Shown: positions 1-64,000 of the stretch, in pieces
How the letters are laid out: the number at the start of each line of letters is the position of its first letter
Numbering within the stretch: the stretch's first letter is position 1
Assembly: GCA_030527325.1 (NCBI GenBank)
Contig: JAUNBA010000007.1
Location: forward strand, 1 to 64,000
Length of the DNA: 64,000 nucleotides
Source of the DNA: Slackia sp.
GTDB lineage: Bacteria > Actinomycetota > Coriobacteriia > Coriobacteriales > Eggerthellaceae
Direction: 5' to 3'
Made by a program: the position numbers and the translations under genes
Notes under the pieces: model-generated
What the model saw: only the letters and a program-made list of their open reading frames with translations
Database searches by the model: none
Told to the model about the DNA's origin: nothing

Positions 1-2783
1 ACCACCCCACCGAGATCGAGCCCTTCGGCGGCGCGGCCACCTGCGTGGGCGGCGCGATCCGCGACCCCTTGTCGGGCCGCAGCTACGTCTATCAGGCCAT
101 GCGTCTGACGGGCGCGGCCGACCCCACGGTTCCCGTGTCCGACACCCTTGAAGGCAAGCTGCCCCAGCGCAAGCTGGTCACCACCGCAGCCGCAGGCTAT
201 TCCTCGTACGGCAACCAGATCGGCCTCGCAACGGGCCAGGTCAACGAGCTGTACCATCCGGGCTACGCCGCCAAGCGCATGGAGATCGGCGCCGTGGTGG
301 GCGCGACGCCCGCCGATCACGTGCGCCGCGAGACCCCCGCTCCGGGCGACGTGGTGGTGCTGCTGGGCGGCCGCACCGGCCGCGACGGCATCGGCGGCGC
401 GACGGGTTCGTCCAAGGCGCATAACCTGGACAGCATCGAGACCTGCGGCGCCGAGGTGCAGAAGGGCAACGCCCCCGTCGAGCGCAAGATCCAGCGCCTG
501 TTCCGCCGCAAGGACGCCTGCGAGATGATCAAGCGCTGCAACGACTTCGGCGCGGGCGGCGTGTCCGTGGCCGTAGGCGAGCTGGCCGACGGCCTGTCCA
601 TCGACCTCAACCGCATCCCGAAGAAATACGACGGCCTCGACGGCACCGAGCTGGCCATTTCCGAAAGCCAGGAGCGCATGGCCGTGGCCCTGGCCGCCGA
701 AGACGTCGAGAAATTCATCGCGCTGGCCCACGAGGAAAACCTCGAAGCCACGCCCATCGCGCAGGTGACCGAAGAGGCGCGCGTGCGCATGAACTGGAAC
801 GGCGACGATATCGTGGATATCAGCCGCGCGTTTTTGGCGTCCAACGGCGCGCCCAAGCACCAGGACGTCCACATCGCGCAGGGCGGCAGCTACACGCCCG
901 AGTGGGCGGGCGACACCCTGGCCGAGCGCATGCAGGGCCTGGTGAGCGATCTGAACGTCTGCTCCAACAAGGGTCTTTCCGAGCGTTTCGACTCCACCAT
1001 CGGCGCAGCCACCGTGCTCATGCCCTTCGGCGGCAAAAACCAGCTCACGCCCGCCATGGCCATGGCGGCCAAGCTGCCTGTCGACGGCGAGACCACCACG
1101 TGCTCGGGCATGGCCTGGGGCTTCAACCCCTACCTGTCCGAGGCCAACCAGTTCGAGGGCGCCTACACGGCCGTCGTCGAAAGCGTGGCCAAGCTCGTCG
1201 CCGCCGGCTTCGAGCGCAAGCGCGCCTATCTCACCTTCCAGGAATACTTCGAGCGCCTGCGCGACGAGGCCGATCGCTGGGGCAAGCCTGCCGCAGCCGT
1301 CTTGGGCGCACTGAAGGCCCAGGTCGAACTCGGCGTCGGCGCCATCGGCGGCAAAGACTCCATGTCCGGCAGCTTCGAGAACCTCGACGTGCCCCCCACG
1401 CTGGTCAGCTTCGCGACCGCCGTGGGCAGCGTCGAGCGCGTCACCTCGCCCGAATTCAAGAAGGCAGGCAGCCGCATCGCGCTGATCGAGCCCGCGTACA
1501 CGCAGGGCACCGCCATGCCCGAGGCCGAAAGCTTCCTGGCAGGCGCCGACATGGTCGAGGCCCTCATCGCCGACGGCAAGGCGCTGGCCGTCTCGACGCC
1601 CGGCTTCGGCGGCCTGGCCGAGGCGCTGTTCAAGATGTGCGTCGGCAACGGCATCGGCGTGACGCTGAACGAATCCGTCGCAGCCGACGCGCTCTTCGGC
1701 CTGAACTACGGCGCCTTCGTCGTCGAGCTGGCCGACGACGCCGAGCTGCCTGCAGGCGACGCAGCGGTCTCCGTCACGGAAATCGGCGTCACCTCCGAGG
1801 CGTACGAATTCGTCGCCGCAGGCGAGACCCTCGACCTCGCGAAGCTGCAGGAGGCCTGGGAGCACGGCATCGAAGACGTCTTCCCCTACCGCACCGACGA
1901 GGCCGAACGCGCCGCGGCGCCGAAGGTCGAAGCCGTCAGCTACACGGATGCGCTGCCGCTGGCCTATTGCGGCAGCATCGCCAAGCCGCGCGTGGTCATT
2001 CCGGTCTTCCCGGGAACCAACTGCGAGTTCGACACGGCGCATGCCTTCGAGCGCGCAGGCGCCGAGGCGCAGACGCTCGTGATCAACAACCTCACCCCCG
2101 CCGCGGTGGCCGAAAGCACCAAGGCGCTGGTCGAGGCCATCCGCGCCAGCCAGATCGTCATGCTGCCCGGCGGCTTTTCCGGCGGCGACGAGCCCGACGG
2201 CTCCGCGAAATTCATCACCGCGTTCTTCCGCGCCCCCGAGGTCACCGAAGCCGTGCGCGACCTGCTGCAGAACCGCGACGGCCTCATGCTGGGCATCTGC
2301 AACGGCTTCCAGGCACTCGTGAAGCTGGGTCTGGTCCCCTACGGCGACATCCGCCCCATGGACGACACGTGCCCCACGCTGACCTTCAACGAGATCGGAC
2401 GCCACCAGAGCCGCCTCGTGCGCACACGCGTGGCTTCCAACCTCTCGCCGTGGTTCAGCATGTGCGAAGTGGGCGACGTGCACACCGTGGCCATCAGCCA
2501 CGGCGAAGGCCGCTTCGTCGCCAGCCCCGAGCTGGCAGCGCAGCTTGCCGCCAACGGCCAGATCGCAGCGCAGTACGTCGACGAGGCGGGCGCGCCGTCC
2601 ATGGACCTCGCCGTGAACCCCAACGGCTCGGTCATGGCCATCGAAGCCATCACCAGCCCCGACGGCCGCGTGCTGGGCAAGATGGGTCACACCGAGCGCA
2701 ACGGCTACGGCCTGTACAAAAACGTGCCGGGCGATACGTTCCAGCCCCTCATCGAAGGCGGCGTGAACTACTTCACCGCGTAA
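1..2783 (+). CDS. purL: Phosphoribosylformylglycinamidine synthase (FGAM synthase), 5' partial
   Basis: Catalyses the ATP- and glutamine-dependent conversion of FGAR to FGAM in purine synthesis, in the cytosol. The reading frame is open to the window edge (codon phase starts at base 3), so the N-terminus is missing; 926 residues are visible. They contain the GGAIRDP segment and the DFGAGGVSVAVGELADG loop of the first synthetase half, GIGGKDSMSG of the second half, and a C-terminal class I glutaminase domain. That domain begins near PVFPGTNCEFD, has the nucleophile Cys in GICNGFQ, and the His-x-Glu pair in ISHGEGRF. Synthetase and glutaminase are therefore one chain, as in large PurL proteins, rather than split PurL/PurQ. 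It ends with TAA followed by a strong terminator. Identification is secure. Confidence 0.96.
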   Translation, partial: HPTEIEPFGGAATCVGGAIRDPLSGRSYVYQAMRLTGAADPTVPVSDTLEGKLPQRKLVTTAAAGYSSYGNQIGLATGQVNELYHPGYAAKRMEIGAVVGATPADHVRRETPAPGDVVVLLGGRTGRDGIGGATGSSKAHNLDSIETCGAEVQKGNAPVERKIQRLFRRKDACEMIKRCNDFGAGGVSVAVGELADGLSIDLNRIPKKYDGLDGTELAISESQERMAVALAAEDVEKFIALAHEENLEATPIAQVTEEARVRMNWNGDDIVDISRAFLASNGAPKHQDVHIAQGGSYTPEWAGDTLAERMQGLVSDLNVCSNKGLSERFDSTIGAATVLMPFGGKNQLTPAMAMAAKLPVDGETTTCSGMAWGFNPYLSEANQFEGAYTAVVESVAKLVAAGFERKRAYLTFQEYFERLRDEADRWGKPAAAVLGALKAQVELGVGAIGGKDSMSGSFENLDVPPTLVSFATAVGSVERVTSPEFKKAGSRIALIEPAYTQGTAMPEAESFLAGADMVEALIADGKALAVSTPGFGGLAEALFKMCVGNGIGVTLNESVAADALFGLNYGAFVVELADDAELPAGDAAVSVTEIGVTSEAYEFVAAGETLDLAKLQEAWEHGIEDVFPYRTDEAERAAAPKVEAVSYTDALPLAYCGSIAKPRVVIPVFPGTNCEFDTAHAFERAGAEAQTLVINNLTPAAVAESTKALVEAIRASQIVMLPGGFSGGDEPDGSAKFITAFFRAPEVTEAVRDLLQNRDGLMLGICNGFQALVKLGLVPYGDIRPMDDTCPTLTFNEIGRHQSRLVRTRVASNLSPWFSMCEVGDVHTVAISHGEGRFVASPELAAQLAANGQIAAQYVDEAGAPSMDLAVNPNGSVMAIEAITSPDGRVLGKMGHTERNGYGLYKNVPGDTFQPLIEGGVNYFTA

Positions 2784-2820
2784 GCGCCTAAACACGCGCA
2801 TCGTTTTCGACGCACGACGA

Positions 2821-2858
2821 AAGGGCCTGGGATGCGCCATGCATCCCAGGCCCTTTTC
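2821..2858 (+). terminator. Rho-independent terminator after purL, probably bidirectional
   Basis: A perfect 13-bp GC-rich stem (2824-2836 with 2842-2854) and a 5-nt loop are followed by TTTT. AAA precedes the stem on the other side, so it can also act for the minus-strand fchA gene that ends at 3025. Nothing else is seen in 2859-3024. Confidence 0.85.
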
Positions 2859-3024
2859 ATGTCCGCACGATACGGCGATCGCGCAACCGGCAGCGCAGCG
2901 CACTCAGCGTTGCGACGGCCCGCTTCGCGCAAGGCGGACGGCCCCGACGTGCGACGCCGCCCACAACAACGACGTTCTGCGCCTCGCGCATGACGCAGCG
3001 CGCATCCCCGCACGAACGCGGCGA

Positions 3025-3645
3025 CTAGCGGCGACGCACGCCGTCGCGCACGAACGCGTACACCTCGTCGGCCAAAAGCCCCGCCTTTTCCACCACCTCG
3101 TCGGCGCGGGCCTCAAGGCCCATCGCCTTATCGGCATCGTCCATCAGCGTGGTGTTGATGAACACGCTGAGCGCGGCCGCTTCGACGGCGGCCTTGGCCA
3201 GCGCGGCGGAAGCCCCCACGTCGGACAAGGCAAGATGCACGGAATTGCGCGCGAGGTACGCGTCGATTTCCACCACGCGCACGCAGGCGTCCATGATCTT
3301 CAGCGGCACGGCGCACGCTCCATCGAGCGCATCCTGCTCGGCGCGATGGCGCGCAAGCAGCTCGTCCTCGGTGCCGCGCGGCATCTTCCACGTGGCGGCC
3401 AGCGACGAAAAAGCCGCCGCATCAGCGTCGATCAGCTCGAGCAGCGCGCCGCGGGCGGCGTCGAGCGCCGCGAGCGCCGCGTCGATATCGGGCTGCTGCG
3501 CGGCGAACTTCTCCTTGCCCGAAGTAAGACGGGCGACCATCGAACCGAGCGCCGCCGCGAGCGCGCCCGCATAGGCCGCCGCCCCGCCGCCGCCGGGCGT
3601 AGGGGCCTTGCTGGCCAAAGCGTCGGTAAACGCGGTATCAACCAT
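3025..3645 (-). CDS. fchA: Formiminotetrahydrofolate cyclodeaminase-family protein
   Basis: A 206-residue protein of the FTCD_C/FchA family. This family cyclises 5-formimino-THF to 5,10-methenyl-THF with release of ammonia, or is annotated methenyl-THF cyclohydrolase in some acetogens. The N-terminal TPGGGGAAAYAGALAAALGSMVARLT segment is the family's glycine/alanine-rich helix, and the rest is alpha-helical as expected; the length is typical. The start ATG at 3645 is preceded by AAAGGAG. It lies directly downstream of fhs on the same strand, with a terminator-like hairpin between, which supports a role in the one-carbon folate pool. The exact substrate cannot be settled from sequence. Confidence 0.82.
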   Translation of the reverse strand: MVDTAFTDALASKAPTPGGGGAAAYAGALAAALGSMVARLTSGKEKFAAQQPDIDAALAALDAARGALLELIDADAAAFSSLAATWKMPRGTEDELLARHRAEQDALDGACAVPLKIMDACVRVVEIDAYLARNSVHLALSDVGASAALAKAAVEAAALSVFINTTLMDDADKAMGLEARADEVVEKAGLLADEVYAFVRDGVRRR

Positions 3646-3661
3646 GACAATCTCCTTTGCG

Positions 3662-3701
3662 AAAAAACAAAAGCGGCGACCGCACGCGCAGCCGCCGCTT
3701 T
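3662..3701 (-). terminator. Terminator between fhs and fchA
   Basis: On the minus strand a 9-bp stem AAAGCGGCG/CGCCGCTTT (arms 3693-3701 and 3670-3678) is followed by TTGTTTTTT. It sits between the fhs stop and the fchA start, so fchA is either read by partial readthrough or from its own unseen promoter. Confidence 0.75.
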
Positions 3702-3716
3702 CCCTGCAGCCGTTTC

Positions 3717-5384
3717 TTAGAACAGGCCGATGATGCGGCCGGTTTCGTCCACGTCGATGTTTTCGGCCGCGGGTTTTTTAGGCAGGCCCGGCATGGTCAT
3801 GATGTTGCCGGTAAGGGCCACGACGAAGCCCGCGCCCGCCGACACCTTCACGTTGCGCACCGTGATGCGAAAGCCGCGCGGCGCGCCGAGCTTCTTGGCG
3901 TCGTCGGAGAAGCTGTACTGGGTCTTCGCCATGCACACCGGCATGCCGCCGAAACCGAGCTCTTCGAGATGCTTGATCTCCTTGCGGGCCGCAGGCGCGA
4001 AATCGACGCCGTCGGCGCGGTAGACGCGCTTGGCGATGGCCTCGATCTTCTCGGCAAGGCCCGCTTCGTCCTCGTAGCAGTACGCGAAATCGTTCGGCTG
4101 CTCGCACAGACGCACGACTTCCTCGGCCAACGCGATGCCGCCTTCGCCGCCTTTCGCCCACACCTCGGAAAGCGCCACGTTCACGCCCAGTTCCTTGCAC
4201 TTGGCCTCGACCAGCGCGAGTTCCGCCTGCGTGTCGGTGGGGAAGGCGTTGATAGCCACCACGCACGGAAGCTGGAACACCTTGGTGATGTTCTCGACGT
4301 GCTGCAGCAGGTTGGGCAGGCCCGCCTCGAGCGCCTCGAGGTTCTCCTCGTTGAGGTCGGCCTTGGCGACGCCGCCGTGGTTCTTCAGCGCGCGCACGGT
4401 GGCCACCACGACCACCGCATCGGGTTTCAGGCCGGCAAGGCGGCACTTGATGTCGAGGAACTTCTCGGCGCCCAGATCGGCGCCGAAGCCCGCCTCGGTG
4501 ATGGCGTAATCGCCCAGCGCCATGGCCATGTTAGTGGCCATGATGGAGTTGCAGCCGTGCGCGATGTTGGCGAAGGGGCCGCCGTGGATGAACGCCGGCG
4601 TGCCTTCGAGCGTCTGCACCAGATTGGGCTTGAGCGCATCTTTGAGCAGGGCGGCCATAGCGCCGTGCGCGTTCAGCTGGCCCGCGGTGATAGGCTGGTC
4701 GTCGCGGGTGTAGCCCACCACGATGCGCGCCAGGCGCTCTTTGAGGTCGGTGATGCTGGTGGCCAGGCAGAAGACCGCCATGACCTCGGAGGCCACGGTG
4801 ATGTCGAAGCCGTCCTCGCGCGGCACGCCGCACACCTTGCCGCCCATGCCGCACACGATGTTGCGCAGCTGGCGGTCGTTCATGTCGACCACGCGCTTCC
4901 AGGTGATGCGACGCACGTCGAAGCCCAAGGCGTTGCCCTGGTGGATGTGGTTGTCGATCATGGCCGCAAGCAGGTTGTTGGCCGCGCCGATGGCATGGAA
5001 GTCGCCCGTGAAGTGCAAGTTGATGTCTTCCATGGGCACCACCTGGGCGTAGCCGCCGCCGGCCGCGCCGCCCTTGACGCCGAACACGGGGCCCAGCGAC
5101 GGCTCGCGCAGCGCGACGACCGCGTTTTTGCCGAGCTTGCGCATGCCGTCGGCCAAGCCGACGGTGGTCGTGGTCTTGCCCTCGCCCGCAGGCGTGGGGT
5201 TGATAGCCGTCACCAGCACCAGCTTGCCCGGCGTGCGAGGCTCGTCGAGCAGCAGGTTGTAATCGACTTTCGCCTTGTAGTTGCCGTACAGCTCCAGGTA
5301 TTTCTCGGGAACGCCTGCGCGCTCGGCGACGGCGGATATATGCTCGGGGGTGACGGATTGGGCGATTTCAATGTCAGACAACAC
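3717..5384 (-). CDS. fhs: Formate--tetrahydrofolate ligase
   Basis: Makes 10-formyl-THF from formate, THF and ATP in the cytosol, feeding purine synthesis and, in acetogen-like metabolism, the methyl branch of the Wood-Ljungdahl pathway. The 555 residues match the family length. The P-loop region [19 protein letters not shown] lies near residues 62-80, followed by [19 protein letters not shown] and the HFTGDFHAI segment, all hallmark motifs. The start is GTG at 5384, chosen because AGGAAAGGAAGG lies 7-18 nt upstream. The downstream neighbour is the cyclodeaminase-family gene fchA. Identification is secure; whether it works in carbon assimilation or only in biosynthesis is not shown by the window. 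Confidence 0.97.
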
Positions 5385-5429
5385 GTCGGGCCCTTCCTTT
5401 CCTGCTCGGTATGTTTTTAGGATGCGGCC

Positions 5430-5454
5430 ATTCTACCTGTCCGCGAGCGCGGAC
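5430..5454 (-). promoter_or_regulatory. Possible fhs promoter -10 with adjacent palindrome
   Basis: On the minus strand TAGAAT (5435-5430) lies about 45 nt upstream of the fhs start. Just upstream is the 7-bp palindrome GTCCGCG-AG-CGCGGAC (5439-5454), where the -10/-35 spacer would be. No good -35 is visible. The rest of the 424-base gene-free stretch 5385-5808 shows no further signal except a TATGAT for the response regulator. Confidence 0.35.
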
Positions 5455-5598
5455 GCGGCGAACTTCGACGAACGCCCCATCCTCTCCGGAACCGGCGGAA
5501 AATGCGCCGCATCCGTCCCGTTTCTTGCGAAATGTCAACGCAAATGCAACATACGGGCAACTCTTCGGCTGCAAGACGGTGACGCTTTTTCGGCGTGC

Positions 5599-5604
5599 TA
5601 TGAT
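5599..5604 (+). promoter_or_regulatory. Candidate -10 for the response regulator gene
   Basis: TATGAT lies about 205 nt upstream of the GTG start at 5809. No convincing -35 precedes it, so this is a weak call. Confidence 0.3.
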
Positions 5605-5808
5605 GGAGCGCATCGGCCGACGCGGGCATCGCGAACGCACCCGAACACGATAACCGCGCAGACGCACCGGCAGAAAACGATACCTCTCTCTCACGTTTCG
5701 AACCGCGGGGCGCCTGCGCGCGAACGCCGCGCGAACGCGGCCTCGCCCCAGGGCCCGGCCGGCAGGCACCCACGCCGCGGCGCATGCCCGCGAGAGAAAG
5801 GAACTCCC

Positions 5809-6501
5809 GTGAACGAAGAAGCAGAATCCATCCTGGTCGTCGACGACGAGCAGTCCATCACCGACTTCGTTTCCTACAGCCTGATGAAAGAAGGATTCAA
5901 AGTCGACATCGCCTCCAACGGCGAAGCCGGCCTCGAAGCGGCCATGCGCAAGCATTACGACCTGTTCGTGCTCGATATCATGCTCCCCGGCATGGACGGC
6001 TACGAGCTGTGCCGCCGCCTGCGCGCCCGCACCGCGGCGCCGGTGCTCTTCCTTTCCGCCCGCGACACCGAGCTCGACAAGGTGGTCGGCCTCGAAATAG
6101 GCGGCGACGACTACCTGGCCAAGCCTTTCGGCGTGCGCGAGCTGATCGCCCGCGTGCGCGCCCTGCTGCGCCGCGGCTCGATGGACGCCGCAGCCGATTC
6201 GGGCGCGCTGTGCGCCGCAGGCATCACGCTCGACGAAGACCGCCACACCGCCGTGGGCGAAAACGGCCCCATCGACCTCACGCCGCGCGAATTCGAGCTG
6301 CTGGCGGCCCTGATGAAAGACGCGGGCAAGGTGGTCACGCGCGAAGACCTGCTGCGCGAGGCCTGGGGATGGGAGTACATCACCGAAACCAAGACGGTCG
6401 ACACCCACATCAAACGCCTGCGCGACAAGATATCGGCCGCAGGCTTCGACCCGGGCATCATCGAAACCGTGCGCGGATACGGCTATCGCCTGCGCGCCTA
6501 A
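5809..6501 (+). CDS. OmpR/PhoB-family response regulator
   Basis: Cytosolic DNA-binding regulator of a two-component system, 230 residues. The receiver domain (about 5-120) has the acidic pair in VVDDE, the phospho-acceptor Asp near residue 56 in FVLDIMLPGMDG, the Ser of LFLSARD and the conserved Lys in LAKPFG. The C-terminal winged helix (about 135-228) ends with the typical VDTHIKRLRDKI and VRGYGYRL segments. The start is GTG 5809, eight bases after GAGAGAAAGGAA; upstream ATGs extend into non-homologous sequence. A histidine kinase follows 126 bases downstream and is almost certainly its partner. The stimulus and targets are unknown. Confidence 0.93.
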   Translation: MNEEAESILVVDDEQSITDFVSYSLMKEGFKVDIASNGEAGLEAAMRKHYDLFVLDIMLPGMDGYELCRRLRARTAAPVLFLSARDTELDKVVGLEIGGDDYLAKPFGVRELIARVRALLRRGSMDAAADSGALCAAGITLDEDRHTAVGENGPIDLTPREFELLAALMKDAGKVVTREDLLREAWGWEYITETKTVDTHIKRLRDKISAAGFDPGIIETVRGYGYRLRA

Positions 6502-6627
6502 CGCCGTCCGAGTATTCCGCGTGCTGCGCGCGATCGAGCGTCGCGCGACTTCGCCCCGCTCCGCATCGCGCGCTTCTCCGCTTCGCCTTGCCGGCGCGGC
6601 GAAGCGCAAGACCGAGGATCTTTTCCG

Positions 6628-7665
6628 TTGAAACGACTGCAAACATATTTCTCCGTCCTCACGGCGCTGTTCTCCATGGCGTCGGCTTTGGCCATGCTGT
6701 TCATCATCGTGTTCGTGGGACTCGAGCACCCGGCCTTCCTGGCCTGGTGCATCTTCGTCGGCTGCACGTTCACCTTCATCGTCAGCCTCGTCATCGGCCA
6801 CTATATGGCCGAGCCGCTGTCCACCATGCACCGCGAGGCGCGCGCCGTGCTCGAGGGCGACACCCGCGTGACCGTGCGTCCCGACGGCAAGCTCTACGAG
6901 GCCGACCTTCTGGCCGACGACTTCGCCGCACTCAGCGAGCAGACCAAAACCAAAATGAGCGATCTGGCCGTCCAGCAAAAACGCCAGACCCAGTTCATCA
7001 GCGATGTCGCGCACGAACTGCGCACGCCTCTGACCGCCATCCGCGGCAACGCCGAAACCCTCATGGATCCCGACATGCCGCCTGCGCTGCGCGAACGCTT
7101 CTGCCACACCATCATCAGCGAATCGGAGCGCCTCACGCGCATGGCCAACGAGCTTTTGACCCTGCAGCACATCGAGGAAGGCACCGACCAGGTGATGATG
7201 CAGCGCGTTAACCTGCACACGATCGCCGAAGACGTGGCCGACGCGCTCGGCCCGCTCGTGGAAGAACGCGGCGGCACGCTCGAGATCGTCGGCGAGGCGC
7301 CCGACGTGCTGGGCATACCCGACCGCCTGCAGCAGGTGCTCTTCAACCTGGTGGCGAACGCGGCGCGCTTCATCGGCGAAGGCGGGCATATCGAGGTGAA
7401 GCTCGAAGGCCTGGCCGACCGTTCCGTCGTCAGCGTTTTGGACGACGGCCCGGGCTTCGGCAACGTCGATCCCAAGCTGCTGTTCACGCGCTTCTACCGC
7501 GGCGACAACTCGCGCGCGCGCAACAGCGGCGGCACGGGACTGGGCCTCGCCATCGTGAAAAGCGCCGTAGAGGCCCACGACGGCACCATCGAAGCATTCA
7601 ACCGCGCGACGGGCGGCGCCTGTTTCATCGTCACCCTCCCCAGCATCCACGAACACGTGCATTAA
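6628..7665 (+). CDS. Membrane sensor histidine kinase
   Basis: Sensor kinase of 345 residues, partner of the upstream response regulator. Two hydrophobic helices (about 9-32 and 37-58) are separated by only a few residues, so there is no extracellular sensing domain; the signal is probably membrane-borne or intracellular. A linker leads to the HisKA motif SDVAHELRTPLTAIRGN (phospho-acceptor His near 129). The ATPase motifs follow: NLVANAARF, DDGPGF and GGTGLGLAIVKSAV. The start is TTG 6628 with a modest GAGG upstream; this is the only start that keeps both helices intact. The overall layout is PhoR/VicK-like, but no specific role can be assigned. Confidence 0.9.
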   Translation: MKRLQTYFSVLTALFSMASALAMLFIIVFVGLEHPAFLAWCIFVGCTFTFIVSLVIGHYMAEPLSTMHREARAVLEGDTRVTVRPDGKLYEADLLADDFAALSEQTKTKMSDLAVQQKRQTQFISDVAHELRTPLTAIRGNAETLMDPDMPPALRERFCHTIISESERLTRMANELLTLQHIEEGTDQVMMQRVNLHTIAEDVADALGPLVEERGGTLEIVGEAPDVLGIPDRLQQVLFNLVANAARFIGEGGHIEVKLEGLADRSVVSVLDDGPGFGNVDPKLLFTRFYRGDNSRARNSGGTGLGLAIVKSAVEAHDGTIEAFNRATGGACFIVTLPSIHEHVH

Positions 7666-7743
7666 GGCCGAAACGGGCCGTTTCCGCCTATTTCGCGGCG
7701 AAATACCCGATATCGCGCGATAAGCCCTCCCCGCTGCGAGCCG

Positions 7744-7749
7744 TATAAT
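7744..7749 (+). promoter_or_regulatory. -10 element for the MFS gene
   Basis: A perfect TATAAT lies 48 nt before the MFS start codon. No recognisable -35 at 16-18 bp spacing. Confidence 0.45.
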
Positions 7750-7797
7750 GGCGCGTCGCCGAAACGAATCGACCCGCCGCGACCGAGGAGACGCCCC

Positions 7798-9060
7798 ATG
7801 CGCGACACGGGATATCGCGCGTTCCTCGCGACGCGCCACGTTCCCAGCATCGTCATAGCCATGACCCTGGCCCGCCTTCCTATGGGCGTGGTCACGCTCG
7901 TCTTGGTGCTGTTCGTCAGCATGCATTACGGCGCCGCCGTATCCGGCCTCGCCACGGCGGCCTTCACCGCAGGCGTCGCCTGCTTCGGCCCTGTGTTCGG
8001 ACGCATGGTCGACCGCGGACGCGGGCCGCAGGCGCTGCGCGCGCTGGGCATCGCCGAGCTGTGCGCCGTGACCGCGCTGGTCGGCGTCGTGGACGCCGAG
8101 GCGCCGGCCCCGATCGCGATAGCCTGCTCGTTTGCGGCAGGCGCGCTCACGCCGCCCATCGCGGGCACCACGCGCTCGCTGTGGCCGCATATGCTCGACA
8201 TGCGGCTCGTCTCAACCGCCTACAACTTCGAAGTGCTCGTGGTCGATTTGATCTACGTGGGAGGGCCGCTTGCGGCCAGCGTGTTCATCGCATTCGGCAA
8301 GCCCGAGTGGGGCCTGATGGCCGCCACGATCGGATGCACGATCGGTTCTTTGGCGCTGGCCTCGCTCGCCCCCGTGCAAAAGCACGCCCGGCGCAATCGC
8401 CTGCGCGAACGGCAACGCCGCGACGCCGCGGACGCCCGGCGCGCCAAGCCGCGCCTTATGACCGCGGCCGTGGCGCTGTTGCTGCTCGTATGCCTCGCCC
8501 GCATGTGCTACGCGGGATGGATGGAGGCCCTCATACCGCTGTTCTATGCGAGCATGGACGCGGGCATCCTGGGATCGGCCGCCATTTCCGCCTGGTCGAT
8601 CGGAGCGGCCGTAGGCGTCGTGCTGTTCAACCGATTCCAGCCGAGCACGCGCACGATCGCGCTGCGAATCCAGCTTCCGTTGTTCGCCGCGCTGTTCTGC
8701 GCCGTCACGCTGTTCGGCGCGGGTGCGCGGGAATTCCCCACCCTGTGCCTGGCCCTCTTCGTCATCGGCATGGCGGGCGCGCCGTGCGATAACCTGTATT
8801 ATCAGATAGGCGGGCCGCTCGCCTGCCAGGAGCGGCAGGCCGAGATGTTCTCGTGGCTTAACACCGCTACGAGCGTCGGCGTGTCGGCCGGCGCGTTTTT
8901 CGCGGGCGTATCGGTGGAAGCCGGCGGGTTTTCGGCGGCGTTCGCGCTGCCCGTCGCCTGTTCGGCCGCAGCGCTCATGCTCGCCATCGCACTCGCCCGG
9001 CGCATCGGAACGCACGGCCGTGGCGATGCACGACGCGCAGGCGGACGCGATACGACATGA
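7798..9060 (+). CDS. Major facilitator superfamily transporter
   Basis: Inner-membrane secondary transporter of 420 residues with about 12 predicted hydrophobic helices. They form two blocks of six around a basic central loop (about 195-220, rich in Arg and Ala). The GPVFGRMVDRGRGP segment after the second helix is the MFS motif-A-like loop. The start ATG 7798 follows GAGGAGACGCCCC. A GNAT acetyltransferase follows about 155 bases later on the same strand. Substrate is not identifiable; drug or metabolite export is a guess from the general family only. Confidence 0.85.
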   Translation: MRDTGYRAFLATRHVPSIVIAMTLARLPMGVVTLVLVLFVSMHYGAAVSGLATAAFTAGVACFGPVFGRMVDRGRGPQALRALGIAELCAVTALVGVVDAEAPAPIAIACSFAAGALTPPIAGTTRSLWPHMLDMRLVSTAYNFEVLVVDLIYVGGPLAASVFIAFGKPEWGLMAATIGCTIGSLALASLAPVQKHARRNRLRERQRRDAADARRAKPRLMTAAVALLLLVCLARMCYAGWMEALIPLFYASMDAGILGSAAISAWSIGAAVGVVLFNRFQPSTRTIALRIQLPLFAALFCAVTLFGAGAREFPTLCLALFVIGMAGAPCDNLYYQIGGPLACQERQAEMFSWLNTATSVGVSAGAFFAGVSVEAGGFSAAFALPVACSAAALMLAIALARRIGTHGRGDARRAGGRDTT

Positions 9061-9215
9061 CGGCGCCACGACGCCGACCGACGGGCGTCGGCGCGGCGGC
9101 TTTCGGATACCGAAGCCGCGCGACGAACGACCGAGCCGCAACGAAACGAACGGGCGCGTTCGCCGCACGACAGCGCAACCGAGCGCACACACCATCGAAC
9201 CAAGGAGACCCATCT

Positions 9216-9779
9216 ATGCTCGAAGCCAAACCCGTACCCCTGTTCGGCGCCACCACGCGCCGCGTGAAAAAACTCTACGTCGAGACGTTTCCCGCCGAGC
9301 AGCGCATTCCCTTCTGGGCGCTGCGCCTGCGCGCCGGCATGAACGGCATGGAAGTGACCGCCTACACCGAAGACGGCGTGTTCTGCGGATTCAGCTACTA
9401 CGTGGTGCTCGACGACCTCACGTACCTGTATTACCTGGCCGTCGAGCCCGAAATGCGCGACCGCGGCCTCGGCGGGCAGATGCTCGACATGCTTGCCTCC
9501 AAGCGCCCCGACGTTCCGCTCGCCATCGACATCGAAATGCGCGACCGCAACGCCGACAACGCCCGCCAGCGCGAAGCGCGCCGCTCGTTTTTCATGAACA
9601 ACGGATTCGCCCCGTCGGGCAGCGGCTTCAAAGACGGCGGCGTCTTCGAGATCTTGGTACGCGGCACGAAGCCCGAAAACCCGTCCCGCTACGCATCGGC
9701 CATCGACCGCCTGGCCTTCGGCCTCACGCAAACGCTGATACGCCCCGTCAAAGAACTCAAGGCAGGCAAGAAGCACTAG
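9216..9779 (+). CDS. GNAT-family N-acetyltransferase
   Basis: A 187-residue protein of the Gcn5-related acetyltransferase fold, which transfers an acyl group from acyl-CoA to an amine. The acetyl-CoA pyrophosphate loop is RDRGLGGQML (about 86-95), preceded by the beta-strand LTYLYYLAVEPEM, and the NNGF segment typical of the C-terminal part follows. The start ATG 9216 has AAGGAGA eight bases upstream; an earlier in-frame start lacks a ribosome site and homology. Substrate unknown. The C-terminal extension (about 150-187, RLAFGLTQTLIRP) is not part of the usual domain. Confidence 0.85.
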   Translation: MLEAKPVPLFGATTRRVKKLYVETFPAEQRIPFWALRLRAGMNGMEVTAYTEDGVFCGFSYYVVLDDLTYLYYLAVEPEMRDRGLGGQMLDMLASKRPDVPLAIDIEMRDRNADNARQREARRSFFMNNGFAPSGSGFKDGGVFEILVRGTKPENPSRYASAIDRLAFGLTQTLIRPVKELKAGKKH

Positions 9780-9798
9780 ATCGTCGCCCGAAAACGAC

Positions 9799-9834
9799 CG
9801 AGCCGCGCCGTGCACGAACGCACGACGCGGCTCG
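9799..9834 (-). terminator. Hairpin between convergent GNAT and surface-protein genes
   Basis: A 9-bp stem CGAGCCGCG/CGCGGCTCG with additional GTGC/GCAC pairing inside. On the minus strand it is followed by GTCGTTTTCG, so it most likely terminates the SipW/TasA-like operon ending at 9896, with possible use in both directions. Confidence 0.5.
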
Positions 9835-9895
9835 CAAACGATAAGGCGGGCGCAACCTCGCCGACGGCGATGATGCGACGATCCGCCGCCGCGGC

Positions 9896-10639
9896 CTACT
9901 CCGTCCGGCGCAAGCCGCGCAACGCGGCCAGCAGCGCGACGCACGAAGCGAGCGCCGCGGCAAGCGCTCCCACGAGCGCTCCCGCCGCCGTATCGGACGT
10001 CTTCGCGATCGCATCGCTCGGCGCGGCCGCGTCGAAGTGCGGCGCGCCCTGCGAATCCTGAGACCCCGTGCCGCCCGACGAGGAATCGGGCTCCGTCGAG
10101 CCGGGCGTGCCTTCCTCCTGCGCGTAGAACGTCCACGTGAGCACGCGCTCGTCGCCCGCCGTATCGGCCCCGAGGCTCGTCGGCACCTCTATCGTCACCG
10201 AACCCTCGACGGCGCCGTCGCCTTCGAGCGTCGCCAGGCGCACCGGCTGCGCCATCCCGTGCGAATCGCCCACCGTGCCGCGCTGCATCCGGCCGTCGAA
10301 GACCGCTTCCACCGCGATGTCCTCGATGCCCGCCACCTGACCCGCATCATACGAAGCGCCCGCGTACACCGTCACCGGCTCCTGCACGCCCACCGCTTCG
10401 ATGGCGAATTCCTGCCGCGCCGTATCGCCCGGCATCAGATCCTTGCACGACGCGAACAGGTCGCCGCCTTCCGCGTCGCGATACGAAAACGTCTTGCTTT
10501 GCCCGTCGTAGACAAGCGTGGGAACGCCGTCGGCGGGCAGCGCCGCGAACGCCGCCGCGCCGCCGCATGCCAATGACGCCGCCAGAGCCACGGCCGAAAC
10601 CGCGACCGCTCCTTTATATGCCGAACGCTTCATGCTCAT
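9896..10639 (-). CDS. Secreted surface protein with C-terminal sorting-like anchor, last gene of the SipW operon
   Basis: A 247-residue exported protein. The N-terminus (MSMKRSAYKGAVAVSAVALA...) is an ordinary signal peptide, probably cut after AAAFA. The mature part has DLMPGDTARQEFAIE and LTWTFYAQEE segments, which resemble TasA/camelysin-type beta-sandwich proteins. A Ser/Gly/Gln linker leads to IAKTSD, a strong hydrophobic helix and the basic tail RGLRRTE, the layout of a sortase signal although LPxTG is degenerate. The start ATG 10639 overlaps the upstream stop as ATGA, implying translational coupling. It may tether the fibre proteins of the operon to the cell wall; that role is inference. 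No sortase lies in the window. Confidence 0.7.
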   Translation of the reverse strand: MSMKRSAYKGAVAVSAVALAASLACGGAAAFAALPADGVPTLVYDGQSKTFSYRDAEGGDLFASCKDLMPGDTARQEFAIEAVGVQEPVTVYAGASYDAGQVAGIEDIAVEAVFDGRMQRGTVGDSHGMAQPVRLATLEGDGAVEGSVTIEVPTSLGADTAGDERVLTWTFYAQEEGTPGSTEPDSSSGGTGSQDSQGAPHFDAAAPSDAIAKTSDTAAGALVGALAAALASCVALLAALRGLRRTE

Positions 10640-11412
10640 CGCGCTTCCCCTTCCGCCGCCGGTGCTGCAGCGGCGCCGTCCGCCAACACGCCGTCGGGTC
10701 CGACGGCCAGACCGCTCGAGGGGCCCCATGCCGCCGCGAACGCATCGGCGGGATCGGCCTGGACGGCCTGCATGGCGATATCGACCACCAACCTGCGGCC
10801 GTCGTCGTAGCGAGGATGCTCCGTGCAGCGAGCGATCAAATCGCCGCTCGAAGCGCCGGGCTGCAGCGGAGACGTCCAGTAATACAGGCCGTCGTCCGCG
10901 CGCACCCACGAAGACGCCTGGCCAGGCGCGCCGAACGCGCCCCATTCCATGGCGTAATCGTACGCCTGGCCGTCGTCCGCCGGCGCGGATGCGCGCTCGA
11001 CGGGCTCCTGGCCGAGCCTGACGCCGTTCGCATCCTCCCAATACACGCTCACCTGGGCACGCATGTACGAGTCCACATTGCCGGGATCGGGCGGATTGGC
11101 CGCCTTCACGTGCTCTTTGACGCCCGCCTCGGGCGCGAACTGCTCGTCGATGGCAGGCTCGAGCGTTCCCCTCGTGAAGAGGTTCGGCAGCTGCGATGAG
11201 GCCTGATACCACGCGAACACGCCGCCCGCGCACGCGAGCGTCAGGCATACGCAGGCCGCCGCCGCGATAAGCGCGCGGCGCGCCGGACGCGGCGCGCCAT
11301 CGCGCGGGGGCATCGAAAACCCTGCGGGGTCCGATGCCGTCGTGCGCTTCGTCGATCCGCCGCGCTCGATGCGCACGGGCGCCGCATGCATCCCCTGCTT
11401 CGATCGTTTCAT
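10636..11412 (-). CDS. SipW-dependent TasA/camelysin-like exported protein
   Basis: A 258-residue protein. After a long basic cytosolic N-terminus (about 1-44) comes a hydrophobic helix ending FAWYQASSQLPNLFTRGTLEP, which matches the alternate signal peptide cut by SipW-type peptidases (hydrophobic core, AW/Y-F, then N-x-F-x-x-G). The mature region contains YWEDANGVRLGQ and DDGLYYWTSPLQPGASSGDLI, the aromatic-rich YYY-x-x-x-L-x-P-G signature of this family. The ATG at 11412 follows directly on the upstream TAA. It is probably a minor fibre subunit; function inferred from family and operon. Confidence 0.75.
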   Translation of the reverse strand: MKRSKQGMHAAPVRIERGGSTKRTTASDPAGFSMPPRDGAPRPARRALIAAAACVCLTLACAGGVFAWYQASSQLPNLFTRGTLEPAIDEQFAPEAGVKEHVKAANPPDPGNVDSYMRAQVSVYWEDANGVRLGQEPVERASAPADDGQAYDYAMEWGAFGAPGQASSWVRADDGLYYWTSPLQPGASSGDLIARCTEHPRYDDGRRLVVDIAMQAVQADPADAFAAAWGPSSGLAVGPDGVLADGAAAAPAAEGEAR

Positions 11413-14400
11413 TTACGCTTCACCGCCTTCTTGGGCCGAAGCCGCCGCATGCTGGGCGGCGAACTCGTTTTTCGCACGCACGGATCCGTCGAGCCACGAG
11501 GAATCCTTCAACGTGTTCGTGCACGTCACCGTCGCGGGGGAAACCAGGTCGAGCACCGCCGAAGACGGATCGGCCGGATCGATCGTTCCCTGCGGGCATT
11601 CGATCGTCGCCTCGTAGCGCCACGCCCATGCGGCGTCTTCGCTCACTTTGTAGCGTCCGACCGGCATCGCGAGCGTCACGCGCGCGCTGTAGAAGCCGTC
11701 GGCATCAGGCGCGGCGGGCATATCCACGAAGACCATGCGCGTCGCAGGCGTTTGCCCGGGCGCGACCGGACCCGCGTCTTCGACCGTCAAGGCGAACGTC
11801 TGCCCTGCAGCGGCGCTATCCTTCGTGCGCTTGACCAGCGTCAAAACGGCATCGAAGTCGAAGACCGCATTGCCCTGGGCGTTCGTCGGCTTCACCGTCG
11901 GATCGGTCGACGCGCTCGAGACGTACAGCGCCACATTGCGATCGCTCAGCGGCGCGAAGGTCGTGCCGACGGCGCCTTCGGGCGTCGGCGCGTAGGAAAC
12001 CTGCTGCACGTTCACCGTGAGGCGTGCCTGCGCATACGGGGCCTTGAAGTACGCCTTCACGGGCGTTTCAGCATGCGAATCGAGCGCCCACAGCAAATCG
12101 TCGGTGTTGACCGCGCCCGCTGCGTCGGCCGAGCGAACCTGCCTGGTCACCGGATACAGATCCATATCGGAGGCGATCGGCGTGCGGCAGAACTCATCCC
12201 ACGCGGCGATAGAGGCGTCGGGACGCACCCACTGCCACGTGTTGAAGAGCTCGCGCATATCGAGCGCCGTCGATGCGTCGAGCTGGGCGGCGATGGCCTG
12301 CCACGCCTCGGAGTCGAGCACCACGTCCTGCATCATCCCGTCGGGACCGGGTTCCTGCGTCACGAAGCTGCGGCCTTCCGTCTCGGAAACATGGGCCGTG
12401 AACAGCACGCCGCCGTCCGTGCCGTGATAGCGCACCTCATGCACGCGCTCGAACACCGCGGTATAGACGGCGCCCGAGAACACGTCGCGCGCGTCGAGCG
12501 CATGCTCCTCGCCCGCCGACACCAGCGAACCGGGCTCGGCCGCGGATACGTAGCCTTCATACCAACCTTTGAACTCATAGCCCGCATACGGCGCGGCCTG
12601 GAGCATCAGCGCGCCTTCGGGACCGCGCGCAAGCGTACGCACCGTGGAAGGGTCGACGCCTGCGGCCGCAAGCACGTCGTCGATGTTGGAGTTCACCGTC
12701 ACCGACGCGACGCGATACACCGCGAACAATTCCATGGCATGCTCGACCGCGTCATGCTCGTCGGTCAACGCGGGCGTGCCGTCGGCGGCCCAGAGCGCGT
12801 ATTCCGCTCCGTCGGCAGGACGCTGCTCGGTCCATCCGACGAACACCGCGCGGCCGCCCACGGCGGCATCGACGGCGTTCATGTCGAATGCGGGCACGCC
12901 CTCGGGAGCCTTGCCCAAAGGATCGCCCTGGTTGCGCACCACCGTGGCGGTCTTGCCTTCCGCGACGTGATACACCACGGCCAAAGGCTCGTAGTTCGCC
13001 ACGAACGTATACGTATAGCCGGGCGCGATCTTATACGTCAACACGGCATGCTCGTTGGAAACGGGCGTACCGTCGGGTGCCGGCGCGCCGCCGGCGTCGA
13101 CGGCGTCGACCGTGCGCACCGCGCCGTCCGAGCGCTCGACCGTCCAGGACTTGAGCTCGTAGGGAACGCCATCGGCGCTGACCAGGGTCGATGTATCGGC
13201 GGTCACGCGCACGTCGATCGTGTAGTCGTCGTTTTCCGCAGGCGCGAGCTCGGCGGTGGGATCGAGCGGCACGTTCACGCCCGAGCCTGCGACGACGCCC
13301 GAGCGGGCGATGTTCGTCGTGGTGTCGTACGCGTATTTCGCATAGACCGGATACAGGTCGGTGGCGCGCTCCGTCTCATCGCCCACGTCGATCGTGTAAT
13401 TCAGCGCAAGGTCCGCGTCGGCCGTGCAATAGCCGTCGCCCGTGTTGTAGATGGCGTTCCACAACGCGCCGCCGCGCTCGCACGGCTGGCCCGCGGTGCC
13501 GTCGATCCAGCCCAGGAAGCGATACCCGGGTCGATGCATCGAGGCGTCCGACGGCGAAGGCTCGCCGACGAGGTCGGCGGCCTGAGCGCCCAGCACGGCA
13601 TCGAGGTCGGCCTCGGCGATCGGATTGCCCGAAAGCGGGAAGCTGAAGTCGCTCTTCGGGTCATGCGCGGCGTCCTTCAGGATGGTGGACAGGTACTGAC
13701 GCTGCACCGTCACGTCGGAAACGCCGCCCGCTGCGACGGGCACCTCATGAAACACCACGTCGGCCGTCATGTGGGCCACGTATTCGTAGGTCCTGTCGGT
13801 ATTGTGCTGGAAGCGCGTGCGATCCCAGTCGGGTTCGGCGGACAGATTATGCTTGCCGCCCGAACCTTCGGCCACCCAGAACCAGAACGTGTAGCCGGGC
13901 TGCGCCGTCACATGCACCGCGAAATCGCCGATGCCGGACGTCAGGCTGTTCGGCTTGCCCGTGAAGTTCACCGTGCCCGCTCCCGGGAAGTCGACCAGGG
14001 CCTTGATGTCCCATTCCCTGTCTTTGGTCATGTGGCCGTACGCCTTCATGGCGGAAACCACCTGGTACTCGGCGGTCAGCGCATCGGCTCCCGAACACGG
14101 GTCGGGAGCTGCGGCCCAATGCTGCAGATTCGTGCCGTAGAACACGCCGAATTCCGCAGGATCGAGCACCTGAAACGCGCTTCGGTACGGCTGCCACACG
14201 CTGCGGCCCAAAGCGTATTCCTTATGGTTCTGCATGTTGCCGTCGCCCGTCAGCGATTTGATCATGTAATCCACGCGGTATTCGAGTCGCGCCTCGTACG
14301 TATGCTGCTGCGTCAGATCGACCTCTTCGGGAAGCACGTATTCGGGTGTATCGGCCACGCGGCGGCTGCTGCCGTCGGGCATCTGCTCGTACCAGCCCAA

Positions 14401-16989
14401 GAAACGGTACCCGTCGGGCAATGTGCCGTCGTTTTGCGCGCCCGTCATCGTCACGGCGTACCGGCCGTCCTGCTTTTTGACCACGTCGGTGCGGCCCACG
14501 CCCTCGCGCAGCGTGAAGTCGTCGGAGGCGTCTTGCTCGTTGCCTTCGAAGCGCGTAATGATATTCGAGGCGTAATCGGCGTAGACGGGATACAGGTCCA
14601 TCGGCTGCACGATGGCGTCGCCTGCTTTCACGAAGGCGCCCGCCTGCTCGATATCGCCCATCTGCGATGCCGTCACAGACGGATAGCCGCCGCCCGTCAC
14701 CGGATGCGGCAACCAAGTCCAGCCCAGAAACACCGCGTCGGGGCCCACGCCGCCCGTCGTGCGGTCGGCCTGCGGCTCGGCCGCCTGCGGCAACGCGGCT
14801 TCGTGGTCGTACCAATCGTCGCTCGTATCGGCATCGGGCGCGCCCGCCGTATTCACCACGTTGCCCGCCACGTCATGGAAGAGCACCTGGCCCTGGCAGT
14901 ACGCCACGAACAGATCGCCGCCCGCGAAGCCTTCGGCCGTGCCGGGGCCGGTATTGCGCGCCGTATACGCCGCATCGGCAGAGACGCGCTTCGCCGGGTC
15001 GGACACGATGGGATCGAAAAACACATGGGACTCGTCGACTTTATCGACCCTCACGTCGGGCTGGCGGTACCAGCCGTTGAAGCGATAGCCCCCGTTATGC
15101 GCGGCGTCGGATACCGCGGGCGTCGTCTCGGGCGAAACGCCGTTGAGCGTCATGGAAAAATCCATGTCGAAATCGCTCGGCATGAAGCCCTGCACCGCGA
15201 ACTCGTAGGGCGTGCTCGTCGACTGCGGGCGGCCTGCGCCCAACACGTCGCTTTCGCCGATGCCCGCCGTGCCCGCGCCCGGGAAGTCGAACGTCGCCTT
15301 CACGGCGTCGCCATGCACGGGAATGCCCAGGTCGTAATCCATGACCCACCTGTTGGCGTGCGGCGCGCCGTCCATATACGCGGTGCTGCGCTCGGTGCCG
15401 CCCGTGAAGTCGAAGTCGTGCGATTCCCAGAAGGAGCGGTCGGCATACGTCGTCTCGTCCTGCGCGCCGAACGAAGCCCCGCTGTAGACCTTCTTGTTAT
15501 TCTTGTTGAAGATGGCGGGGATATCCTTGTTCGTGCCCGGCTCGGCGCTGAAATGCGGCGCGAAATACGAATTCGTGATCGTGCAGCCGCCATCGTGGTC
15601 CCATTCCACCAAGCCGCCCAGATACAGGTTCTTCTGGATGATGGGGATGACCAGCACGGCGTTGTACAGATACGAATGCAGGTTGCCGGCGTAATGGCTG
15701 CGCACCACGTGGACCGCCTCGTCCGTGCGTGCCACCAGGCCGCCGACATACCCCACGTTGCCGGCGCCGACGCTTACGTACGTGGCGGCGTACGTGTAGC
15801 AATCGGCCGTGGAAAAGCAGTCCACCATATTGGCGGAGTTGCCGTACAACGAGCCGCAGATGCCGCCCGCGTACACGGCCTGACCCGCCACAGCGCCGAC
15901 CGCGATGTCGTACTTGTTATGCACCTGGGTGAACGTCAGGTTCTTCGTTCCATCGGCCTGGGTTTCGCGCAGCGGGGTCACGCGGCTGTATTCGATCGTC
16001 GAATTGTGCGCCACGCCGACGAGCGCGCCGAGGTACAGGCCCTCGCCGCCCAAGCCCGAAACGCCGACGGTCGAATTGTTGATAACGCGGCCGCCCTGCA
16101 CCTCCACGTCGTAGACGACGCAGTTCTCAAGCTCGCCCGCCACCATGCCGCCCGCCAGGCCGGCGTTGGTGATCAGCGACACGGCATTATTCGCCGGCGT
16201 CACCGACGACGTGCAGTTGGTCAGCTTGATATGCTCGAGGCGCGTGTTCTTCGCGCATCCCACGATGACGCCGCCGCGGTAGTCGGCGCCCACATAGGCG
16301 TCGGTGAAGTTGATGTTCTTGATGACGGCGCCGTCGGTCCAGGCGAACAGGCCCGTATCGGGGGCGGGAACGAACAGCTGGCGCTCGTAATTCAGTCCTT
16401 TGATGGTGTAGCCGTTGCCGTCGAAGGTGCCGCGAAACGGGTTGTCTTTGCTGCCGAACGTCAGCGATCCGATTTGAGAAATAATCTGGTCCACCTGGTC
16501 GCTCGTCAGATCGAGCGTCTTATCGGGCGCATCCGACATATCGAGCATGTAGTACACGCCCGACGTGTCGGCCGTGCGCGACAAAAGCACCTGGGCAAGC
16601 AGGTCGGAGAAGCTGCGGATGTAGGTGATTTCGCCCGCAGCCGCGCGCTCGGACGCATCCGTCGATCGAGGGTCGACAGGCGCAGGCGCGCTTTCCGCCT
16701 GGACGGATTCCGACGCCTTCGCGCCGTCGCTTGCCGCAGTCTGCTCGACGGCAGGATCGGGCGCAACGACGCCTTGGTCGGCCGCCGCGCTTTTCTGCTC
16801 GGGCGCGGGCGCAGCCGTCTCGGCCCCCTGCTCGAGCGCGTCCGCCGGCACGCTCTCTTCGGCGTAGGCGCTTTGCGGGGCCAAAGGGCACAGCGTCAGC
16901 GCCAGCATGAGCGACATCGCCACGGCGCAGCACCGCTGCCACCGCGTTCGCTTCGCCTGCATTCCCGTTCGTTCGGCATTCCCTCGCAT
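11413..16989 (-). CDS. Very large secreted surface protein (beta-helix plus InlB-type repeats)
   Basis: An 1858-residue exported protein. A signal peptide (about 1-43, cut after SAYA) and a low-complexity Ala/Glu/Pro region (44-110) come first. Residues about 170-560 are rich in GG-x-V-G, NG-Y-T-I-G-L and G-G-L-V-A-type turns typical of GLUG-like right-handed beta-helices. Residues about 560-1680 carry repeated units with GYRFxGWY/FLGW motifs, characteristic of Listeria-Bacteroides (InlB B-type) repeats; at least six such motifs are visible. The C-terminal 120 residues resemble a SpaA/Cna-B-like domain ending CTNTLKDSSWLDG...KNEF. There is no C-terminal membrane anchor. It is flanked by TasA-like genes with a TAATG junction upstream and TAAATG downstream. 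Likely an adhesin displayed on, or bound to, the fibre; inference. Confidence 0.8.
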   Translation of the reverse strand: MRGNAERTGMQAKRTRWQRCCAVAMSLMLALTLCPLAPQSAYAEESVPADALEQGAETAAPAPEQKSAAADQGVVAPDPAVEQTAASDGAKASESVQAESAPAPVDPRSTDASERAAAGEITYIRSFSDLLAQVLLSRTADTSGVYYMLDMSDAPDKTLDLTSDQVDQIISQIGSLTFGSKDNPFRGTFDGNGYTIKGLNYERQLFVPAPDTGLFAWTDGAVIKNINFTDAYVGADYRGGVIVGCAKNTRLEHIKLTNCTSSVTPANNAVSLITNAGLAGGMVAGELENCVVYDVEVQGGRVINNSTVGVSGLGGEGLYLGALVGVAHNSTIEYSRVTPLRETQADGTKNLTFTQVHNKYDIAVGAVAGQAVYAGGICGSLYGNSANMVDCFSTADCYTYAATYVSVGAGNVGYVGGLVARTDEAVHVVRSHYAGNLHSYLYNAVLVIPIIQKNLYLGGLVEWDHDGGCTITNSYFAPHFSAEPGTNKDIPAIFNKNNKKVYSGASFGAQDETTYADRSFWESHDFDFTGGTERSTAYMDGAPHANRWVMDYDLGIPVHGDAVKATFDFPGAGTAGIGESDVLGAGRPQSTSTPYEFAVQGFMPSDFDMDFSMTLNGVSPETTPAVSDAAHNGGYRFNGWYRQPDVRVDKVDESHVFFDPIVSDPAKRVSADAAYTARNTGPGTAEGFAGGDLFVAYCQGQVLFHDVAGNVVNTAGAPDADTSDDWYDHEAALPQAAEPQADRTTGGVGPDAVFLGWTWLPHPVTGGGYPSVTASQMGDIEQAGAFVKAGDAIVQPMDLYPVYADYASNIITRFEGNEQDASDDFTLREGVGRTDVVKKQDGRYAVTMTGAQNDGTLPDGYRFLGWYEQMPDGSSRRVADTPEYVLPEEVDLTQQHTYEARLEYRVDYMIKSLTGDGNMQNHKEYALGRSVWQPYRSAFQVLDPAEFGVFYGTNLQHWAAAPDPCSGADALTAEYQVVSAMKAYGHMTKDREWDIKALVDFPGAGTVNFTGKPNSLTSGIGDFAVHVTAQPGYTFWFWVAEGSGGKHNLSAEPDWDRTRFQHNTDRTYEYVAHMTADVVFHEVPVAAGGVSDVTVQRQYLSTILKDAAHDPKSDFSFPLSGNPIAEADLDAVLGAQAADLVGEPSPSDASMHRPGYRFLGWIDGTAGQPCERGGALWNAIYNTGDGYCTADADLALNYTIDVGDETERATDLYPVYAKYAYDTTTNIARSGVVAGSGVNVPLDPTAELAPAENDDYTIDVRVTADTSTLVSADGVPYELKSWTVERSDGAVRTVDAVDAGGAPAPDGTPVSNEHAVLTYKIAPGYTYTFVANYEPLAVVYHVAEGKTATVVRNQGDPLGKAPEGVPAFDMNAVDAAVGGRAVFVGWTEQRPADGAEYALWAADGTPALTDEHDAVEHAMELFAVYRVASVTVNSNIDDVLAAAGVDPSTVRTLARGPEGALMLQAAPYAGYEFKGWYEGYVSAAEPGSLVSAGEEHALDARDVFSGAVYTAVFERVHEVRYHGTDGGVLFTAHVSETEGRSFVTQEPGPDGMMQDVVLDSEAWQAIAAQLDASTALDMRELFNTWQWVRPDASIAAWDEFCRTPIASDMDLYPVTRQVRSADAAGAVNTDDLLWALDSHAETPVKAYFKAPYAQARLTVNVQQVSYAPTPEGAVGTTFAPLSDRNVALYVSSASTDPTVKPTNAQGNAVFDFDAVLTLVKRTKDSAAAGQTFALTVEDAGPVAPGQTPATRMVFVDMPAAPDADGFYSARVTLAMPVGRYKVSEDAAWAWRYEATIECPQGTIDPADPSSAVLDLVSPATVTCTNTLKDSSWLDGSVRAKNEFAAQHAAASAQEGGEA

Positions 16990-17711
16990 TAGCGACCTTC
17001 TTTCTGCGGCCAGCCCTCGGCCTCGAACACGCTCGGGCCGTTGTTTTCGCTTTGCACGGCCACGGCATCGACGGTGAAATCGAGCGTTCCGCCGCGATAC
17101 CGTTCCTGCGCTCCGTCGGCGTCGATCGAAAGGCCCGTGATCACCGGGGCGCTCGTCTCGCCCGCGCCCAGCACGGCGTCGTAGTAATACCAGCCGTCCC
17201 GATACGACCAGGCGGGATCGCCGATCGTATACGACGCCAGATCATCGGCGTTCGACGCCGCGCCGTGCTCGTCGGTTCCCTGCATATGCAGCGACACGCG
17301 CACGAACACCGGATGCGAGCTCGTGTTGCGCACGCGCACGATGCGGCTATGCTCGCCTTCGATGCCCACCGCCACCGGCTCGTCGGGCACCGCCACTTCC
17401 TCCCCCGAGGGGCCGCGCATGGTCTCGACCGCCTGGATGCCCACGTCGCCGAAGGAAAGCCGGTTGTTCGCATCCACCGAACGCACCGAGAACGAAACGG
17501 CCTGCAGCGCGGCCAAAACCGCGATCAGCGCCGCAGCGCACGCGATGCACAGCCTGCGCGTCTTGGCCGCAGGCGATGCTTTCACGCAGCCCGCGGCAGC
17601 GTCGGATGCGCCGCCCGCAGCAGCGTCGTCTTCGAAGGACTCGCCGGTAAGAGATGCCCGCGCCGCGTCATCTCGCATCGAAGAATCCTTGCTTCGCGCC
17701 TTATCGCCCAT
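16989..17711 (-). CDS. TasA/camelysin-like exported protein
   Basis: A 240-residue protein with an unusually long cytosolic N-terminus (about 1-62, acidic and Ala-rich) before a hydrophobic helix, LCIACAAALIAVLAALQAVSF. The helix is followed by VDANNRLSFGDVGI, a SipW-type signal with the N-x-x-x-F-G pattern. The mature part contains RVRNTSSHPVFVRVSLHM and WSYRDGWYYYDAVLGAGETSAPVI, the beta-strand and DGWYYY-L-x-x-G-E-T signature common in SipW-dependent proteins. The start ATG 17711 was chosen for the CAGGAGGTTG site 7-16 nt upstream. The stop shares a base with the next start (TAATG). Confidence 0.75.
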   Translation of the reverse strand: MGDKARSKDSSMRDDAARASLTGESFEDDAAAGGASDAAAGCVKASPAAKTRRLCIACAAALIAVLAALQAVSFSVRSVDANNRLSFGDVGIQAVETMRGPSGEEVAVPDEPVAVGIEGEHSRIVRVRNTSSHPVFVRVSLHMQGTDEHGAASNADDLASYTIGDPAWSYRDGWYYYDAVLGAGETSAPVITGLSIDADGAQERYRGGTLDFTVDAVAVQSENNGPSVFEAEGWPQKEGR

Positions 17712-17820
17712 AGCCGCAACCTCCTGTTCGCCGTATCCCGCGAGGCGGCGGCGCACCGGGCGCCGTCGCCTCGACGAAGGGCGGGGGCGGCCCAAGCCGC
17801 GCCCCGCGCTCCGCTACAGC

Positions 17821-17852
17821 CGAACGGCGCCGCCCGCAAGCCGCGCCGTTCG
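17821..17852 (-). other. Intergenic stem-loop after the major TasA-like gene
   Basis: A perfect 10-bp stem GCGCCGTTCG... with arms 17821-17830 and 17843-17852 and a 12-nt loop. There is no T-run, so it is unlikely to be a full terminator. It sits between the best candidate for the major subunit gene and the coupled downstream genes, where it could protect the upstream mRNA from decay or partly attenuate readthrough. Confidence 0.55.
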
Positions 17853-17863
17853 ACCGTCATTCG

Positions 17864-18562
17864 CTATTTCTGGCTTGCAGCCCACGCGATAGCGGCATCG
17901 GTCGCGTCCTTGGCGGACAGGACCTCGCTCGCGTTGGACTTGGCCACCATGTAGCAGCTCACCGTCATCGTGGGGCTGCCGGCGATGGAGGCGTTGGGGT
18001 CGGCGACGACCTCGGAGAACAGCTCGCCGGTCCACACGTCGGTCGTGCTGGGCTGCAGCATAGCTGCCTCGGCACCGTCGGCGACGTACATGAACAGACC
18101 GCCCTCATAGGCCTGAGCGCCGCCCGTGGCATGCTCGGTCGCCTGGCCGGCAACCGGCTTCCAGTGATCCTTCAGCGTGAAGTACGTACCGCTGCCCAGG
18201 TCGTTTTTCACATAGGCGAACACGTATGCGGCATCGCTCTTAGGAGCAAGGCCGATGTTGGGGTTTTTGGCCACGTGGCTGCCCGCGGTAAGCTTGGAGC
18301 CCTCGACCCACTTGTCCTCGACGATATTGCCGTTGACCTGGCCCTGATGGCCGCCCTCTTCAGGCTTCACTTCAGGCTTGAGGGGCTTTTCAGGCTGATC
18401 GGGATCGGTCGTAGGCGGTTTGATGTTGCCCACCGCGAACGTGTTGGTCAGCGAGCTTTGAGAGGCGTACCACGCCATCACGCCGCCCACGGCCGCAAGG
18501 GCCAGGCACAGCACCAGGGCGACGATCAAGCCCGTGCGCTTCTTCGTTTTTTCCATGTTCAT
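17864..18562 (-). CDS. SipW-dependent TasA/camelysin-like protein, probable major fibre subunit
   Basis: A 232-residue protein with a textbook alternate signal peptide. Basic MNMEKTKKR is followed by the hydrophobic core LIVALVLCLALAAVGGVMAWY and then SLTNTFAVGNIKPP. A Pro/Lys/Glu-rich stretch (about 50-70) precedes a mature domain with AYVFAYVKNDLG and TYFTLKDHW segments. TasA and camelysin polymerise into matrix fibres in other bacteria. The start ATG 18562 has AAGGAGC upstream. It directly follows the signal peptidase gene, as tasA follows sipW in Bacillus, and is first of the substrate genes; the stem-loop after it hints at higher expression. Major-subunit status is inference. Confidence 0.78.
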   Translation of the reverse strand: MNMEKTKKRTGLIVALVLCLALAAVGGVMAWYASQSSLTNTFAVGNIKPPTTDPDQPEKPLKPEVKPEEGGHQGQVNGNIVEDKWVEGSKLTAGSHVAKNPNIGLAPKSDAAYVFAYVKNDLGSGTYFTLKDHWKPVAGQATEHATGGAQAYEGGLFMYVADGAEAAMLQPSTTDVWTGELFSEVVADPNASIAGSPTMTVSCYMVAKSNASEVLSAKDATDAAIAWAASQK

Positions 18563-18608
18563 TGCTCCTTCCCATGCGAGCGCATCGCCCGGACGCGTCG
18601 CATACGGT

Positions 18609-18626
18609 GAAGGCCCGCAGGCCTTC
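18609..18626 (-). other. Small stem-loop between sipW-like and tasA-like genes
   Basis: Perfect GAAGGCC-CGCA-GGCCTTC hairpin in the 93-base gap. No T-run follows on the minus strand; possible mRNA processing or attenuation element. Confidence 0.4.
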
Positions 18627-18655
18627 GGTTCCGACCTTCGTTTCGATCGCTGGAT

Positions 18656-19204
18656 TCAGCGGCGCGCGTGGGCCCCGCGCACGCCGTCCGACGAGGCGCC
18701 GTCCTTCTTGCGGCCGCCGAACAGCTCGACGGCGATGGACAGAGCCAAAAACACCCCCACGAGGGAAACGATCACGAAAAAGCCGGTGCCACTCGTGCAC
18801 CATGCGTTGAGATAGCCGAGGAAAGGAATGCAGAACACAGGAACGCCCACCATGCGGGAAAACGGAACAGGGGCGGCATCATGCACGATGGCGCCGTTTT
18901 CGTCGACGTTGGCGATGCCCTGCGTGTAGAACAGGGACGATTCGGCATCGATGTCGTACACCTGGTGCGTGACCAAGGTGCCCGATTCCAAACTGAACGT
19001 GATGGCGTCGCCCACCTGCACGCTGGCGGGATCGTGTTCTTGAACGTAGATAAGCGAGCCCACCGGATATTGGGGCTCCATGCTGCCGCTGAGAACGGCA
19101 TACGGGGTAAGGCCTATGAGGCGCACGCCTGCAAACGCGATGAGCAGTGCCACGGCCACCGCCAGCACGATTCCGGATACAACATTGAAAACGCGCCGCA
19201 GCAC
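18656..19204 (-). CDS. sipW: SipW-like (ER-type) signal peptidase I
   Basis: A 182-residue membrane signal peptidase of the ER/SipW type, which removes the special signal peptides of the exported proteins encoded downstream. An N-terminal helix (about 8-30) leads to the catalytic Ser41 in LSGSMEP and the His80 in LVTHQVYDID that replaces the Lys of classical bacterial enzymes. A second helix lies near 133-160 before a basic tail. The usual G-D-A-N box reads FYTQGIANVDENG (Ile for the first Asp), with Asp101 nearby. The start is GTG 19204 with AGAGGTGA upstream. It is the first gene of the operon, and the downstream SipW-type substrates support the call. Confidence 0.88.
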   Translation of the reverse strand: MLRRVFNVVSGIVLAVAVALLIAFAGVRLIGLTPYAVLSGSMEPQYPVGSLIYVQEHDPASVQVGDAITFSLESGTLVTHQVYDIDAESSLFYTQGIANVDENGAIVHDAAPVPFSRMVGVPVFCIPFLGYLNAWCTSGTGFFVIVSLVGVFLALSIAVELFGGRKKDGASSDGVRGAHARR

Positions 19205-19331
19205 GCCGACTCACCTCTGTTTCTTACAGCTCGATACCCTTTTCAAGCGAGGAGAAACGGCACTCGTAACGTGAGGCGAGGGTTGTAAAAAACGGTCGTC
19301 GGACTTGCGGGGTCGCTTGTAGAATTCTCCT

Positions 19332-19378
19332 CGAATAATTCAAGGATACGGAGCCGACCCCCCCCCGTCAATTATTCG
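19332..19378 (-). promoter_or_regulatory. Promoter of the sipW/tasA-like operon with poly-G spacer and flanking inverted repeat
   Basis: On the minus strand TTGACG (19371-19366) and TATCCT (19348-19343) are exactly 17 bp apart, and nine consecutive G (19366-19358) fill the end of the -35 and half of the spacer. Nine-base inverted repeats CGAATAATT (19332-19340) and AATTATTCG (19370-19378) bracket the promoter. The start codon is about 130 nt downstream of the predicted start point. Nothing gene-like is present in the 344-base stretch 19205-19548. Confidence 0.6.
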
Positions 19379-19452
19379 CACATAAGAATAAAACCACACT
19401 ACGGCAATAAAACGCTCATTAATGTGGCGCAACTTCGCGCTAAAACGCAGGT

Positions 19453-19484
19453 GAGGCGGGTCTTCCCGAAGGAAAACCCGCCTC
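19453..19484 (-). terminator. Hairpin downstream of the ABC permease gene
   Basis: A 9-bp stem GAGGCGGGT/ACCCGCCTC with an inner TTCC/GGAA extension and CGAA loop, about 65 bases after the permease stop. The T-run is distal (CCTGCGTTTT on the minus strand), so termination efficiency is uncertain. Confidence 0.5.
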
Positions 19485-19548
19485 AGAAAACGCGTGTAAA
19501 AATTTTTCGAAAATTTGCAAACGGCAATGCCGAAACGCCGCGAATCCG

Positions 19549-20313
19549 CTACCGGGTAGACACTCCACGGCGGCGCCAACGCGTCATCGCGCGCTCCGCC
19601 GCATCGAACAGCTCGTAGAGCACCACGCCCAAAAGCGCCATGGCGATGATGCCCGCGAACATCTTGGGATACGCGAGCAGCGCCCAGGAATCCACGATGA
19701 AATACCCCAGCCCCGTGGACCCCGCCAGGCTTTCGGCGAAAAACAGCAGCGCCACCGCCGTGCCGCTGGAAATGCGCAAGGCCGTGAACAGGTCGGGCAA
19801 CGATGCCGGCACGATGACGTGACGATACACGTCGAACGCATTTCCTCCCAGCGAGCGCATGGACACGACGCTTTGCTCGGGAACGTTTTGCACCGCGCCG
19901 CGCACCGTGACCAGCACCTGGAAGAACACCGTCAGCGCGATCAGCGCGATCTTCGGCGCATCGGCCAAGCCCATCAGCACCACCAGCACGGGCAGCAGCA
20001 CCACCTTCGGCAGCGGATAGAGGAAGTAGAGCACGGGCGCGAACACCGCATCGACGCGCGCCGAGCGGCCGCATACCAGGCCGCACGGAATGGCGAGCGC
20101 GGCGCCGATGAACATGCCCGCCACGACGCGATACAGGCTGGTCAGAAAGGCGGGCCACAAATCGTCGAAATACACGGCCATCATGGGAAACGCCTCGAAG
20201 GGACCCGGCAGCACGGGATTGCCCACCGCGCGGGCGGTCAGCTCCCATCCCGCAAGGATGAACGCGATGGCGGCGGCATAGCCGATCGCCTTGCGCACGA
20301 ACGCATTACGCAT
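19549..20313 (-). CDS. ABC transporter permease, NitT/TauT (SsuC/TauC) type
   Basis: A 254-residue inner-membrane permease with about six helices. The cytosolic coupling loop, roughly MRSLGGNAFDVYRHVIVPASLPDLFTALR, matches the EAA motif of the nitrate/sulfonate/taurine/thiamine-precursor family. The AGWELTARAVGNPVLPGPFE N-terminus is also typical. The start ATG 20313 follows GAAAGGAGCC; it overlaps the ATPase gene by 8 bases. No substrate-binding protein gene is adjacent, so the complex is incomplete here and the substrate cannot be named. Confidence 0.88.
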   Translation of the reverse strand: MRNAFVRKAIGYAAAIAFILAGWELTARAVGNPVLPGPFEAFPMMAVYFDDLWPAFLTSLYRVVAGMFIGAALAIPCGLVCGRSARVDAVFAPVLYFLYPLPKVVLLPVLVVLMGLADAPKIALIALTVFFQVLVTVRGAVQNVPEQSVVSMRSLGGNAFDVYRHVIVPASLPDLFTALRISSGTAVALLFFAESLAGSTGLGYFIVDSWALLAYPKMFAGIIAMALLGVVLYELFDAAERAMTRWRRRGVSTR

Positions 20314-21214
20314 GCGAGGCTCCTTTCCGCTCCGTCGCGCCCCATGCGGCGCGGCTCGATGCCTCGGGCTCTCCCGCGCCGGCATCCGCCATCGCGGCGA
20401 CATCGCGCAAAACGGCGCGGATCGCACGGCAGCGCTCGAAGAACAGCGGCGCATCGCGCCAGCCGTCGCATGACGCCTCGGGGTTGTCCAGCACGGCGGC
20501 CACGCGGCCGGGGCGCGGCGCCATCACCACGATGCGCTGACCCAAAAACACCGCCTCTTCGATCGAATGCGTGACGATCACCTGGGCGTATCCGGCCTCG
20601 CGCCAGCAGGACTTCAGCATGTTCTGCATCTCTTCGCGCAGCAAGGCGTCGAGCGCGGAAAGCGGCTCGTCCATGAGCAGCAGATCGATGTCGCACGCCA
20701 GCACGCGCGCCATGGCCAGACGCTGGCGCATGCCGCCCGAAAGCTCGGAAGGATACGCCTTCGCGAACGCCTCCAGCCCCACTCGGCGCAGCGCCTCATG
20801 GGCACGGCGCACACGCTCGCGCTTCGCCACGCGGCGCACCTGCAGGCCCAAAGCCGCATTCTGCTCGACGGTCTTCCACGGCATCAGACCGAAATCCTGC
20901 AGGATCAGGCCGGTTTCGAGACGCGGTTCGCACAGGGGCGCGCCATCGACCAGCACCGAACCCTCGCTCGGGCGGCGCAGGCCGCACGCAATGAGCAAGG
21001 AGGTGGACTTGCCGCAGCCGGACGGCCCTAGAAGCGCCACCGATTCGCCCGCCTCGACGCGCAGATCCATCCCGGAAAGCGCCACGGTTTCGTCCTGAGC
21101 GCCGCCGTAGCGCTGCGTCACCCCGCGCAGTTCGAGCTTCGCGGGAGCGCCGCCTGCGCGGCTTGCGGCGCTGACGGCGGCCGCCGCATTCGAACAGTCC
21201 TTCGCCCTACGCAC
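20306..21214 (-). CDS. ABC transporter ATPase, NitT/TauT (SsuB/TauB) type
   Basis: A 302-residue ATP-binding subunit. Walker A is LLGPSGCGKSTS (about 60-70), the Q-loop is LILQDFGLMPWKT, the signature is LSGGMRQRLAMAR, Walker B with the Asp-Glu pair is LLLMDEPLSALD, and the H-loop is VIVTHSIEEAVFLG. The start GTG 21214 lies within the MATE gene's last codons, and the gene overlaps the permease start at its other end. The three genes are thus translationally coupled. The C-terminal 50 residues (Cys/Arg/Ala-rich) extend beyond the core fold. Confidence 0.9.
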   Translation of the reverse strand: MRRAKDCSNAAAAVSAASRAGGAPAKLELRGVTQRYGGAQDETVALSGMDLRVEAGESVALLGPSGCGKSTSLLIACGLRRPSEGSVLVDGAPLCEPRLETGLILQDFGLMPWKTVEQNAALGLQVRRVAKRERVRRAHEALRRVGLEAFAKAYPSELSGGMRQRLAMARVLACDIDLLLMDEPLSALDALLREEMQNMLKSCWREAGYAQVIVTHSIEEAVFLGQRIVVMAPRPGRVAAVLDNPEASCDGWRDAPLFFERCRAIRAVLRDVAAMADAGAGEPEASSRAAWGATERKGASHA

Positions 21215-22736
21215 CGCACGCCGCCTTGTCCTGCGCGGCGCGGGCCTTGAGCTTGCGCAGCTCGATGACGACGAACACCACCACGGTGAACACCGCCAAG
21301 AAGTCCGCCAAGGGCACCGCGAAATACACCGCGTCCAAGCTGTCGAGCATCGGGGCGATATGCGGCAGCACCTCGGGCAGCACGAACAGCAACGGAATCA
21401 AGAACAGGATCTGGCGCGTCAGCGACAAGATGATGCTCTTAAGCGGCTGACCTGTGGCCTGGAAGTAGTTCGCACCGACGATCTGGAAGCCGATCAGCGG
21501 CAGGAAGATCAGATCGACGCGCAGCGCGAACGCGGTGAAATCCACCAGCACTTGGTCCTTGATGCCGAAAAAGCCCACGATCTGCGGAGCGAACGCCATG
21601 ATGCCCGCCCACATGACCGTGCCCAGCACGGTGGCGCCGATCGAGCCCACGTTGAGCGTGGTCTTCACGCGCCCCCACAGCTTGGCGCCGTAATTGAAGC
21701 CCAGAAGCGGCTGGATGGCGATGGACACGCCGATCAGCGGCAGGATGACGAACATGCCGATACGCTGCACCACGCCCACCGAGGCGAGCGCGTTATCCGC
21801 GCCGATCGGATCGAGGGAACCGTATTTGACCAGCATGAAGTTGATGAAGAAGTTCACCACGGCGCCTGCGGCCTGCACGGCGAACGACGCGGCGCCCAGC
21901 GAAAGGATGCCGCGGGCCAGTTTGGCCTTGATGGGAAAATAGCGGCGGCGCAGGCGCAGCGGCACGCCCGGCGTCTTCGTGAAATACCACAGCACCGTCG
22001 CGCAGCTGATGGCCTGGCCGCACACCGTGGCCCATGCGCTGCCGGCGACGCCCCATCCCAGCCACAAGACGAACACGGCGTTGAACACCGTGCAGCCGAC
22101 GGCGCCGATCAGCATGGTGACCAGCGCGCGGTTCGGCGCGCCCACCGTGCGGATGAAGTTGTTCAGGCCCATGCCCACCACCTGGAACACGCAGCCCAGG
22201 CTGATGATCTGGATGAACTCGCGCGCGTACGGGCGAACCGAATCGGTGGCCGACGACAGCGTGAGCAGCGGCTCGATGATGAAGGGGATATGGGCCGCCA
22301 CCGCCAACACGACGCTGACAAGCACGCCCAGCATGGCCGTATTGCCCAGGATATGCTCGGCTTCGTCGCGCTTGCCTTCACCCAGGCGCAGCGCGCACAG
22401 CGCATTGCCGCCCGCGCCGATCAGCATGGCGAGCGCCAAAAATATCGTCATGGTAGGAGACGCCACTGTAATGGCGGAAAGGCCGATTTCTCCCGCTCCG
22501 TGCCCCAAAAACACCGAGTCGATGACGTTGTAGGCCCCGTTGACCACCATGCCCAAAATGGCGGGAACGGCGAATTCGACCGCCAATTTGGGAATGCTGT
22601 CCGTGCCCATGCGACTGACGCGCTCGTGCCCTTCGCGCTCGGCTGCCGTATGCCCGCCCTTCGACGCGACGACGCCCGGCGAAGCGGATGCCTCGCCGGG
22701 CGCGTCGGATCGGTTATGCTGCTTGATATCGCTCAT
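21207..22736 (-). CDS. MATE-family multidrug/metabolite efflux transporter
   Basis: An inner-membrane antiporter of 509 residues with about 12 helices after a hydrophilic N-terminus of about 45 residues. The family pattern is visible in KLAVEFAVPAILGMVVNGAYNVIDSVFLG, in GAGGNALCALRLGEGK, and in the second half around PLIGVSIAIQPLLGFNYGA. It is MepA/DinF-like. The start ATG 22736 follows AAAGGCGG. It is the first gene of a three-gene overlap with an ABC ATPase and permease, an unusual pairing. Confidence 0.9.
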   Translation of the reverse strand: MSDIKQHNRSDAPGEASASPGVVASKGGHTAAEREGHERVSRMGTDSIPKLAVEFAVPAILGMVVNGAYNVIDSVFLGHGAGEIGLSAITVASPTMTIFLALAMLIGAGGNALCALRLGEGKRDEAEHILGNTAMLGVLVSVVLAVAAHIPFIIEPLLTLSSATDSVRPYAREFIQIISLGCVFQVVGMGLNNFIRTVGAPNRALVTMLIGAVGCTVFNAVFVLWLGWGVAGSAWATVCGQAISCATVLWYFTKTPGVPLRLRRRYFPIKAKLARGILSLGAASFAVQAAGAVVNFFINFMLVKYGSLDPIGADNALASVGVVQRIGMFVILPLIGVSIAIQPLLGFNYGAKLWGRVKTTLNVGSIGATVLGTVMWAGIMAFAPQIVGFFGIKDQVLVDFTAFALRVDLIFLPLIGFQIVGANYFQATGQPLKSIILSLTRQILFLIPLLFVLPEVLPHIAPMLDSLDAVYFAVPLADFLAVFTVVVFVVIELRKLKARAAQDKAACGA

Positions 22737-22835
22737 ATGCTCGTACCGCCTTTTCGCCTCGCCTGCCTTTTCATGCGTTCATGCATCAAACGACTTATTT
22801 TAGCGAGGGGCGCCTGGCGTCGCGCAAGGGGCGGC

Positions 22836-23381
22836 TCATCCCTCCATAACAACCGCAAAAGCCGCGAGCAGCTTTTCGAGCAGGTCGTCGAGAGCGCACA
22901 GCGACGGGGCGATGTAATCGGCCGCCACGTCGCAGACATACGCGGGCTCGTTACGCCCGTCGGTCACGATGGGACGGTCGGAGTGGAACACGTTCACGCC
23001 CACGCCGACGACGATGACGCCGTCGCGCGATTCGAGGGATATGCCGCACAGCTTCCCCTGGTCGCACACCACGTCATTAGGCTCTTTCACGCGGATGACC
23101 TCGTCGGCGACGCCGCATTCTTCGCGCAGCACCGCGGCCACGGCCTCGGCGAACGCCCTGCTGTACGCAGGCCAGCGATGCTCGGGGACGCTCGGGCGCA
23201 TGAGCAGCGAGAAATACAGGCCGCCTTCGGGGCTCATCCACACGCGCCCCCACTGCCCGCGGCCCGAACGCTGCTTGCGCGCCGCCACCACGGTTCCCGA
23301 CGGAGCGCCGGCACGCGCCAGCTCCCACACGTCGTCGTTGGTGGAGCCGGTCACGTCTTTCGTCGTGACGTTAAATCGCAT
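22836..23381 (-). CDS. Biotin--protein ligase-like protein (BirA catalytic domain only)
   Basis: A 181-residue protein of the biotin/lipoyl protein ligase fold. It shows GSTNDDVWELA, the adenylate-binding loop GRGQWGRVW (GRGRRGR in classic BirA), the KEPNDVV (K-x-P-N-D) motif and KLCGISLE followed by VVGVGVNV. It would attach biotin to a carboxylase via biotinyl-AMP. It lacks both the DNA-binding HTH and most of the small C-terminal domain of BirA, so it should not be a repressor. The start ATG 23381 is chosen over an upstream GTG because GGTGAGG sits just before it. It overlaps the folP-folK stop by 11 bases. Confidence 0.78.
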   Translation of the reverse strand: MRFNVTTKDVTGSTNDDVWELARAGAPSGTVVAARKQRSGRGQWGRVWMSPEGGLYFSLLMRPSVPEHRWPAYSRAFAEAVAAVLREECGVADEVIRVKEPNDVVCDQGKLCGISLESRDGVIVVGVGVNVFHSDRPIVTDGRNEPAYVCDVAADYIAPSLCALDDLLEKLLAAFAVVMEG

Positions 23382-24678
23382 GGGCCTCACCGTACACCGC
23401 GCCCTCTTCGGTCACGGGCATGCCGTCGGCGAGCACGTGGCGCGGCGCAAGCTCCAGCAGCGGCTTCACCACGAAATCGCGCTCGGTCGCGCGGGGATGC
23501 GGCAGCACCAGCTCGTCGCAGGACGCCGCGTACATCTGGTAGTCCACGATATCGAGGTCGAGCGTGCGGGGGCCGTTTTCGATCTCGCGCACGCGTCCCA
23601 GGCTGTTCTCGATGGCGTGCAGGTACTTCAAAAGCTCCATCGGCGGCACGCCGGTACGGGCAAGCACCATGGCATTGACGAACGTGTCCTGGTCTTCGTA
23701 GTACGCGGGCTCGCTTTCGTAAAAGCGGGAAATGTCGATGATCTGCGTGTCGGGAATGGAGCACAAACCCGTGATGGCCTGCTGCAGATTGGCGATTTTG
23801 CCTTCGGTCTCCTCGCCCGGCTCGGCCACCAGCGCCACATTCGATCCGAGCGCGATGAACACGTACGGGCGCAGGTCTTTGAGCGCCTGCACCGTGGCCT
23901 CCACGTTGTGCGCGCGCACGACCGAAGCGCCCAGCTCGCACGCCATGAGCGCCTCGGTCGCCGACGCCGCATCGCGATCGCGCGCTTCGGGAATGCCGTA
24001 CGCCTCGCCGATATAGCGCTTGCGGGAAACCGCGCACATGGACGGGTAGCCCAGACGAGCGAACTCGTGGAAATTGCGCATGAGTTCCATGGTCTGCGAC
24101 GGCGTTTTGCCGAAGCCGGGACCGGGGTCGATGCAGATGCGCTCGGGCGCGACGCCCGCGGCCTCGAGCATGGCGGCCTGATCGGCCAGATACTGCTTGA
24201 CCTCGGCCACCACGTCGTCATATGCGGGAGCATCCTGCATGGTGGCGGGCTCGCCCTGCATATGCATGATCACGCAGCCCGCATCGCACGATGCGGCAAG
24301 CTCCACCATGGCGGGATCGCGGAAACCCGACACGTCGTTGATGATGGACGCGCCCGCTTCCACGCAGGCGCGCGCCACTTCGGCATGGCGGGTGTCGATG
24401 CTCACGCAGATGCCCTCGGCGGCCAGCGCACGCACCACTTCGACGGTGCGCGCCAGCTCTTCTTCCAGCGAGACGGGCGCGGCGCCGGGACGGGTCGACT
24501 CGCCGCCGACGTCGATGATGCTCGCGCCCGCCTCGACCATCGCGCGGGCATGAGCCACGGCCGATGCGTGGTCGGCGTGCTCGCCGCCGTCGGAAAACGA
24601 GTCGGGCGTGACGTTGAGGATGCCCATCACGACGGGCTTCCTCGAGTCGAAGCGGTAAGAAGAGCAGTTCCACATCAT
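23371..24678 (-). CDS. folP-folK: Bifunctional dihydropteroate synthase / HPPK fusion
   Basis: A 435-residue fusion of two consecutive folate enzymes. Residues about 1-270 are dihydropteroate synthase: GILNVTPDSFSDGG, DVGGESTRPGA, SIDTRHAEVA, INDVSGF and the PGPGFGKTPSQ loop. Residues about 275-435 are hydroxymethyldihydropterin pyrophosphokinase: VFIALGSNVA, FYESEPAYYEDQDTFVNAM, GPRTLDLDIVDY and LPHPRATERDFVVKPL. Having FolP first is opposite to the FolK-FolP order of fungal and protozoan enzymes. The ATG at 24678 follows directly on the ftsH TAA, so it is coupled to it. FolB is not adjacent. Confidence 0.94.
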   Translation of the reverse strand: MMWNCSSYRFDSRKPVVMGILNVTPDSFSDGGEHADHASAVAHARAMVEAGASIIDVGGESTRPGAAPVSLEEELARTVEVVRALAAEGICVSIDTRHAEVARACVEAGASIINDVSGFRDPAMVELAASCDAGCVIMHMQGEPATMQDAPAYDDVVAEVKQYLADQAAMLEAAGVAPERICIDPGPGFGKTPSQTMELMRNFHEFARLGYPSMCAVSRKRYIGEAYGIPEARDRDAASATEALMACELGASVVRAHNVEATVQALKDLRPYVFIALGSNVALVAEPGEETEGKIANLQQAITGLCSIPDTQIIDISRFYESEPAYYEDQDTFVNAMVLARTGVPPMELLKYLHAIENSLGRVREIENGPRTLDLDIVDYQMYAASCDELVLPHPRATERDFVVKPLLELAPRHVLADGMPVTEEGAVYGEAHAI

Positions 24679-27087
24679 TTAATCGCGGCCATTCCTTTCC
24701 TGAGAATCGCGGGCGCTGCGGTCGGCGGGCATCGGCGGCGCAGGAATCTGCGCGGCGGCCGGGTCGGTGAACGGCTGCGCAGGCGCGGAATCCATTGCAG
24801 CGGGGTCTTTCGGCAAATCACCGTCGATCACCACGTCTGAGCTGGCGGAGTCGGCCTGCTCCTTGGAAGCGTTCTCGCGCTCGAGCGCGGCGGCCGCCTG
24901 CTCTTTTTCCAGATAGGCGTCCCACTCGTTGTTCAGAAGCGCCTCGCAGGCCTCGCCGTCGACGGTCTCGCGCTCGAGCAGCACGCTCGCCATGAGGTGC
25001 ATCTGCTCCTTGCGCTCGGTGAGGATGGCGTATGCCAGATCGTGCGCCTGTTTCATCAGGCGGGCGACCTCTTCGTCGATACGCTGCGCGGTCTCGGGCG
25101 AGTAATCCTGGGTGTTGCCCATGTCGCGGCCCAGGAACACCTCGTGGTTGGGCTGGCCGAACGTCTGCTGGCCGAGGGCGTCGGACATGCCGTAGCTCGT
25201 CACCATCTTGCGCGCCTGCTTGGTCGCGCGTTCGAGGTCGTTGCTCGCGCCCGTGGTGATGTCGCCGCAGAAGATCTCCTCGGCGACGCGGCCGCCCATG
25301 AAGACCGCCAGATCGTCGTACATCTCATTGCGGCTCACGAGGAACTTGTCCTCGTCGGGGATGGACATCGTGTAGCCCAACGCCATGCCGCGCGGCACGA
25401 TGGTGATCTTGTGCACGGGATCGGCATTGGGCAGCAGGTGGCCGACGAGCGCATGGCCCGACTCGTGGTAGGCGATGATGGCGCGCGTCTTCTCGTTCAT
25501 CACGCGATTCTTGCGCTCGGGACCCGCCATCAGGCGCTCCATGGACTCGTTGACCTCGGCCATGCCGATCTTGTCCTTGTTGCGGCGCGCCGTGAGCAGC
25601 GCCGCCTCGTTCATGAGGTTCATCAAATCGGCGCCGGTCATGCCGCTCGTGAGCTTCGCGATGCGCGGCAGATCGACGTCTTCGCCCACCGGCTTGTTTT
25701 TCGCGTGCACCTCGAGGATCTTCTCACGGCCGCGCACGTCGGGCGCGTCCACCACGATCTGGCGGTCGAAGCGGCCGGGGCGCAAAAGCGCGGGGTCGAG
25801 CACATCGACGCGGTTGGTGGCCGCGATCAAGACGACAGCGTCGTTTTTCTCGAAGCCGTCCATCTCGACGAGCAGCTGGTTGAGCGTCTGCTCGCGCTCG
25901 TCATGACCGCCGCCCAAGCCGGTGCCGCGCTGGCGACCCACCGCGTCGATCTCGTCGATGAAGATGATGGAAGGCGACGCCTCCTTGGCCTGCTCGAACA
26001 GGCTGCGCACGCGGCTTGCGCCGACGCCGACGAACATCTCGACGAACTCGGAGCCGGAAATGCTGAAGAAAGGCACGTTGGCCTCGCCCGCGACGGCGCG
26101 TGCAAGCAGCGTTTTACCCGTGCCCGGAGGGCCGACCAAAAGGCAGCCGCGCGGGATTTTGGCGCCCAGCGTGCGGTATTTCTCAGGGTTCACCAGGAAA
26201 TCTTTGATCTCCTGAAGCTCTTCGACGGCCTCGTCTTCGCCGGCCACGTCGGAGAAGCGCACGTCAGGGCGCTCTTCGACGGTCTTTTTAGCCTTGGCCT
26301 TGCCGAAGGACATCTGCGAGCTGTTCGCCTTGTTCATCTGGACGAAGAAGAAGATCATCAGGCCCACCAGCAGCAGCATGGGCAGCAGGCTGATCAGCAT
26401 GTCGCCGAAGCCGTTGGGCAGCTTGACCTGGTAGCTCACGTCGGGATGGGCCGACAAAAGCTGCATCAGGGAATCCTGGCCCACATACGTGGAGGTGTAC
26501 TTGCGCTCGGTGCCGATGGTCTGCTCGTCCAAAGGCGCGGTCTCGACCTGGGGCGCCTCGGTGCCCAGCAGCGATTCGGCCTTGGCGTCCAACGCCTCGA
26601 AAGCGGAATTGTAGGCGTCGGCGGCCGTAGACCCCGCGGTGGCGGCCGGATAGTAGACGCCCGTCACCGTGTAGTTGCCGGCGTCGTACACCACGTTTTT
26701 CACGCGATCTTGCTCGACGGCCTGCACGAATTCGGACGTGATGAGGGAATCGGTCTCGCCGGCCTTCATCATGTTCATCATCTGGCTGCCCACGAAGACG
26801 GCCACCACAAGCAGCAGCACCATAGAGATGATGCTCGTGCGGCGCGGAGGCTTGGCCATCAGCTGTTTGGCGGAATCGGGGTCGAGGCCGAACGGCAGCG
26901 ACGGCCCGTCGCCCTGGGGGCTTTTGCCGGCCGCCGGCTGCGGCGCGCGCGCGTCGCCCTCGCCCGGCATCTTCGGCGCTGCCGGCGCGGGCGCAGGAGC
27001 GGACGCGTTGGAAGCGTCGCCCTCGGAAGCGGGAGCCTCGGACGGACGAAGCTCGTCTCGTTGTTCGGTATGGGAGGTATCGCTCAT
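24679..27087 (-). CDS. ftsH: ATP-dependent zinc metalloprotease FtsH
   Basis: A membrane-anchored AAA+ protease of 802 residues for quality control of membrane and regulatory proteins. An unusual Pro/Ala/Glu-rich cytosolic tail (about 1-80) precedes the first transmembrane helix (about 85-103). An extracytoplasmic domain and a second helix (about 235-255) follow. The AAA module has [20 protein letters not shown], the Walker [12 protein letters not shown], and the [12 protein letters not shown] and [11 protein letters not shown] arginine segments. The zinc site is HESGH in [14 protein letters not shown]. The C-terminus is low complexity. Its start shares a base with the hpt stop (TAATG). Confidence 0.97.
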
Positions 27088-27710
27088 TATTTTCCTTGAT
27101 AGATCTCGGGTTTCAGAATGCCGATATAGGGAAGGTTGCGGTAGTGCTCGGCGTAATCGAGGCCGTAGCCCACGATGAACTCGTCAGGGCACTCGAAGCC
27201 GACGTACTTGCAGTCGATATCGACCTCGCGCTGCACGTCCTTGCGCAAAAGCGTGGCGATTTCGATGGAAGCGGGATTGCGCGATTCGAGCACGCGCAGC
27301 AGATAGTGCAGCGTCAGGCCGGAATCGAGGATGTCCTCGGCGATGAGCACGTGGCGGCCTTCGATCTGGGACGAAAGGTCTTTGAGGATGCGCACCACGC
27401 CGGAGCTTTTCGTGCCCGATCCGTACGACGAAACCGCCATGTAATCCATCTCGAGAGGCAGGTCGATTTCACGCACCAGGTCGCTCATGTACAAAGCTGC
27501 GCCGCGCAGCACGCTGATGACGATCAGCGAAGGCGATCCGTCCCGCGTCGGCTCGAGCGCGCGCTCGCGGTAATCCTCGGTGATGCTGCGGCCCAGCTCG
27601 CGCACGCGGCGCGACAGGTCTTCATGCGTGTACAGGACTTGCTTGATGTCGTCGTCGCAGAAATAGCGATCGCGCTGCCCTGCGGCGTATACGGTATGAG
27701 ACTCGGTCAT
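27087..27710 (-). CDS. hpt: Hypoxanthine phosphoribosyltransferase
   Basis: A 207-residue cytosolic purine-salvage enzyme making IMP/GMP from hypoxanthine/guanine and PRPP. The PRPP loop VLIAEDILDSGLTL (about 121-134), the ISVLRGAALYMSDLVR segment and the YVGFECPDEFIVGYGLDYAEHYRNLPYIG C-terminal region are characteristic, though about 20 residues of N-terminal extension are present. The start ATG 27710 follows AAAAGGAACG. It leads the hpt-ftsH-folPK-BPL operon; the tilS gene that often precedes hpt-ftsH is absent here. Confidence 0.95.
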   Translation of the reverse strand: MTESHTVYAAGQRDRYFCDDDIKQVLYTHEDLSRRVRELGRSITEDYRERALEPTRDGSPSLIVISVLRGAALYMSDLVREIDLPLEMDYMAVSSYGSGTKSSGVVRILKDLSSQIEGRHVLIAEDILDSGLTLHYLLRVLESRNPASIEIATLLRKDVQREVDIDCKYVGFECPDEFIVGYGLDYAEHYRNLPYIGILKPEIYQGK

Positions 27711-27746
27711 AACGTTCCTTTTGTTCGCGTAGCGTATCGGGAAAGC

Positions 27747-27777
27747 AGTGTAACACTCCCCGCCGAGGGCCGCTCAA
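27747..27777 (-). promoter_or_regulatory. Candidate hpt promoter
   Basis: On the minus strand TTGAGC (27777-27772) and TACACT (27752-27747) are 19 bp apart, 37 nt upstream of the hpt ATG. The spacing is longer than optimal. The rest of the gene-free stretch 27778-28053 holds only the terminator at 27977-28009. Confidence 0.45.
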
Positions 27778-27976
27778 CGAGAGGGCAACACCGCTTCGAA
27801 ATACACGAATACCCGATGACCCGCCGAAACGCCCGCGATCGCCCTGCAGGGCGCAGCCGTCCTGCGCGGCGCACGAATCGCCCGACGCGCGTAAACGGGC
27901 CGCCGCGACGCCGACGGCGCAGGCCGAAAGCGACGAAGGCAGGCCCGCGCGCCCCGATCGATCCCGCACCTCGCAC

Positions 27977-28009
27977 GAAAAAAAGCGCGTCCGCCGAAGC
28001 GAACGCGCT
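27977..28009 (-). terminator. Terminator after the small membrane protein gene
   Basis: On the minus strand AGCGCGT...ACGCGCT (arms 28003-28009 and 27984-27990) is followed by seven T. Confidence 0.8.
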
Positions 28010-28053
28010 CTGCGATGCGCCGCGCGTCCTGCGCGGCGCGATCCGCCTGCTTC

Positions 28054-28497
28054 TTAGTAGTAGCAGTATCCCGGAATAGACGTGGCGGCGACGCATGCCG
28101 CGCAGCCGAAGAAGCCGAAAACCAGCACCCACAGAAGCACCTGGGCCAAAAAGCCGAACAGCGAGTACTTCACCGCCGCGTTTTTCGCCTCGGGGAAGTT
28201 GTGGGCGTTGGTAAGCCAGGCCAAAAGAATGGCGACCGGCCCCATGAGCAGGCCCGCGGCCGCCCAGCCGAACTTCATGCCGCCCGTCAGATACATCAAC
28301 GGCATGCCGGGGATGTTCTGCGGAGCGGAAGGGGCCGGGATGTACGGCGCCTCGCCCGTCGTCGGGGGAACGCCGCCGCCCGCGGCAGGAGACGTCGGCG
28401 CGGCAGGCGCGCCCTGGGGCATGGCTGCGGTATCTTCCGGAGCGGAAGCGGGCGGCACGACAGGCGCGCCGCCGGAAGGATTCAACGTATCGGACAT
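28054..28497 (-). CDS. Small proline-rich membrane protein
   Basis: A 147-residue protein of unknown function. Residues 1-70 are a Pro/Ala/Gly-rich, disordered-looking cytosolic or exposed segment. Residues about 72-147 contain two strong hydrophobic helices (FGWAAAGLLMGPVAILLAWL and YSLFGFLAQVLLWVLVFGFF) with a conserved-looking NFPEAKNAAVKY loop between, and a C-terminus rich in Cys and Tyr. The layout is like DUF-type proteins with a Pro-rich tail plus a membrane hairpin. The start ATG 28497 follows GAGGAACATC. It stands alone between its own TATAAT and terminator. Confidence 0.65.
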   Translation of the reverse strand: MSDTLNPSGGAPVVPPASAPEDTAAMPQGAPAAPTSPAAGGGVPPTTGEAPYIPAPSAPQNIPGMPLMYLTGGMKFGWAAAGLLMGPVAILLAWLTNAHNFPEAKNAAVKYSLFGFLAQVLLWVLVFGFFGCAACVAATSIPGYCYY

Positions 28498-28534
28498 GAT
28501 GTTCCTCGATTCGTGTCGGTCCGTCAATGGGGTC

Positions 28535-28540
28535 ATTATA
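28535..28540 (-). promoter_or_regulatory. -10 element for the small membrane protein gene
   Basis: Perfect TATAAT on the minus strand, 37 nt upstream of ATG 28497, preceded by GGG; no clear -35. Confidence 0.5.
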
Positions 28541-28627
28541 CCCGTCCTACCTGCATTTTCCCTGGTAACGCTTGCGCAACGGCATAGCTACACGTAAGAA
28601 ACGCAGGCGACGGCGATTCCGCGCGGC

Positions 28628-30142
28628 CTACCGGTAATCGGAGCCCACGACCACGAGAAACGCGCCGTCGACGACATAGCTGCCGTCGTTGAGCACCGGC
28701 GTGCCGATGCCGAGGCTGCGCGCGATGGCCTGCGCGGCGGAAGCATCGGCGGGATCGTTGTAGACGACGATCGTCTGGGCGTAGCCGTACGATTCGGCAT
28801 CGCCTACGCTGGTCACGCTATAGCCGTCGTTGGTCAAAGCGCTCGACGCATCGGCCGCCACGCCCGTGCGGCCGCTGCCGTTGCGCACCTCGACGCGCAC
28901 GTCGGAAGCCCCCTGGGACGCGGATCCCGCCGCCAAGACGTTTTGCGCGATGTATTCCGCATCGATCGAACCGTCGGTCACGCCGCCGTCGTTGGCCGAT
29001 GCCTGCGCGTCGACCGTCGGCGATTCCCCGGCATCGATGCGCTTCATCATGGCGCGCCACGCCTCGTTGTTGCTGTACTCGTACCACACGCCGCCTTCGT
29101 ACGACGAAACGGTGGGGTTCATCGTGGAATAGATATCGGTGTCGGCGTTCATGCCCTTCAGCGACACGGCCGTGTTCACGATGTCGGTCACGTTCATATC
29201 GGTCTCGATGTAATCGCACAAAGACGCCACGGTGGAGGCGATGGTGGCGGGGTCGGACGCGAGCAGCTTTTTAGCGATGGCGCCCATCACCATGCGCTGG
29301 TTGGCGGCGCGATAGAAATCGCCCGCGCCGATTTCGTCGTAGGCGTGGCGGGCGCGGCACAAGATGAGCGCTTCGTCGCCGTTGAGCGTCTGCGGACCCG
29401 CCGCCACGTAGCCGCCCGCGTCGGCGTCGTCGATCTCGATGGGCACGTTCACGTCGATGCCGCCGAGCGCGTCGACCGCGGCCTTGAAGCCGTCGAAGTC
29501 GATCTCGGCATAGTGCGAAATGGGAACGCCCGCGAAAGCGGACACGGTCTTCACCGTGAGCGCGGGGCCGCCGAGCGCATGGGCCGCGTTGATCTTATTG
29601 GGGCCGTATCCGGCGATATCCACGTACGTGTCGCGCACGATGGACACGAGCGTCATCTTCTTCTGCTTGGGGTCGACGCGCGCCAAGATCATGGAGTCGC
29701 TGCGGAACGAATCGCCGTATTCGGCCACGCGCTCCTGCGATTTATCGACGCCCATGAGCAGCACATAGAACGGATCGCTCGCCTTCACGGGCTCCGCCAG
29801 CACGCCTTTGAGCTCCTGGGCCACGTGCCCGGTCAGCTTGCCGTTGATGACGCCCACGTACGCGGCCAGCGCGCCGCCGACGCCGACGAGCAGCGCCACG
29901 AGCACGGACAGCACCGCGACGAGCGCCTTTTTCTTTCGGTTCTTCCTCTTGCGCGCACGGGCGTAATCGACGCCCACCGCATCGCGCGAATACGGCGCGG
30001 CGCGATCGGGCACGTCGTTGCCGTGCGCATAGGCGCTGCGGGAATACGACGACACGTCGCGCGACGCATGGGATCCGCGCCGCGCGCGGCGGCGGGACGA
30101 TTCGCGTGCGGAATCGTAGGAATGCGACCTCCGAGAAGCCAT
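28628..30142 (-). CDS. LytR-CpsA-Psr (LCP) family protein with LytR_C domain
   Basis: A 504-residue type II membrane protein of the family that attaches anionic glycopolymers to peptidoglycan outside the cell. A very basic Ser/Arg cytosolic tail (about 1-72) leads to a transmembrane helix (about 76-100). The LCP core (about 125-370) has LLMGVDKS, DSFRSDSMILARVDP, VSIVRDTYVDIAG, NKINAAHALGG and ALILCRARHAYDEIGAGDFYRAANQR; the Arg and Asp residues that bind the polyprenyl pyrophosphate are present. The C-terminus (about 410-504) is a LytR_C domain (VRVEVRNGSGRTGVA...). The start ATG 30142 follows AGCAAGGAGA. A close paralogue lies just upstream. Confidence 0.9.
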   Translation of the reverse strand: MASRRSHSYDSARESSRRRARRGSHASRDVSSYSRSAYAHGNDVPDRAAPYSRDAVGVDYARARKRKNRKKKALVAVLSVLVALLVGVGGALAAYVGVINGKLTGHVAQELKGVLAEPVKASDPFYVLLMGVDKSQERVAEYGDSFRSDSMILARVDPKQKKMTLVSIVRDTYVDIAGYGPNKINAAHALGGPALTVKTVSAFAGVPISHYAEIDFDGFKAAVDALGGIDVNVPIEIDDADAGGYVAAGPQTLNGDEALILCRARHAYDEIGAGDFYRAANQRMVMGAIAKKLLASDPATIASTVASLCDYIETDMNVTDIVNTAVSLKGMNADTDIYSTMNPTVSSYEGGVWYEYSNNEAWRAMMKRIDAGESPTVDAQASANDGGVTDGSIDAEYIAQNVLAAGSASQGASDVRVEVRNGSGRTGVAADASSALTNDGYSVTSVGDAESYGYAQTIVVYNDPADASAAQAIARSLGIGTPVLNDGSYVVDGAFLVVVGSDYR

Positions 30143-30372
30143 CGGGAATCTCCTTGCTGTTCGGCGGACGCCGCGAAACCTCGCGGCGCGACGGGCGGGC
30201 CGGCCTGCGGAAGCGCCGCACGACGGCACGCGCGCAAGACATCGCTGCCGCGGTTCGGAATCGAAGGCTCGCTCGCGCCGCGTCATCGTACCCCGCCGCT
30301 TTTCGCGGGCGGAACCCTTCCGCCCTAAAATGGCGAATCTTCACGACGAATGCCGGCTATCTGCGCATTTCG

Positions 30373-30399
30373 CAATAGAAAATCGTACGGACGTACGAT
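30373..30399 (-). terminator. Palindromic hairpin and T-run after the second LCP gene
   Basis: ATCGTACG-GA-CGTACGAT (30382-30399) is followed on the minus strand by TTTTCTATT. The loop would open to four bases. It lies just after the LCP stop at 30417 and probably terminates it; the near-perfect dyad could alternatively be an operator for the downstream LCP gene. Confidence 0.55.
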
Positions 30400-30416
30400 G
30401 AAAGGAAGACAGGGCG

Positions 30417-31733
30417 CTACAGGCCCGCGCCGTACGCGGCAGACGCATCGGGCGCGGCCGCGTAGCCGTAGACGGCGGATGCGTCGGATGCGGCGGGGTC
30501 GATCGCCGTCCCCTCGCCCGGCGCGGCGGCGCCGTCGGCCGGCACGACGCCTTGCTCCTGCTGGCCCGTGACCGTGCCGTCCAGCGTGCCGCCCGCGTTG
30601 GCGTTGCGGCGATCGTCCTCGTACGGCGGCAGGCCCGCGTCGATGCGGCCCATCATCTTCTGCCACGCGGGAAGGTCGCAGTATTCGTACCACACCTCGT
30701 TTTCATATGCGGGAATGGTGGGGTTCATGGCCGAATAGATGTCTTTTTCGGCATCGAGGCCGCGCATCTCGGTGGCCACCTGGATGATGGTCTGCACGTC
30801 CATATCGGTGGTGATGTAATCGGCCATGGCGCTGATGGTGTTGGTCATGGTGACCACGTCGGCCGAGAGGATCTTTTTGGCGATGGCGCCCATCACCATG
30901 CGCTGGTTCGCCATGCGGTAATAGTCGCCGCTGCCGTACTCGTCATAAGCATGGCGGCTGCGGCACAAGATGAGCGCCTGGTCGCCGTTGAGCGTCTGCG
31001 GGCCCGCCGCCACGTAGCCGCCCGCATCCGGATCGTCGATCTCGATGGGCACGTCCACTTCGATGCCGCCGAGCGCGTCGACCGCGGCCTTGAAGCCGTC
31101 GAAGTCGATCTCGACGTAATGCGAGATGGGAACGCCCGCGAACTTGGAAATGGTATCGACCACCAGAGCCGACCCGCCCAGCGCCGCCGAGGCGTTGATC
31201 TTATCGGGGCCGTAACCCGCTATGTTGACGTAGGTGTCGCGCTCGATCGATACCAGCGACACGTTCTTCTGGCGCGGGTCGACACGCGTCAGAATCATGG
31301 AGTCGCTGCGGAAGCTGTCCATATCGCCCGCGCTGACGCGCTCCTCCGAGCGGTCGACGCCCATGATGAGCATGTAGAACGGCTCGCCCGGCATGGCCTG
31401 CTCGGCGGACAGCGCGTTCGTCAGGCCTTCGTCGACGTTTTTGTGCAGCTTGTCGGAAATCGAGTTCACGTAAACGACGCCCGCGAGCGCCACCCCGCCC
31501 ACCGCAAGCAGCAGCGCCAGCAGCACGACGAGCGCGACGATGAGCCCTTTGGGTTTTTTCCGCTTGCCGCGATGCCGCGCCTCGTAGGCCTTGCGCGCAT
31601 AGGCCTGCGCCTGCTGCTGCGACGAGGTGGAAACGGGAACGAGCGCCGCGTATCCGGGGCGCTCGGACGCGGCGCTTCGGGCGGGAGCCGCAGCGCGCGC
31701 GTGTGCCGGGAGATTCTTCTTCTGGTTTTCCAT
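30417..31733 (-). CDS. LytR-CpsA-Psr (LCP) family protein, paralogue
   Basis: A 438-residue membrane protein like its downstream paralogue. A basic tail (about 1-62), one helix (GLIVALVVLLALLLAVGGVALAGVV), then the LCP domain with LIMGVDRS, DSFRSDSMILTRVDP, VSIERDTYVNIAG, DKINASAALGG and ALILCRSRHAYDEYGSGDYYR. Instead of LytR_C it has a low-complexity Ala/Asp/Gly/Tyr tail (about 360-438). The start is ATG 31733 or 31742; neither has a ribosome site, and a CATAAT lies right upstream (see the promoter entry). The two LCP genes share long near-identical DNA segments. Confidence 0.88.
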   Translation of the reverse strand: MENQKKNLPAHARAAAPARSAASERPGYAALVPVSTSSQQQAQAYARKAYEARHRGKRKKPKGLIVALVVLLALLLAVGGVALAGVVYVNSISDKLHKNVDEGLTNALSAEQAMPGEPFYMLIMGVDRSEERVSAGDMDSFRSDSMILTRVDPRQKNVSLVSIERDTYVNIAGYGPDKINASAALGGSALVVDTISKFAGVPISHYVEIDFDGFKAAVDALGGIEVDVPIEIDDPDAGGYVAAGPQTLNGDQALILCRSRHAYDEYGSGDYYRMANQRMVMGAIAKKILSADVVTMTNTISAMADYITTDMDVQTIIQVATEMRGLDAEKDIYSAMNPTIPAYENEVWYEYCDLPAWQKMMGRIDAGLPPYEDDRRNANAGGTLDGTVTGQQEQGVVPADGAAAPGEGTAIDPAASDASAVYGYAAAPDASAAYGAGL

Positions 31734-31740
31734 ACCGTGC

Positions 31741-31746
31741 ATTATG
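31741..31746 (-). promoter_or_regulatory. CATAAT box positioned for a possible leaderless LCP mRNA
   Basis: On the minus strand CATAAT ends 7 nt before ATG 31733, so transcription from it would begin at or next to the start codon. The -35 is weak. This would explain the absent ribosome site. Confidence 0.3.
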
Positions 31747-31960
31747 CCCGAAGAGCGACCGTCGAACAGGGGCCGCGGCAGGCCTTTTGTGGAAAAACGC
31801 CGCGAAATCCATCGCGAAGCGCTGCGCACGCGGGCGGCGACACGTCCCGAAAGTGGAAGATCTGTTCTCTTACGCCGAGGCGTCCGAAAACGCGCGCGCG
31901 GCGCGATAAACTGCGCGTATCTGATACGAAGCCGCATGCGGGCATCCACGAAAGGCGATC

Positions 31961-33424
31961 ATGGGCACCGACCAGCAGAAAAGCGAGCGCTTGGCGCATC
32001 CGGACGAGCAGGCGCGCCGCGCGCGTCCCTCCGTTGCGGGCAGCAAACGCGTGCAGCGCGCGCACGCGCCGTCGGCCGATGCCGAAGATGCGCCCGCGCA
32101 ACGCTCCGCCGCCGCCGAGGAAGCGCCCGACGAAGCGGAGGCGAAAGCCGCGCGCGTGCTCGTAGGGCGCGCCGACGCGCAGGAGCACGGCGGCTGGAAG
32201 CAGGCGCCGCGCAAGGCCGCCGCGGACCAGCGCTACATCCCCTTGTGGAACGACGAGGCGGGCGCGCACCCGCGCATCACCCGCCGCCTGTTCATCGGCG
32301 GCGTGGCGGCCTGCATGCTGGCGGCGGGCGCATTCGGCGTGACCGCATGGCGGCGCTCGCTGCCCATCACGATCACCGTGAACGGCCAGGCCGTCGAGCT
32401 TTCCGAGCAGCGGACGCTGCAAGGGGCCATCGACGCCGCGGGTATAGCGCCCGCGCCCGGCAATCTCGTGGACATCGCAGGAGAAATAGCCCAGGAAGGC
32501 GGCGGCACGCCCTTCCAAGCCACGATAGACGGCGTCGCCTGCACCGATGCGAACGCCGCCGTATCCGACGGCGCCGTGTTGACGATAGCCGACGGCTCCG
32601 ACGTCGAAGAGCCCTCGACCATCGAGGACAAAACGGTCGGGCCCAACCCGGTCGAACACGGCTACGGGCCGATCCACGCCGTCGAATCGCAGGGCGCATC
32701 GGGCATATCCACCGTGAAAACGGGCGCGGTCTCGGGCAAGGAGGTCGTCGTCGAAGTCATCGAGCCGGCCGCCGACAGGGTCTACCGCCGCTCGTACCCC
32801 GACACGGGCGGCGAAGCCGTCATCGCGCTGACCTTCGACGACGGCCCTTGGGACGCGAGCACCGCCGCCATTCTGGACATCCTGCGCGACAACGGAGCGC
32901 GCGCCACGTTCTTCACCGTGGGCAACCGCATCGCGGGCGCGGGAATCGACGCGGTCAAGCGCGCGCACGCGGAAGGCCACCAGGTCTGCACGCACACCTG
33001 GGACCATGCGGCGGGCAGCGGGAAAAGCGTCAGCCTCGCGCTCATGACGCCCGAAGAACAGCGCGAGGAAATCGAGCGCGGATGCCAGGCCATCGCCGAC
33101 GTCGTCGGAGAAGAGGCCAGCCGCGTCATACGCGCGCCCGGCGGCAATTTCCCGCTCGAGGTATGGCGCAACGTCGAAGACCTCGTCGAAGCCGATATCG
33201 GCTGGGACATCGACACGCTCGACTGGAAGCGCCCTGGCGCCGAGGTCATCGCATCGCGCATCAAGGCCGCCACGCCGGGCGACATCATCCTCATGCACGA
33301 CGGAGGAGGCGATCGTTCGCAGACCGCCGAGGCCCTCAAGACCGCCCTGCCCTTCCTCAAGGAAAAGGGATTTCGCTTCGCGACCATCGACGAGATGCTG
33401 GCCTATCCCCGCAAAGACCTCTAA
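31961..33424 (+). CDS. Membrane-anchored polysaccharide deacetylase (NodB homology domain)
   Basis: A 487-residue protein predicted to deacetylate cell-wall glycans such as peptidoglycan N-acetylglucosamine. A long charged cytosolic segment (about 1-105) precedes a transmembrane helix (about 108-126). Then comes a small beta-grasp/G5-associated-like region (ITITVNGQAVELSEQRTLQGAIDAAG). The NodB domain (about 285-480) has TFDDGPWD (catalytic Asp and metal Asp), the metal-binding His pair H-T-W-D-H, RAPGGN and the C-terminal LMHDGGG His motif. The start is ATG 31961 with AAAGGCG upstream. It is divergent from the LCP gene; together they suggest envelope maturation. Confidence 0.9.
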   Translation: MGTDQQKSERLAHPDEQARRARPSVAGSKRVQRAHAPSADAEDAPAQRSAAAEEAPDEAEAKAARVLVGRADAQEHGGWKQAPRKAAADQRYIPLWNDEAGAHPRITRRLFIGGVAACMLAAGAFGVTAWRRSLPITITVNGQAVELSEQRTLQGAIDAAGIAPAPGNLVDIAGEIAQEGGGTPFQATIDGVACTDANAAVSDGAVLTIADGSDVEEPSTIEDKTVGPNPVEHGYGPIHAVESQGASGISTVKTGAVSGKEVVVEVIEPAADRVYRRSYPDTGGEAVIALTFDDGPWDASTAAILDILRDNGARATFFTVGNRIAGAGIDAVKRAHAEGHQVCTHTWDHAAGSGKSVSLALMTPEEQREEIERGCQAIADVVGEEASRVIRAPGGNFPLEVWRNVEDLVEADIGWDIDTLDWKRPGAEVIASRIKAATPGDIILMHDGGGDRSQTAEALKTALPFLKEKGFRFATIDEMLAYPRKDL

Positions 33425-33645
33425 GCGGGAGGCAGCGCGACGTCCGCGGGGGCGGCGCCCGCCCGGCAAGAGCCCCTTCATACCGGGCGGCGCTGCGGCG
33501 CTTGCAGGGCGGCCCGCGCACGCGGCGCCCCATCGATACCAGGCGAGCGCCGCATATGCCCGCGCACGCGGCATGCAGGCGCGCCGCCGACGCGCTGCCG
33601 GTCGAATTTTTCCGTTACTCCATCAAAATAAAGCGTGATAGCGTC

Positions 33646-33673
33646 TTGAAGATACGCCCCGCCGTTCTATAAT
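33646..33673 (+). promoter_or_regulatory. Promoter of the ilvDBNC operon
   Basis: TTGAAG (33646-33651), a 16-bp spacer and perfect TATAAT (33668-33673). It lies about 270 nt before ilvD. The upstream part of this gene-free stretch (33425-33645) shows only a run of short GC-rich inverted repeats. Confidence 0.7.
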
Positions 33674-33679
33674 CCGGGT

Positions 33680-33946
33680 AACTCACCAAATGCGACGACA
33701 GGGCGCGTAAGGGCGAATCCATCTTCAGCGAGCAGGCGGCCGTGCGAGCCTGCGATGGACGCCCCGAACATTCCCTCGAGCAGCGAGGCCGAACGAAGCG
33801 GCACGGCGCGGGCGATCCCCGCGGTGCGACGCCTCCGGTACGCTTCGCCGGAGCCGACCGTCATCCGGCGCCGCCACGAGCGCGACCCGCTCGCATTTCT
33901 CTGAGCCGTACGCATACGCCCGCACGCCGAAGAAAGCGAGAACACC
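33680..33946 (+). promoter_or_regulatory. Long untranslated leader of ilvD with stable hairpins
   Basis: Two neighbouring hairpins are clear: 33801-33827 (GCAC...CGCGGG-CGATC-CCCGCG-GTGC) and 33833-33853 (CTCCGG/CCGGAG). No T-run follows either. I looked for a T-box (TGGNACCGCG) and for a leader peptide rich in Ile, Val or Leu codons and found neither convincingly; a short MRRQGA frame at 33690 has none. Translational or riboswitch-type control is possible but unproven. Confidence 0.35.
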
Positions 33947-35611
33947 ATGGAGCACCGCAGCGACGCCATCAAAAAAGGCCTGGCCCGCGCGCCGCACCGC
34001 AGCCTCTTGAAGGCCGACGGCCTGACCGACGAAGAACTCGAACGCCCGCTCGTCGCGGTCATTTCCGCGCAAAACGAAGTCATTCCCGGCCACGTGCACC
34101 TGCAGACCGTCGCCGATGCCGTCAAAGCGGGCATCCGCATGGCGGGCGGCACCCCGCTGCAAATGAACACCATCGGCGTCTGCGACGGCATCGCCATGAA
34201 CCACGACGGCATGCACTACTCGCTCACGAGCCGCGAAGTCATCGCCGACAGCGTCGAATGCGCCGTGCAGGGCCATCAGTTCGACGCCGTGGTGCTGATC
34301 CCCGCGTGCGACAAGATCGTTCCCGGCATGCTCATCGCGGCGTGCCGCCTCAATCTTCCCACGATGCTCGTCTCGGGCGGCCCCATGCTCGCCGGCCGCG
34401 ACAAGCAGGGCAACCAGACCGACCTCAACACGCTTTTCGACGCCGTGGGGCAAGTGACCGCCGGCACCATGACGCAGGAAGAATGCGACTGGCTCGAAAA
34501 CACCGCCTGCCCCACCTGCGGCAGCTGCTCGGGCATGTTCACCGCCAACTCCATCTGCTGCCTGTCCGAGGCGCTGGGCATAGCGCTTCCCGGCAACGGC
34601 ACCGTGCCCGCCGTGTTCTCCGAGCGCATCCGCCTGGCCAAGCGCACTGGCATGAAGGTCATGGAGCTTTTGCGCGAGAACGTGCGCGCGCTCGACATCA
34701 TCAACGAGCATTCCATCCGCAACGGCATGGCGCTCGACATGGCCTTCGGCGGATCGACCAACACCATGCTGCACCTGACCGCCATCGCGCAGGCCGCGGG
34801 CTGCCCTGTCAGCATGGACGACTGGGACGCCGTCTCGGCGCGCACCCCCAACCTGACCCGCATCGCGCCGGCGGGCCCGCTGCATATCGAAGACCTCCAC
34901 GCCGCAGGCGGCATCCCGGCCATCATGGGCGAGCTCGGACGCGCGGGGCTTTTGGACACCGCCGCGCTCACGTGCCACGGCACCATGGAGGAATGGCTCG
35001 CCGCGTGCCCGCCCGTCGACGGCGAGGTGGTGCGCAGCGTCGAGAACGCCTATAGCGCCACGGGCGGCCTCAAAGTGCTGCGCGGCAACCTGGCCCCCGA
35101 TTGCGGCGTCGTCAAGAAAAGCGCCGTCGATCCCGACATGTACCGCCACGAAGGGCCCGCACGCGTCTTCGAAAGCGAAGAAGAGGCCTGCGAGGCCATC
35201 TTCGGCGGAGCCATACGCCCGGGCGACGTGGTGGTCATCCGCTACGAAGGGCCCGCCGGCGGCCCCGGCATGCGCGAAATGCTCACGCCCACCAGCGCCA
35301 TCTGCGGCATGGGCCTGGCCACATCCGTGGCGCTGATCACCGACGGCCGCTTCAGCGGCGCCACGAAAGGCCCCGCCATCGGACACGTTTCCCCCGAGGC
35401 GGCGGCGGGCGGCCCCATCGCGCTTGTCGAAGAGGGCGACGTCATCGCCATCGACATCGAAGCGGGAACGCTCGAGCTGCGCGTCTCCGACGACGAGCTG
35501 GCGCGCCGCCGCGCCGCATGGCAGCCCCCCGCGCCCAAATACGCCACGGGCGTGCTTTCCCGTTACGCCAAACTTGTGACCAGCGCCGATAAGGGAGCAT
35601 ATCTCGCATGA
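33947..35611 (+). CDS. ilvD: Dihydroxy-acid dehydratase
   Basis: Iron-sulfur enzyme of valine and isoleucine (and pantothenate) synthesis, 554 residues, the family length. It contains PGHVHLQTVADAVKAGI, NTIGVCDGIAMNHDGM, the cluster cysteines in PACDKIVPGM and CPTCGSCSGMFTANSICCLSEALG, and the C-terminal RYEGPAGGPGMREML and TDGRFSGATKG motifs. Start ATG 33947 is preceded by AAGAAAGCGAG. It is the first gene of ilvD-ilvB-ilvN-ilvC and overlaps ilvB by ATGA. Confidence 0.97.
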   Translation: MEHRSDAIKKGLARAPHRSLLKADGLTDEELERPLVAVISAQNEVIPGHVHLQTVADAVKAGIRMAGGTPLQMNTIGVCDGIAMNHDGMHYSLTSREVIADSVECAVQGHQFDAVVLIPACDKIVPGMLIAACRLNLPTMLVSGGPMLAGRDKQGNQTDLNTLFDAVGQVTAGTMTQEECDWLENTACPTCGSCSGMFTANSICCLSEALGIALPGNGTVPAVFSERIRLAKRTGMKVMELLRENVRALDIINEHSIRNGMALDMAFGGSTNTMLHLTAIAQAAGCPVSMDDWDAVSARTPNLTRIAPAGPLHIEDLHAAGGIPAIMGELGRAGLLDTAALTCHGTMEEWLAACPPVDGEVVRSVENAYSATGGLKVLRGNLAPDCGVVKKSAVDPDMYRHEGPARVFESEEEACEAIFGGAIRPGDVVVIRYEGPAGGPGMREMLTPTSAICGMGLATSVALITDGRFSGATKGPAIGHVSPEAAAGGPIALVEEGDVIAIDIEAGTLELRVSDDELARRRAAWQPPAPKYATGVLSRYAKLVTSADKGAYLA

Positions 35612-37491
35612 TGAACGACCGCGACATCCAACTCGCACGCAAGGCGCGCGCCGTCGAGGGCAGACCGCTCGGCCCGGGTTCGGCCACCGACAAACAGGGC
35701 CGCACCATGACGGGCGCCCAGGCCGTCATCGCCTCGCTCGAAGCCGAAGGGGTCGATACGATCTTCGGCTACCCGGGCGGCCAGGCCATCAAAATCTACG
35801 ACGCGCTTTACGATTCGACCTCCATACGCCACGTGCTCGCCCGCCACGAGCAGGGCGCCACGCACATGGCCGACGGCTACGCGCGCGCCACGGGCAAGCC
35901 GGGCGTCGTGCTGGTGACCAGCGGCCCCGGTGCCACCAATACGGTCACGGGCATCGCCACCGCCTGCATGGACAGCATCCCCATGGTGATCATCAGCGGC
36001 CAGGTCACCCGCGGCGTCATCGGCACCGACGCGTTCCAGGAATCCGACATCGTGGGCATCACCATGCCCGTGGTCAAGCACAGCTTCCTGCTGCAATCGA
36101 CCGACGACCTCACCCGCACGTTCCGCGAGGCGTTCTACATCGCCTCCACCGGGCGTCCGGGGCCGGTGCTCATCGACATCCCGAGCGACCTCGCCGGGGC
36201 CGAAATGGTGTTCGAGTACCCCGACAGCGTGAACCTGCCCAGCTACCGCCCCACCTACCGCGGCAACGCCAAGCAGGTCAAGCAGGCCGTCGAAATGCTG
36301 CGCCGCTCGACCAAGCCGCTGCTCTACGTCGGCGGCGGCGTCGTGGCGTCCGACGCGTGCGCCGAGCTGCAGGAGCTGGCCGAGCGCATGCAGATCCCCG
36401 TCGTCACCACGCTCATGGCCAAAGGCGCCTTCCCGTCGAGCCACCCGCTGAGCCTGGGGCCCGTGGGCATGCACGGATCGAAATACGCCAACCTGGCCAT
36501 GACGGAATGCGACCTGCTCATCTGCGTGGGCGCGCGCTTTTCCGACCGCGTGACCGGCAAGTTGTCCGAGTTCGCCCCGCACGCTGTCACCATCCATATC
36601 GACATCGATCCTGCGGAGATCGGCAAGATCCGCGACCCGCAGATCCCCATCGTGGGCGACGCCCAGGGCATCCTCGCCGGCATGAACGCGCAGCTTGCCA
36701 AAGCCGACATCGAACCGGTGGGCGTGCGATGGGCCGCGCAATGCGACGAATGGCGCAAGCGCTGGCCGTTCTACCATCAGGACGGCGCGCGCGATCGCGG
36801 CGCCATCGTGCCCGAGATCGTGTTGGACATGCTCTCCGACAAGCTCGATCCCGATGCGTCCATCGTGACCACCGAGGTGGGCCAGCACCAGATGTGGGCG
36901 CATCAGCATATCGCCCGCGAGCACCCGCGCACCTTCCTTTCCAGCGGCGGCCTGGGCACCATGGGATTCGGCTTCCCCGCCGCCATCGGCGCGCAGATCG
37001 CCTGCCCCGAAGCGCAGGTGGTATGCGTGGCGGGCGACGGCAGCTTCCAGATGAACAGCCAGGAGATGGCCACGGCGGCCATCAACAAGGCACCCGTGAA
37101 GGTGCTCGTCATGGACAATCGCGCGCTGGGCATGGTGCATCAGTGGCAGAAGCTCTTCTACCACGAGCGCTACTCGTCCACGCTGCTGGACGCCAACCCC
37201 GATTTCGTGAAGCTCGCCGACGCCTACGGATGGCAGGCCGAACGCATCGAGGACGCCGCCGAGGTGGAAGCGGCGCTCGACCGCATGCTGGCAAGCGAGG
37301 GGCCCTATCTGCTCGACGTGGCCATCTCGCCCGAGCACAACGTCTACCCCATGGTGGCGCCGGGAGCGGCGCTCGACGACATCATCGGCGCGATCGACCT
37401 CACGCTGGGAGGCGTCCGCGTCAGCGAGAAGGGCGCGGGCGAGGCGCGCGCGACGAACGCCGACGAGCACGAGGAAGGAGGCGAGATCTAA
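35608..37491 (+). CDS. ilvB: Acetolactate synthase, large (catalytic) subunit
   Basis: ThDP- and FAD-dependent enzyme of 627 residues making acetolactate or acetohydroxybutyrate from pyruvate. FGYPGGQAIKIYDAL holds the start of the ThDP site, followed by RHEQGATHMADGYARATGK with the catalytic Glu. The C-terminal ThDP motif is GDGSFQMNSQEMATA, and FLSSGGLGTMGFGFPAAIGA precedes it. An extra about 33 N-terminal residues occur before the usual MTGAQAVIASLEAEG start. The start overlaps the ilvD stop; the stop lies one base before ilvN. Confidence 0.96.
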   Translation: MMNDRDIQLARKARAVEGRPLGPGSATDKQGRTMTGAQAVIASLEAEGVDTIFGYPGGQAIKIYDALYDSTSIRHVLARHEQGATHMADGYARATGKPGVVLVTSGPGATNTVTGIATACMDSIPMVIISGQVTRGVIGTDAFQESDIVGITMPVVKHSFLLQSTDDLTRTFREAFYIASTGRPGPVLIDIPSDLAGAEMVFEYPDSVNLPSYRPTYRGNAKQVKQAVEMLRRSTKPLLYVGGGVVASDACAELQELAERMQIPVVTTLMAKGAFPSSHPLSLGPVGMHGSKYANLAMTECDLLICVGARFSDRVTGKLSEFAPHAVTIHIDIDPAEIGKIRDPQIPIVGDAQGILAGMNAQLAKADIEPVGVRWAAQCDEWRKRWPFYHQDGARDRGAIVPEIVLDMLSDKLDPDASIVTTEVGQHQMWAHQHIAREHPRTFLSSGGLGTMGFGFPAAIGAQIACPEAQVVCVAGDGSFQMNSQEMATAAINKAPVKVLVMDNRALGMVHQWQKLFYHERYSSTLLDANPDFVKLADAYGWQAERIEDAAEVEAALDRMLASEGPYLLDVAISPEHNVYPMVAPGAALDDIIGAIDLTLGGVRVSEKGAGEARATNADEHEEGGEI

Positions 37492-37492
37492 G

Positions 37493-37969
37493 ATGAAGCA
37501 CATCCTTTCGGTCCTGGTCGAAAACAAGCCGGGCGTGCTCTCCCGCGTGACGGGCCTCATATCGCGACGCGGCTTCAACATCGAGTCGCTGACCGTGGCG
37601 CCCACCGAAGACGTCACCATGTCGCGCATGACCGTGATCGTCAACGCCGACGAAACCGGGTTCGAGCAGATCGTCAAGCAGCTGCACAAGCTGGTGAGCG
37701 TGTACAAGATCAGCGACCTCACCGACGAGGACGCCATCGAGCGCGAGCTGGCGCTGTTCAAGGTGTGCGCGCCCCCCGAACGCCGTCACGAGGTAATCGA
37801 GATAGCCAACCTATTCCGCGCCAACATCGTGGACGTGGGACGCGCCACGCTGACCATCGAGGCCACCGGCGACGAAAGCAAGCTGGGCGCGCTCGAAGAC
37901 CTGTTCCGCGCCTACGGCATCAAGCAGCTCACCCGCACCGGCAAGATCGCCATGTCGCGCGGGGCGTAA
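37493..37969 (+). CDS. ilvN: Acetolactate synthase, small (regulatory) subunit
   Basis: A 158-residue ACT-domain protein that binds valine and activates or feedback-inhibits IlvB. The N-terminal LSVLVENKPGVLSRVTGLISRRGFNIESL is the ACT ligand segment; the C-terminal ALFRANIVDVGRATLTIEATG and RTGKIAMSRG are typical. One base separates it from ilvB, indicating coupled translation. Confidence 0.96.
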   Translation: MKHILSVLVENKPGVLSRVTGLISRRGFNIESLTVAPTEDVTMSRMTVIVNADETGFEQIVKQLHKLVSVYKISDLTDEDAIERELALFKVCAPPERRHEVIEIANLFRANIVDVGRATLTIEATGDESKLGALEDLFRAYGIKQLTRTGKIAMSRGA

Positions 37970-38086
37970 CGCCGCCCCGTTCGGGAGGAGCCGGGCGCCT
38001 GCGGGCGCGGACCTGCGCGCAACGCATGAAGCGCATGTTCGGCCCGCGGGGATCCGCACGTGCGCCCTCCCCGTCTGAAAAGGAGT

Positions 38087-38112
38087 TTTCGGCATTCGAC
38101 CGGATGCCGAAA
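38087..38112 (+). other. Stem-loop between ilvN and ilvC
   Basis: TTTCGGCAT-TCGACCGG-ATGCCGAAA, nine perfect pairs, ending 6 nt before the ilvC ribosome site. No T-run. Could be an RNA processing or stability element that sets separate ilvC expression. Confidence 0.45.
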
Positions 38113-38134
38113 GAATAGAAAAGGAGATTTCACG

Positions 38135-39133
<999 letters not shown>

Positions 39134-39160
39134 CCGCCGCGCATCCGTCGCGACCGTCGC

Positions 39161-39193
39161 ATGAAAAAAGGGCCGGACGGCCCTTTTTTCATC
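39161..39193 (+). terminator. Strong terminator after ilvC, bidirectional
   Basis: GAAAAAAGGGCC-GGAC-GGCCCTTTTTTC; the A- and T-runs make it usable on both strands, so it also separates the ilv operon from the convergent ABC operon. Confidence 0.9.
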
Positions 39194-39309
39194 GCTTGTT
39201 GCGCCGTGTCGGGAAGCCGACAGGCGCAACGAAGATCGCGCCCGCGCGCCGGGCGTGAGCGGCGATGAATGCGACGAGGCCGCGACCGGCGCATGCGATG
39301 CGCCGACCT

Positions 39310-40608
39310 TCAGCCCGAACACACGGTCAAGCGGCGCGCCAGGCAGCGACTACAGCGCCTGATGCCTGCGAACGCGATCGGCACACATGCCGCGAACAGC
39401 GCGCCGTACACGATCGCCTGCATGCCGACGAGATCGACCACCGCGCCGCCGATCGGATACGACATGTACTGCCAGAACATGAACGGCGCCACCAGGCCGC
39501 TTGTCGGAAAGAGCACGCTGATGTGCATGAGCACGCCCGATCCGCCCGACGGTATCATGCCCGTCAGCACCACGAGCGCCACGTCCACGGCGAAAATGGA
39601 AAGCACCGAGCGCAGCGCCGCCGACAATGCCAGCGTCAACGCCGCGAAGCCGAGCGTCATCAGATAGGCGATGCCCGTCATAACCGCGGCCGCCTGGGCC
39701 ATGGTGAGCGCATACGGCGAGGCCACAGCGCAGATCTGGATGGGCAGACTGCCGCCCGAGACCCCATGGCAACACAGCGACACGGCCCATGCGATGCCCG
39801 CGCACAGCGCGAAATACGCCGTCGCGAACACCAGTGACGCAACGATCTTGGCCGCCACCAGCTTCGAGCGACCGTAACGCGACGACAGAATCACGCTGTC
39901 GGTGCGCTCCTGATATTCGGCCGCGAACACAGGGGCCAGCGCCGCGCATACGGCGATAATGGCGAACGAGAGGAACGCCAGGCAATTCATGATGTTCTCC
40001 CAGCCGCCCGCATAGCCGTACGCGAACGGCGTGGCCACCTCGGCCTGCTTATCCGTCCAGAACGCCCGCTCGGCATCGGAATACGTCCACGATCCGCCCT
40101 TCCCGTCGTCGAGGATCGCCTGGGCCTTGCCGGCCACGCCATCGTAGAAGGAGACCTCGGGCGCAGGCCCGATCCGAGCCGCTATCTGGATGGGCTCTTC
40201 GCCGCGCGCGCCCCACGCGCTGAAAAGCCACGGCCAATAGCCCGATCCGTACAGGTCGCGTGCGCCCTGCTCGCCGTACGCCTGCTGCACGGCGTCATAG
40301 GCCGCCGCATCGCTCATCTCCGCTACCGCCTGCGGATCGAGTGCGGAAAACGCCAGGTCGTAATAGGCGGCCGTCTCGGAAGCGATACGCTCGTCGGTCA
40401 GCAGGCCCGCATGCGCCTCGGCGCTCGCCTGACGCTGCGCGATGGCGTCGAACCCCGAGAGGATTTCGTCGGTATTGCTCGTCGTTTTCGTCTGCGCCAC
40501 GTTCAACGCCATGACAGCGCACAGCGCGACGGCGACCGCCAGGCACGTATAGCGCGTCGATTTGCGGGCGAGCATCTTTTTCAGCTCGAATTTCACCAGG
40601 TCGAACAT
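39310..40608 (-). CDS. ABC-2 type transporter permease
   Basis: A 432-residue membrane protein. One N-terminal helix after FDLVKFELKKMLARKSTRYTC is followed by a large extracytoplasmic region (about 45-225) and five or so C-terminal helices (about 228-410). The short YQERTDSVILSSRYGRSKLVAAKIVAS segment between helices is typical of ABC-2 permeases. The ribosome site GAGGAGG before ATG 40608 lies in the 3' end of the ATPase gene, so the pair is coupled. It probably exports or protects against a lipid, peptide or antibiotic; substrate unknown. Confidence 0.82.
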   Translation of the reverse strand: MFDLVKFELKKMLARKSTRYTCLAVAVALCAVMALNVAQTKTTSNTDEILSGFDAIAQRQASAEAHAGLLTDERIASETAAYYDLAFSALDPQAVAEMSDAAAYDAVQQAYGEQGARDLYGSGYWPWLFSAWGARGEEPIQIAARIGPAPEVSFYDGVAGKAQAILDDGKGGSWTYSDAERAFWTDKQAEVATPFAYGYAGGWENIMNCLAFLSFAIIAVCAALAPVFAAEYQERTDSVILSSRYGRSKLVAAKIVASLVFATAYFALCAGIAWAVSLCCHGVSGGSLPIQICAVASPYALTMAQAAAVMTGIAYLMTLGFAALTLALSAALRSVLSIFAVDVALVVLTGMIPSGGSGVLMHISVLFPTSGLVAPFMFWQYMSYPIGGAVVDLVGMQAIVYGALFAACVPIAFAGIRRCSRCLARRLTVCSG

Positions 40609-40610
40609 GG

Positions 40611-41588
40611 CTACCTCCTCGTACTGACGCCGAAACGACGAACGCGATGCGCGCCCGCGCCGCCGACGGAGAATGCCGCATCGGCCGACTCGCGGCCGTC
40701 GCAGCCGCGCTCTTCGGCCGATGCGTCGTCTTTGAACGTGAACAGATACAGGTCCTCGAGCGTCGGCTCGACGTTGCGGGCGCAGGCGGCAGGCGCGACG
40801 TCGGACACAGCGCGCACCACGGCTGCGCCGTCGGAGGCGTAATGCACGTTGCTCACGCACAATGAGCCGGCCATGCGATCGGCCTCAGTCGCCGACACGC
40901 GGCATTCCCACACCTTGCCCGCAAGCGATCCGACCACGGCCTCGGGCGCGCCGCGCAACACGAGCCGGCCCGCCTTCATGACCAGGATATCGTCGGCGAT
41001 GCACTCCACGTCGGACACGATATGCGTGGACAGCAGCACGATCTTATCCTGCGAAAACCCTGAAATCAGATTCCTGAAGCGCACGCGCTCCTTCGGATCG
41101 AGCCCTGCCGTAGGCTCGTCGAGCACCAGCACTGCGGGGTCATTGATCACGGCCTGCGCAATACCCAGGCGCTGCTTCATGCCGCCCGAGAACGTGCGCA
41201 CCCTGGCGTGCGCTTGAGCGGAAAGCCCCACCTGCTCGAGCAGCTCGGCGCAGCGCACCTTGGCCGCGCGACGGCCGAGCCCCTTGAGCGCGGCCATGTA
41301 CAACATGAAATCCATCGCCGAAAAATCGGGATAGTAGCCGAAATCCTGCGGCAGATAGCCCAGACGCGCGCGGTATTCGTCGCCCATGCGCGCGATATCC
41401 GCCCCGTCGTAGACGATGCGTCCCACGCTCGGCCTGAGCACGTCGCATATCATGCGCATAAGCGTGGTCTTGCCGGCGCCATTGGCCCCGAGCAGCCCGT
41501 ACACGCCCGCAGAAAGCGTCGCCGAAACGTCGTCGACGGCGGGCGTTCCCGCAAACTCCCTGGTCAGATTCTCGAGAGAAAGCTCCAT
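40611..41588 (-). CDS. ABC-2 transporter ATP-binding protein
   Basis: A 325-residue ATPase with Walker A GLLGANGAGKTTLMRMI (about 33-46), Q-loop GYLPQDFGYYPDFSAMDFMLYMAALKG, signature TFSGGMKQRLGIAQ, Walker B VLVLDEPTAGLDP and H-loop LLSTHIVSDVECIADDI. This is the CcmA/BcrA-type family. After about residue 220 there is an added domain and a low-complexity Arg/Gly tail. Start ATG 41588 follows TAGGAGGAAG. Confidence 0.92.
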   Translation of the reverse strand: MELSLENLTREFAGTPAVDDVSATLSAGVYGLLGANGAGKTTLMRMICDVLRPSVGRIVYDGADIARMGDEYRARLGYLPQDFGYYPDFSAMDFMLYMAALKGLGRRAAKVRCAELLEQVGLSAQAHARVRTFSGGMKQRLGIAQAVINDPAVLVLDEPTAGLDPKERVRFRNLISGFSQDKIVLLSTHIVSDVECIADDILVMKAGRLVLRGAPEAVVGSLAGKVWECRVSATEADRMAGSLCVSNVHYASDGAAVVRAVSDVAPAACARNVEPTLEDLYLFTFKDDASAEERGCDGRESADAAFSVGGAGAHRVRRFGVSTRR

Positions 41589-41597
41589 GGCTTCCTC

Positions 41598-42473
41598 CTA
41601 CCGATAGATGGACGAGGCATCGAACGAAAGCGTGCGCGGAGAAGCCGCCGCATCGGCCAGCCACGCCCCGACTTCGCAGGCGGCCCACACCGCGGCGGCC
41701 GCAGCGGCCAAAGCCCACACCCACACGGAAGCCTGCTCGTAAACGACGGGGGTTTTCGCTGCCAGAACATACGATCCGAGCATGATCGCGGCGCCCCATC
41801 CCGCGGCGGCGGCAAGCGCCGTCGAGCCGCCCGCGCGACGTGCGATCGCCAGGCAACCGGCGACCGTGAGGCAATACGGCGCGAACGCGTGCAATAGCGC
41901 GGCGAGAACGCCTGCCTGCGTTGCCGCGGCGGCGGAAACGACCGCGACGGCTCCGATGCCGATCGCGTTCGAGCAGGCCAGGACCACCATGCGAGCCGCC
42001 GCCACCGCCCGTGCATCGTGTTTGCACGAGCGCTCAAGCTCGACGATGCCGCACATGCGCGATGCCGCCAATTCGGGCAGGCCGCACACGGCGATGGCCG
42101 CGCCCGCCAAACACGCATACAGATCCGACGCGACGTGGACGGCCCCGATAAGCCACAACGCCACGACGGCCGCGACCACGCCGGCCTGAAGCAGCCATGC
42201 GCGAGCGCCCATGAACCGGGCCTGCAAAGCGACGAACGCCGCCGTCTCGACGCAGGCGCGCCACGCTCCGACACGGTCGCGACACAAGACGCCCGCCCCT
42301 TTCGCATTCGCCTCACGCAGGCGGTGCGCGGAATCGACCGCAGCGGTCGCGGCGGCGCGCACGGCGGCTTCATCGGCTGCGGGCCGGTGCGCGCGATAAT
42401 AGGCCTTCAAGGCATCTTCGGTCTCGGCGCGCGACGCGCCGCCGCGGCGCCCTTCGGTGATGAACGACTTCAT
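41598..42473 (-). CDS. Membrane protein coupled to the ECF sigma factor
   Basis: A 291-residue protein not recognised as a known family. About 85 residues of basic/acidic cytosolic N-terminus are followed by six hydrophobic helices in the Ala/Val-rich remainder. The stop lies 9 bases before the ATPase start and the ATG overlaps the sigma stop as ATGA, chosen because CGGAGG lies 6 bases upstream. Position after a sigma gene suggests an anti-sigma or sensor role; a third transporter component is the alternative. No zinc-binding anti-sigma motif is seen. Confidence 0.6.
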   Translation of the reverse strand: MKSFITEGRRGGASRAETEDALKAYYRAHRPAADEAAVRAAATAAVDSAHRLREANAKGAGVLCRDRVGAWRACVETAAFVALQARFMGARAWLLQAGVVAAVVALWLIGAVHVASDLYACLAGAAIAVCGLPELAASRMCGIVELERSCKHDARAVAAARMVVLACSNAIGIGAVAVVSAAAATQAGVLAALLHAFAPYCLTVAGCLAIARRAGGSTALAAAAGWGAAIMLGSYVLAAKTPVVYEQASVWVWALAAAAAAVWAACEVGAWLADAAASPRTLSFDASSIYR

Positions 42474-42979
42474 GCACATCCTCCGTTCGATTCAGGGAAG
42501 CAGGCCGCGCGCACCTGCGCGAGCGCACGTCTAAGCAGGCGATTCATCGCGAATCGCGATATGCCCATGACACGGGCGGCCTCGGCGACGCCGAGACCCT
42601 GGTCGAACCGCAGCTCGATCGCCTCGCGCTCGTCGGGCGCGAGCGACGCGAGCACCGAATCCATCTCGACCGGATACGCATCGCAAGCGCGCGGCGCAAC
42701 GGATTCGTCCAGCTCGACGAAATGCGGCGCACGCGCGCACGACCGCGCCGCATCGGCGCACAGGTTTCGCGCGATGGTCAACAGCAACGCGAGCGGCTTG
42801 CCGCGGTCGTCATAGGCGTCGGCGCTGCGCACGAAACGCAGAAACACCTCCTGCGCCATGTCGTCGGCGGCGTTGCGAACGGGCGCATGGCGCCTGCAGT
42901 ACGCCGCTACGTCGTCATAATGCCGCTCGACGATGCACCTGATCGCTGCGTCATCGAGCATCGTCCCGTGTTTTCTCAC
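42470..42979 (-). CDS. ECF-type RNA polymerase sigma factor
   Basis: A 169-residue sigma-70 family protein of the extracytoplasmic-function class. Region 2 is visible as HYDDVAAYCRRHAP...DDMAQEVFLRFVRSADAYDD (-10 recognition), region 4 as LAPDEREAIELRFDQGLGVAEAARVMGISRFAMNRLLRRALAQVR (helix-turn-helix). The start GTG 42979 is chosen for AGGAGGTG seven to eight bases upstream; a later ATG (42961) has none. It heads an operon with a membrane protein and an ABC transporter, and probably regulates itself. The upstream region contains 33-bp tandem repeats. Confidence 0.88.
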   Translation of the reverse strand: MRKHGTMLDDAAIRCIVERHYDDVAAYCRRHAPVRNAADDMAQEVFLRFVRSADAYDDRGKPLALLLTIARNLCADAARSCARAPHFVELDESVAPRACDAYPVEMDSVLASLAPDEREAIELRFDQGLGVAEAARVMGISRFAMNRLLRRALAQVRAACFPESNGGCA

Positions 42980-43115
42980 GCGTTTCCCACCTCCTGCCCT
43001 CTTTAACGACCGAACGACCCGCAATGTGCGCGCAACAGTGAAAATCAATGCAGAAATATAAGCGCCCGCATGCCGGCGCCATCGGCCCATCGAGAAAAAC
43101 AGCATTGCCCAAAGC

Positions 43116-43379
43116 GGTCGGCAACCCTGGAAAACAATCATCCAGCAGGACCGACAACCCAAGAAACGGCCCCTCCAACAGGGCCGACAACCCAAGAAAA
43201 CGACCATCCGTCAAGGCCGACAGCCCAAGAAGCGCCCCCCAGCAAGAACGGCGGCCCAAGAAAATGGCCCCTCAAAAAAACGGCGGCTCTGGAAACCCAT
43301 CCTCCAACAAGACCGCGACCCAAGAAACGGAGCCTTCTGTCGGGAGCGGCGACTTCGGTAGGACCTGCGATCCTGGGCC
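43116..43379 (+). repeat. About eight 31-33 bp imperfect tandem repeats
   Basis: The core word CGACAACCCAAGAAACGGCC recurs in diverging form at 43119, 43152, 43185, 43218, 43249, 43281, 43314 and 43347, i.e. mostly every 33 bases. The central units are the best conserved. The period is 11 codons, but no frame gives a convincing protein. Confidence 0.8.
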
Positions 43380-43460
43380 TTCCGACAGAAACGACGACCA
43401 TGAGGAGCAGCATCTTTCACCAAGAGACGGCGAGCACGAAAAACAACGTCTCCCGGCATG

Positions 43461-43559
43461 ATCGACAGCCATGGGAAGCGGCGCCCGTCCCGACGGCTAT
43501 GGCGGCGACATTCGCGTAAGCGCAGATCGACGACCATGGGAAGCGACGCCGGTCCCGAC
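43461..43559 (+). repeat. Pair of about 33-bp direct repeats
   Basis: ATCGACAGCCATGGGAAGCG... (from 43461) and ATCGACGACCATGGGAAGCG... (from 43526) are 65 bases apart and differ at only a few positions over about 33 bases. Confidence 0.7.
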
Positions 43560-43741
43560 AACCTGCACGGATCCGAACTGCCTGCTCGCCTTGCCGACGA
43601 GCCGATTGCCGAGGCCGTTTTAACCATGGACCCAATACCGGGGGGCGAAACGACGACCGCATATCTCGCGCGCATGATCAAACCGAAGCCCGACCGCCTT
43701 GCGGCGCCAGGCCGATCGCTCTCGTATTACGTCACCTCCCC

Positions 43742-43890
43742 GGCACCCATCGTCCTGCGCCGCCCCCGGCACCCGTAGCCTGCGCCGCCGCGCCGACGTC
43801 TACCGCCCTACGGCGCCGCCCCGACACCCGTCGCCTTGCGTCGCCCGTCGCCTTGCGCTGCCGCACCAACGCCCGTCGCCTTGCGCGACG
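43742..43890 (+). repeat. Cluster of about 20-bp degenerate repeats
   Basis: Five copies of a word like CACCCGTCGCCTTGCGYCGCC start near 43743, 43769, 43824, 43844 and 43871. The spacing is irregular. Confidence 0.6.
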
Positions 43891-44122
43891 CGGCGTTACC
43901 GCCCAGACCGAAGCCGTATGACGCGCCGACTGCGATGGCGATGACGTTTTGAGCGCCGCGCATACCTCCGCCCACACGATGCCGTCGCTGGCGTGCGCGC
44001 GAAACGCCTCCGTCGCCTTGCCCGCCGACGATGTCCCTGTGCGTGTCGAAGCGTTTCGCCAGAACCCTTCGCCCAAAAGCACCCGCACGACGTGATGGAA
44101 CGCGCATTCGGGAGAAAAATGA

Positions 44123-44258
44123 CGGGTATGGCACAGCGACACACAGCGCACCACCTATCAAAGCTGTGCGACGCAAGAATTAATACACTTTTTCATATTA
44201 TGCGTAGATTAATTGCATCTCTTTTTGAAGTGTCAGGCAAAACGTCGTGCCATACCCG
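44123..44258. repeat. 136-bp A/T-rich segment bounded by 12-bp perfect inverted repeats
   Basis: CGGGTATGGCAC (44123-44134) and its exact reverse complement GTGCCATACCCG (44247-44258) enclose an A/T-rich segment with no gene. A-runs flank both ends. The layout is that of a very small non-autonomous element or of a long RNA hairpin base. Confidence 0.5.
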
Positions 44259-44351
44259 AAAAAAGCTGGCACGTGATCGAAAAAACCAACACGCAACCCC
44301 GAAACGAAGCGCAAACGGAGAAACAAAAGGCGATCAGGGGAGACGCACAAA

Positions 44352-44583
44352 CGAAGCGCAGCCAGCGAAATCGGGGCCGACCAAAACCAAGGCGGAATCA
44401 GGGCCGAGCAAAAGGCGAGATAGACCGACGTCGGGAAAGCCAAGCACGGTCGATGAGTCCACGGCGAAAACGGAGCACGCACATCTCAAAGCGAGAAAAT
44501 CGAGAAGCGAAACTCGAACGGCAAGCCAAACCGACGTGCGCCTAACGAAACCGCAGGCGAAGTGCAGCAGGCGAAATCGGGGC
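44352..44583 (+). repeat. 26-bp direct repeats 206 bases apart
   Basis: CGAAGCGCAGCCAGCGAAAT... (44352-44377) and CGAAGTGCAGCAGGCGAAAT... (44558-44583) match at 23 of 26 positions. They enclose a purine-rich non-coding stretch. Confidence 0.6.
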
Positions 44584-44641
44584 GGAGGTGCAGCCAGCGA
44601 GAGCAAAACGCAAGCATAAGCCGCACGTATCGACTTCAACA

Positions 44642-44673
44642 GCGCAAAGGCGCCCCGAAGGGCGCCTTTGCGC
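44642..44673 (-). terminator. Perfect 14-bp hairpin between the repeat region and the cyclase gene
   Basis: GCGCAAAGGCGCCC-CGAA-GGGCGCCTTTGCGC. It lies about 145 bases after the minus-strand cyclase stop. There is no T-run outside the stem, so its role as a terminator is likely but not certain. Confidence 0.55.
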
Positions 44674-44817
44674 AATCGGCAGAGCAGCCGAGCGCCCGCC
44701 AGGTAGCCAGCGAAGCCGTCGCCGCTTTCTTGGCCGCGATGCACCTTGGCCGTATCGATTCGCGATCCGCGACCCGATACGGCCGTTGCGGCCCGATGCC
44801 GCAACGGCGCTCGCTTC

Positions 44818-45570
44818 CTATTCTTCGCACACGGCCCATACGCGCGCAGGCAGGCCGGACGCGCCTTCGATACGCGGCCAAGCCACGAACACGACGGCGC
44901 CCGCAGGCGGCACCTTATCAAGATTGGCCATGACTTCCACCTGCATATGGCCCATATCCAACACATAACGCTCAACGGCCAAATCGTCGGCCTCGACCGC
45001 CAGATACGACGCATCGGTGTCGAAGGTCTCGTGGCCGTTCACAGCAACGCCGCGCTCTTCGAACAAAAACTTCAGCGTCTCGATGGACCAGCCGGGGCAA
45101 TGCTCGCCGCCGTCTTCGTCCAAATTGCACAACGCATCGTAATCGGGCCAGCGCTTGTACCAGTCGGTACGCAGCGCCACGAAAGCGCCCTCGGGAATGC
45201 GGCCGTGCTCCGCTTCATACGCCAGGATGTCGTCGATGGTCACGGCGTAGTCGGGATTCTCGGCCGCCTTGGCGGAAATATCCACGACGCACAGCGGATA
45301 CGCGCCCTGCTCGACGCCGAACGCCTCAGCCGCAGGGCGGCCCGGCACGAAATGCACCGGAAAATCGACATGCGTGCCGAATTGACCAGGGAACTTATAT
45401 GTATGAATGCGGCACGAGAGCATTTCCTCATCGTAGTCGAACACGGTCTTGCACAGCTCCACCGACCCATCGGGAATGCCGCCCCAATACGGGCTCTCAT
45501 TGGTCAGCGGATGGGTCAGATCGACCCAACGGCACTGCTTCAGCGTTTCCAGCTGGCCCCACAAATCCAT
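44818..45570 (-). CDS. Cyclase-family hydrolase (KynB-like)
   Basis: A 250-residue protein of the metal-dependent cyclase superfamily (kynurenine formamidase/isatin hydrolase group). The metal motif GTHVDFPVHF is preceded by FPGQF, with DLTHPLTNESPYW at the N-terminus and TDWYKRWPDYD further on. The C-terminal ALxx-G-A-V/VFVAWPRIEGASGLPARVWA segment matches. Hydrolysis of an N-formyl or lactam substrate is expected, but the substrate is not defined; no tryptophan-degradation genes are adjacent. Start ATG 45570 follows AAGGAGGC. Confidence 0.8.
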   Translation of the reverse strand: MDLWGQLETLKQCRWVDLTHPLTNESPYWGGIPDGSVELCKTVFDYDEEMLSCRIHTYKFPGQFGTHVDFPVHFVPGRPAAEAFGVEQGAYPLCVVDISAKAAENPDYAVTIDDILAYEAEHGRIPEGAFVALRTDWYKRWPDYDALCNLDEDGGEHCPGWSIETLKFLFEERGVAVNGHETFDTDASYLAVEADDLAVERYVLDMGHMQVEVMANLDKVPPAGAVVFVAWPRIEGASGLPARVWAVCEE

Positions 45571-46078
45571 AATGCTGCCTCCTTCGCATCGTTCGAACGG
45601 CATACGCCCCCTGCATGCGGCGCGGAGGCGCCGCGCGTATCGAACACTCCACCCCGCTATTGTGACGCATCGCAGCGGCATCGAACGCGAGGAACAAGGG
45701 CAGCGGCCGAAAGAAACGACGAGCGCATCAAGGGGCTGGAACGCATGAGCGCTTCCGCCATGACATGCAGATGGCGGCCGAAAGAAACGCGCCAGGCGTG
45801 GCGAACACGGTAGGCGCTGCGTACGCGGCGGGCGTGGCGAATGCGGCGGATGCCCCGACCGCGCCGGCGCCGCAAGAGCGCCCGACGGCCTTCATGCGAA
45901 GGCGAGGCGGCAACGCACGAACGGCCCAATCGTTTCCGTCCGAACGACGAAGCACTCTCGCCGAACAACCGATCGCCGAGGCGCCGGGCATGACGGACGC
46001 ACCTCCGTTCATGCGCCCTTCACCCGCCGCCGGCTCGAACGACCTATGCGCCCTTCACCCGCCGCCTGATCAAGCGAC
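45571..46078 (+). other. 508-base gene-free stretch with short repeats
   Basis: No supported gene. GCGGCCGAAAGAAACG occurs at about 45711 and 45775, GGCGTGGCGAA twice near 45800-45840, and a 35-bp tandem repeat ends it. The word around 45957 (CTCGCCGAACAACCGATCGC) resembles the one at about 43591 in the other repeat region. Confidence 0.5.
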
Positions 46079-46099
46079 CTATGCGTCCTTCTCCACCGC
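46011..46099 (+). repeat. 35-bp tandem repeat running into the TSCPD gene
   Basis: ATGCGCCCTTCACCCGCCGC... occurs at 46011-46045 and 46046-46080, with a diverged third copy beginning at 46081. The stop codon of the TSCPD gene (46079-46081) lies at the second/third unit boundary. Confidence 0.75.
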
Positions 46100-46330
46100 C
46101 AGCTTGAGCGCCTGCGCCAGCTGGTCGGGACAGCTCGTCGAACGGGGGCCGCAGGTAGTGCCCTCCAAAAGCTCCGCCACGCGCTCGGCCGGCATGCCTT
46201 CGACCAGTTTTGCGATGCCTTTCAGGTTGCCGTTGCATCCGCCCTCGAACGACACGTCGCGCACGATGCCGTCGACCACGTCGAACTGGATGGAGCGGGA
46301 GCACGTCCCGCGCGTCTTGTAAGAATACAT
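46079..46330 (-). CDS. Small TSCPD-domain protein
   Basis: An 83-residue protein matching the small stand-alone TSCPD family (TIGR03905-like), related to the C-terminal zinc-binding segment of ribonucleotide reductases. It shows YKTRGTCSRSI, FEGGCNGNLKGI, LEGTTCGPRSTSCPDQLAQAL; four cysteines are placed as expected. Function of the family is not established. The start ATG 46330 follows GAAAGGAAAAGC. Its 3' end coincides with a 35-bp tandem repeat, which may have set the position of the stop. Confidence 0.82.
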   Translation of the reverse strand: MYSYKTRGTCSRSIQFDVVDGIVRDVSFEGGCNGNLKGIAKLVEGMPAERVAELLEGTTCGPRSTSCPDQLAQALKLAVEKDA

Positions 46331-46373
46331 CGCTTTTCCTTTCGATCGGTTAACCGCCGCCCAAGCGGCGGGC

Positions 46374-47060
46374 TTACACGCCATACGACCAATCGGCCCC
46401 GTCGGACCACAGGCCTCGGCCGGCATGGTAGGCATCCAGCTGCAAGGCCCTGAAAATGTCGAAATACGCGTCGTCGGGCTTGAACTTGTGCGCCATGGCA
46501 TACCCGTCCGTCAGCATTTTGCCGTTGACCATCTTGGCCTTGATCTCGTTGACGTCGGTGAAACTGATGGGCACCGCCTTCCACACGAACCGCAGCAATT
46601 CGCCGTTCTTGTCGGCGTTCGTCGTGTCCTTCTGCAGATACACGGTGTCGCCCACATGCAGGATGCCGCCCAGATGGGCCGCGGCGCGGCGGCCTTCGGG
46701 CGTGTTGAGCTTCGGATCCTCGTTGACCGCCTCGGGCGTGTTGACGCCCGTCAGACGCACGGTGCGTCCGTTTTCCCCCATCATGACGCGGATGGTGTCG
46801 CCGTCCACGATATCGGTCACCACCGCCTCTTCGAGAGCCGTCGACACCGCATGGCGCAAGCCGAACGACGCCATCTCATCGCCCGGGGCGAACGCCGCAG
46901 CCGCCTGGCGATTGGCCAGGTGGTTCGCGGAAAGAACCTGGTCGGTGAGCACCTCGGACGGGATGAACGCCTTGCCGCTCGCAAACGAGAGCACGACGCC
47001 CACCACCAGCACCAATGCGGCGGCCATGGACTTCTGCTGTGTGGAGTTCAATCGCGACAT
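46374..47060 (-). CDS. Membrane-anchored staphylococcal nuclease-fold protein
   Basis: A 228-residue protein with an N-terminal helix (about 11-30) and an SNase domain (about 78-228). DIVDGDTIRV and VRLTGVNTPE keep the calcium-side Asp, the Arg corresponding to Arg35 and the Glu corresponding to Glu43. However, Asp40 is Asn (VNTPE), and the DK-x-G-R-x-L segment bearing Arg87 reads ADKNGELLRF, with Glu in place of Arg. It may therefore be a weak or inactive nuclease with another binding role. ATG 47060 has no ribosome site but a perfect TATAAT placed for leaderless transcription. Confidence 0.82.
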   Translation of the reverse strand: MSRLNSTQQKSMAAALVLVVGVVLSFASGKAFIPSEVLTDQVLSANHLANRQAAAAFAPGDEMASFGLRHAVSTALEEAVVTDIVDGDTIRVMMGENGRTVRLTGVNTPEAVNEDPKLNTPEGRRAAAHLGGILHVGDTVYLQKDTTNADKNGELLRFVWKAVPISFTDVNEIKAKMVNGKMLTDGYAMAHKFKPDDAYFDIFRALQLDAYHAGRGLWSDGADWSYGV

Positions 47061-47066
47061 GCCTGG

Positions 47067-47072
47067 ATTATA
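47067..47072 (-). promoter_or_regulatory. TATAAT positioned for a leaderless mRNA of the nuclease gene
   Basis: On the minus strand the -10 TATAAT ends 6 nt before ATG 47060, so the A of the ATG is the expected first transcribed base. No consensus -35 is seen at 16-18 bp. Confidence 0.5.
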
Positions 47073-47226
47073 ATCGGCTCGAAGCACGCGGCGGCCCGGA
47101 TAGCCCGCGCCGCACGCCAACGCCATATCGCACGACATCGAAACGCGCGGCATGTTCCAAGCGCATCCCTGCAAGGCCCGCGGCGGCTCGTGCGCGCGGC
47201 GCCGATCGACCGAAGGGAGAAGCCCC

Positions 47227-48009
47227 ATGTCCGACGCACGCACGGCGATCGCCTGCGCCCTCGCCGCGCTCGCATTGCTCGCCGCGCCCGCAGCCGCGTT
47301 CGGCGCGGAATCGCAAGACCGCACGAGCATCGACGGCGCGGCCGAAGCCCTGCGCAACGAGCTCGAACCGGCCATGCCCTCGTTCGAAACCCTGCAGGAG
47401 CAGCGCGCGGAAAACGGGCGCGACATCGGCAACGCCCGCGTGCAGGGCCTGCAAGACGTCATGTACGACGGCAACGAAATGCGCCCCACCATCACGCTGA
47501 AGCTCGACGACGCCACGCTGGTCGAGGGGACCGACTTCGACGTGACCTTCACGGGCGATATCGTCGATCCGGGCGACGTGGCCGTCACCATCACGGGCAA
47601 AGGGTCCTACACGGGCTCGATCGAAACAGGATTCACCATCCTGCCGGGAGACCTCGCCTACGCCACCGTGGACGTCATCCCCGACCAAGAAGCGACAGGC
47701 GAGCCCTTAACGCCCGCGCCCCATGTCGAACTGGAAGGCAAGACTCTGGTCGAAGGCGTGGACTACCTGGTCTCTTACACCGACAACATCGACAAGGGCA
47801 CGGCGGACATGACCATCACGGGCATCGGAAACTGCACGGGGCTCAAGCATGCCTCCTTCGAAGTGCTCGAAGCACCCGAGACCAGCGTCTTCCAGGACGA
47901 ATTCGCCGCAGCCCTGCCGCTCATCGTCGGACCGGCCCTCGTTGCCGCCGTCGCCTTGGGCATCGTCGCGTTCACCCTCATGCGCAAAAAAACGCCGGGG
48001 GCGCGCTGA
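47227..48009 (+). CDS. Exported membrane-anchored protein with two Ig-like repeats
   Basis: A 260-residue protein. A signal peptide (cut about after AAAFGA), a helical spacer, two related beta-sandwich repeats (about 78-140 and 150-215) and a C-terminal transmembrane helix with RKK tail. Each repeat has the pattern L-x-D/E-G-x-x-L-V-E-G-x-D-Y/F-x-V-x-[YF]-T followed by G-x-A/V-x-x-T-I-T-G-x-G, common in surface proteins of gut Actinobacteria and Firmicutes. Start ATG 47227 follows GGGAGAAG. Function unknown; a surface or adhesion role is inference. It converges on copA, 29 bases away. Confidence 0.75.
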   Translation: MSDARTAIACALAALALLAAPAAAFGAESQDRTSIDGAAEALRNELEPAMPSFETLQEQRAENGRDIGNARVQGLQDVMYDGNEMRPTITLKLDDATLVEGTDFDVTFTGDIVDPGDVAVTITGKGSYTGSIETGFTILPGDLAYATVDVIPDQEATGEPLTPAPHVELEGKTLVEGVDYLVSYTDNIDKGTADMTITGIGNCTGLKHASFEVLEAPETSVFQDEFAAALPLIVGPALVAAVALGIVAFTLMRKKTPGAR

Positions 48010-48038
48010 CCCCTGGCGTCGCTGCGACGTCCGCGCGC

Positions 48039-48245
48039 CTATGCCATGGCGGCTTCGTAACCCTCCTCGGTCACGGCCGTCACCAGCGCTTCGTCGGCCA
48101 CGTCGGCCGCAAGCGTCACTGTGGCGCGCTTGCCCTCAAGATCGACCTCGGCCCGCTCGACGCCCTCTACGCCTTCGAGCGCCTTTTTCACATGCGCCAC
48201 GCAGCGCGGACACATCATGCCCTCCACATGCAGCGTCTTCTCCAT
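48039..48245 (-). CDS. copZ: Nested in-frame copper chaperone (CopZ-like) from an internal start in copA
   Basis: Inside copA, in the same frame, ATG 48245 is preceded by AAGGAGAGGAG at ideal spacing, the strongest ribosome site of the operon. Translation from it gives 68 residues, MEKTLHVEGMMCPRCVAHVK..., the exact size and motif of stand-alone CopZ chaperones. CopZ binds cytosolic Cu(I) through the CPRC pair and delivers it to CopA or CsoR. The full-length product also carries this domain. That the internal start is used is inference. Confidence 0.6.
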   Translation of the reverse strand: MEKTLHVEGMMCPRCVAHVKKALEGVEGVERAEVDLEGKRATVTLAADVADEALVTAVTEEGYEAAMA

Positions 48246-50702
48246 GCCTGACTCCTCTCCTTCATACGAATGGGCGAACCGCCCCTCCTCGCACCGTATC
48301 GCGCGGTCTACGCTCTCGTCGACCGCCGACGCAGGCAGCCGATCGACGCGCACCGCGGCCGCATCCGAGCCTTCCGCGCCGCGCGCACCTGAAGCATCCG
48401 TCGCGTCGTTTGCGACAAAATGCGGCTTCCACCTGCGTAGACGCAGAGCATTGCCCACCACGCACACCGAGCTGCAGCTCATCGCCGCCGCAGCGATCGT
48501 CGGCGTCAGCCCGATGCCCGCCCAAGCGAATACGCCCGCCGCCACGGGAATGCACACCGCATTGTAGACGAGCGCCCAGAAAAGATTCTGCTTGATGACG
48601 CGCATGGTGGCGCGCGAAAGCCCGATAGCGGCGGCCGCGTCCAGAAGATCGCTGCGCATCAGCACCACATCGGCGGCCTCCATGGCGATATCGGTGCCGG
48701 CGCCGATGGCCATGCCCACGTCGGCGCGCGCCAACGCGGGCGCGTCGTTGATGCCGTCGCCCACCATCACGACGCCCGCGCCCTGGCGGGAAAGACGCGC
48801 CGTCTCGCGCTCCTTATCGGCGGGAAGCACCTCGGCCATCACACGATCGACGCCGCAACGACGCTGCACCGCCGCCGCCGTGCGCGCGGCGTCGCCCGTC
48901 ATCATCACCGTCTCGATACCCATGGCCTTCAGCTCGCGCACCGCCGCGGCGCTCGTCGGCTTCACCGCATCGACCAGCGTCAGCAGCGCCTGCGCCGTGC
49001 CGTCGCATGCCACGAACAGCGCCGTGGCGCCTTCGTCGGCCGCGTCGGCGGCGGCAGCCGAAAACGGCGCGATATCCACGCCGCACGACGCCATCATGCG
49101 CTCGTTTCCCACCGTCACAAGCGCATCGCCGACGCGCGCCTCGATGCCCGCGCCCTCCGTCTGGTGAAACGCGCGGGCCGCAGGCACAACGACTCCTTCT
49201 TGCCGCGCGCAACGCACCACGGCCTGCGCCAAAGGATGCTCCGAAAACGCTTCAGCCGCGGCGGCCTTGCCGAGCACGTCGCCCCACGACGCCGCCGGCG
49301 CCAGCACCGCACGGCTCACCGACGGCGCGCCCTCGGTGATGGTGCCCGTCTTGTCGAGCAGCGCCACGCGGGCCGCATGCGCCGTCTGCAACGCCTCGGC
49401 CGATTTGACCAGGATGCCCGAACGGGCGCCCCGCCCCATAGCCACCATGACGGCCGTCGGCGTCGCCAGGCCGAGCGCGCACGGGCACGAGATGACCAGC
49501 ACCGATACCGCATGCATCAACGCCGTCTCGAAGCCCGCCCCTAAAAACAGCCAAACGCACAACGTGACCAGGGAGATCGCCATGACCGCAGGCACGAACA
49601 CGCCGCTGATCCTATCGGCGGTCTTCTCGATGGGCGCCTTCGATCCGGTCGCTTCGTCCACCATGCGGATGATGCCCGCGAGCACGGTATCGTCGCCGAC
49701 CCGCTCGGCACGCAGGGCGATCCAGCCCGCGCGCACCGTCGTGGCCGCCGACACCGCATCGCCCGGATTCTTTTCAGCGAACACGCTTTCGCCCGTGATG
49801 GCCGATTCATCCACCGACGCGGCGCCCTCGAGCACCACCCCGTCCACCGGAACCGCGCACCCCGTCTTCACGACGAGCACATCGCCGCGCGCCACCTCTT
49901 CGACGGGCACGTCGCGCTCGCCCTCGGGCGTGCGAAGCAGCGCGGTCTTCGGCGACAGATCCATCAGCGAGGTCACGGCATCGGTCGTCTTGCCCTTGGC
50001 GCGGGCCTCGAAATACTTGCCCAACGTGATAAGCGTCAAAATCATGGCGGCCGACTCGAAATACAGCCCCATCGACGCCTCGGCCGCGGCCGCCACATCG
50101 CCCGCTCCCAACGAGAAGCACATGCCGTACAGCGTCCAGACGCCGTATGCCAGCGACGCCGACGACCCCAACGCGATGAGCGAATCCATATTGGGCGCGC
50201 CGCGCAGCAGGTTGCCGAACCCGTTGGAGAAATACTTGAAGTTCACGAACACCACGGGAAGCACCAGCAAAAATTGCGTGAACGCGAACGCGAGCGCCCC
50301 CGATGGCGCCGCCAGAGCGCCGGGCAAAGGCCAGCCCGCCATATGGCCCATGGACAGGTAACACAGCGCGACGCCGCATACGATGGACACCGCCAGACGC
50401 AGCCGCATGCGGCGCTCTTCGGATTCGGCCGTCGCCCGAGACGACGCGCCGGCGCGGACGGCGGCCGTCGAGTGCGCTTCGCGAACCGATGCGCCATACC
50501 CCGCATGCTCGATAGCAGCGCAGACGGCCTCGTTCACGCGGGCGGAATCGATGGCGGCGCCATCGTCGTAGGACAATTCCATGCTGTTCTTCAAAAGGTT
50601 CACGGACGCATCCGCTACGCCGTCGACCCCGCGCGCAGCCTTTTCCACGCGTGCGCTGCATGCAGCGCACGACATGCCCGTGATATCGAAGACCTGTTTC
50701 AC
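48039..50702 (-). CDS. copA: Copper-translocating P1B-type ATPase with N- and C-terminal HMA domains
   Basis: An 887-residue copper exporter of the inner membrane. HMA domain 1 is MKQVFDITGMSCAACSARVE at the start (Cys12/Cys15). The membrane part includes the Cu-binding SCPCALGLATP, with the phosphorylation motif ALLDKTGTITEG and hinge VGDGINDAPALARADVGMAI. After the last helices and a linker, a second HMA domain (about 820-887) carries GMMCPRCVAHVKKAL, which resembles a CopZ fused on. The GTG start at 50702 is chosen for GAGGAGGGG upstream; longer starts lack one. csoR lies 64 bases upstream as the first gene of the operon. Confidence 0.94.
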   Translation of the reverse strand: MKQVFDITGMSCAACSARVEKAARGVDGVADASVNLLKNSMELSYDDGAAIDSARVNEAVCAAIEHAGYGASVREAHSTAAVRAGASSRATAESEERRMRLRLAVSIVCGVALCYLSMGHMAGWPLPGALAAPSGALAFAFTQFLLVLPVVFVNFKYFSNGFGNLLRGAPNMDSLIALGSSASLAYGVWTLYGMCFSLGAGDVAAAAEASMGLYFESAAMILTLITLGKYFEARAKGKTTDAVTSLMDLSPKTALLRTPEGERDVPVEEVARGDVLVVKTGCAVPVDGVVLEGAASVDESAITGESVFAEKNPGDAVSAATTVRAGWIALRAERVGDDTVLAGIIRMVDEATGSKAPIEKTADRISGVFVPAVMAISLVTLCVWLFLGAGFETALMHAVSVLVISCPCALGLATPTAVMVAMGRGARSGILVKSAEALQTAHAARVALLDKTGTITEGAPSVSRAVLAPAASWGDVLGKAAAAEAFSEHPLAQAVVRCARQEGVVVPAARAFHQTEGAGIEARVGDALVTVGNERMMASCGVDIAPFSAAAADAADEGATALFVACDGTAQALLTLVDAVKPTSAAAVRELKAMGIETVMMTGDAARTAAAVQRRCGVDRVMAEVLPADKERETARLSRQGAGVVMVGDGINDAPALARADVGMAIGAGTDIAMEAADVVLMRSDLLDAAAAIGLSRATMRVIKQNLFWALVYNAVCIPVAAGVFAWAGIGLTPTIAAAAMSCSSVCVVGNALRLRRWKPHFVANDATDASGARGAEGSDAAAVRVDRLPASAVDESVDRAIRCEEGRFAHSYEGEESGMEKTLHVEGMMCPRCVAHVKKALEGVEGVERAEVDLEGKRATVTLAADVADEALVTAVTEEGYEAAMA

Positions 50703-50765
50703 ATACCCCTCCTCGCACACATAGGACGCGGCGGGCTGCTCCAGCACACGGCCCGCCGCGCGCTT

Positions 50766-51080
50766 CTACATGAATTTCCTGATGAGACCCATGACCTCGT
50801 CGATCGACTCGAGATTTCCCTCGCGGACCTGCTCGACCACGCAGGTCTCCATATGCTCCTGCAGCAGCATCTCGGCCACGCGGTGGACCGCGGATTGCGC
50901 GGCGGCGAGCTGCATCAGCACATCCCCGCAATAGCGATTGTCGTCGATCATGGCCTTCACGCCGTTAAGCTGGCCGATTGCCCTGTTCAAACGCTTTTGC
51001 ACATCGGACTGAAGCGCTTCGCCGCGCGGCGTGCGCTTATGCCTGCACGCCTGGCAGCCCGAAGAATCCATCTCTTCCAT
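50766..51080 (-). CDS. csoR: Copper-sensing transcriptional repressor CsoR
   Basis: A 104-residue all-helical DUF156 repressor. The Cu(I) ligands Cys-(x)n-His-x3-Cys are present as NRYCGD and EHMETCVV, which indicates copper rather than nickel or formaldehyde sensing. The basic KRLNRAIGQLNGVKAMI helix matches the DNA-binding helix. Cu(I) binding releases DNA and switches on csoR-copA. ATG 51080 is used; another ATG lies three codons in. A palindrome that fits a CsoR site lies right on its promoter. Confidence 0.92.
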   Translation of the reverse strand: MEEMDSSGCQACRHKRTPRGEALQSDVQKRLNRAIGQLNGVKAMIDDNRYCGDVLMQLAAAQSAVHRVAEMLLQEHMETCVVEQVREGNLESIDEVMGLIRKFM

Positions 51081-51119
51081 GCCGTTTTCCCCTCTACGAC
51101 GGCCCCGTTCTTCGGGCCG

Positions 51120-51147
51120 ATTATATACCCCTTAGCGGTATATGCAA
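51120..51147 (-). promoter_or_regulatory. csoR-copA promoter overlapping a CsoR-type operator
   Basis: On the minus strand TTGCAT (51147-51142), a 16-bp spacer and TATAAT (51125-51120). The 7-bp inverted repeat ATATACC-N7-GGTATAT (51123-51143) covers the entire spacer and part of both boxes; CsoR sites of the TACCCC/GGGGTA type look like this. Confidence 0.8.
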
Positions 51148-51250
51148 GCAGCAGCCCATCCGCGGCGAAACGCCGATGAGCCCGCACGTAGCCGACACGA
51201 CCGAAGCGAGCACGCCCTGATGCGGCCGAAGCAATACGGGCCAGGACGCG

Positions 51251-51284
51251 AAAAGGCCCGCCGCGGCATACGCCGCGACGGGCC
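51251..51284 (-). terminator. Terminator after clpB
   Basis: On the minus strand GGCCCG-T-CGCGGC / GCCGCG-G-CGGGCC (arms 51272-51284 and 51255-51267) is followed by TTTT. It lies about 45 bases after the clpB stop. Confidence 0.8.
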
Positions 51285-51328
51285 GAAAAGCCGTTCTTTT
51301 CCGGCTTCTTTACAACAGAGGCTCCGTC

Positions 51329-54013
<2,685 letters not shown>

Positions 54014-54071
54014 AATGCGTCTCCTTTCTCGGGAGTCCGGCGAAACCGTATGTCGTAAGACACACGGACGA

Positions 54072-54467
54072 TCAACGCTCGTCGGAGGGACGGTACGGCG
54101 AAGAGAGCAGCCTGGACTCGGGCAGCATGAGCGCGGTCACGTTCTCGCGCGTTTCCAGCTCGTGCACGCGATCGGCGAGGCGGCGCACCTTCTTGTGAAG
54201 ATCGTCGATTTCCTCGTCGCGCTCTTCCAAGCGGCCCTTCAGATCGAGGATGCGTATGACGCCCGCCAGGTTGATGCCTTCGCTCGTAAGCTCGTTGATC
54301 AGCTCGAGGCGCTCGATGTCGGCCTGCGAGTACATACGCGTGTTGCCGCGCGTACGCTGAGGCGTGACCAGGCCCTTCTGCTCGTATATGCGCAGCGTCT
54401 GAGGATGCACGCCGGCCAGCTGGGCGGCGACGCCGATCATGTAGAGCGGTCGATCCCTATCGGTCAT
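54072..54467 (-). CDS. hspR: MerR-family heat-shock repressor HspR
   Basis: A 131-residue repressor of the actinobacterial heat-shock genes, sensing free DnaK. The MerR winged-helix (PLYMIGVAAQLAGVHPQTLRIYEQKGLVTPQRTRGNTRMYSQ) occupies about 7-50, followed by ERLELINELTSEGINLAGVIRIL and a coiled coil (about 75-115). Start ATG 54467 is chosen because AAGGAGGC lies ahead; it is 13 bases after the dnaJ stop. Position in the operon supports HspR. Confidence 0.93.
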   Translation of the reverse strand: MTDRDRPLYMIGVAAQLAGVHPQTLRIYEQKGLVTPQRTRGNTRMYSQADIERLELINELTSEGINLAGVIRILDLKGRLEERDEEIDDLHKKVRRLADRVHELETRENVTALMLPESRLLSSPYRPSDER

Positions 54468-54480
54468 GACACTCGCCTCC

Positions 54481-55452
54481 TTACTGCGCCAGACCGGCGC
54501 GCACATCGTAGCCGTCATGCTCGCACGCCGCCTGGAAATCGATCATGGCCTGCTCTTGCGCAGGCGTCATGGACTGGGGAATGTCCACATGCAGCGTGAT
54601 GCGCAGCGCGCCGCGGGGGCCGCCTTTCACATCGGGAGCGCCCTTGCCCGCCACGCGCAACTGCACGCCCTCCTGCGAACCCGCCGGAACCTTGATACGG
54701 ATCTTCGTGCCGTCGGGAGCGGGGACCACAACGCTGGCGCCCAGCGCCGCTTCCGACACGGTGACGGGCACCGTCATCAGCACGTCGGCACCGTCGCGCG
54801 AGAACACGGGGTGCTCGATGATGCGCGTGGTGACCAGCAAGTCTCCGTTGGCTCCGCCGTCGACGCCTGCGGCGCCTTTGCCGCGGAAGCGGACACGTCC
54901 GCCGTCGACCGCGCCTGCGGGGACTTTCACCTCGAGCGTTTCCGCCGCCGCGGCGCCAGGCGTCTTCACGCTGACCTTTTTCACCGTGCCGGCGAACGCC
55001 TCGTCGAAAGTCACGTTGAGGGTCACGTTCATGTCGCGGCCCTTGCGAGGACGCGGCGGACGCTGCCCGCCGAAGCCCGACCCGCCGAAACCGCCGCCGA
55101 AGATGTCGCCTATATCCCAGTTGCTGCCGAACGCGCCTTCGCCGCGGCGGATGCTTTCCAGGATGTCGGCCCAGCTGCCGCTGCCGGCGAACGGGTTCTG
55201 GCCGCCCGCCGCGCCGCCCCATCCGTACGGGATGCGCTGGGCGTCGGCCGTGCCGTACTGGTCGTAGAGCTTGCGCTTCTTCTCGTCGCCGAGCACTTCG
55301 TAGGCTTCGTTGATTTCCTTGAATTTGGCCTCGTCGCCGCCCGCGTCGGGATGATGCGTGCGCGCGAGCTTGCGATATGCCTTCTTGATCTCTTCGGCGG
55401 TGGCGCTTTTGGACACGCCGAGCGTCTTGTAGTAATCAGGTGTTGCCGCCAT
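54481..55452 (-). CDS. dnaJ: DnaJ-family co-chaperone without zinc fingers
   Basis: A 323-residue J-protein. The J domain (about 1-72) contains the HPD triad in [14 protein letters not shown], then a Gly/Phe-rich region (about 80-135), then two beta-barrel substrate domains ([22 protein letters not shown]...; [17 protein letters not shown]). The four CxxCxGxG zinc repeats of classical DnaJ are missing, as in CbpA/DnaJ2. It stimulates the DnaK ATPase. ATG 55452 follows GAAAGGAAGG. Confidence 0.92.
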
Positions 55453-55477
55453 GACCTGCCACCTTCCTTTCTATCGG

Positions 55478-55532
55478 GAGGCCGCGACGAGGCGGCCTCT
55501 ACAGCGAAGGCGGACTTGAAGCCCGCCTTCGC
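55478..55532 (-). other. Two stem-loops in the grpE-dnaJ gap
   Basis: GAGGCCGC/GCGGCCTC (55478-55499) and GCGAAGGCGG/CCGCCTTCGC (55504-55532), both perfect, in the 195-base intergenic space. No T-run; likely processing or attenuation elements. Confidence 0.45.
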
Positions 55533-55647
55533 AACCAACTCGATCTTTCGCCCCTCGCCGCATGAAGCGGAAAGGGTGTACGCCTATGCCGCGAAACGCG
55601 GAGGCCTGCATGCCCGAAGCCGGCGGCCGCGGACCTGCGCTGCGGAC

Positions 55648-56304
55648 TTACGCCGAGGGTTCCTCTTCGCGCTTCGGTCCGCCGGTGGAAATGGTGACCA
55701 TGGCGGGACGCAGCACCTTCTTGCCCAGGCGGTAGCCCTTCTGGTAGACCTGCGCCACCGTCTCGTCGGGCATATCCGCGTTTTCGACCGTTGCCACGGC
55801 CTGGTGCTCGAGCGCGTCGAACGCCTGGCCCTGCGGGTCGATGGCCTCAAGACCGTGCTTGGCGAACACCTGCCCGATCTTCGTGCTGATGGCCTTTACG
55901 CCATCGAGCAGGCCCTCTTCACCGTTTTGCTCGGCATGGGCGATGGCGCGCTCGAAATCGTCCAGCACGGGCAGCACATCCTGCATGACCTTCTCGGCAG
56001 CGCGGATCTTCATATCCGCCGCTTCCTCGGCCGTGCGCTTGCGGTAGTTGTCCCACTCGGCCTGCAGGCGCAGATAACGGTCCTTCATGGCCGCCGCCTC
56101 GGCCTCGGCGGCCGCGATGCGCTCGGCCTCGGCCACGACGGCCTGCGCCTCCTGCTCGATATCGGCGGCCGCCTCGCCGTCCGCGTCCTGCTGCTCTTCG
56201 GCGCAGGGCGCGGCGGCTTCGGCTTCGACGGCTTCGTCCTCAAGCCCCTCGATGGGAATCTCGCGAGCTTCGCGCTCGTCGGCGTTCTTCTCGTCGGCTG
56301 CCAT
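55648..56304 (-). CDS. grpE: Nucleotide exchange factor GrpE
   Basis: A 218-residue DnaK nucleotide exchange factor. An acidic, Ala/Glu-rich N-terminus (about 1-75) precedes the long helix with RYLRLQAEWDNYRKRTAEEAADMK. The conserved VLDDFERAI segment follows, and the beta domain holds the PDETVAQVYQKGYRLGKKVLRPAMVTIS signature. The TAA stop is clear and the ATG lies 2 bases after the dnaK stop, so it is tightly coupled. Confidence 0.95.
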   Translation of the reverse strand: MAADEKNADEREAREIPIEGLEDEAVEAEAAAPCAEEQQDADGEAAADIEQEAQAVVAEAERIAAAEAEAAAMKDRYLRLQAEWDNYRKRTAEEAADMKIRAAEKVMQDVLPVLDDFERAIAHAEQNGEEGLLDGVKAISTKIGQVFAKHGLEAIDPQGQAFDALEHQAVATVENADMPDETVAQVYQKGYRLGKKVLRPAMVTISTGGPKREEEPSA

Positions 56305-56306
56305 GA

Positions 56307-58223
<1,917 letters not shown>

Positions 58224-58405
58224 ATGTATCAGTCCTCCCTTTCGTGCGAAACCGCCCGGCGAAACGATGTGCGCCGCGGCGGCCGCGTGGCGGTTGCCCG
58301 CCGACTGTTGTTACCTTGGTGAAGGCATCGTGCCGCGAACCGTGCGCGACGCGCGATCCGAAGCCCGAACCGTACCGGGGGCCGTGCCCTTTCGGTACGA
58401 TTCGC

Positions 58406-58446
58406 AATATAAAATCTCAGTGTGTCATTGTCAACTTATATGACAA
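58406..58446 (-). promoter_or_regulatory. dnaK promoter and probable HspR operator
   Basis: On the minus strand consensus TTGACA (58434-58429) and TATATT (58411-58406) are exactly 17 bp apart. The inverted repeat TTGTCA-N7-TGACAA (58428-58446) overlaps the -35; its geometry (half-sites, N7 spacer) is like the HAIR operator (CTTGAGT-N7-ACTCAAG), though the sequence differs. A second weak dyad GTTGA-N9-TCAAC lies at 58475-58493. The remaining gene-free parts of 58224-58557 show nothing else except the hairpin at 58506. Confidence 0.7.
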
Positions 58447-58505
58447 GATATTTTTCATGTTACCTAATCGTCATGTTGAGCGGTTATATCAACGCCCCTA
58501 ACGCA

Positions 58506-58533
58506 CGAAAGCGCCTGAAGACAGGCGCTTTCG
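58506..58533 (-). terminator. Hairpin after the tyrosine phosphatase gene
   Basis: CGAAAGCGCCTG-AAGA-CAGGCGCTTTCG, 12 perfect pairs, about 25 bases after the phosphatase stop; the T-rich part is within the stem. Plausible terminator separating it from dnaK. Confidence 0.6.
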
Positions 58534-58557
58534 AAAAAGAACGGCATACGCGCAGCG

Positions 58558-59262
58558 TTAGATCCCCGCTGTCCAGTTCGCGGGTTCTCCGCGCGATGCG
58601 TGCAGCTCCCGCAGGAACGTCTCAAGGTATTCGGCGCGCGCCTCGAACATGGCGGCGAGCACCTCCACCGCCTCGGGCGGCATGAATCCTGCGTAATGGG
58701 CGAGGTCGCGCCTGTTCATAGACGCGTTGCATGCATTGGTCCGCAGATAATCCTCGCGCACGGCCTCGTACGGGACGCCGCAGGCGAGCTGCACCACCGC
58801 GCACGTCACGCCCGCGCGGTCTTTGCCGTTGGCACAATGCACGAGCGCGGGACGGCCTTCGGCCACGATGGACGAGGCGATCGCGCACACCGCGTCGGCA
58901 TGATCGGCCATCACGCCGTAAAGGAACCGCATGCGCTCGCCTGGCAGGCCGTAAGCCGCTTTCACGTGGCGCGCCTTGGTGCGCTGGGTGCGCTCGGCGT
59001 CGTCCTGCAGATCGACCGGGCAGACGCGCATGTCGAAAGACGCACAGGCCGAAGGCGCGGGATTATCGGCGCGCTCGGCCGCTTTGCGCAGGTCGTAAAC
59101 GACCTCGATGCCCAAGGCGTGCAGCGCCGCGGCATCGCGCTCGTCGGCATCGGTCAGCGCGCGCGAACGGAACAGCACAGGACGCCCGTCGCGCCCGTCG
59201 AGGCCCGCGCACGCGCGCAGGCCGAATTTCTCATAGAGCCCGCAGGCATCTTCGGCAATCAC
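58558..59262 (-). CDS. Tyrosine-protein phosphatase (Y_phosphatase3/PTP type)
   Basis: A protein of about 234 residues of the bacterial protein-tyrosine/phosphoinositide phosphatase family. The active site is VHCANGKDRAGVT (Cys nucleophile and Arg; HC-x2-GKDR-x-G), with an upstream FRSRALTDADERD segment and VVYDLRKAAERADNP carrying the conserved Asp-Leu-Arg. The start is uncertain: GTG 59262 has CGGAG at good spacing; an ATG at 59328 would overlap luxR by 14 bases. It could modify host or own targets; not determined. Confidence 0.82.
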   Translation of the reverse strand: MIAEDACGLYEKFGLRACAGLDGRDGRPVLFRSRALTDADERDAAALHALGIEVVYDLRKAAERADNPAPSACASFDMRVCPVDLQDDAERTQRTKARHVKAAYGLPGERMRFLYGVMADHADAVCAIASSIVAEGRPALVHCANGKDRAGVTCAVVQLACGVPYEAVREDYLRTNACNASMNRRDLAHYAGFMPPEAVEVLAAMFEARAEYLETFLRELHASRGEPANWTAGI

Positions 59263-59314
59263 AGCCACACTCCGTCTATTTCCCGGCGAGACATCCGCCG
59301 CAACCGCCCCGCAT

Positions 59315-60901
59315 CTACGAGCGGGCATTTCCGTTCTGCCCCAGCAGCAACGCCATCATCTCCTGGCGATCGTGCACGTCGAGCTTCGCGTAGATATGGG
59401 CGACGTGCGTCTTCACCGTGTTGCCGGAGAGCACCAAGTCCTCCTGAATGCCCGCACGGGTGCGGCCGCGCGCCATGCAGGCGAACACCTCGCGCTCGCG
59501 CGGAGACAGACCGTAGCGGTCGGCAACCTCCTCGCAGCGCTTCGCGATCAGCGCATGCAAGCGCTCGGTGGAATCAGGCGCGGCGGTGCCGTCCGCCGGC
59601 GCCTCGGCCGCAGGCACGGACGAACCCGGCCTTTCGTCAGCAGCATCCGCCACGACGCGCGAAGACGCCGATGCCTCAGGACGGCGCCAATTCACCCGCA
59701 TGGCGAACACCACCACGGCGTAGGCGGCAAGCAGCACCAGCGTGGTGTCGATCACGGTGGCGCGGCTCATAAGCACCACCCAGGCGATGGAAACGGCGGC
59801 GTACACCGCGCACGCGAACCCGACGACGCGATACGACGGCACATCGAGCACGTCGAGCGCGGCGATGACCACGCACCAGAACAGCAGATGGGCGAAAAGC
59901 TCGTCGAGCTGCACGACGATGCTGAGCACCGTGGCCGTCGCGCTTCCCTCTTCGGCCTGCAACGCCATGGCGAACATGCCGGCAAGCGTGGCGAGAATGG
60001 CAGGCTGGAAGCGCAGCGACACCGGGCGTTCCTGCACGCCGATCAAGGCGAACCGCGCGAACAGCGCCAAGCAGACTCCCGCAAGCGCAAGGCTTACGAC
60101 CCAGGCGATGGAATCGGACAGGCCCGTATGCGTATCGCCCCACATACCAAGAAAGCTCATGGCCCGCACCACGGCGAGCAGGATGGCCGACACCGCCACG
60201 ACCACCATCAGATCGCGTTTCTCGGCGCGATCCATCGCGACCGCGCGCGGACGGCTGTGGATGCCGAACTCGGTATGCACGTGCGTGCCGTGCGCCGCAA
60301 GGCCTGGATCGACCCACGGATTGCGCTCGACCTGGCGCAAAGCCGCCGCACGCGCGGCCTCGAACACGAGCGCCGACACGATGGGCAGCACGACGGCCAC
60401 CGCCACTTGCGCATCGGAGTCGAGCGGCGCGCCGAAGGCTTCCAGCAGCACCAGCTTGACGAACAGCGCGCCGACGATGCTCCACACGGCGCACGAGAAC
60501 AGCTGCGTGCGGGCAAGCAGAAGGTTGTAGCGGGCGACGAGCCAGAAATAACCCACGCCCGAAACGCACAGGCCGAACGCCGCCAGCGAGGCGCAGTCGA
60601 ACAGATCCTGCCGGTAAGCCAGCGCGAAACACGCCGTTCCGGCGGACGCCACCAGCGGCAGCACCGTGACGAACACCTTGTTGCCGCGGCGCATGCCGTG
60701 GGGAAACGCGACGAAAAGAAGGCTGACGACCAGGATGCCCGCCAAAAAGAACGTGCGGGGATTGGTCCAATCCTGCATGCCGTCCGATGCGGGCATGAAG
60801 CCCATCGTATGCCCCATCAACGTGCACCACACCAGATTCAAGCAAGACCCGAGCGCGCAGAGCGCGACGCACGCGTTCGGCTTCGCTTTGAAAACGCCCA
60901 T
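59315..60901 (-). CDS. LuxR-family transcriptional regulator with a multi-pass membrane domain
   Basis: A 528-residue membrane-bound regulator. Residues about 1-400 form about 12 hydrophobic helices without a recognised sensory domain; a low-complexity linker (about 400-450) leads to the LuxR HTH (about 455-520), with YGLSPREREVFACMARGRTRAGIQEDLVLSGNTVKTHVAHIYAKLDVHDRQEM. Such regulators commonly sit beside reductase operons in Eggerthellaceae. The start ATG 60901 follows AAGGGGGTG; the frame is open much further upstream only because it is antisense to the oxidoreductase gene. It is divergent from the cytochrome gene and likely controls it. Confidence 0.88.
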   Translation of the reverse strand: MGVFKAKPNACVALCALGSCLNLVWCTLMGHTMGFMPASDGMQDWTNPRTFFLAGILVVSLLFVAFPHGMRRGNKVFVTVLPLVASAGTACFALAYRQDLFDCASLAAFGLCVSGVGYFWLVARYNLLLARTQLFSCAVWSIVGALFVKLVLLEAFGAPLDSDAQVAVAVVLPIVSALVFEAARAAALRQVERNPWVDPGLAAHGTHVHTEFGIHSRPRAVAMDRAEKRDLMVVVAVSAILLAVVRAMSFLGMWGDTHTGLSDSIAWVVSLALAGVCLALFARFALIGVQERPVSLRFQPAILATLAGMFAMALQAEEGSATATVLSIVVQLDELFAHLLFWCVVIAALDVLDVPSYRVVGFACAVYAAVSIAWVVLMSRATVIDTTLVLLAAYAVVVFAMRVNWRRPEASASSRVVADAADERPGSSVPAAEAPADGTAAPDSTERLHALIAKRCEEVADRYGLSPREREVFACMARGRTRAGIQEDLVLSGNTVKTHVAHIYAKLDVHDRQEMMALLLGQNGNARS

Positions 60902-61031
60902 GCGCACCCCCTTGCTTCCCCTCGCGGCGTAAGACGTTTCCCTCGATTCTATCCCAACACGGCCGCAAAACGGCAACGAAGGGCGCGCGACGAATGCTTC
61001 TTTCGGATGAAAAAGCGCCCGATCCGCACGC

Positions 61032-61047
61032 TCACCCTTATGGGTGA
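61032..61047. promoter_or_regulatory. Perfect dyad, candidate LuxR binding site
   Basis: TCACCC-TTAT-GGGTGA lies in the 375-base divergent stretch 60902-61276. A TAGAAA (61067-61072) 19 bases downstream would place the dyad centre about 40 bp upstream of the start point for the oxidoreductase gene. No other feature is clear in this stretch. Confidence 0.4.
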
Positions 61048-61276
61048 TGCCGATGACCTGGGTTTTTAGAAAATCGTATTTCGCGGCGATACCGCACGGA
61101 CGCCCCGGCGCCCTACGATGGCAGCCATACGCGCGCGACGCATAACAGGCGGGCCCTCCGACACTCCGCCTTTTAGGCCTTGCGCGCGTTTTCGTCTTGC
61201 GGACGAGGGAAGGAGGAAGCAAGCGACACCGACCGGGCGGAAAGGCCGTCCGGCACACACGACACGAGGGGGACTT

Positions 61277-63073
61277 ATGTCTATCAAGAGCAGGATCGCA
61301 ATCGCCACCGTCGGCGTGGCGTGCGCGTTTTGCTGCATGGCGGGATGCGCTCCGCAGCAGCAGGAAACCGAGCAGGCGCCCGAAGCGCAGACCGAACAAA
61401 GCGCGACGACCGAAGAAGAGGCCGTGACGCCCGAGCAGCAGAAGGTCATCGACGGCGAAGAGGGCATCACCAACGCCGACATCAACGAAGACGCCTATCC
61501 CGGCAAGGAATACCTGGACGGCCTCTACGACCGATGGGAGGCCATCGGCGAAGAGCATGCGCCCGAAATCCGCACCCTGCCCAACGGCCAGATGGTGCAG
61601 CGCACGCCGACCGAATACGAAGTCAATCCGGACGCATGGCAGATCCAGGCCGGTTCCAATTCCTATAACACCTACTGGCTCGGCGCCGACGACCGCGGTT
61701 GCGAATCGTGCCACGCCGATCTGGACGCGCTGCTGAAGAACCTTCCCTACGAGCATCCCGTGGCCTGGAACGAAACGCTCGACAACGAGACCACGCTCCA
61801 GCAGTGCCTGTTCTGCCACTCCTACGCTCCCGGCTACATCGCCAAGCAGTACGAGTTCGGCACGCTCATGCACGGCATCCACTACGCGGGTCCCGGCAAG
61901 GGCAAGTTCGACGGCGAATACGAAGGCAACTGCATGTCCTGCCACAACGCCACCGAGAACGGCCAGAACATGGAGCTGTGGGACCTCACCAAGTACGACC
62001 GCCTGTGGGGCATCAACAAGGTCGAAAACGTCCAGGGCGACTTCGCCGTCGAGCAGGAGACCGTCCATAGCCAAGACGAGGTGTTCTCCTACGACTGGAT
62101 GCACGCCTACTACGACAACATGCGCCATGGCGCAGGCGTCAACGGCCTGAACCTCGAAATGCCCCAGAGCCTGTTCGACAACTGGGAGATCACCATCGAG
62201 GGCAACGTGCCCGCGCCCTACACCGCCAAGCTTCCCGACTTGATCGCCGAGGCCGAGGCCGAAGGCGTCATCGTGACCAAGGCCTCCAAGATGGTCTGCG
62301 ACTGGAACCCGGTCGGCGGCGGCGGCGTGACCAACACCGAAGTCACCGGCATCCCGGTGAGCTGGCTGGTCGAGAAGGCCGGCGGATACCTGGACGACAC
62401 CACCGGCGTGCGCGTGCTGCGCGCCGACGGCAGCTCCAAGCGCGCCTTCCCGAAAGACAAGCTGGATGACAACGAGGCGCTGCTCGTGTACAAGATCGGC
62501 GGCGAATACCTCGACGCCACGCGCGGCTATCCTTGCACCAACTGGGTCGAAGGCGTCGACGCCCAGATCAACTCCAAGCAGGTCGCAAGCTACAAGGTGA
62601 CCAACGAAGACATCGACTACACCGACAAGTGGGCAGGCAATCCCAACGCCTGGCATAACGAAAACGGCGACGAGATGAACAAGCCCAACGCCACCATCCT
62701 GGGCGTGCCCGACGGCCTGATCATCCAGAACGGCCAGCCCTTCACCTTCAACGGCTACGTCGACGCCTACGACCAGAAGATCGCCAGCATGGAGTTCTCC
62801 ATGGACGGCGGCGAGACCTGGACCAAGTACGACCTGCCCGAGACCGACGTGAACAAGATGGTCTGGTGGAACTTCACCTGGACGCCCGAGAAGGAAGGCG
62901 CCTACTGCCTGACCGTCCGCGCGACCACCGAAACGGGCCAGGTCAGCTTCGAGACCCAGACGGTCATGATCAACGCTAAGGACGTCATGCCCACGCCTGA
63001 ACAGACCACCGTCCTGGAAACCGCGAGCCTCGTGCCCGCCAAATCCGCAGCAACCGCCGAAGAAGAGAAATAG
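61277..63073 (+). CDS. Triheme cytochrome c / molybdopterin oxidoreductase fusion lipoprotein
   Basis: A 598-residue exported lipoprotein (lipobox MAGC, Cys24). Three c-type heme motifs, CESCH, CLFCH and CMSCH, occur about residues 145-235. The C-terminal half is sulfite-oxidase-like: DNWEITIEGNVPAPYTAKLPDLIAEA, the Cys ligand in KMVCDWNPVGGGG, TNTEVTGIPVSWLVEKAGGY, then a Mo-co dimerisation Ig-like domain (MEFSMDGGETWTKYDLP). It probably passes electrons between quinone or other cytochromes and a substrate. SD GAGGGGG precedes ATG 61277. A second oxidoreductase subunit follows in 9 bases. The substrate is unknown. Confidence 0.87.
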   Translation: MSIKSRIAIATVGVACAFCCMAGCAPQQQETEQAPEAQTEQSATTEEEAVTPEQQKVIDGEEGITNADINEDAYPGKEYLDGLYDRWEAIGEEHAPEIRTLPNGQMVQRTPTEYEVNPDAWQIQAGSNSYNTYWLGADDRGCESCHADLDALLKNLPYEHPVAWNETLDNETTLQQCLFCHSYAPGYIAKQYEFGTLMHGIHYAGPGKGKFDGEYEGNCMSCHNATENGQNMELWDLTKYDRLWGINKVENVQGDFAVEQETVHSQDEVFSYDWMHAYYDNMRHGAGVNGLNLEMPQSLFDNWEITIEGNVPAPYTAKLPDLIAEAEAEGVIVTKASKMVCDWNPVGGGGVTNTEVTGIPVSWLVEKAGGYLDDTTGVRVLRADGSSKRAFPKDKLDDNEALLVYKIGGEYLDATRGYPCTNWVEGVDAQINSKQVASYKVTNEDIDYTDKWAGNPNAWHNENGDEMNKPNATILGVPDGLIIQNGQPFTFNGYVDAYDQKIASMEFSMDGGETWTKYDLPETDVNKMVWWNFTWTPEKEGAYCLTVRATTETGQVSFETQTVMINAKDVMPTPEQTTVLETASLVPAKSAATAEEEK

Positions 63074-63082
63074 GAGGGCGCG

Positions 63083-64000
63083 ATGAAGTTTTCCACTCCG
63101 AAAAAGATTCTGACCGGAGCGGCAGGCGTCGCTCTGATCGCCTCGGGCGCGACCGTAGCTTTCGCCGAAAACGGCCCGCAGGCCGACGGCATCTCCCATG
63201 ACGTCGACGGCAACGCCATCGACGCGCACCGCCTGACGATCGACAAGGACTTCACGCACGTCGCCGACGTGCAGGGCTCCTTCGCCTTCAACCAGGAAGG
63301 CGTGACGCCCAACGACGAGCTGTTCAACGTGTTCGGCACGGCGCTCACCTCCATGTGCTCCAAGCCTTCCGTCGAGATGCTCGACAACGGCGAGGGCGTG
63401 GCCAACTATTACGTCAACGTCAGCGGCAACATGAAGAAGAACTTCACCGTCAACGTCGCCGAGATGAAAGACGCCGAGCAGCAGGCGCTCATGGGATGCT
63501 CCTGCGCGACGGGCAAGCCCTTCGGCCAGGCGGCCGTGGTAGGCGTTCCGCTGGAATCCATCGTCGGCATGGCCGAGCTGGAAGAAGGCGTGAACACCGT
63601 GACGGCCTACGGCGCCGACGGCTTCGGCCAGGCGCTGCCGCTGCAGTACGCCCTCGATAAGAAGGCCCTGCTGGTCTACGAGGTCAACGGCCAGGCGCTC
63701 AAATCCACCGACGGCAGCGCCGTTCAGATGTGGCTGCCCGAAACCGTGGCCCGCTACTTCACCCGCGACGTGGTGAACATCGAGCTCACGCGCCAGAAAG
63801 ACGTGCCCGCCGTGCAGCAGATGGACCCGCAATTCCGCAACAAGATCGACATCCTGAACACCTCCGACGGCTGCGTGTTCAAGGCCGGCTACGACATCAC
63901 CTTCGAGGGCGTGGCCGACGATTGCGGATCGCCGATCACCGCGATCGAGTTCTCCTTCGACGACGGCGCCACGTGGACGAGCTGCCCCACCGAAGGCGCC
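63083..64000 (+). CDS. Molybdopterin-binding oxidoreductase subunit, 3' partial
   Basis: At least 306 residues, cut by the window end. A signal peptide (MKFSTPKKILTGAAGVALIA..., cut about after AFA) precedes a sulfite oxidase-like domain: VNVSGNMKKNFTVNVAEMKD, MGCSCATGKPFGQAAVVGVPLESIVGM (candidate Cys ligand), VTAYGADGFGQALPLQYAL. Near the end begins an Ig-like dimerisation domain (ITAIEFSFDDGATWTSCP) like that of the upstream protein. It has no heme motif in the visible part. Start ATG 63083 follows TAGGAGGG, where the upstream stop is part of the site. It likely forms a complex with the triheme protein. Confidence 0.82.
   Translation, partial: MKFSTPKKILTGAAGVALIASGATVAFAENGPQADGISHDVDGNAIDAHRLTIDKDFTHVADVQGSFAFNQEGVTPNDELFNVFGTALTSMCSKPSVEMLDNGEGVANYYVNVSGNMKKNFTVNVAEMKDAEQQALMGCSCATGKPFGQAAVVGVPLESIVGMAELEEGVNTVTAYGADGFGQALPLQYALDKKALLVYEVNGQALKSTDGSAVQMWLPETVARYFTRDVVNIELTRQKDVPAVQQMDPQFRNKIDILNTSDGCVFKAGYDITFEGVADDCGSPITAIEFSFDDGATWTSCPTEGA

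Follow-up and report, generated by a model that had tools for sequence, protein, structure and literature searches.

How might a very large secreted protein without an anchor of its own be displayed at the cell surface? This question is raised by six genes in a 64,000-nucleotide stretch of a Slackia sp. contig (the window), originally predicted to form a SipW/TasA-like fibre operon with a giant adhesin and a terminal anchor protein. That prediction held no display mechanism for the large protein, and its sequence suggests that the C-terminal tail could offer one. With moderate confidence, we propose a BsaA/TasA-type fibre that has a sortase-held base and into which the display protein would be docked through a C-terminal mimic of a donor strand. 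The genes are:

18656–19204, minus strand: gene 1, signal peptidase of the SipW type (Ser/His), starting with GTG
17864–18562, minus strand: gene 2, subunit with a SipW-class N-terminus
16989–17711, minus strand: gene 3, BsaA-like subunit whose SipW-class N-terminus has diverged
11413–16989, minus strand: gene 4, secreted display protein of 1858 residues, unanchored, with InlB-type repeats
10636–11412, minus strand: gene 5, BsaA-like protein with a SipW-class N-terminus; the gene 4 tail presumably docks here
9896–10639, minus strand: gene 6, sortase-type anchored protein, presumed base

All six open reading frames were found at their predicted positions on the minus strand, with the start of gene 6 corrected to 10639 and that of gene 3 most likely to 17711. 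Most junctions had been described as overlapping. Three of the five do overlap or abut (genes 3 and 4 have one base in common, genes 4 and 5 abut, and genes 5 and 6 overlap by four bases), but gaps separate genes 1 and 2 (93 nt) and genes 2 and 3 (148–152 nt, depending on the start chosen). Terminator-like hairpins flank the operon:

19452–19485, minus strand: terminator-like hairpin before the operon, 15 pairs
9799–9834, minus strand: terminator-like hairpin after the operon, 16 pairs

Together with the overlapping junctions, these hairpins suggest that the six genes may be transcribed jointly. The operon itself was borne out by comparison with other genomes. Genes 1 to 6 are complete and in order in 12 loci: the window, L016, L017, L018, L020, L021, L087, L088, L089, L091 (in which the gene 4 head differs), L092 and L098. 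Because the order is kept in these 12 complete loci, which are spread over more than one family of the taxonomic order, it is not due to chance. Six further loci (L019, L022, L093, L095, L099 and L100) are consistent with it and are broken off by contig ends. Carriage of the operon among genomes is patchy: a search with the giant protein found gene 4 in 8 of 138 searched genomes from the family, its own genome counted, and in 5 of the 12 same-genus genomes of that set. A scan of genome contigs with the giant protein gave four weak matches only, and viral contigs searched for genes 4 and 5 yielded no confirmed relatives.

The prediction of a Ser/His signal peptidase held. The gene 1 protein matched TIGR02228 at 82 bits (4.1e-23; cut-off 51.85), and Ser41 and His80 are invariant in 7/7 orthologues. 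Its profile matches SEC11A, the nearest solved structure (7.2e-11). Among SipW-type models, the SipW equivalog model NF046067 scored 70 bits on gene 1, below its cut-off of 190, and TIGR04088 matched 7 of 8 gene 2 orthologues at E <= 0.1 (best 1.6e-8), with the window's own gene 2 narrowly missing the 19-bit cut-off at 18.2 bits. At least three SipW-type signal peptides had been predicted; those of genes 2 and 5 stood, whereas the N-terminus of gene 3 has diverged.

At the level of sequence, genes 3 and 5 are remote relatives of BsaA. TIGR04090 (BsaA) matched 7/8 gene 3 members (best 7.7e-6) and 7/7 gene 5 members (best 1e-13); the window's own copies scored 14.3 bits (gene 3) and 23.4 bits (gene 5), well short of the 60-bit cut-off. 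The two genes are homologous to each other (hhalign 98.9%), and none of the five remaining pairings of genes 2, 3, 5 and 6 exceeded 6.2%; for the globular part of gene 2, kinship with genes 3 and 5 was not detectable (6.2% and 0.4%). The TasA/camelysin family PF12389, which had been proposed as a check, matched genes 2 and 5 (13.7 and 16.4 bits) under its gathering score of 22.5 and over the N-terminal part only. Profiles of genes 2, 3, 5 and 6 compared with solved structures gave nothing credible, and an AlphaFold prediction of gene 5 with gene 3 as a second row was unusable (pLDDT 41). In the globular parts, sequence comparison detected no likeness to TasA. Such likeness is confined to the mature N-terminal strand, which in protein 3 has diverged in most loci. 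The presumed donor strands are:

18428–18472, minus strand: gene 2 presumed donor strand, residues 31–45, WYASQSSLTNTFAVG
11167–11211, minus strand: gene 5 presumed donor strand, residues 68–82, WYQASSQLPNLFTRG

The original matrix-fibre reading is consistent with these sequences in its SipW-type processing, fibre-type operon, unanchored large protein and sortase-type last gene, and we refine it here: proteins 3 and 5 are BsaA-like.

Gene 4 also conforms to its description as an 1858-residue InlB-type repeat protein without an anchor. The repeats matched PF09479 (8.5e-9) and, just under the cut-off, PF18998 (1.1e-4), and part of the protein, read by eye, may be a beta-helix. By eye, an anchor or sorting signal is absent in 7/7 orthologues, and we therefore rejected self-anchoring of the giant. 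Taking as the central protein of each locus the one at gene 4's place, we found that those of L091, L093 and L094 match gene 4 over their last 71–153 residues only; in L091 and L093, VWA domains replace the repeat head (PF13519, 6.9e-6 and 1.5e-6). By sequence comparison, gene 4 heads are exchangeable, of repeat or VWA type, and the last ~150 residues are conserved. These include a candidate domain:

11497–11874, minus strand: gene 4 C-terminal Cna-B-like domain, with the Lys-Glu-Asn triad K1720, E1784 and N1825

The triad, in this order, is invariant in 13/13 modules. The same pattern is given for DUF7601 and other Cna-B-like isopeptide families (PMC12617251), and the domain is probably stiffened by an isopeptide bond. 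Weak DUF7601, SpaA or FctA matches occurred in 4 of 6 modules scanned and none in the window's own; the best Pfam scores (FctA, 19.6 bits; DUF7601, 19 bits) were both under cut-off. A structure prediction of the module alone (AlphaFold) was unusable (pLDDT 59), and because Foldseek found no match to this model at E <= 0.001, we assigned it no fold. At L097 (3978–7382), a DUF285 leucine-rich (LRR-headed) protein with its own SipW-type N-terminus stands in for the giant.

The module ends in a short tail:

11452–11496, minus strand: gene 4 C-terminal tail, presumed donor-strand mimic, WLDGSVRAKNEFAAQ

In sequence, this tail resembles the N-terminal strand of the mature gene 2 and gene 5 proteins. 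Position 0 of that strand is an aromatic or a large hydrophobic residue, followed by N at +9, F at +11 and mostly G at +14, in 30 of 32 mature N-termini, the selection pattern itself fixing the 0/+9/+11 spacings and two gene 5 proteins (L091 and L093) not fitting it. We built a matrix from those 30 segments only and scanned it over 18 central proteins. The window's tail ranked first of 1850 windows under this gene 2 and gene 5 matrix, and its Asn is invariant in 13/13. The best window near the C terminus was first of all windows in 9 of the 18 proteins and within the top five in 15, with poor ranks in L020 (46), L087 (10) and L094 (9). Among 3000 column-permuted matrices, one reached nine first ranks and six reached fifteen within five. 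The plain motif lies in the tail of 16/18 central proteins and occurs three times elsewhere in them.

Clostridia-class central proteins outside the training set gave a similar picture: the tail came first in 10 and within the top three in 14 of 16 proteins (those parts contained in loci, with the internal match L143 left out), and of 5000 permutations 6 reached ten first ranks and 7 reached fourteen within three. The 18 tails also outscored 132 other C-termini from 19 stretches (Mann–Whitney p 6e-9; the rows are related, so that p values here and in the neighbour test below are not independent), with scores of at least 5 bits in 8/18 tails and 3/132 other C-termini. The W...N.F piece as a SipW cleavage signal was a separate candidate, rejected for want of a hydrophobic stretch ahead of the tail.

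We regard as unlikely, though plausible, that the fibre is the same and the tail, whether a separate binding peptide or simply the last part of the Cna-B-like fold, contacts protein 5 in some other way, with W...N.F arising by convergence. The likeness lies mainly in three positions, for which hydrophobic convergence is possible, and the module is recognizable as a Cna-B-like domain in its own right. The spacing in the Clostridia class is also off by one residue: in the subunit N-termini read there by eye, N and F fall at +10 and +12, and in most tails at +9 and +11. A further point against mimicry is that the body of a C-terminal donor would lie on the opposite side of the groove from that of an N-terminal donor. 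Against convergence, permuted matrices almost never matched the 9/18 and 10/16 first ranks of the tail, and the L097 central protein, whose SipW-type N-terminus is genuine, is tail-less. That locus also lacks gene 5, and because it has neither tail nor gene 5, protein 5 is the likeliest acceptor of the tail.

A docking role for the tail makes its genomic surroundings of interest. The module had matches in 30 of 396 genomes of the window's class and in 14 of 321 genomes of the Clostridia class (17 matches; the class of G423, the source of L025). Loci were analysed for 47 matches; 5 further match rows from the window's class had none. The module stands at the protein end in 36/47 matches and is internal in 11/47. 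A BsaA-like or SipW-class gene lies within 1.5 kb downstream of 27/36 terminal matches (L116 being counted as lacking one only through an overlapping long open frame, gene 5 being present there) and of 0/11 internal ones. Tail-bearers had such a neighbour in 21 cases and lacked it in 4, as against 6 and 16 for the rest (p 1e-4), with an automatic tail pattern that overlooked tails whose first position is H or Y (L102, L105) and took a wrong stretch in L141. In the Clostridia class alone the counts were 8 and 3 for tail-bearers and 2 and 4 for the rest, which is not significant (p 0.16). Some internal matches (L124, L125 and L129) belong to proteins whose end is of the sortase type. A generic pilin domain was rejected as an account of the module, given the 11 internal matches without tail or BsaA-like neighbour.

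These neighbourhoods bear on an improbable account in which proteins 2, 3 and 5 form a fibre and the giant is merely co-expressed, held by protein 6 or the wall. Operon membership alone is no proof of contact, and gene 6, which lies beside genes 4 and 5, encodes the sole protein with a sorting-type signal. Yet a gene-5-type protein, not gene 6, directly follows the module in each of the 16 matches below 1e-20, and the tail resembles the subunit strands.

The last gene supplies the candidate base:

9899–10009, minus strand: gene 6 sorting-type signal, IAKTSD, hydrophobic stretch, RR

An anchored last protein with a sorting-like C-terminus had been foreseen, and we found it in variant form: by eye, [LI]x[KR]T[GSN]D followed by a hydrophobic stretch and a basic end is present in 7/7 gene 6 orthologues, and no anchor model matched. 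The signal peptide is, by eye, of the ordinary kind. SipW-class models gave a family match in 0/7 orthologues, and the SipW-type N-terminal strand was absent from all 19 gene 6 proteins scanned. Having a sortase-type signal and no donor strand, protein 6 may serve as the base that holds the fibre to the wall; with no detectable kinship to the subunits, it is no more than a putative acceptor. In the genome, which is 85% complete, a single sortase was detected; it belongs to class B (TIGR03064, 147 bits, slightly short of the 153.75 cut-off) and lies on another contig, not adjacent to the operon. A detectable subunit paralogy of gene 6 was tried and rejected (hhalign at most 5.5%).

In the docked-fibre reading that we favour, proteins 2, 3 and 5 would make up the shaft after export and cleavage by protein 1, the SipW-type peptidase. 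Cleavage would free a short N-terminal strand that enters the open beta-sandwich of the neighbouring subunit. Such a step is described for TasA, which polymerizes by inserting residues 28–38 into the next subunit with hydrophobic contacts at F29, I32 and F39 (PMC9674648). Analogy suggests that W0 may be equated with F29 and F11 with F39, the spacing here being one residue longer. Protein 4 would leave the cell by the ordinary secretion route, without an anchor, and serve as a tip or display protein. The ~15-residue tail after its Cna-B-like domain would imitate a subunit strand and dock the giant by filling an open groove in one of the subunits, of which protein 5 is the likeliest; the head could be exchanged and the docking module retained. 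Proteins 2, 3 and 5 would both donate and accept, protein 4 would donate only and protein 6 would accept only, holding the fibre to the wall through its sortase-type signal.

Sequence cannot reveal the polarity of such a filament. A very unlikely alternative has protein 4 starting the filament at the cell, with protein 6 as an accessory, much as TapA, a strand donor unable to act as an acceptor, of which 14 mature residues suffice in vivo, is placed at the filament beginning in Bacillus (PMC10151520). The sorting-type signal, present in protein 6 in 7/7 and in protein 4 in 0/7, points the other way, and VWA-domain heads would suit an exposed end.

Within the shaft, gene 2 is likely to encode the main subunit. 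The gap that follows it contains a hairpin:

17816–17857, minus strand: stem-loop between genes 2 and 3, directly after gene 2, presumed attenuator or stabilizer

The first 70 nt of the gap (17712–17863) fold at -41.7 kcal/mol, and the whole gap has a z of -2.93. A stable hairpin was present in 12/12 gaps folded (z -1.66 to -6.89) with unrelated sequences; L016, whose gap is 4 nt, was left out. Presumably the hairpin sets the ratio of genes 1 and 2 to genes 3 to 6. Our assignment of gene 2 draws on this recurring hairpin and on analogy with the Clostridium perfringens sipW-bsaA message, described as ending after the second gene with read-through (PMC7395162).

By sequence, this C. perfringens fibre, rather than Bacillus TasA, is the nearest described system. 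Its sipW-bsaABCRSD operon, like the window, has a SipW-type peptidase first and BsaA-class secreted proteins, and its polymerization is described as needing no neighbouring sortase gene (PMC7395162). A giant display protein and an anchored last gene are not named in the portion of that source cited here; the window has a giant with a C-terminal module and a sortase-type last protein. The C. perfringens operon also contains a two-component pair (PMC7395162), whereas in the window such a pair (by eye, a response regulator and a histidine kinase, 5784–7665) lies outside the operon, downstream and on the other strand. The tapA-sipW-tasA system of B. subtilis and the TasA/CalY/CapP system of B. cereus share with the window SipW processing and an N-terminal strand connector; the B. 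cereus system is described as sortase-independent, whereas the proposed base here has a sortase-type signal (PMC9674648, PMC10151520, PMC13082335). The globular parts are not detectably like TasA, and the proposed donor is the C-terminal tail of a large protein, which would take the part of the donor-only helper that TapA plays in Bacillus (PMC10151520).

SipW-dependent fibres are already known. Sortase-assembled three-part pili consist of tip, shaft and base, and have Cna-B-like isopeptide domains and VWA heads. The proposed fibre is like them in its tip, shaft and base plan, in its Cna-B-like isopeptide domains and in the VWA heads of L091 and L093, the three-part plan being described for the sortase-assembled pili of Gram-positive bacteria (PMC4282584). 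It is unlike them in that only protein 6 has a sorting-type signal; proteins 2 to 5 have none, so the shaft could not be joined by sortase in the usual way.

In the open-licence literature, SipW and Collinsella occurred in no common paper, the best matches for Eggerthella, Slackia, Adlercreutzia and Coriobacteri had no SipW or TasA, and the titles and abstract openings of the best matches described no such operon and no C-terminal donor strand in such fibres. The TasA and BsaA work cited above gives, in the portions cited, no account of adhesin carriage or attachment to the cell. Should the tail prove to be a docking strand, a single short peptide would predict the display proteins of fibres across many genomes of two classes and would suggest how heads are exchanged, so that fibres could carry exchangeable heads. 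Roles as tip, shaft and base would then fall to protein families that are mostly unnamed. More tentatively, we suggest as a possibility that interchangeable giant or VWA tips are mounted on SipW/BsaA fibres by polarity-reversed donor-strand complementation from the window's class to the Clostridia, above a sortase-held, acceptor-only base.

Several loci depart from the six-gene plan. L090 (G355; 12249–13686) has genes 5 and 6 only, with genes 1 to 4 absent beside them. In L094 and L101, several proteins like the BsaA and SipW classes are arrayed around one peptidase or one anchored protein; the anchored protein matches both the gene 6 and the gene 3 models, as in a related, richer operon. In L118, short pieces match the C-terminal module and, weakly, genes 3 and 6, and resemble a decayed operon. 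A single open frame in L096 (4062–5606) joins a gene 6-like part with a sortase-type end to a BsaA-like part, and is perhaps a fusion or a frame artefact.

Follow-up and report, generated by a model that had tools for sequence, protein, structure and literature searches.

What drives the sipW operon of this Slackia genome, and could a run of nine G residues in its promoter switch the operon on and off? The question arises from an earlier note on a 64-kb window (the whole stretch of DNA that was analysed), in which a phase-variable promoter, bracketed by inverted repeats, was proposed upstream of a SipW/TasA-like operon. Here we have used sequence analysis and comparison with related genomes to decide which parts of this proposal hold.

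A G tract in the predicted promoter of the sipW operon

Positions 19332-19378 of the window read CGAATAATTCAAGGATACGGAGCCGACCCCCCCCCGTCAATTATTCG on the plus strand and CGAATAATTGACGGGGGGGGGTCGGCTCCGTATCCTTGAATTATTCG on the minus strand (19378-19332). On the minus strand a -35 hexamer, TTGACG (19371-19366), is separated by 17 bp from a -10 hexamer, TATCCT (19348-19343). The G9 homopolymer (19358-19366) begins with the last G of the -35 hexamer and occupies the upstream half of the spacer, as had been described before, and with its flanks the tract fits the pattern TTGAC-G(n)-TCGGCTCCGTATCCT. An uninterrupted homopolymer of at least eight bases in or beside the promoter is one mark of a phase-variable promoter, and here it is present as G9 within TTGACG-17-TATCCT. 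This pair, with 9 of 12 matches, is the sole sigma-70-like pair within 19100-19700; as shuffled sequences contain 0.5 such pairs per region, the hexamers by themselves are no proof. The G9 is likewise the sole run of G or C of at least eight bases in the 64 kb (two overlapping G8 matches, both within G9), and since shuffles of the window hold on average 2.1 runs of G8 or longer, its mere presence is not improbable. It is the conservation upstream of sipW orthologues, as judged by comparing assembled sequences, that lifts the G tract above chance. A terminator-like hairpin (19452-19485, minus strand, read from the sequence) ends the upstream ABC-transporter genes, and therefore sipW needs a promoter of its own, for which TTGACG-17-TATCCT is the natural candidate.

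The sipW gene (18656-19204, minus strand, with a GTG start at 19204) encodes a signal peptidase I of 182 aa that scores 82 bits with TIGR02228 (cut-off 51.85) and 25.3 bits with Pfam Peptidase_S26 (cut-off 22.9). With the Bacillus SipW equivalog model NF046067 it reaches 70 bits, below the cut-off of 190, and by these scores the predicted product is a SipW-type enzyme (type-I ER-type, S26B), not the Bacillus equivalog. Five genes follow on the same strand. The first (17864-18562) codes for a secreted beta-rich protein with a signal peptide of the SipW-cognate type, a putative fibre subunit (TIGR04088, E=0.002, 18.2 bits, cut-off 19), whose orthologues are 38-60% identical and take the second place in four operons. 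It is followed by a second exported protein of uncertain start codon (16989-17795; weak BsaA-family match, E=0.027, gene order conserved), by a giant exported protein of 1858 aa with Listeria-Bacteroides (InlB-type) repeats (11413-16989; PF09479, 35.8 bits), whose counterparts at the same place in the operon measure 1793-2015 aa, and by a BsaA-like SipW-dependent protein (10636-11412; TIGR04090, E=4e-5, below the curated cut-off). The sixth gene (9896-10597, start approximate) encodes an exported protein that has a hydrophobic stretch at its C-terminus; family searches with this protein gave no match, and it has a counterpart in Slackia piriformis. The order of the operon is kept in S. piriformis and in the uncultured Coriobacteriaceae L063, and that of the first four genes in Collinsella stercoris.

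From these protein families we infer a surface-fibre operon. The TasA-like character claimed for it is borne out in part: the SipW-type signal peptide and the BsaA-like proteins are there, but the matches to the TasA/camelysin models TIGR04088, TIGR04090 and PF12389 are all below threshold. For the putative fibre subunit the structural model is too uncertain for a TasA fold to be assigned (mean pLDDT 64; the TasA fibre 8aur reached only Z 4.5, in the company of numerous unrelated beta folds).

The leader between promoter and sipW contains a stretch, GACGACCGTTTTTTAC (19285-19300, minus strand), that sequence comparison finds identical in Slackia sp. S23M. At a like place, the leaders of Slackia faecicanis and Slackia sp. 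S30M (in L061 and L062) carry a clear hairpin and a T run; in S. faecicanis the hairpin is strong and the T run comes after it. Folding of the window leader revealed no significant overall structure (z 0.30). The leader is a possible attenuator.

A conserved G tract ahead of sipW

Four other Slackia species have orthologous sipW genes, with proteins 62-79% identical to that of the window, and all five Slackia genes are preceded, at 140-165 nt, by a G tract (G9, G9, GGGGGCGGGG, G10 and G9; these lengths are assembly consensuses, with one genome per species, and homopolymers are error-prone). A tract that is kept while its flanks diverge is a second mark of a phase-variable promoter, and this is the situation in the five species, where the surrounding DNA has largely diverged and the tract is unbroken in four and interrupted in S. 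piriformis. As G9 runs occur in Slackia at about 2-4 per Mb (57 contexts in 26 Mb), the four unbroken tracts at sipW are not a matter of chance. The divergence of the region also explains our DNA searches, in which the 261-bp promoter and leader DNA of the window had no match outside its own genome among 60 relatives, and the promoter plus sipW region had none in plasmids. Gapped patterns for length variants of the window's tract found none in viral contigs.

The promoter elements around these tracts are kept to different degrees. Slackia sp. S23M has G9 in TTGACG-17-TATTCT, with the -35 hexamer and the spacing of the window, and S. piriformis has the same -35 hexamer and the interrupted tract in TTGACG-18-TAGCAT. 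In the uncultured Coriobacteriaceae L063, whose tract is the interrupted GGGGGAGGGG, we found TTGACGGGGGAGGGG with TACTAT at 18 bp. The G10 of S. faecicanis and the G9 of Slackia sp. S30M have no good -35/-10 pair around them. Sequence and comparative evidence support the earlier note in placing a sigma-70-like promoter, with a homopolymer in its spacer, ahead of a SipW-type operon.

Two further Slackia promoters, TTGACG-17-TACCAT (genome G007) and TTGACT-18-TATCTT (S. piriformis), have G9 elsewhere in the spacer, and both precede large exported proteins. A different tract, G11 (GGGGGGGGGGGTATCATTGC), lies in the window's own genome (G000:C22:34565-34575, L046) at the start of an ORF whose N-terminal part is transmembrane; two other Slackia genomes have comparable G(n)TGCTATCATYGCC contexts, and this is a candidate variable locus.

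G tracts at sipW in Collinsella and beyond

Collinsella-type sipW genes have a different upstream tract, TTTAATGT-G(n)-TACGAT, which in five genomes precedes the start by about 300 nt (among L190-L194 and L204-L209). In these five, n is 9, 9, 13, 11 and 9 between conserved flanks, a variation between species; a sixth genome (G310) has the tract with n = 9 about 4 kb upstream of sipW. Compared across species, with one genome for each, tract length ranges from 9 to 10 in Slackia and from 9 to 13 at the Collinsella sipW tract. C. stercoris (L064/L186; L064:8960-9495) has its G9 inside the coding start of sipW. There, the GTG that has a ribosome-binding site opens a frame of only 24 codons, and the full-length frame (177-178 aa) is open at tract lengths of 3n+1 only, so that the reference assembly may hold sipW in an OFF state, or an assembly error; the C. 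stercoris SipW protein query was approximate, and only its genomic matches were used. In Paraeggerthella, sipW is internal to its operon and a G12 lies 2.6 kb upstream. Outside Actinomycetota, a Ruminococcus sp. MAG (RGIG4760, L098) has G15 256 nt upstream of a sipW-like match.

Candidate TTGAC-G9 promoters across Coriobacteriales

Is the promoter of the window one of many? In 397 Coriobacteriales genomes TTGAC followed by G9 occurs at 34 places; the reversed pattern occurs at 9 (Poisson P about 2e-10) and the anagram TGTAC followed by G9 at 3. Some of the matches, several of the longest runs among them, fall at contig ends or within low-complexity sequence and are likely artefacts. A TANNNT -10 element is found at a spacer of 12-23 in 15 of the 29 sites with enough sequence, whereas the 12 bases that come next contain one in 3 of the 29; the spacer is 17 bp five times, 18 three times and 19 four times, and 13, 15 and 22 also occur. 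An ORF for an exported protein, called with a simple hydrophobicity rule and not with a trained predictor, follows 16 of the 26 sites with enough downstream DNA, compared with 6-8% of random positions, although the proper baseline may be higher, since promoter-like sites without a G run are followed by such an ORF in two of nine cases. In other Coriobacteriales genera, five loci (L169, L170, L172, L174 and L177) have TTGAC-G9-11 promoters 85-105 nt before large exported proteins, which share the N-terminus xARLAATAGLGLAL..GAAPVVA and form a candidate phase-variable adhesin family.

MutS1 was found in none of 31 relatives and in 11 of 14 control genomes. Our broader proposal, for and against which we see about equal weight, is that poly-G contingency promoters (TTGAC-G9-12 plus a TANNNT -10) serve large exported proteins throughout the Coriobacteriales lineage, and that the SipW operon has come under at least three separate tract architectures, namely in the promoter spacer (Slackia), as a different upstream tract (Collinsella) and as a frame-shifting tract within sipW (C. 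stercoris).

A slippage model for the sipW promoter

We propose that the SipW-dependent surface-fibre operon is probably driven by a sigma-70-type promoter that is phase variable in the manner of porA. During replication, slipped-strand mispairing would add single G residues to G9 or remove them, a process that the absence of MutS1-type mismatch repair may aid, and each one-G step would shift the distance between -35 and -10 around its optimum of 17 bp. Transcription of sipW and of the five genes behind it would be high at G9 (17 bp) and low or off at other lengths, and the assembled window would thus represent the ON length. Those parts of this reading that concern slippage in a clone, its consequences for expression and the fibre function are inferred.

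The phase variation suggested by the earlier note gains weight from the conserved Slackia tract, the variable Collinsella tract, the frame-shifting tract of C. stercoris and the enrichment of TTGAC-G9 before exported proteins; a role of the bracketing repeats in switching finds no support. Three observations fit the model less well. The interrupted tracts of S. piriformis (GGGGGCGGGG) and L063 (GGGGGAGGGG), both with 18-bp spacers, should slip little, yet they stay G-rich, as if G-richness itself counted; S. faecicanis and Slackia sp. S30M have no good -35/-10 pair bracketing the tract; and tract lengths vary little in Slackia (9-10).

Alternative readings and the inverted repeat

The main rival is a fixed promoter, in which the G-rich spacer is kept for binding of a regulator, or a stiff A-like DNA form sets promoter strength, and the inverted repeat is the operator of a dimeric regulator. 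It draws its best support from the interrupted G-rich tracts (5+1+4) of S. piriformis and L063, and the nearly constant tract length in Slackia fits it as well. Nevertheless, we consider this reading unlikely: the Collinsella tract, whose flanks are conserved, holds 9 to 13 G, the G tract of C. stercoris, placed in the sipW coding start, has no promoter role, and the -10 spacers scatter order-wide (13, 15, 17, 18, 19 and 22).

The repeat itself bears on this question. Perfect 9-bp arms do lie outside the hexamers, as had been claimed: read on the minus strand, the left arm CGAATAATT (19370-19378) overlaps the -35 hexamer with its last two bases and the right arm AATTATTCG (19332-19340) surrounds the predicted transcription start (expected near 19336), the repeat spanning -35 to +1, as an operator could. 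The pair occurs once in the 1.67-Mb genome and neither arm is conserved in relatives; in addition, when the local 121 bp are shuffled, 1.4% of the sequences contain a 9-bp inverted repeat with a gap of at most 60, and for the 344-bp intergenic stretch the figure is 8%; taken alone, the repeat is thus weak evidence, little above chance. The arms are absent around the orthologous tracts, which leaves a role of bracketing repeats in switching unsupported, and the repeat as a shared operator was rejected, given that its arms are not conserved across species; this also weakens the fixed-promoter reading. In favour of that reading, other repeats are associated with G-tract promoters. In S. piriformis (L060) a perfect 10-bp inverted repeat, AACACTAAAC..GTTTAGTGTT, lies just upstream of the interrupted-tract sipW promoter, whose -35 it overlaps. 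In other genera, at L149, L150, L151 and L153, TTGAC followed by G9-10 is bracketed by TGTCATAG / CTATGACA, arms that resemble an operator for a regulator, with the G-tract promoter between them; the next gene at L149, L151 and L153 encodes a Tat-signal oxidoreductase (putatively of the molybdopterin type, by its N-terminus), and at L150 there is a lipoprotein-like ORF.

The tract could also have been phase variable formerly and now be locked in some species and drifting, G9 being too short for a useful rate of slippage. Two sipW promoters do have interrupted tracts, and G9 is near the lower end of known switching tracts. This reading seems improbable to us in view of the unbroken tracts of 9-10 in four Slackia species against a diverged background, the 9 to 13 G of the Collinsella tract and the failure to find MutS1 in the relatives.

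That the homopolymer is a chance run or an assembly artefact beside an unrelated promoter is a poorer explanation still, to which we give very little credence: the shuffles do yield about two G8+ runs per window and a hexamer pair in every second region, but the tract upstream of sipW recurs in independent assemblies, from isolates and MAGs, and the order-wide enrichment holds against two controls, so that conservation largely refutes it. Finally, inversion of the promoter by a recombinase acting at the repeats, to which their perfect match and their position exactly outside the hexamers might point, can practically be set aside, because the core measures 29 bp and the repeats are unique in the genome, missing in all relatives compared and expected in 1.4-8% of shuffles; the comparative evidence on the tract favours slippage over inversion, which was also the preference of the earlier note.

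Significance and comparison with known systems

What would slippage at this promoter mean in vivo? Slackia, Eggerthella-group bacteria and Collinsella are common residents of the human gut whose surface structures are little known. If fibres and large adhesins switch by tract slippage, cultures and hosts would carry mixed populations, a single reference genome would display one state only (perhaps sipW OFF in C. stercoris), and differences in adhesion or host response among isolates may reflect phase and not gene content. The idea is directly testable, since sequencing data that already exist allow the tract lengths to be read. Promoters with a homopolymer spacer are known, and their occurrence in Coriobacteriia is apparently unreported: our literature search, which missed most subscription journals, found no report of homopolymer phase variation in Eggerthella, Collinsella, Coriobacteriia or a SipW operon, and the leading matches of a broader search on Coriobacteria all concerned other bacteria.

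The tapA-sipW-tasA operon of Bacillus subtilis combines a SipW-type peptidase with secreted fibre-type substrates, and is controlled by SinR, SinI and SlrR, not through a repeat tract. The Slackia operon shares the SipW-type peptidase and, putatively, the secreted fibre-type substrates; unlike in B. subtilis, sipW comes first and is followed by a giant InlB-repeat protein and BsaA-like proteins, and control by a repeat tract is proposed. In Bordetella pertussis the fim promoters have a C tract upstream, between the activator site and the -10, whose length switches a surface appendage. A promoter homopolymer would have the same effect here, but it is a G tract placed inside a sigma-70-like spacer. 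Homopolymeric tracts of B. pertussis are the subject of a published report (PMC1891110).

Closer in phylogeny is Gardnerella, also of the Actinomycetota, where according to the accessible portion of one report (PMC11287997) variable G/C tracts of at least eight bases lie upstream of surface-protein genes, including those of InlB B-repeat proteins, and slippage was shown for one gene. The likeness consists in homopolymer tracts upstream of surface-protein genes within the same phylum; the class is another one, and that portion of the report makes no mention of a -35/-10 spacer architecture or of a SipW operon (PMC11287997). The nearest mechanistic parallel is the porA promoter of Neisseria meningitidis, with poly-G between -35 and -10, in which expression is high with 11G, intermediate with 10G and low with 9G (PMC3639595; also PMC3899988). 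As in porA, a G homopolymer lies between -35 and -10 and a major surface component would be driven, and graded expression in one-base steps is predicted here. The differences are that phylum and gene are others, that the tract begins within the -35 hexamer, and that the promoter, which would switch in the same manner, serves a SipW-dependent fibre operon and not a porin.

Follow-up and report, generated by a model that had tools for sequence, protein, structure and literature searches.

A conserved start site inside copA is predicted to give a free CopZ-like chaperone from the gene of a copper pump

Can one copA gene supply both a copper pump and a free copper chaperone? In Escherichia coli, the CopZ-like protein CopA(Z) is reported to be made from copA by programmed frameshifting (PMC7558416, PMC10187127). 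The copA gene in the stretch of Slackia sp. DNA analysed here (the window, 64,000 nucleotides) raises the question in another form, as a second metal-binding domain at the C terminus of its product is preceded by a Shine–Dalgarno (SD) sequence and an in-frame ATG. From sequence comparisons, we conclude that this copA is very probably one gene with two products made by internal initiation.

Results

The window copA is located on the minus strand at 48039..50702 and encodes a Cu(I)-type P1B ATPase of 887 aa with a GTG start. The product matched TIGR01511, the NCBIfam model for copper-translocating P-type ATPases, with 526.9 bits (cut-off 397). The frame is open over 48039–50747 (minus strand; 902 aa for the whole ORF), and the GTG at 50702, with the SD sequence gaggaggg before it, is the likely start. 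Using Pfam, we identified E1-E2_ATPase, Hydrolase and two HMA stretches in the ORF: an N-terminal HMA with the motif MSCAAC (50496..50693, minus strand; 47.2 bits) and a C-terminal HMA with the metal-binding motif MMCPRC (48054..48236, minus strand; 58.3 bits). The latter covers residues 838–898 of the 902-aa ORF, and the first-pass annotation was thus right to place a second HMA at the C terminus of CopA. The ATPase domains, the HMA, the score above the cut-off of the Cu-ATPase model and ISCPCALGLATPT for the CPC motif assign the protein to the P1B-1 copper ATPases of CopA type. A hypervariable linker runs from the last transmembrane segment (after NALRLRRW) to the C-terminal HMA (48246..48453, minus strand; limits approximate), and a gene for a CsoR-type metal-sensing repressor lies directly upstream of copA on the same strand (50766..51080; PF02583, E 7.9e-27).

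At the end of the linker is the candidate internal SD, AAGGAGAGGAG (48252..48262, minus strand), with a duplex energy of −8.8 and a spacing of 6 nt from GAGGAG to the ATG at 48245–48243. Reading from this ATG, MEKTLHVEGMMCPRC..., gives 68 aa up to the stop codon shared with copA (nested copZ, 48039..48245, minus strand). The C-terminal HMA starts three residues past the ATG and takes up residues 4–64 of the nested product (59.3 bits against a threshold of 24.8; E 5e-16), and solved CopZ structures (2qif and 1k0v) match residues 2–66. In size, single HMA and MxCxxC motif the product agrees with CopZ chaperones; its score against the CopZ equivalog NF047957 (NCBIfam) is 74.3 bits, under the cut-off of 85. 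The in-frame ATG and the 68-residue CopZ had been described in the first-pass annotation, and the description proved exact. The annotation had further spoken of re-initiation at the C-terminal end; the internal start is well supported by the comparison below, but independent internal initiation is the better description because copA has no stop ahead of the site.

Taken singly, the window site is moderately unusual and no more, suggestive rather than compelling. An SD energy of −8.8 or better precedes 2.3% of the remaining internal Met codons of fused copA genes; within the window copA, it precedes 1 of the 28 others. On sequence grounds, it is the comparative evidence that lifts the site well beyond chance.

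For this comparison, we gathered copA loci from named genomes and, around the window genome, at the levels of genus, family and order. They were made non-redundant by their last 300 residues and classed by script, truncated loci without ATPase motifs being dropped from the classing. Of the 138 genomes of the family, 116 gave a match at E <= 1e-100, and we read 94 loci (L004–L014, L061–L143), down to E of about 1e-166 plus two weaker ones; a lower-scoring group near E 1e-130, with about 42% identity and no C-terminal HMA in the match, lies beyond this sample. Across the order, a match at E <= 1e-170 was obtained in 269 of 395 genomes, and the 70 loci from outside the family consist of 40 from the best of the matches listed, from many genera, and 30 from 36, so that fused copies are favoured. 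The named genomes contributed 24 loci (L034–L057) of 27. The classing gave 122 non-redundant loci in which copA is fused and a Met stands where the HMA begins: 60 from the family, 44 from elsewhere in the order and 18 from named genomes (one Akkermansia, the other 17 Bacillota). Three loci were fused without the Met, 25 had a separate copZ just downstream (SEPARATE), and 38 rows had neither a C-terminal HMA nor an adjacent copZ (NONE), a class that takes in unrelated second ATPases and contig-end cuts. The 125 fused loci come from Coriobacteriia, Clostridia and one Akkermansia, and their counts are not independent events, as the loci are related and were collected by similarity to the query.

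The internal site is kept in nearly all relatives that have the domain. The ATG is present in 122 of the 125 fused loci, and an SD energy of −5 or lower precedes it in 121 of these 122 (mean −8.21), the single miss being the Akkermansia locus L055. We scored the SD as duplex energy against an assumed anti-SD, with a match threshold of <= −5 kcal/mol; the corresponding 13-mer of the 16S 3′ end is missing from the assembly of the window genome but occurs, as a bare string match, in 4 of the 12 genomes from the genus. Among 3211 Met codons elsewhere inside the genes, 19.4% reached this threshold (mean −2.64), as did 26.5% of 4696 other linker codon positions, in comparison with 25 of 25 stand-alone copZ starts (mean −7.84) and 84% of the 122 approximate starts of copA itself. 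After the copA core was thinned to <65% identity, the SD was kept in 27 of 28 representatives. The distance from the AAGGAG register to the ATG is most commonly 6 nt (72 of 121; range 5–12), and the nested product measures 65–73 aa in 121 of 122 loci; the size of CopZ is given as about 70 aa in PMC7558416. In two Clostridia copies (L050 and L052) the stretch from Met to HMA is longer and the SD precedes the farther Met, so that SD and start have shifted together. The site thus combines an SD at start-like spacing and an ATG within the ORF with conservation beyond that of the peptide, and a copA with a second, built-in start appears to have been kept across many gut bacteria.

Conservation of this kind could arise if an acidic and basic K-E-G motif were kept for the sake of the protein and resembled an SD by accident. 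K, E and G are indeed enriched at residues −5 to −3. As a null for the observed SDs, we recoded the eight residues concerned synonymously 300 times, using each gene's own codon usage. Given such K/E/G-rich peptides, 82% of the recodings also reached an energy of −5, and much of the SD signal is therefore inseparable from the peptide. The observed mean of −8.21, however, lies beyond the mean of every null dataset (best −7.84, mean −7.29). The phase of the SD relative to the ATG is also variable, with 89, 21 and 11 of the 121 loci in the three codon phases, and the SD encodes differing peptides across loci (KE, KGE, EEG, ERS); it is therefore nucleotides, and not one peptide, that are conserved. 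Residue 0 is Met almost throughout, which no linker motif needs. Together with the openness of the mRNA described next, which likewise exceeds its synonymous null, these observations make a constraint on the peptide a highly improbable account of the site.

A working start site is usually marked by unstructured mRNA. In 60-nt windows, the predicted folding energy is about −20 kcal/mol at 100 nt to either side of the internal ATG and −8.5 at the ATG itself. Over positions −27..+36, the observed mean was −8.71, against −11.87 for synonymous recodings and −11.57 for the highest of 20 null datasets, and in 106 of 122 genes less structure was predicted than for the mean of the recodings. No such effect appeared in the ATPase core, where a control window gave −19.47 (−18.74 for synonymous recodings). 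The start is thus predicted to be open, and its sequence bears the mark of selection on nucleotides over and above the peptide.

The site could also be a relic, left when copA lost its stop codon and fused with a neighbouring copZ whose old SD and start linger unused. The 25 SEPARATE relatives have adjacent copA and copZ genes with similar SDs and, because such pairs exist, an origin by fusion is likely right as history. That the site has since lain idle is nevertheless very unlikely. The linker has been scrambled, with a mean identity of 17.5% in sampled pairs and lengths of 9–119 residues, against 55.9% mean identity for the C-terminal HMA, and yet SD, spacing and ATG are kept next to it; the synonymous sites, moreover, are biased towards SD strength and openness. 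The window's own clade, dominated by Eggerthellaceae, contains 48 FUSED and 2 FUSED_noM among its 50 rows, and its branches are far too long for passive retention. This clade is part of a FastTree phylogeny of 166 copA cores, including 16 NONE rows, on which fused and not fused states require 10 changes and the FUSED rows are far more clustered than in shuffled data (13 changes versus 39.0). As read from these sequences, the history of the fused copA is old and includes repeated losses or gains, the long-branch Bacillota rows being uncertain.

Some loci lying inside fused clades of the order (L234, L238, L239, L244 and L255) have a linker interrupted by a stop codon. L239 and L238, both from incomplete draft assemblies, have this stop in frame; beyond it lie an SD and an uninterrupted copZ of 69 residues that has kept the reading frame of copA. 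Such a stop would do no harm only if the downstream start worked. The tree fits fission and fusion alike for these loci. As a separate observation, L234 and L244 have inverted repeats between the separate copA and copZ, and the linker of the fused relative L262 contains a short inverted repeat of similar kind, translated as part of the frame; a small element, mobile or resembling a terminator, may be what splits or joins copA and copZ.

A domain kept with its internal site lost had been named beforehand as one of the observations that would refute a nested copZ. It was seen in only 3 of the 125 fused loci (L011 in genome G004, L088 in G056 and L116 in G026), and all three genomes have a stand-alone CopZ-like gene. 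The SD is absent together with the Met: the strongest SD energy found up to four codons away is −5.9, −1.4 and −0.9, respectively. In G004 the stand-alone copZ, with its own SD and an HMA, lies directly downstream of copA, starting at L011:4233; the CopZ-like ORF of G056 is upstream of copA and that of G026 elsewhere in the genome. Among the 60 family genomes with the internal start, a stand-alone CopZ-like ORF was found in nine (G057, G058, G059, G063, G065, G077, G079, G099 and G111), which differs from the 3 of 3 site-loss genomes (Fisher P = 0.0055); the nested CopZ is therefore not always the sole one. These counts come from the non-CopA HMA matches in the 63 fused family genomes, all of which were read but six weak ones (one each in G063, G067, G068, G101, G107 and G108), of a class that elsewhere is a different protein. 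In the window genome, whose assembly is 85% complete, no further CopZ-like ORF was found, and its third HMA match is a different small protein, MRASFKLDEIDCANC.

Other small HMA proteins were noticed in the same genomes. A second conserved HMA-like ORF, MRKxFKLQDLDCANCAAKME, without the GMxC motif, is found in many family genomes (for example L166, at G000:C16:22667-24828, and L144, L146, L152 and L161) and lies just ahead of another P-type ATPase in the window genome and several others. ORFs of ~140–370 aa with an HMA at the end (L145, L158, L167, L170, L182, L196 and L202) have GGMTC..C or SGMTC..C after a ...YPY/YPF/YAY stretch. A few family genomes have a stand-alone HMA of the type IDGMMCGMCExHxxDAI (L168, L173, L177, L181 and L206), unlike the CopZ-like ones.

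Two further routes to a free chaperone were considered. A promoter inside copA could give a short copZ transcript on which the same SD and ATG would serve. We found no sigma-70-type match on either strand of 47950–51300, in a type of scan that misses much in G+C-rich Actinobacteria; we regard such a promoter as unlikely and, with respect to the product, as a variant of internal initiation. Alternatively, the chaperone could be released by a protease cutting within the flexible linker, as long, disordered-looking linkers cleave easily, or by frameshifting after the N-terminal HMA as in E. coli. Both would leave the SD, the ATG, their spacing and the openness of the mRNA without an explanation, and we consider both highly improbable. 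Frameshifting of the E. coli type was rejected on its own account, as codons 1–140 of the copA frame contain no X XXY YYZ heptamer.

Discussion

If both starts are used, ribosomes starting at the GTG at 50702 would produce the pump of 887 aa, its C terminus bearing a chaperone-like HMA as a tethered domain, whereas ribosomes binding the internal SD (48262–48252) would start at the ATG at 48245 and make the free 68-aa CopZ. The internal initiation would take place on a presumed csoR–copA mRNA. We infer that the site is used in cells, with some ratio between the two products, and that the free CopZ would deliver cytosolic Cu(I) to CopA, a part played elsewhere by stand-alone CopZ.

The frameshifting of E. 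coli copA to give CopA(Z) was reportedly described by Meydan and by Drees in 2017. The present gene is similar in that a single gene would give the pump and a CopZ-like chaperone of roughly 70 residues. The means differ: in E. coli the N-terminal HMA is released by a frameshift and an early stop, whereas here it would be the C-terminal HMA, through a second in-frame start. Internal in-frame starts are known from bacteria, including E. coli infB, clpB and cheA and others. As in those genes, a second SD and start within the frame would yield an N-terminally shortened isoform. Unlike in them, the shortened form would amount to a whole, separate functional domain of a type also known as a stand-alone protein, and genes built in this way recur across several families and phyla. 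The nested product resembles the stand-alone CopZ of Enterococcus hirae and Bacillus subtilis in size, GMxCxxC motif and HMA fold family, but those proteins have a gene of their own, and here the sequence is nested in copA. Archaeoglobus CopA, for which a structure of the C-terminal metal-binding domain is cited in PMC7558416 (reference 237), is likewise a P1B Cu ATPase that has an HMA domain at either end. We know of no claim of an internal start in it. A search of the open literature, with subscription papers mostly outside it, brought up no report of a copZ that starts within copA.

We consider it probable that a copA with copZ in its 3′ end is a widespread and ancient arrangement in many Coriobacteriia and Clostridia, each mRNA giving a pump with a tethered chaperone and, in an amount set by translation, a free one. 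The latter would be the only CopZ in most of these genomes, missed by annotation that enters each frame a single time. If this is true, there would be a second, mechanistically different route from one copA to pump and chaperone, and the frequent absence of a stand-alone CopZ from genomes with a fused copA (51 of the 60 family genomes examined) would be explained. Whole functional proteins nested in frame would then escape annotation, and these genes would offer a clean comparative case of selected nested starts, with natural fissions and losses as controls.
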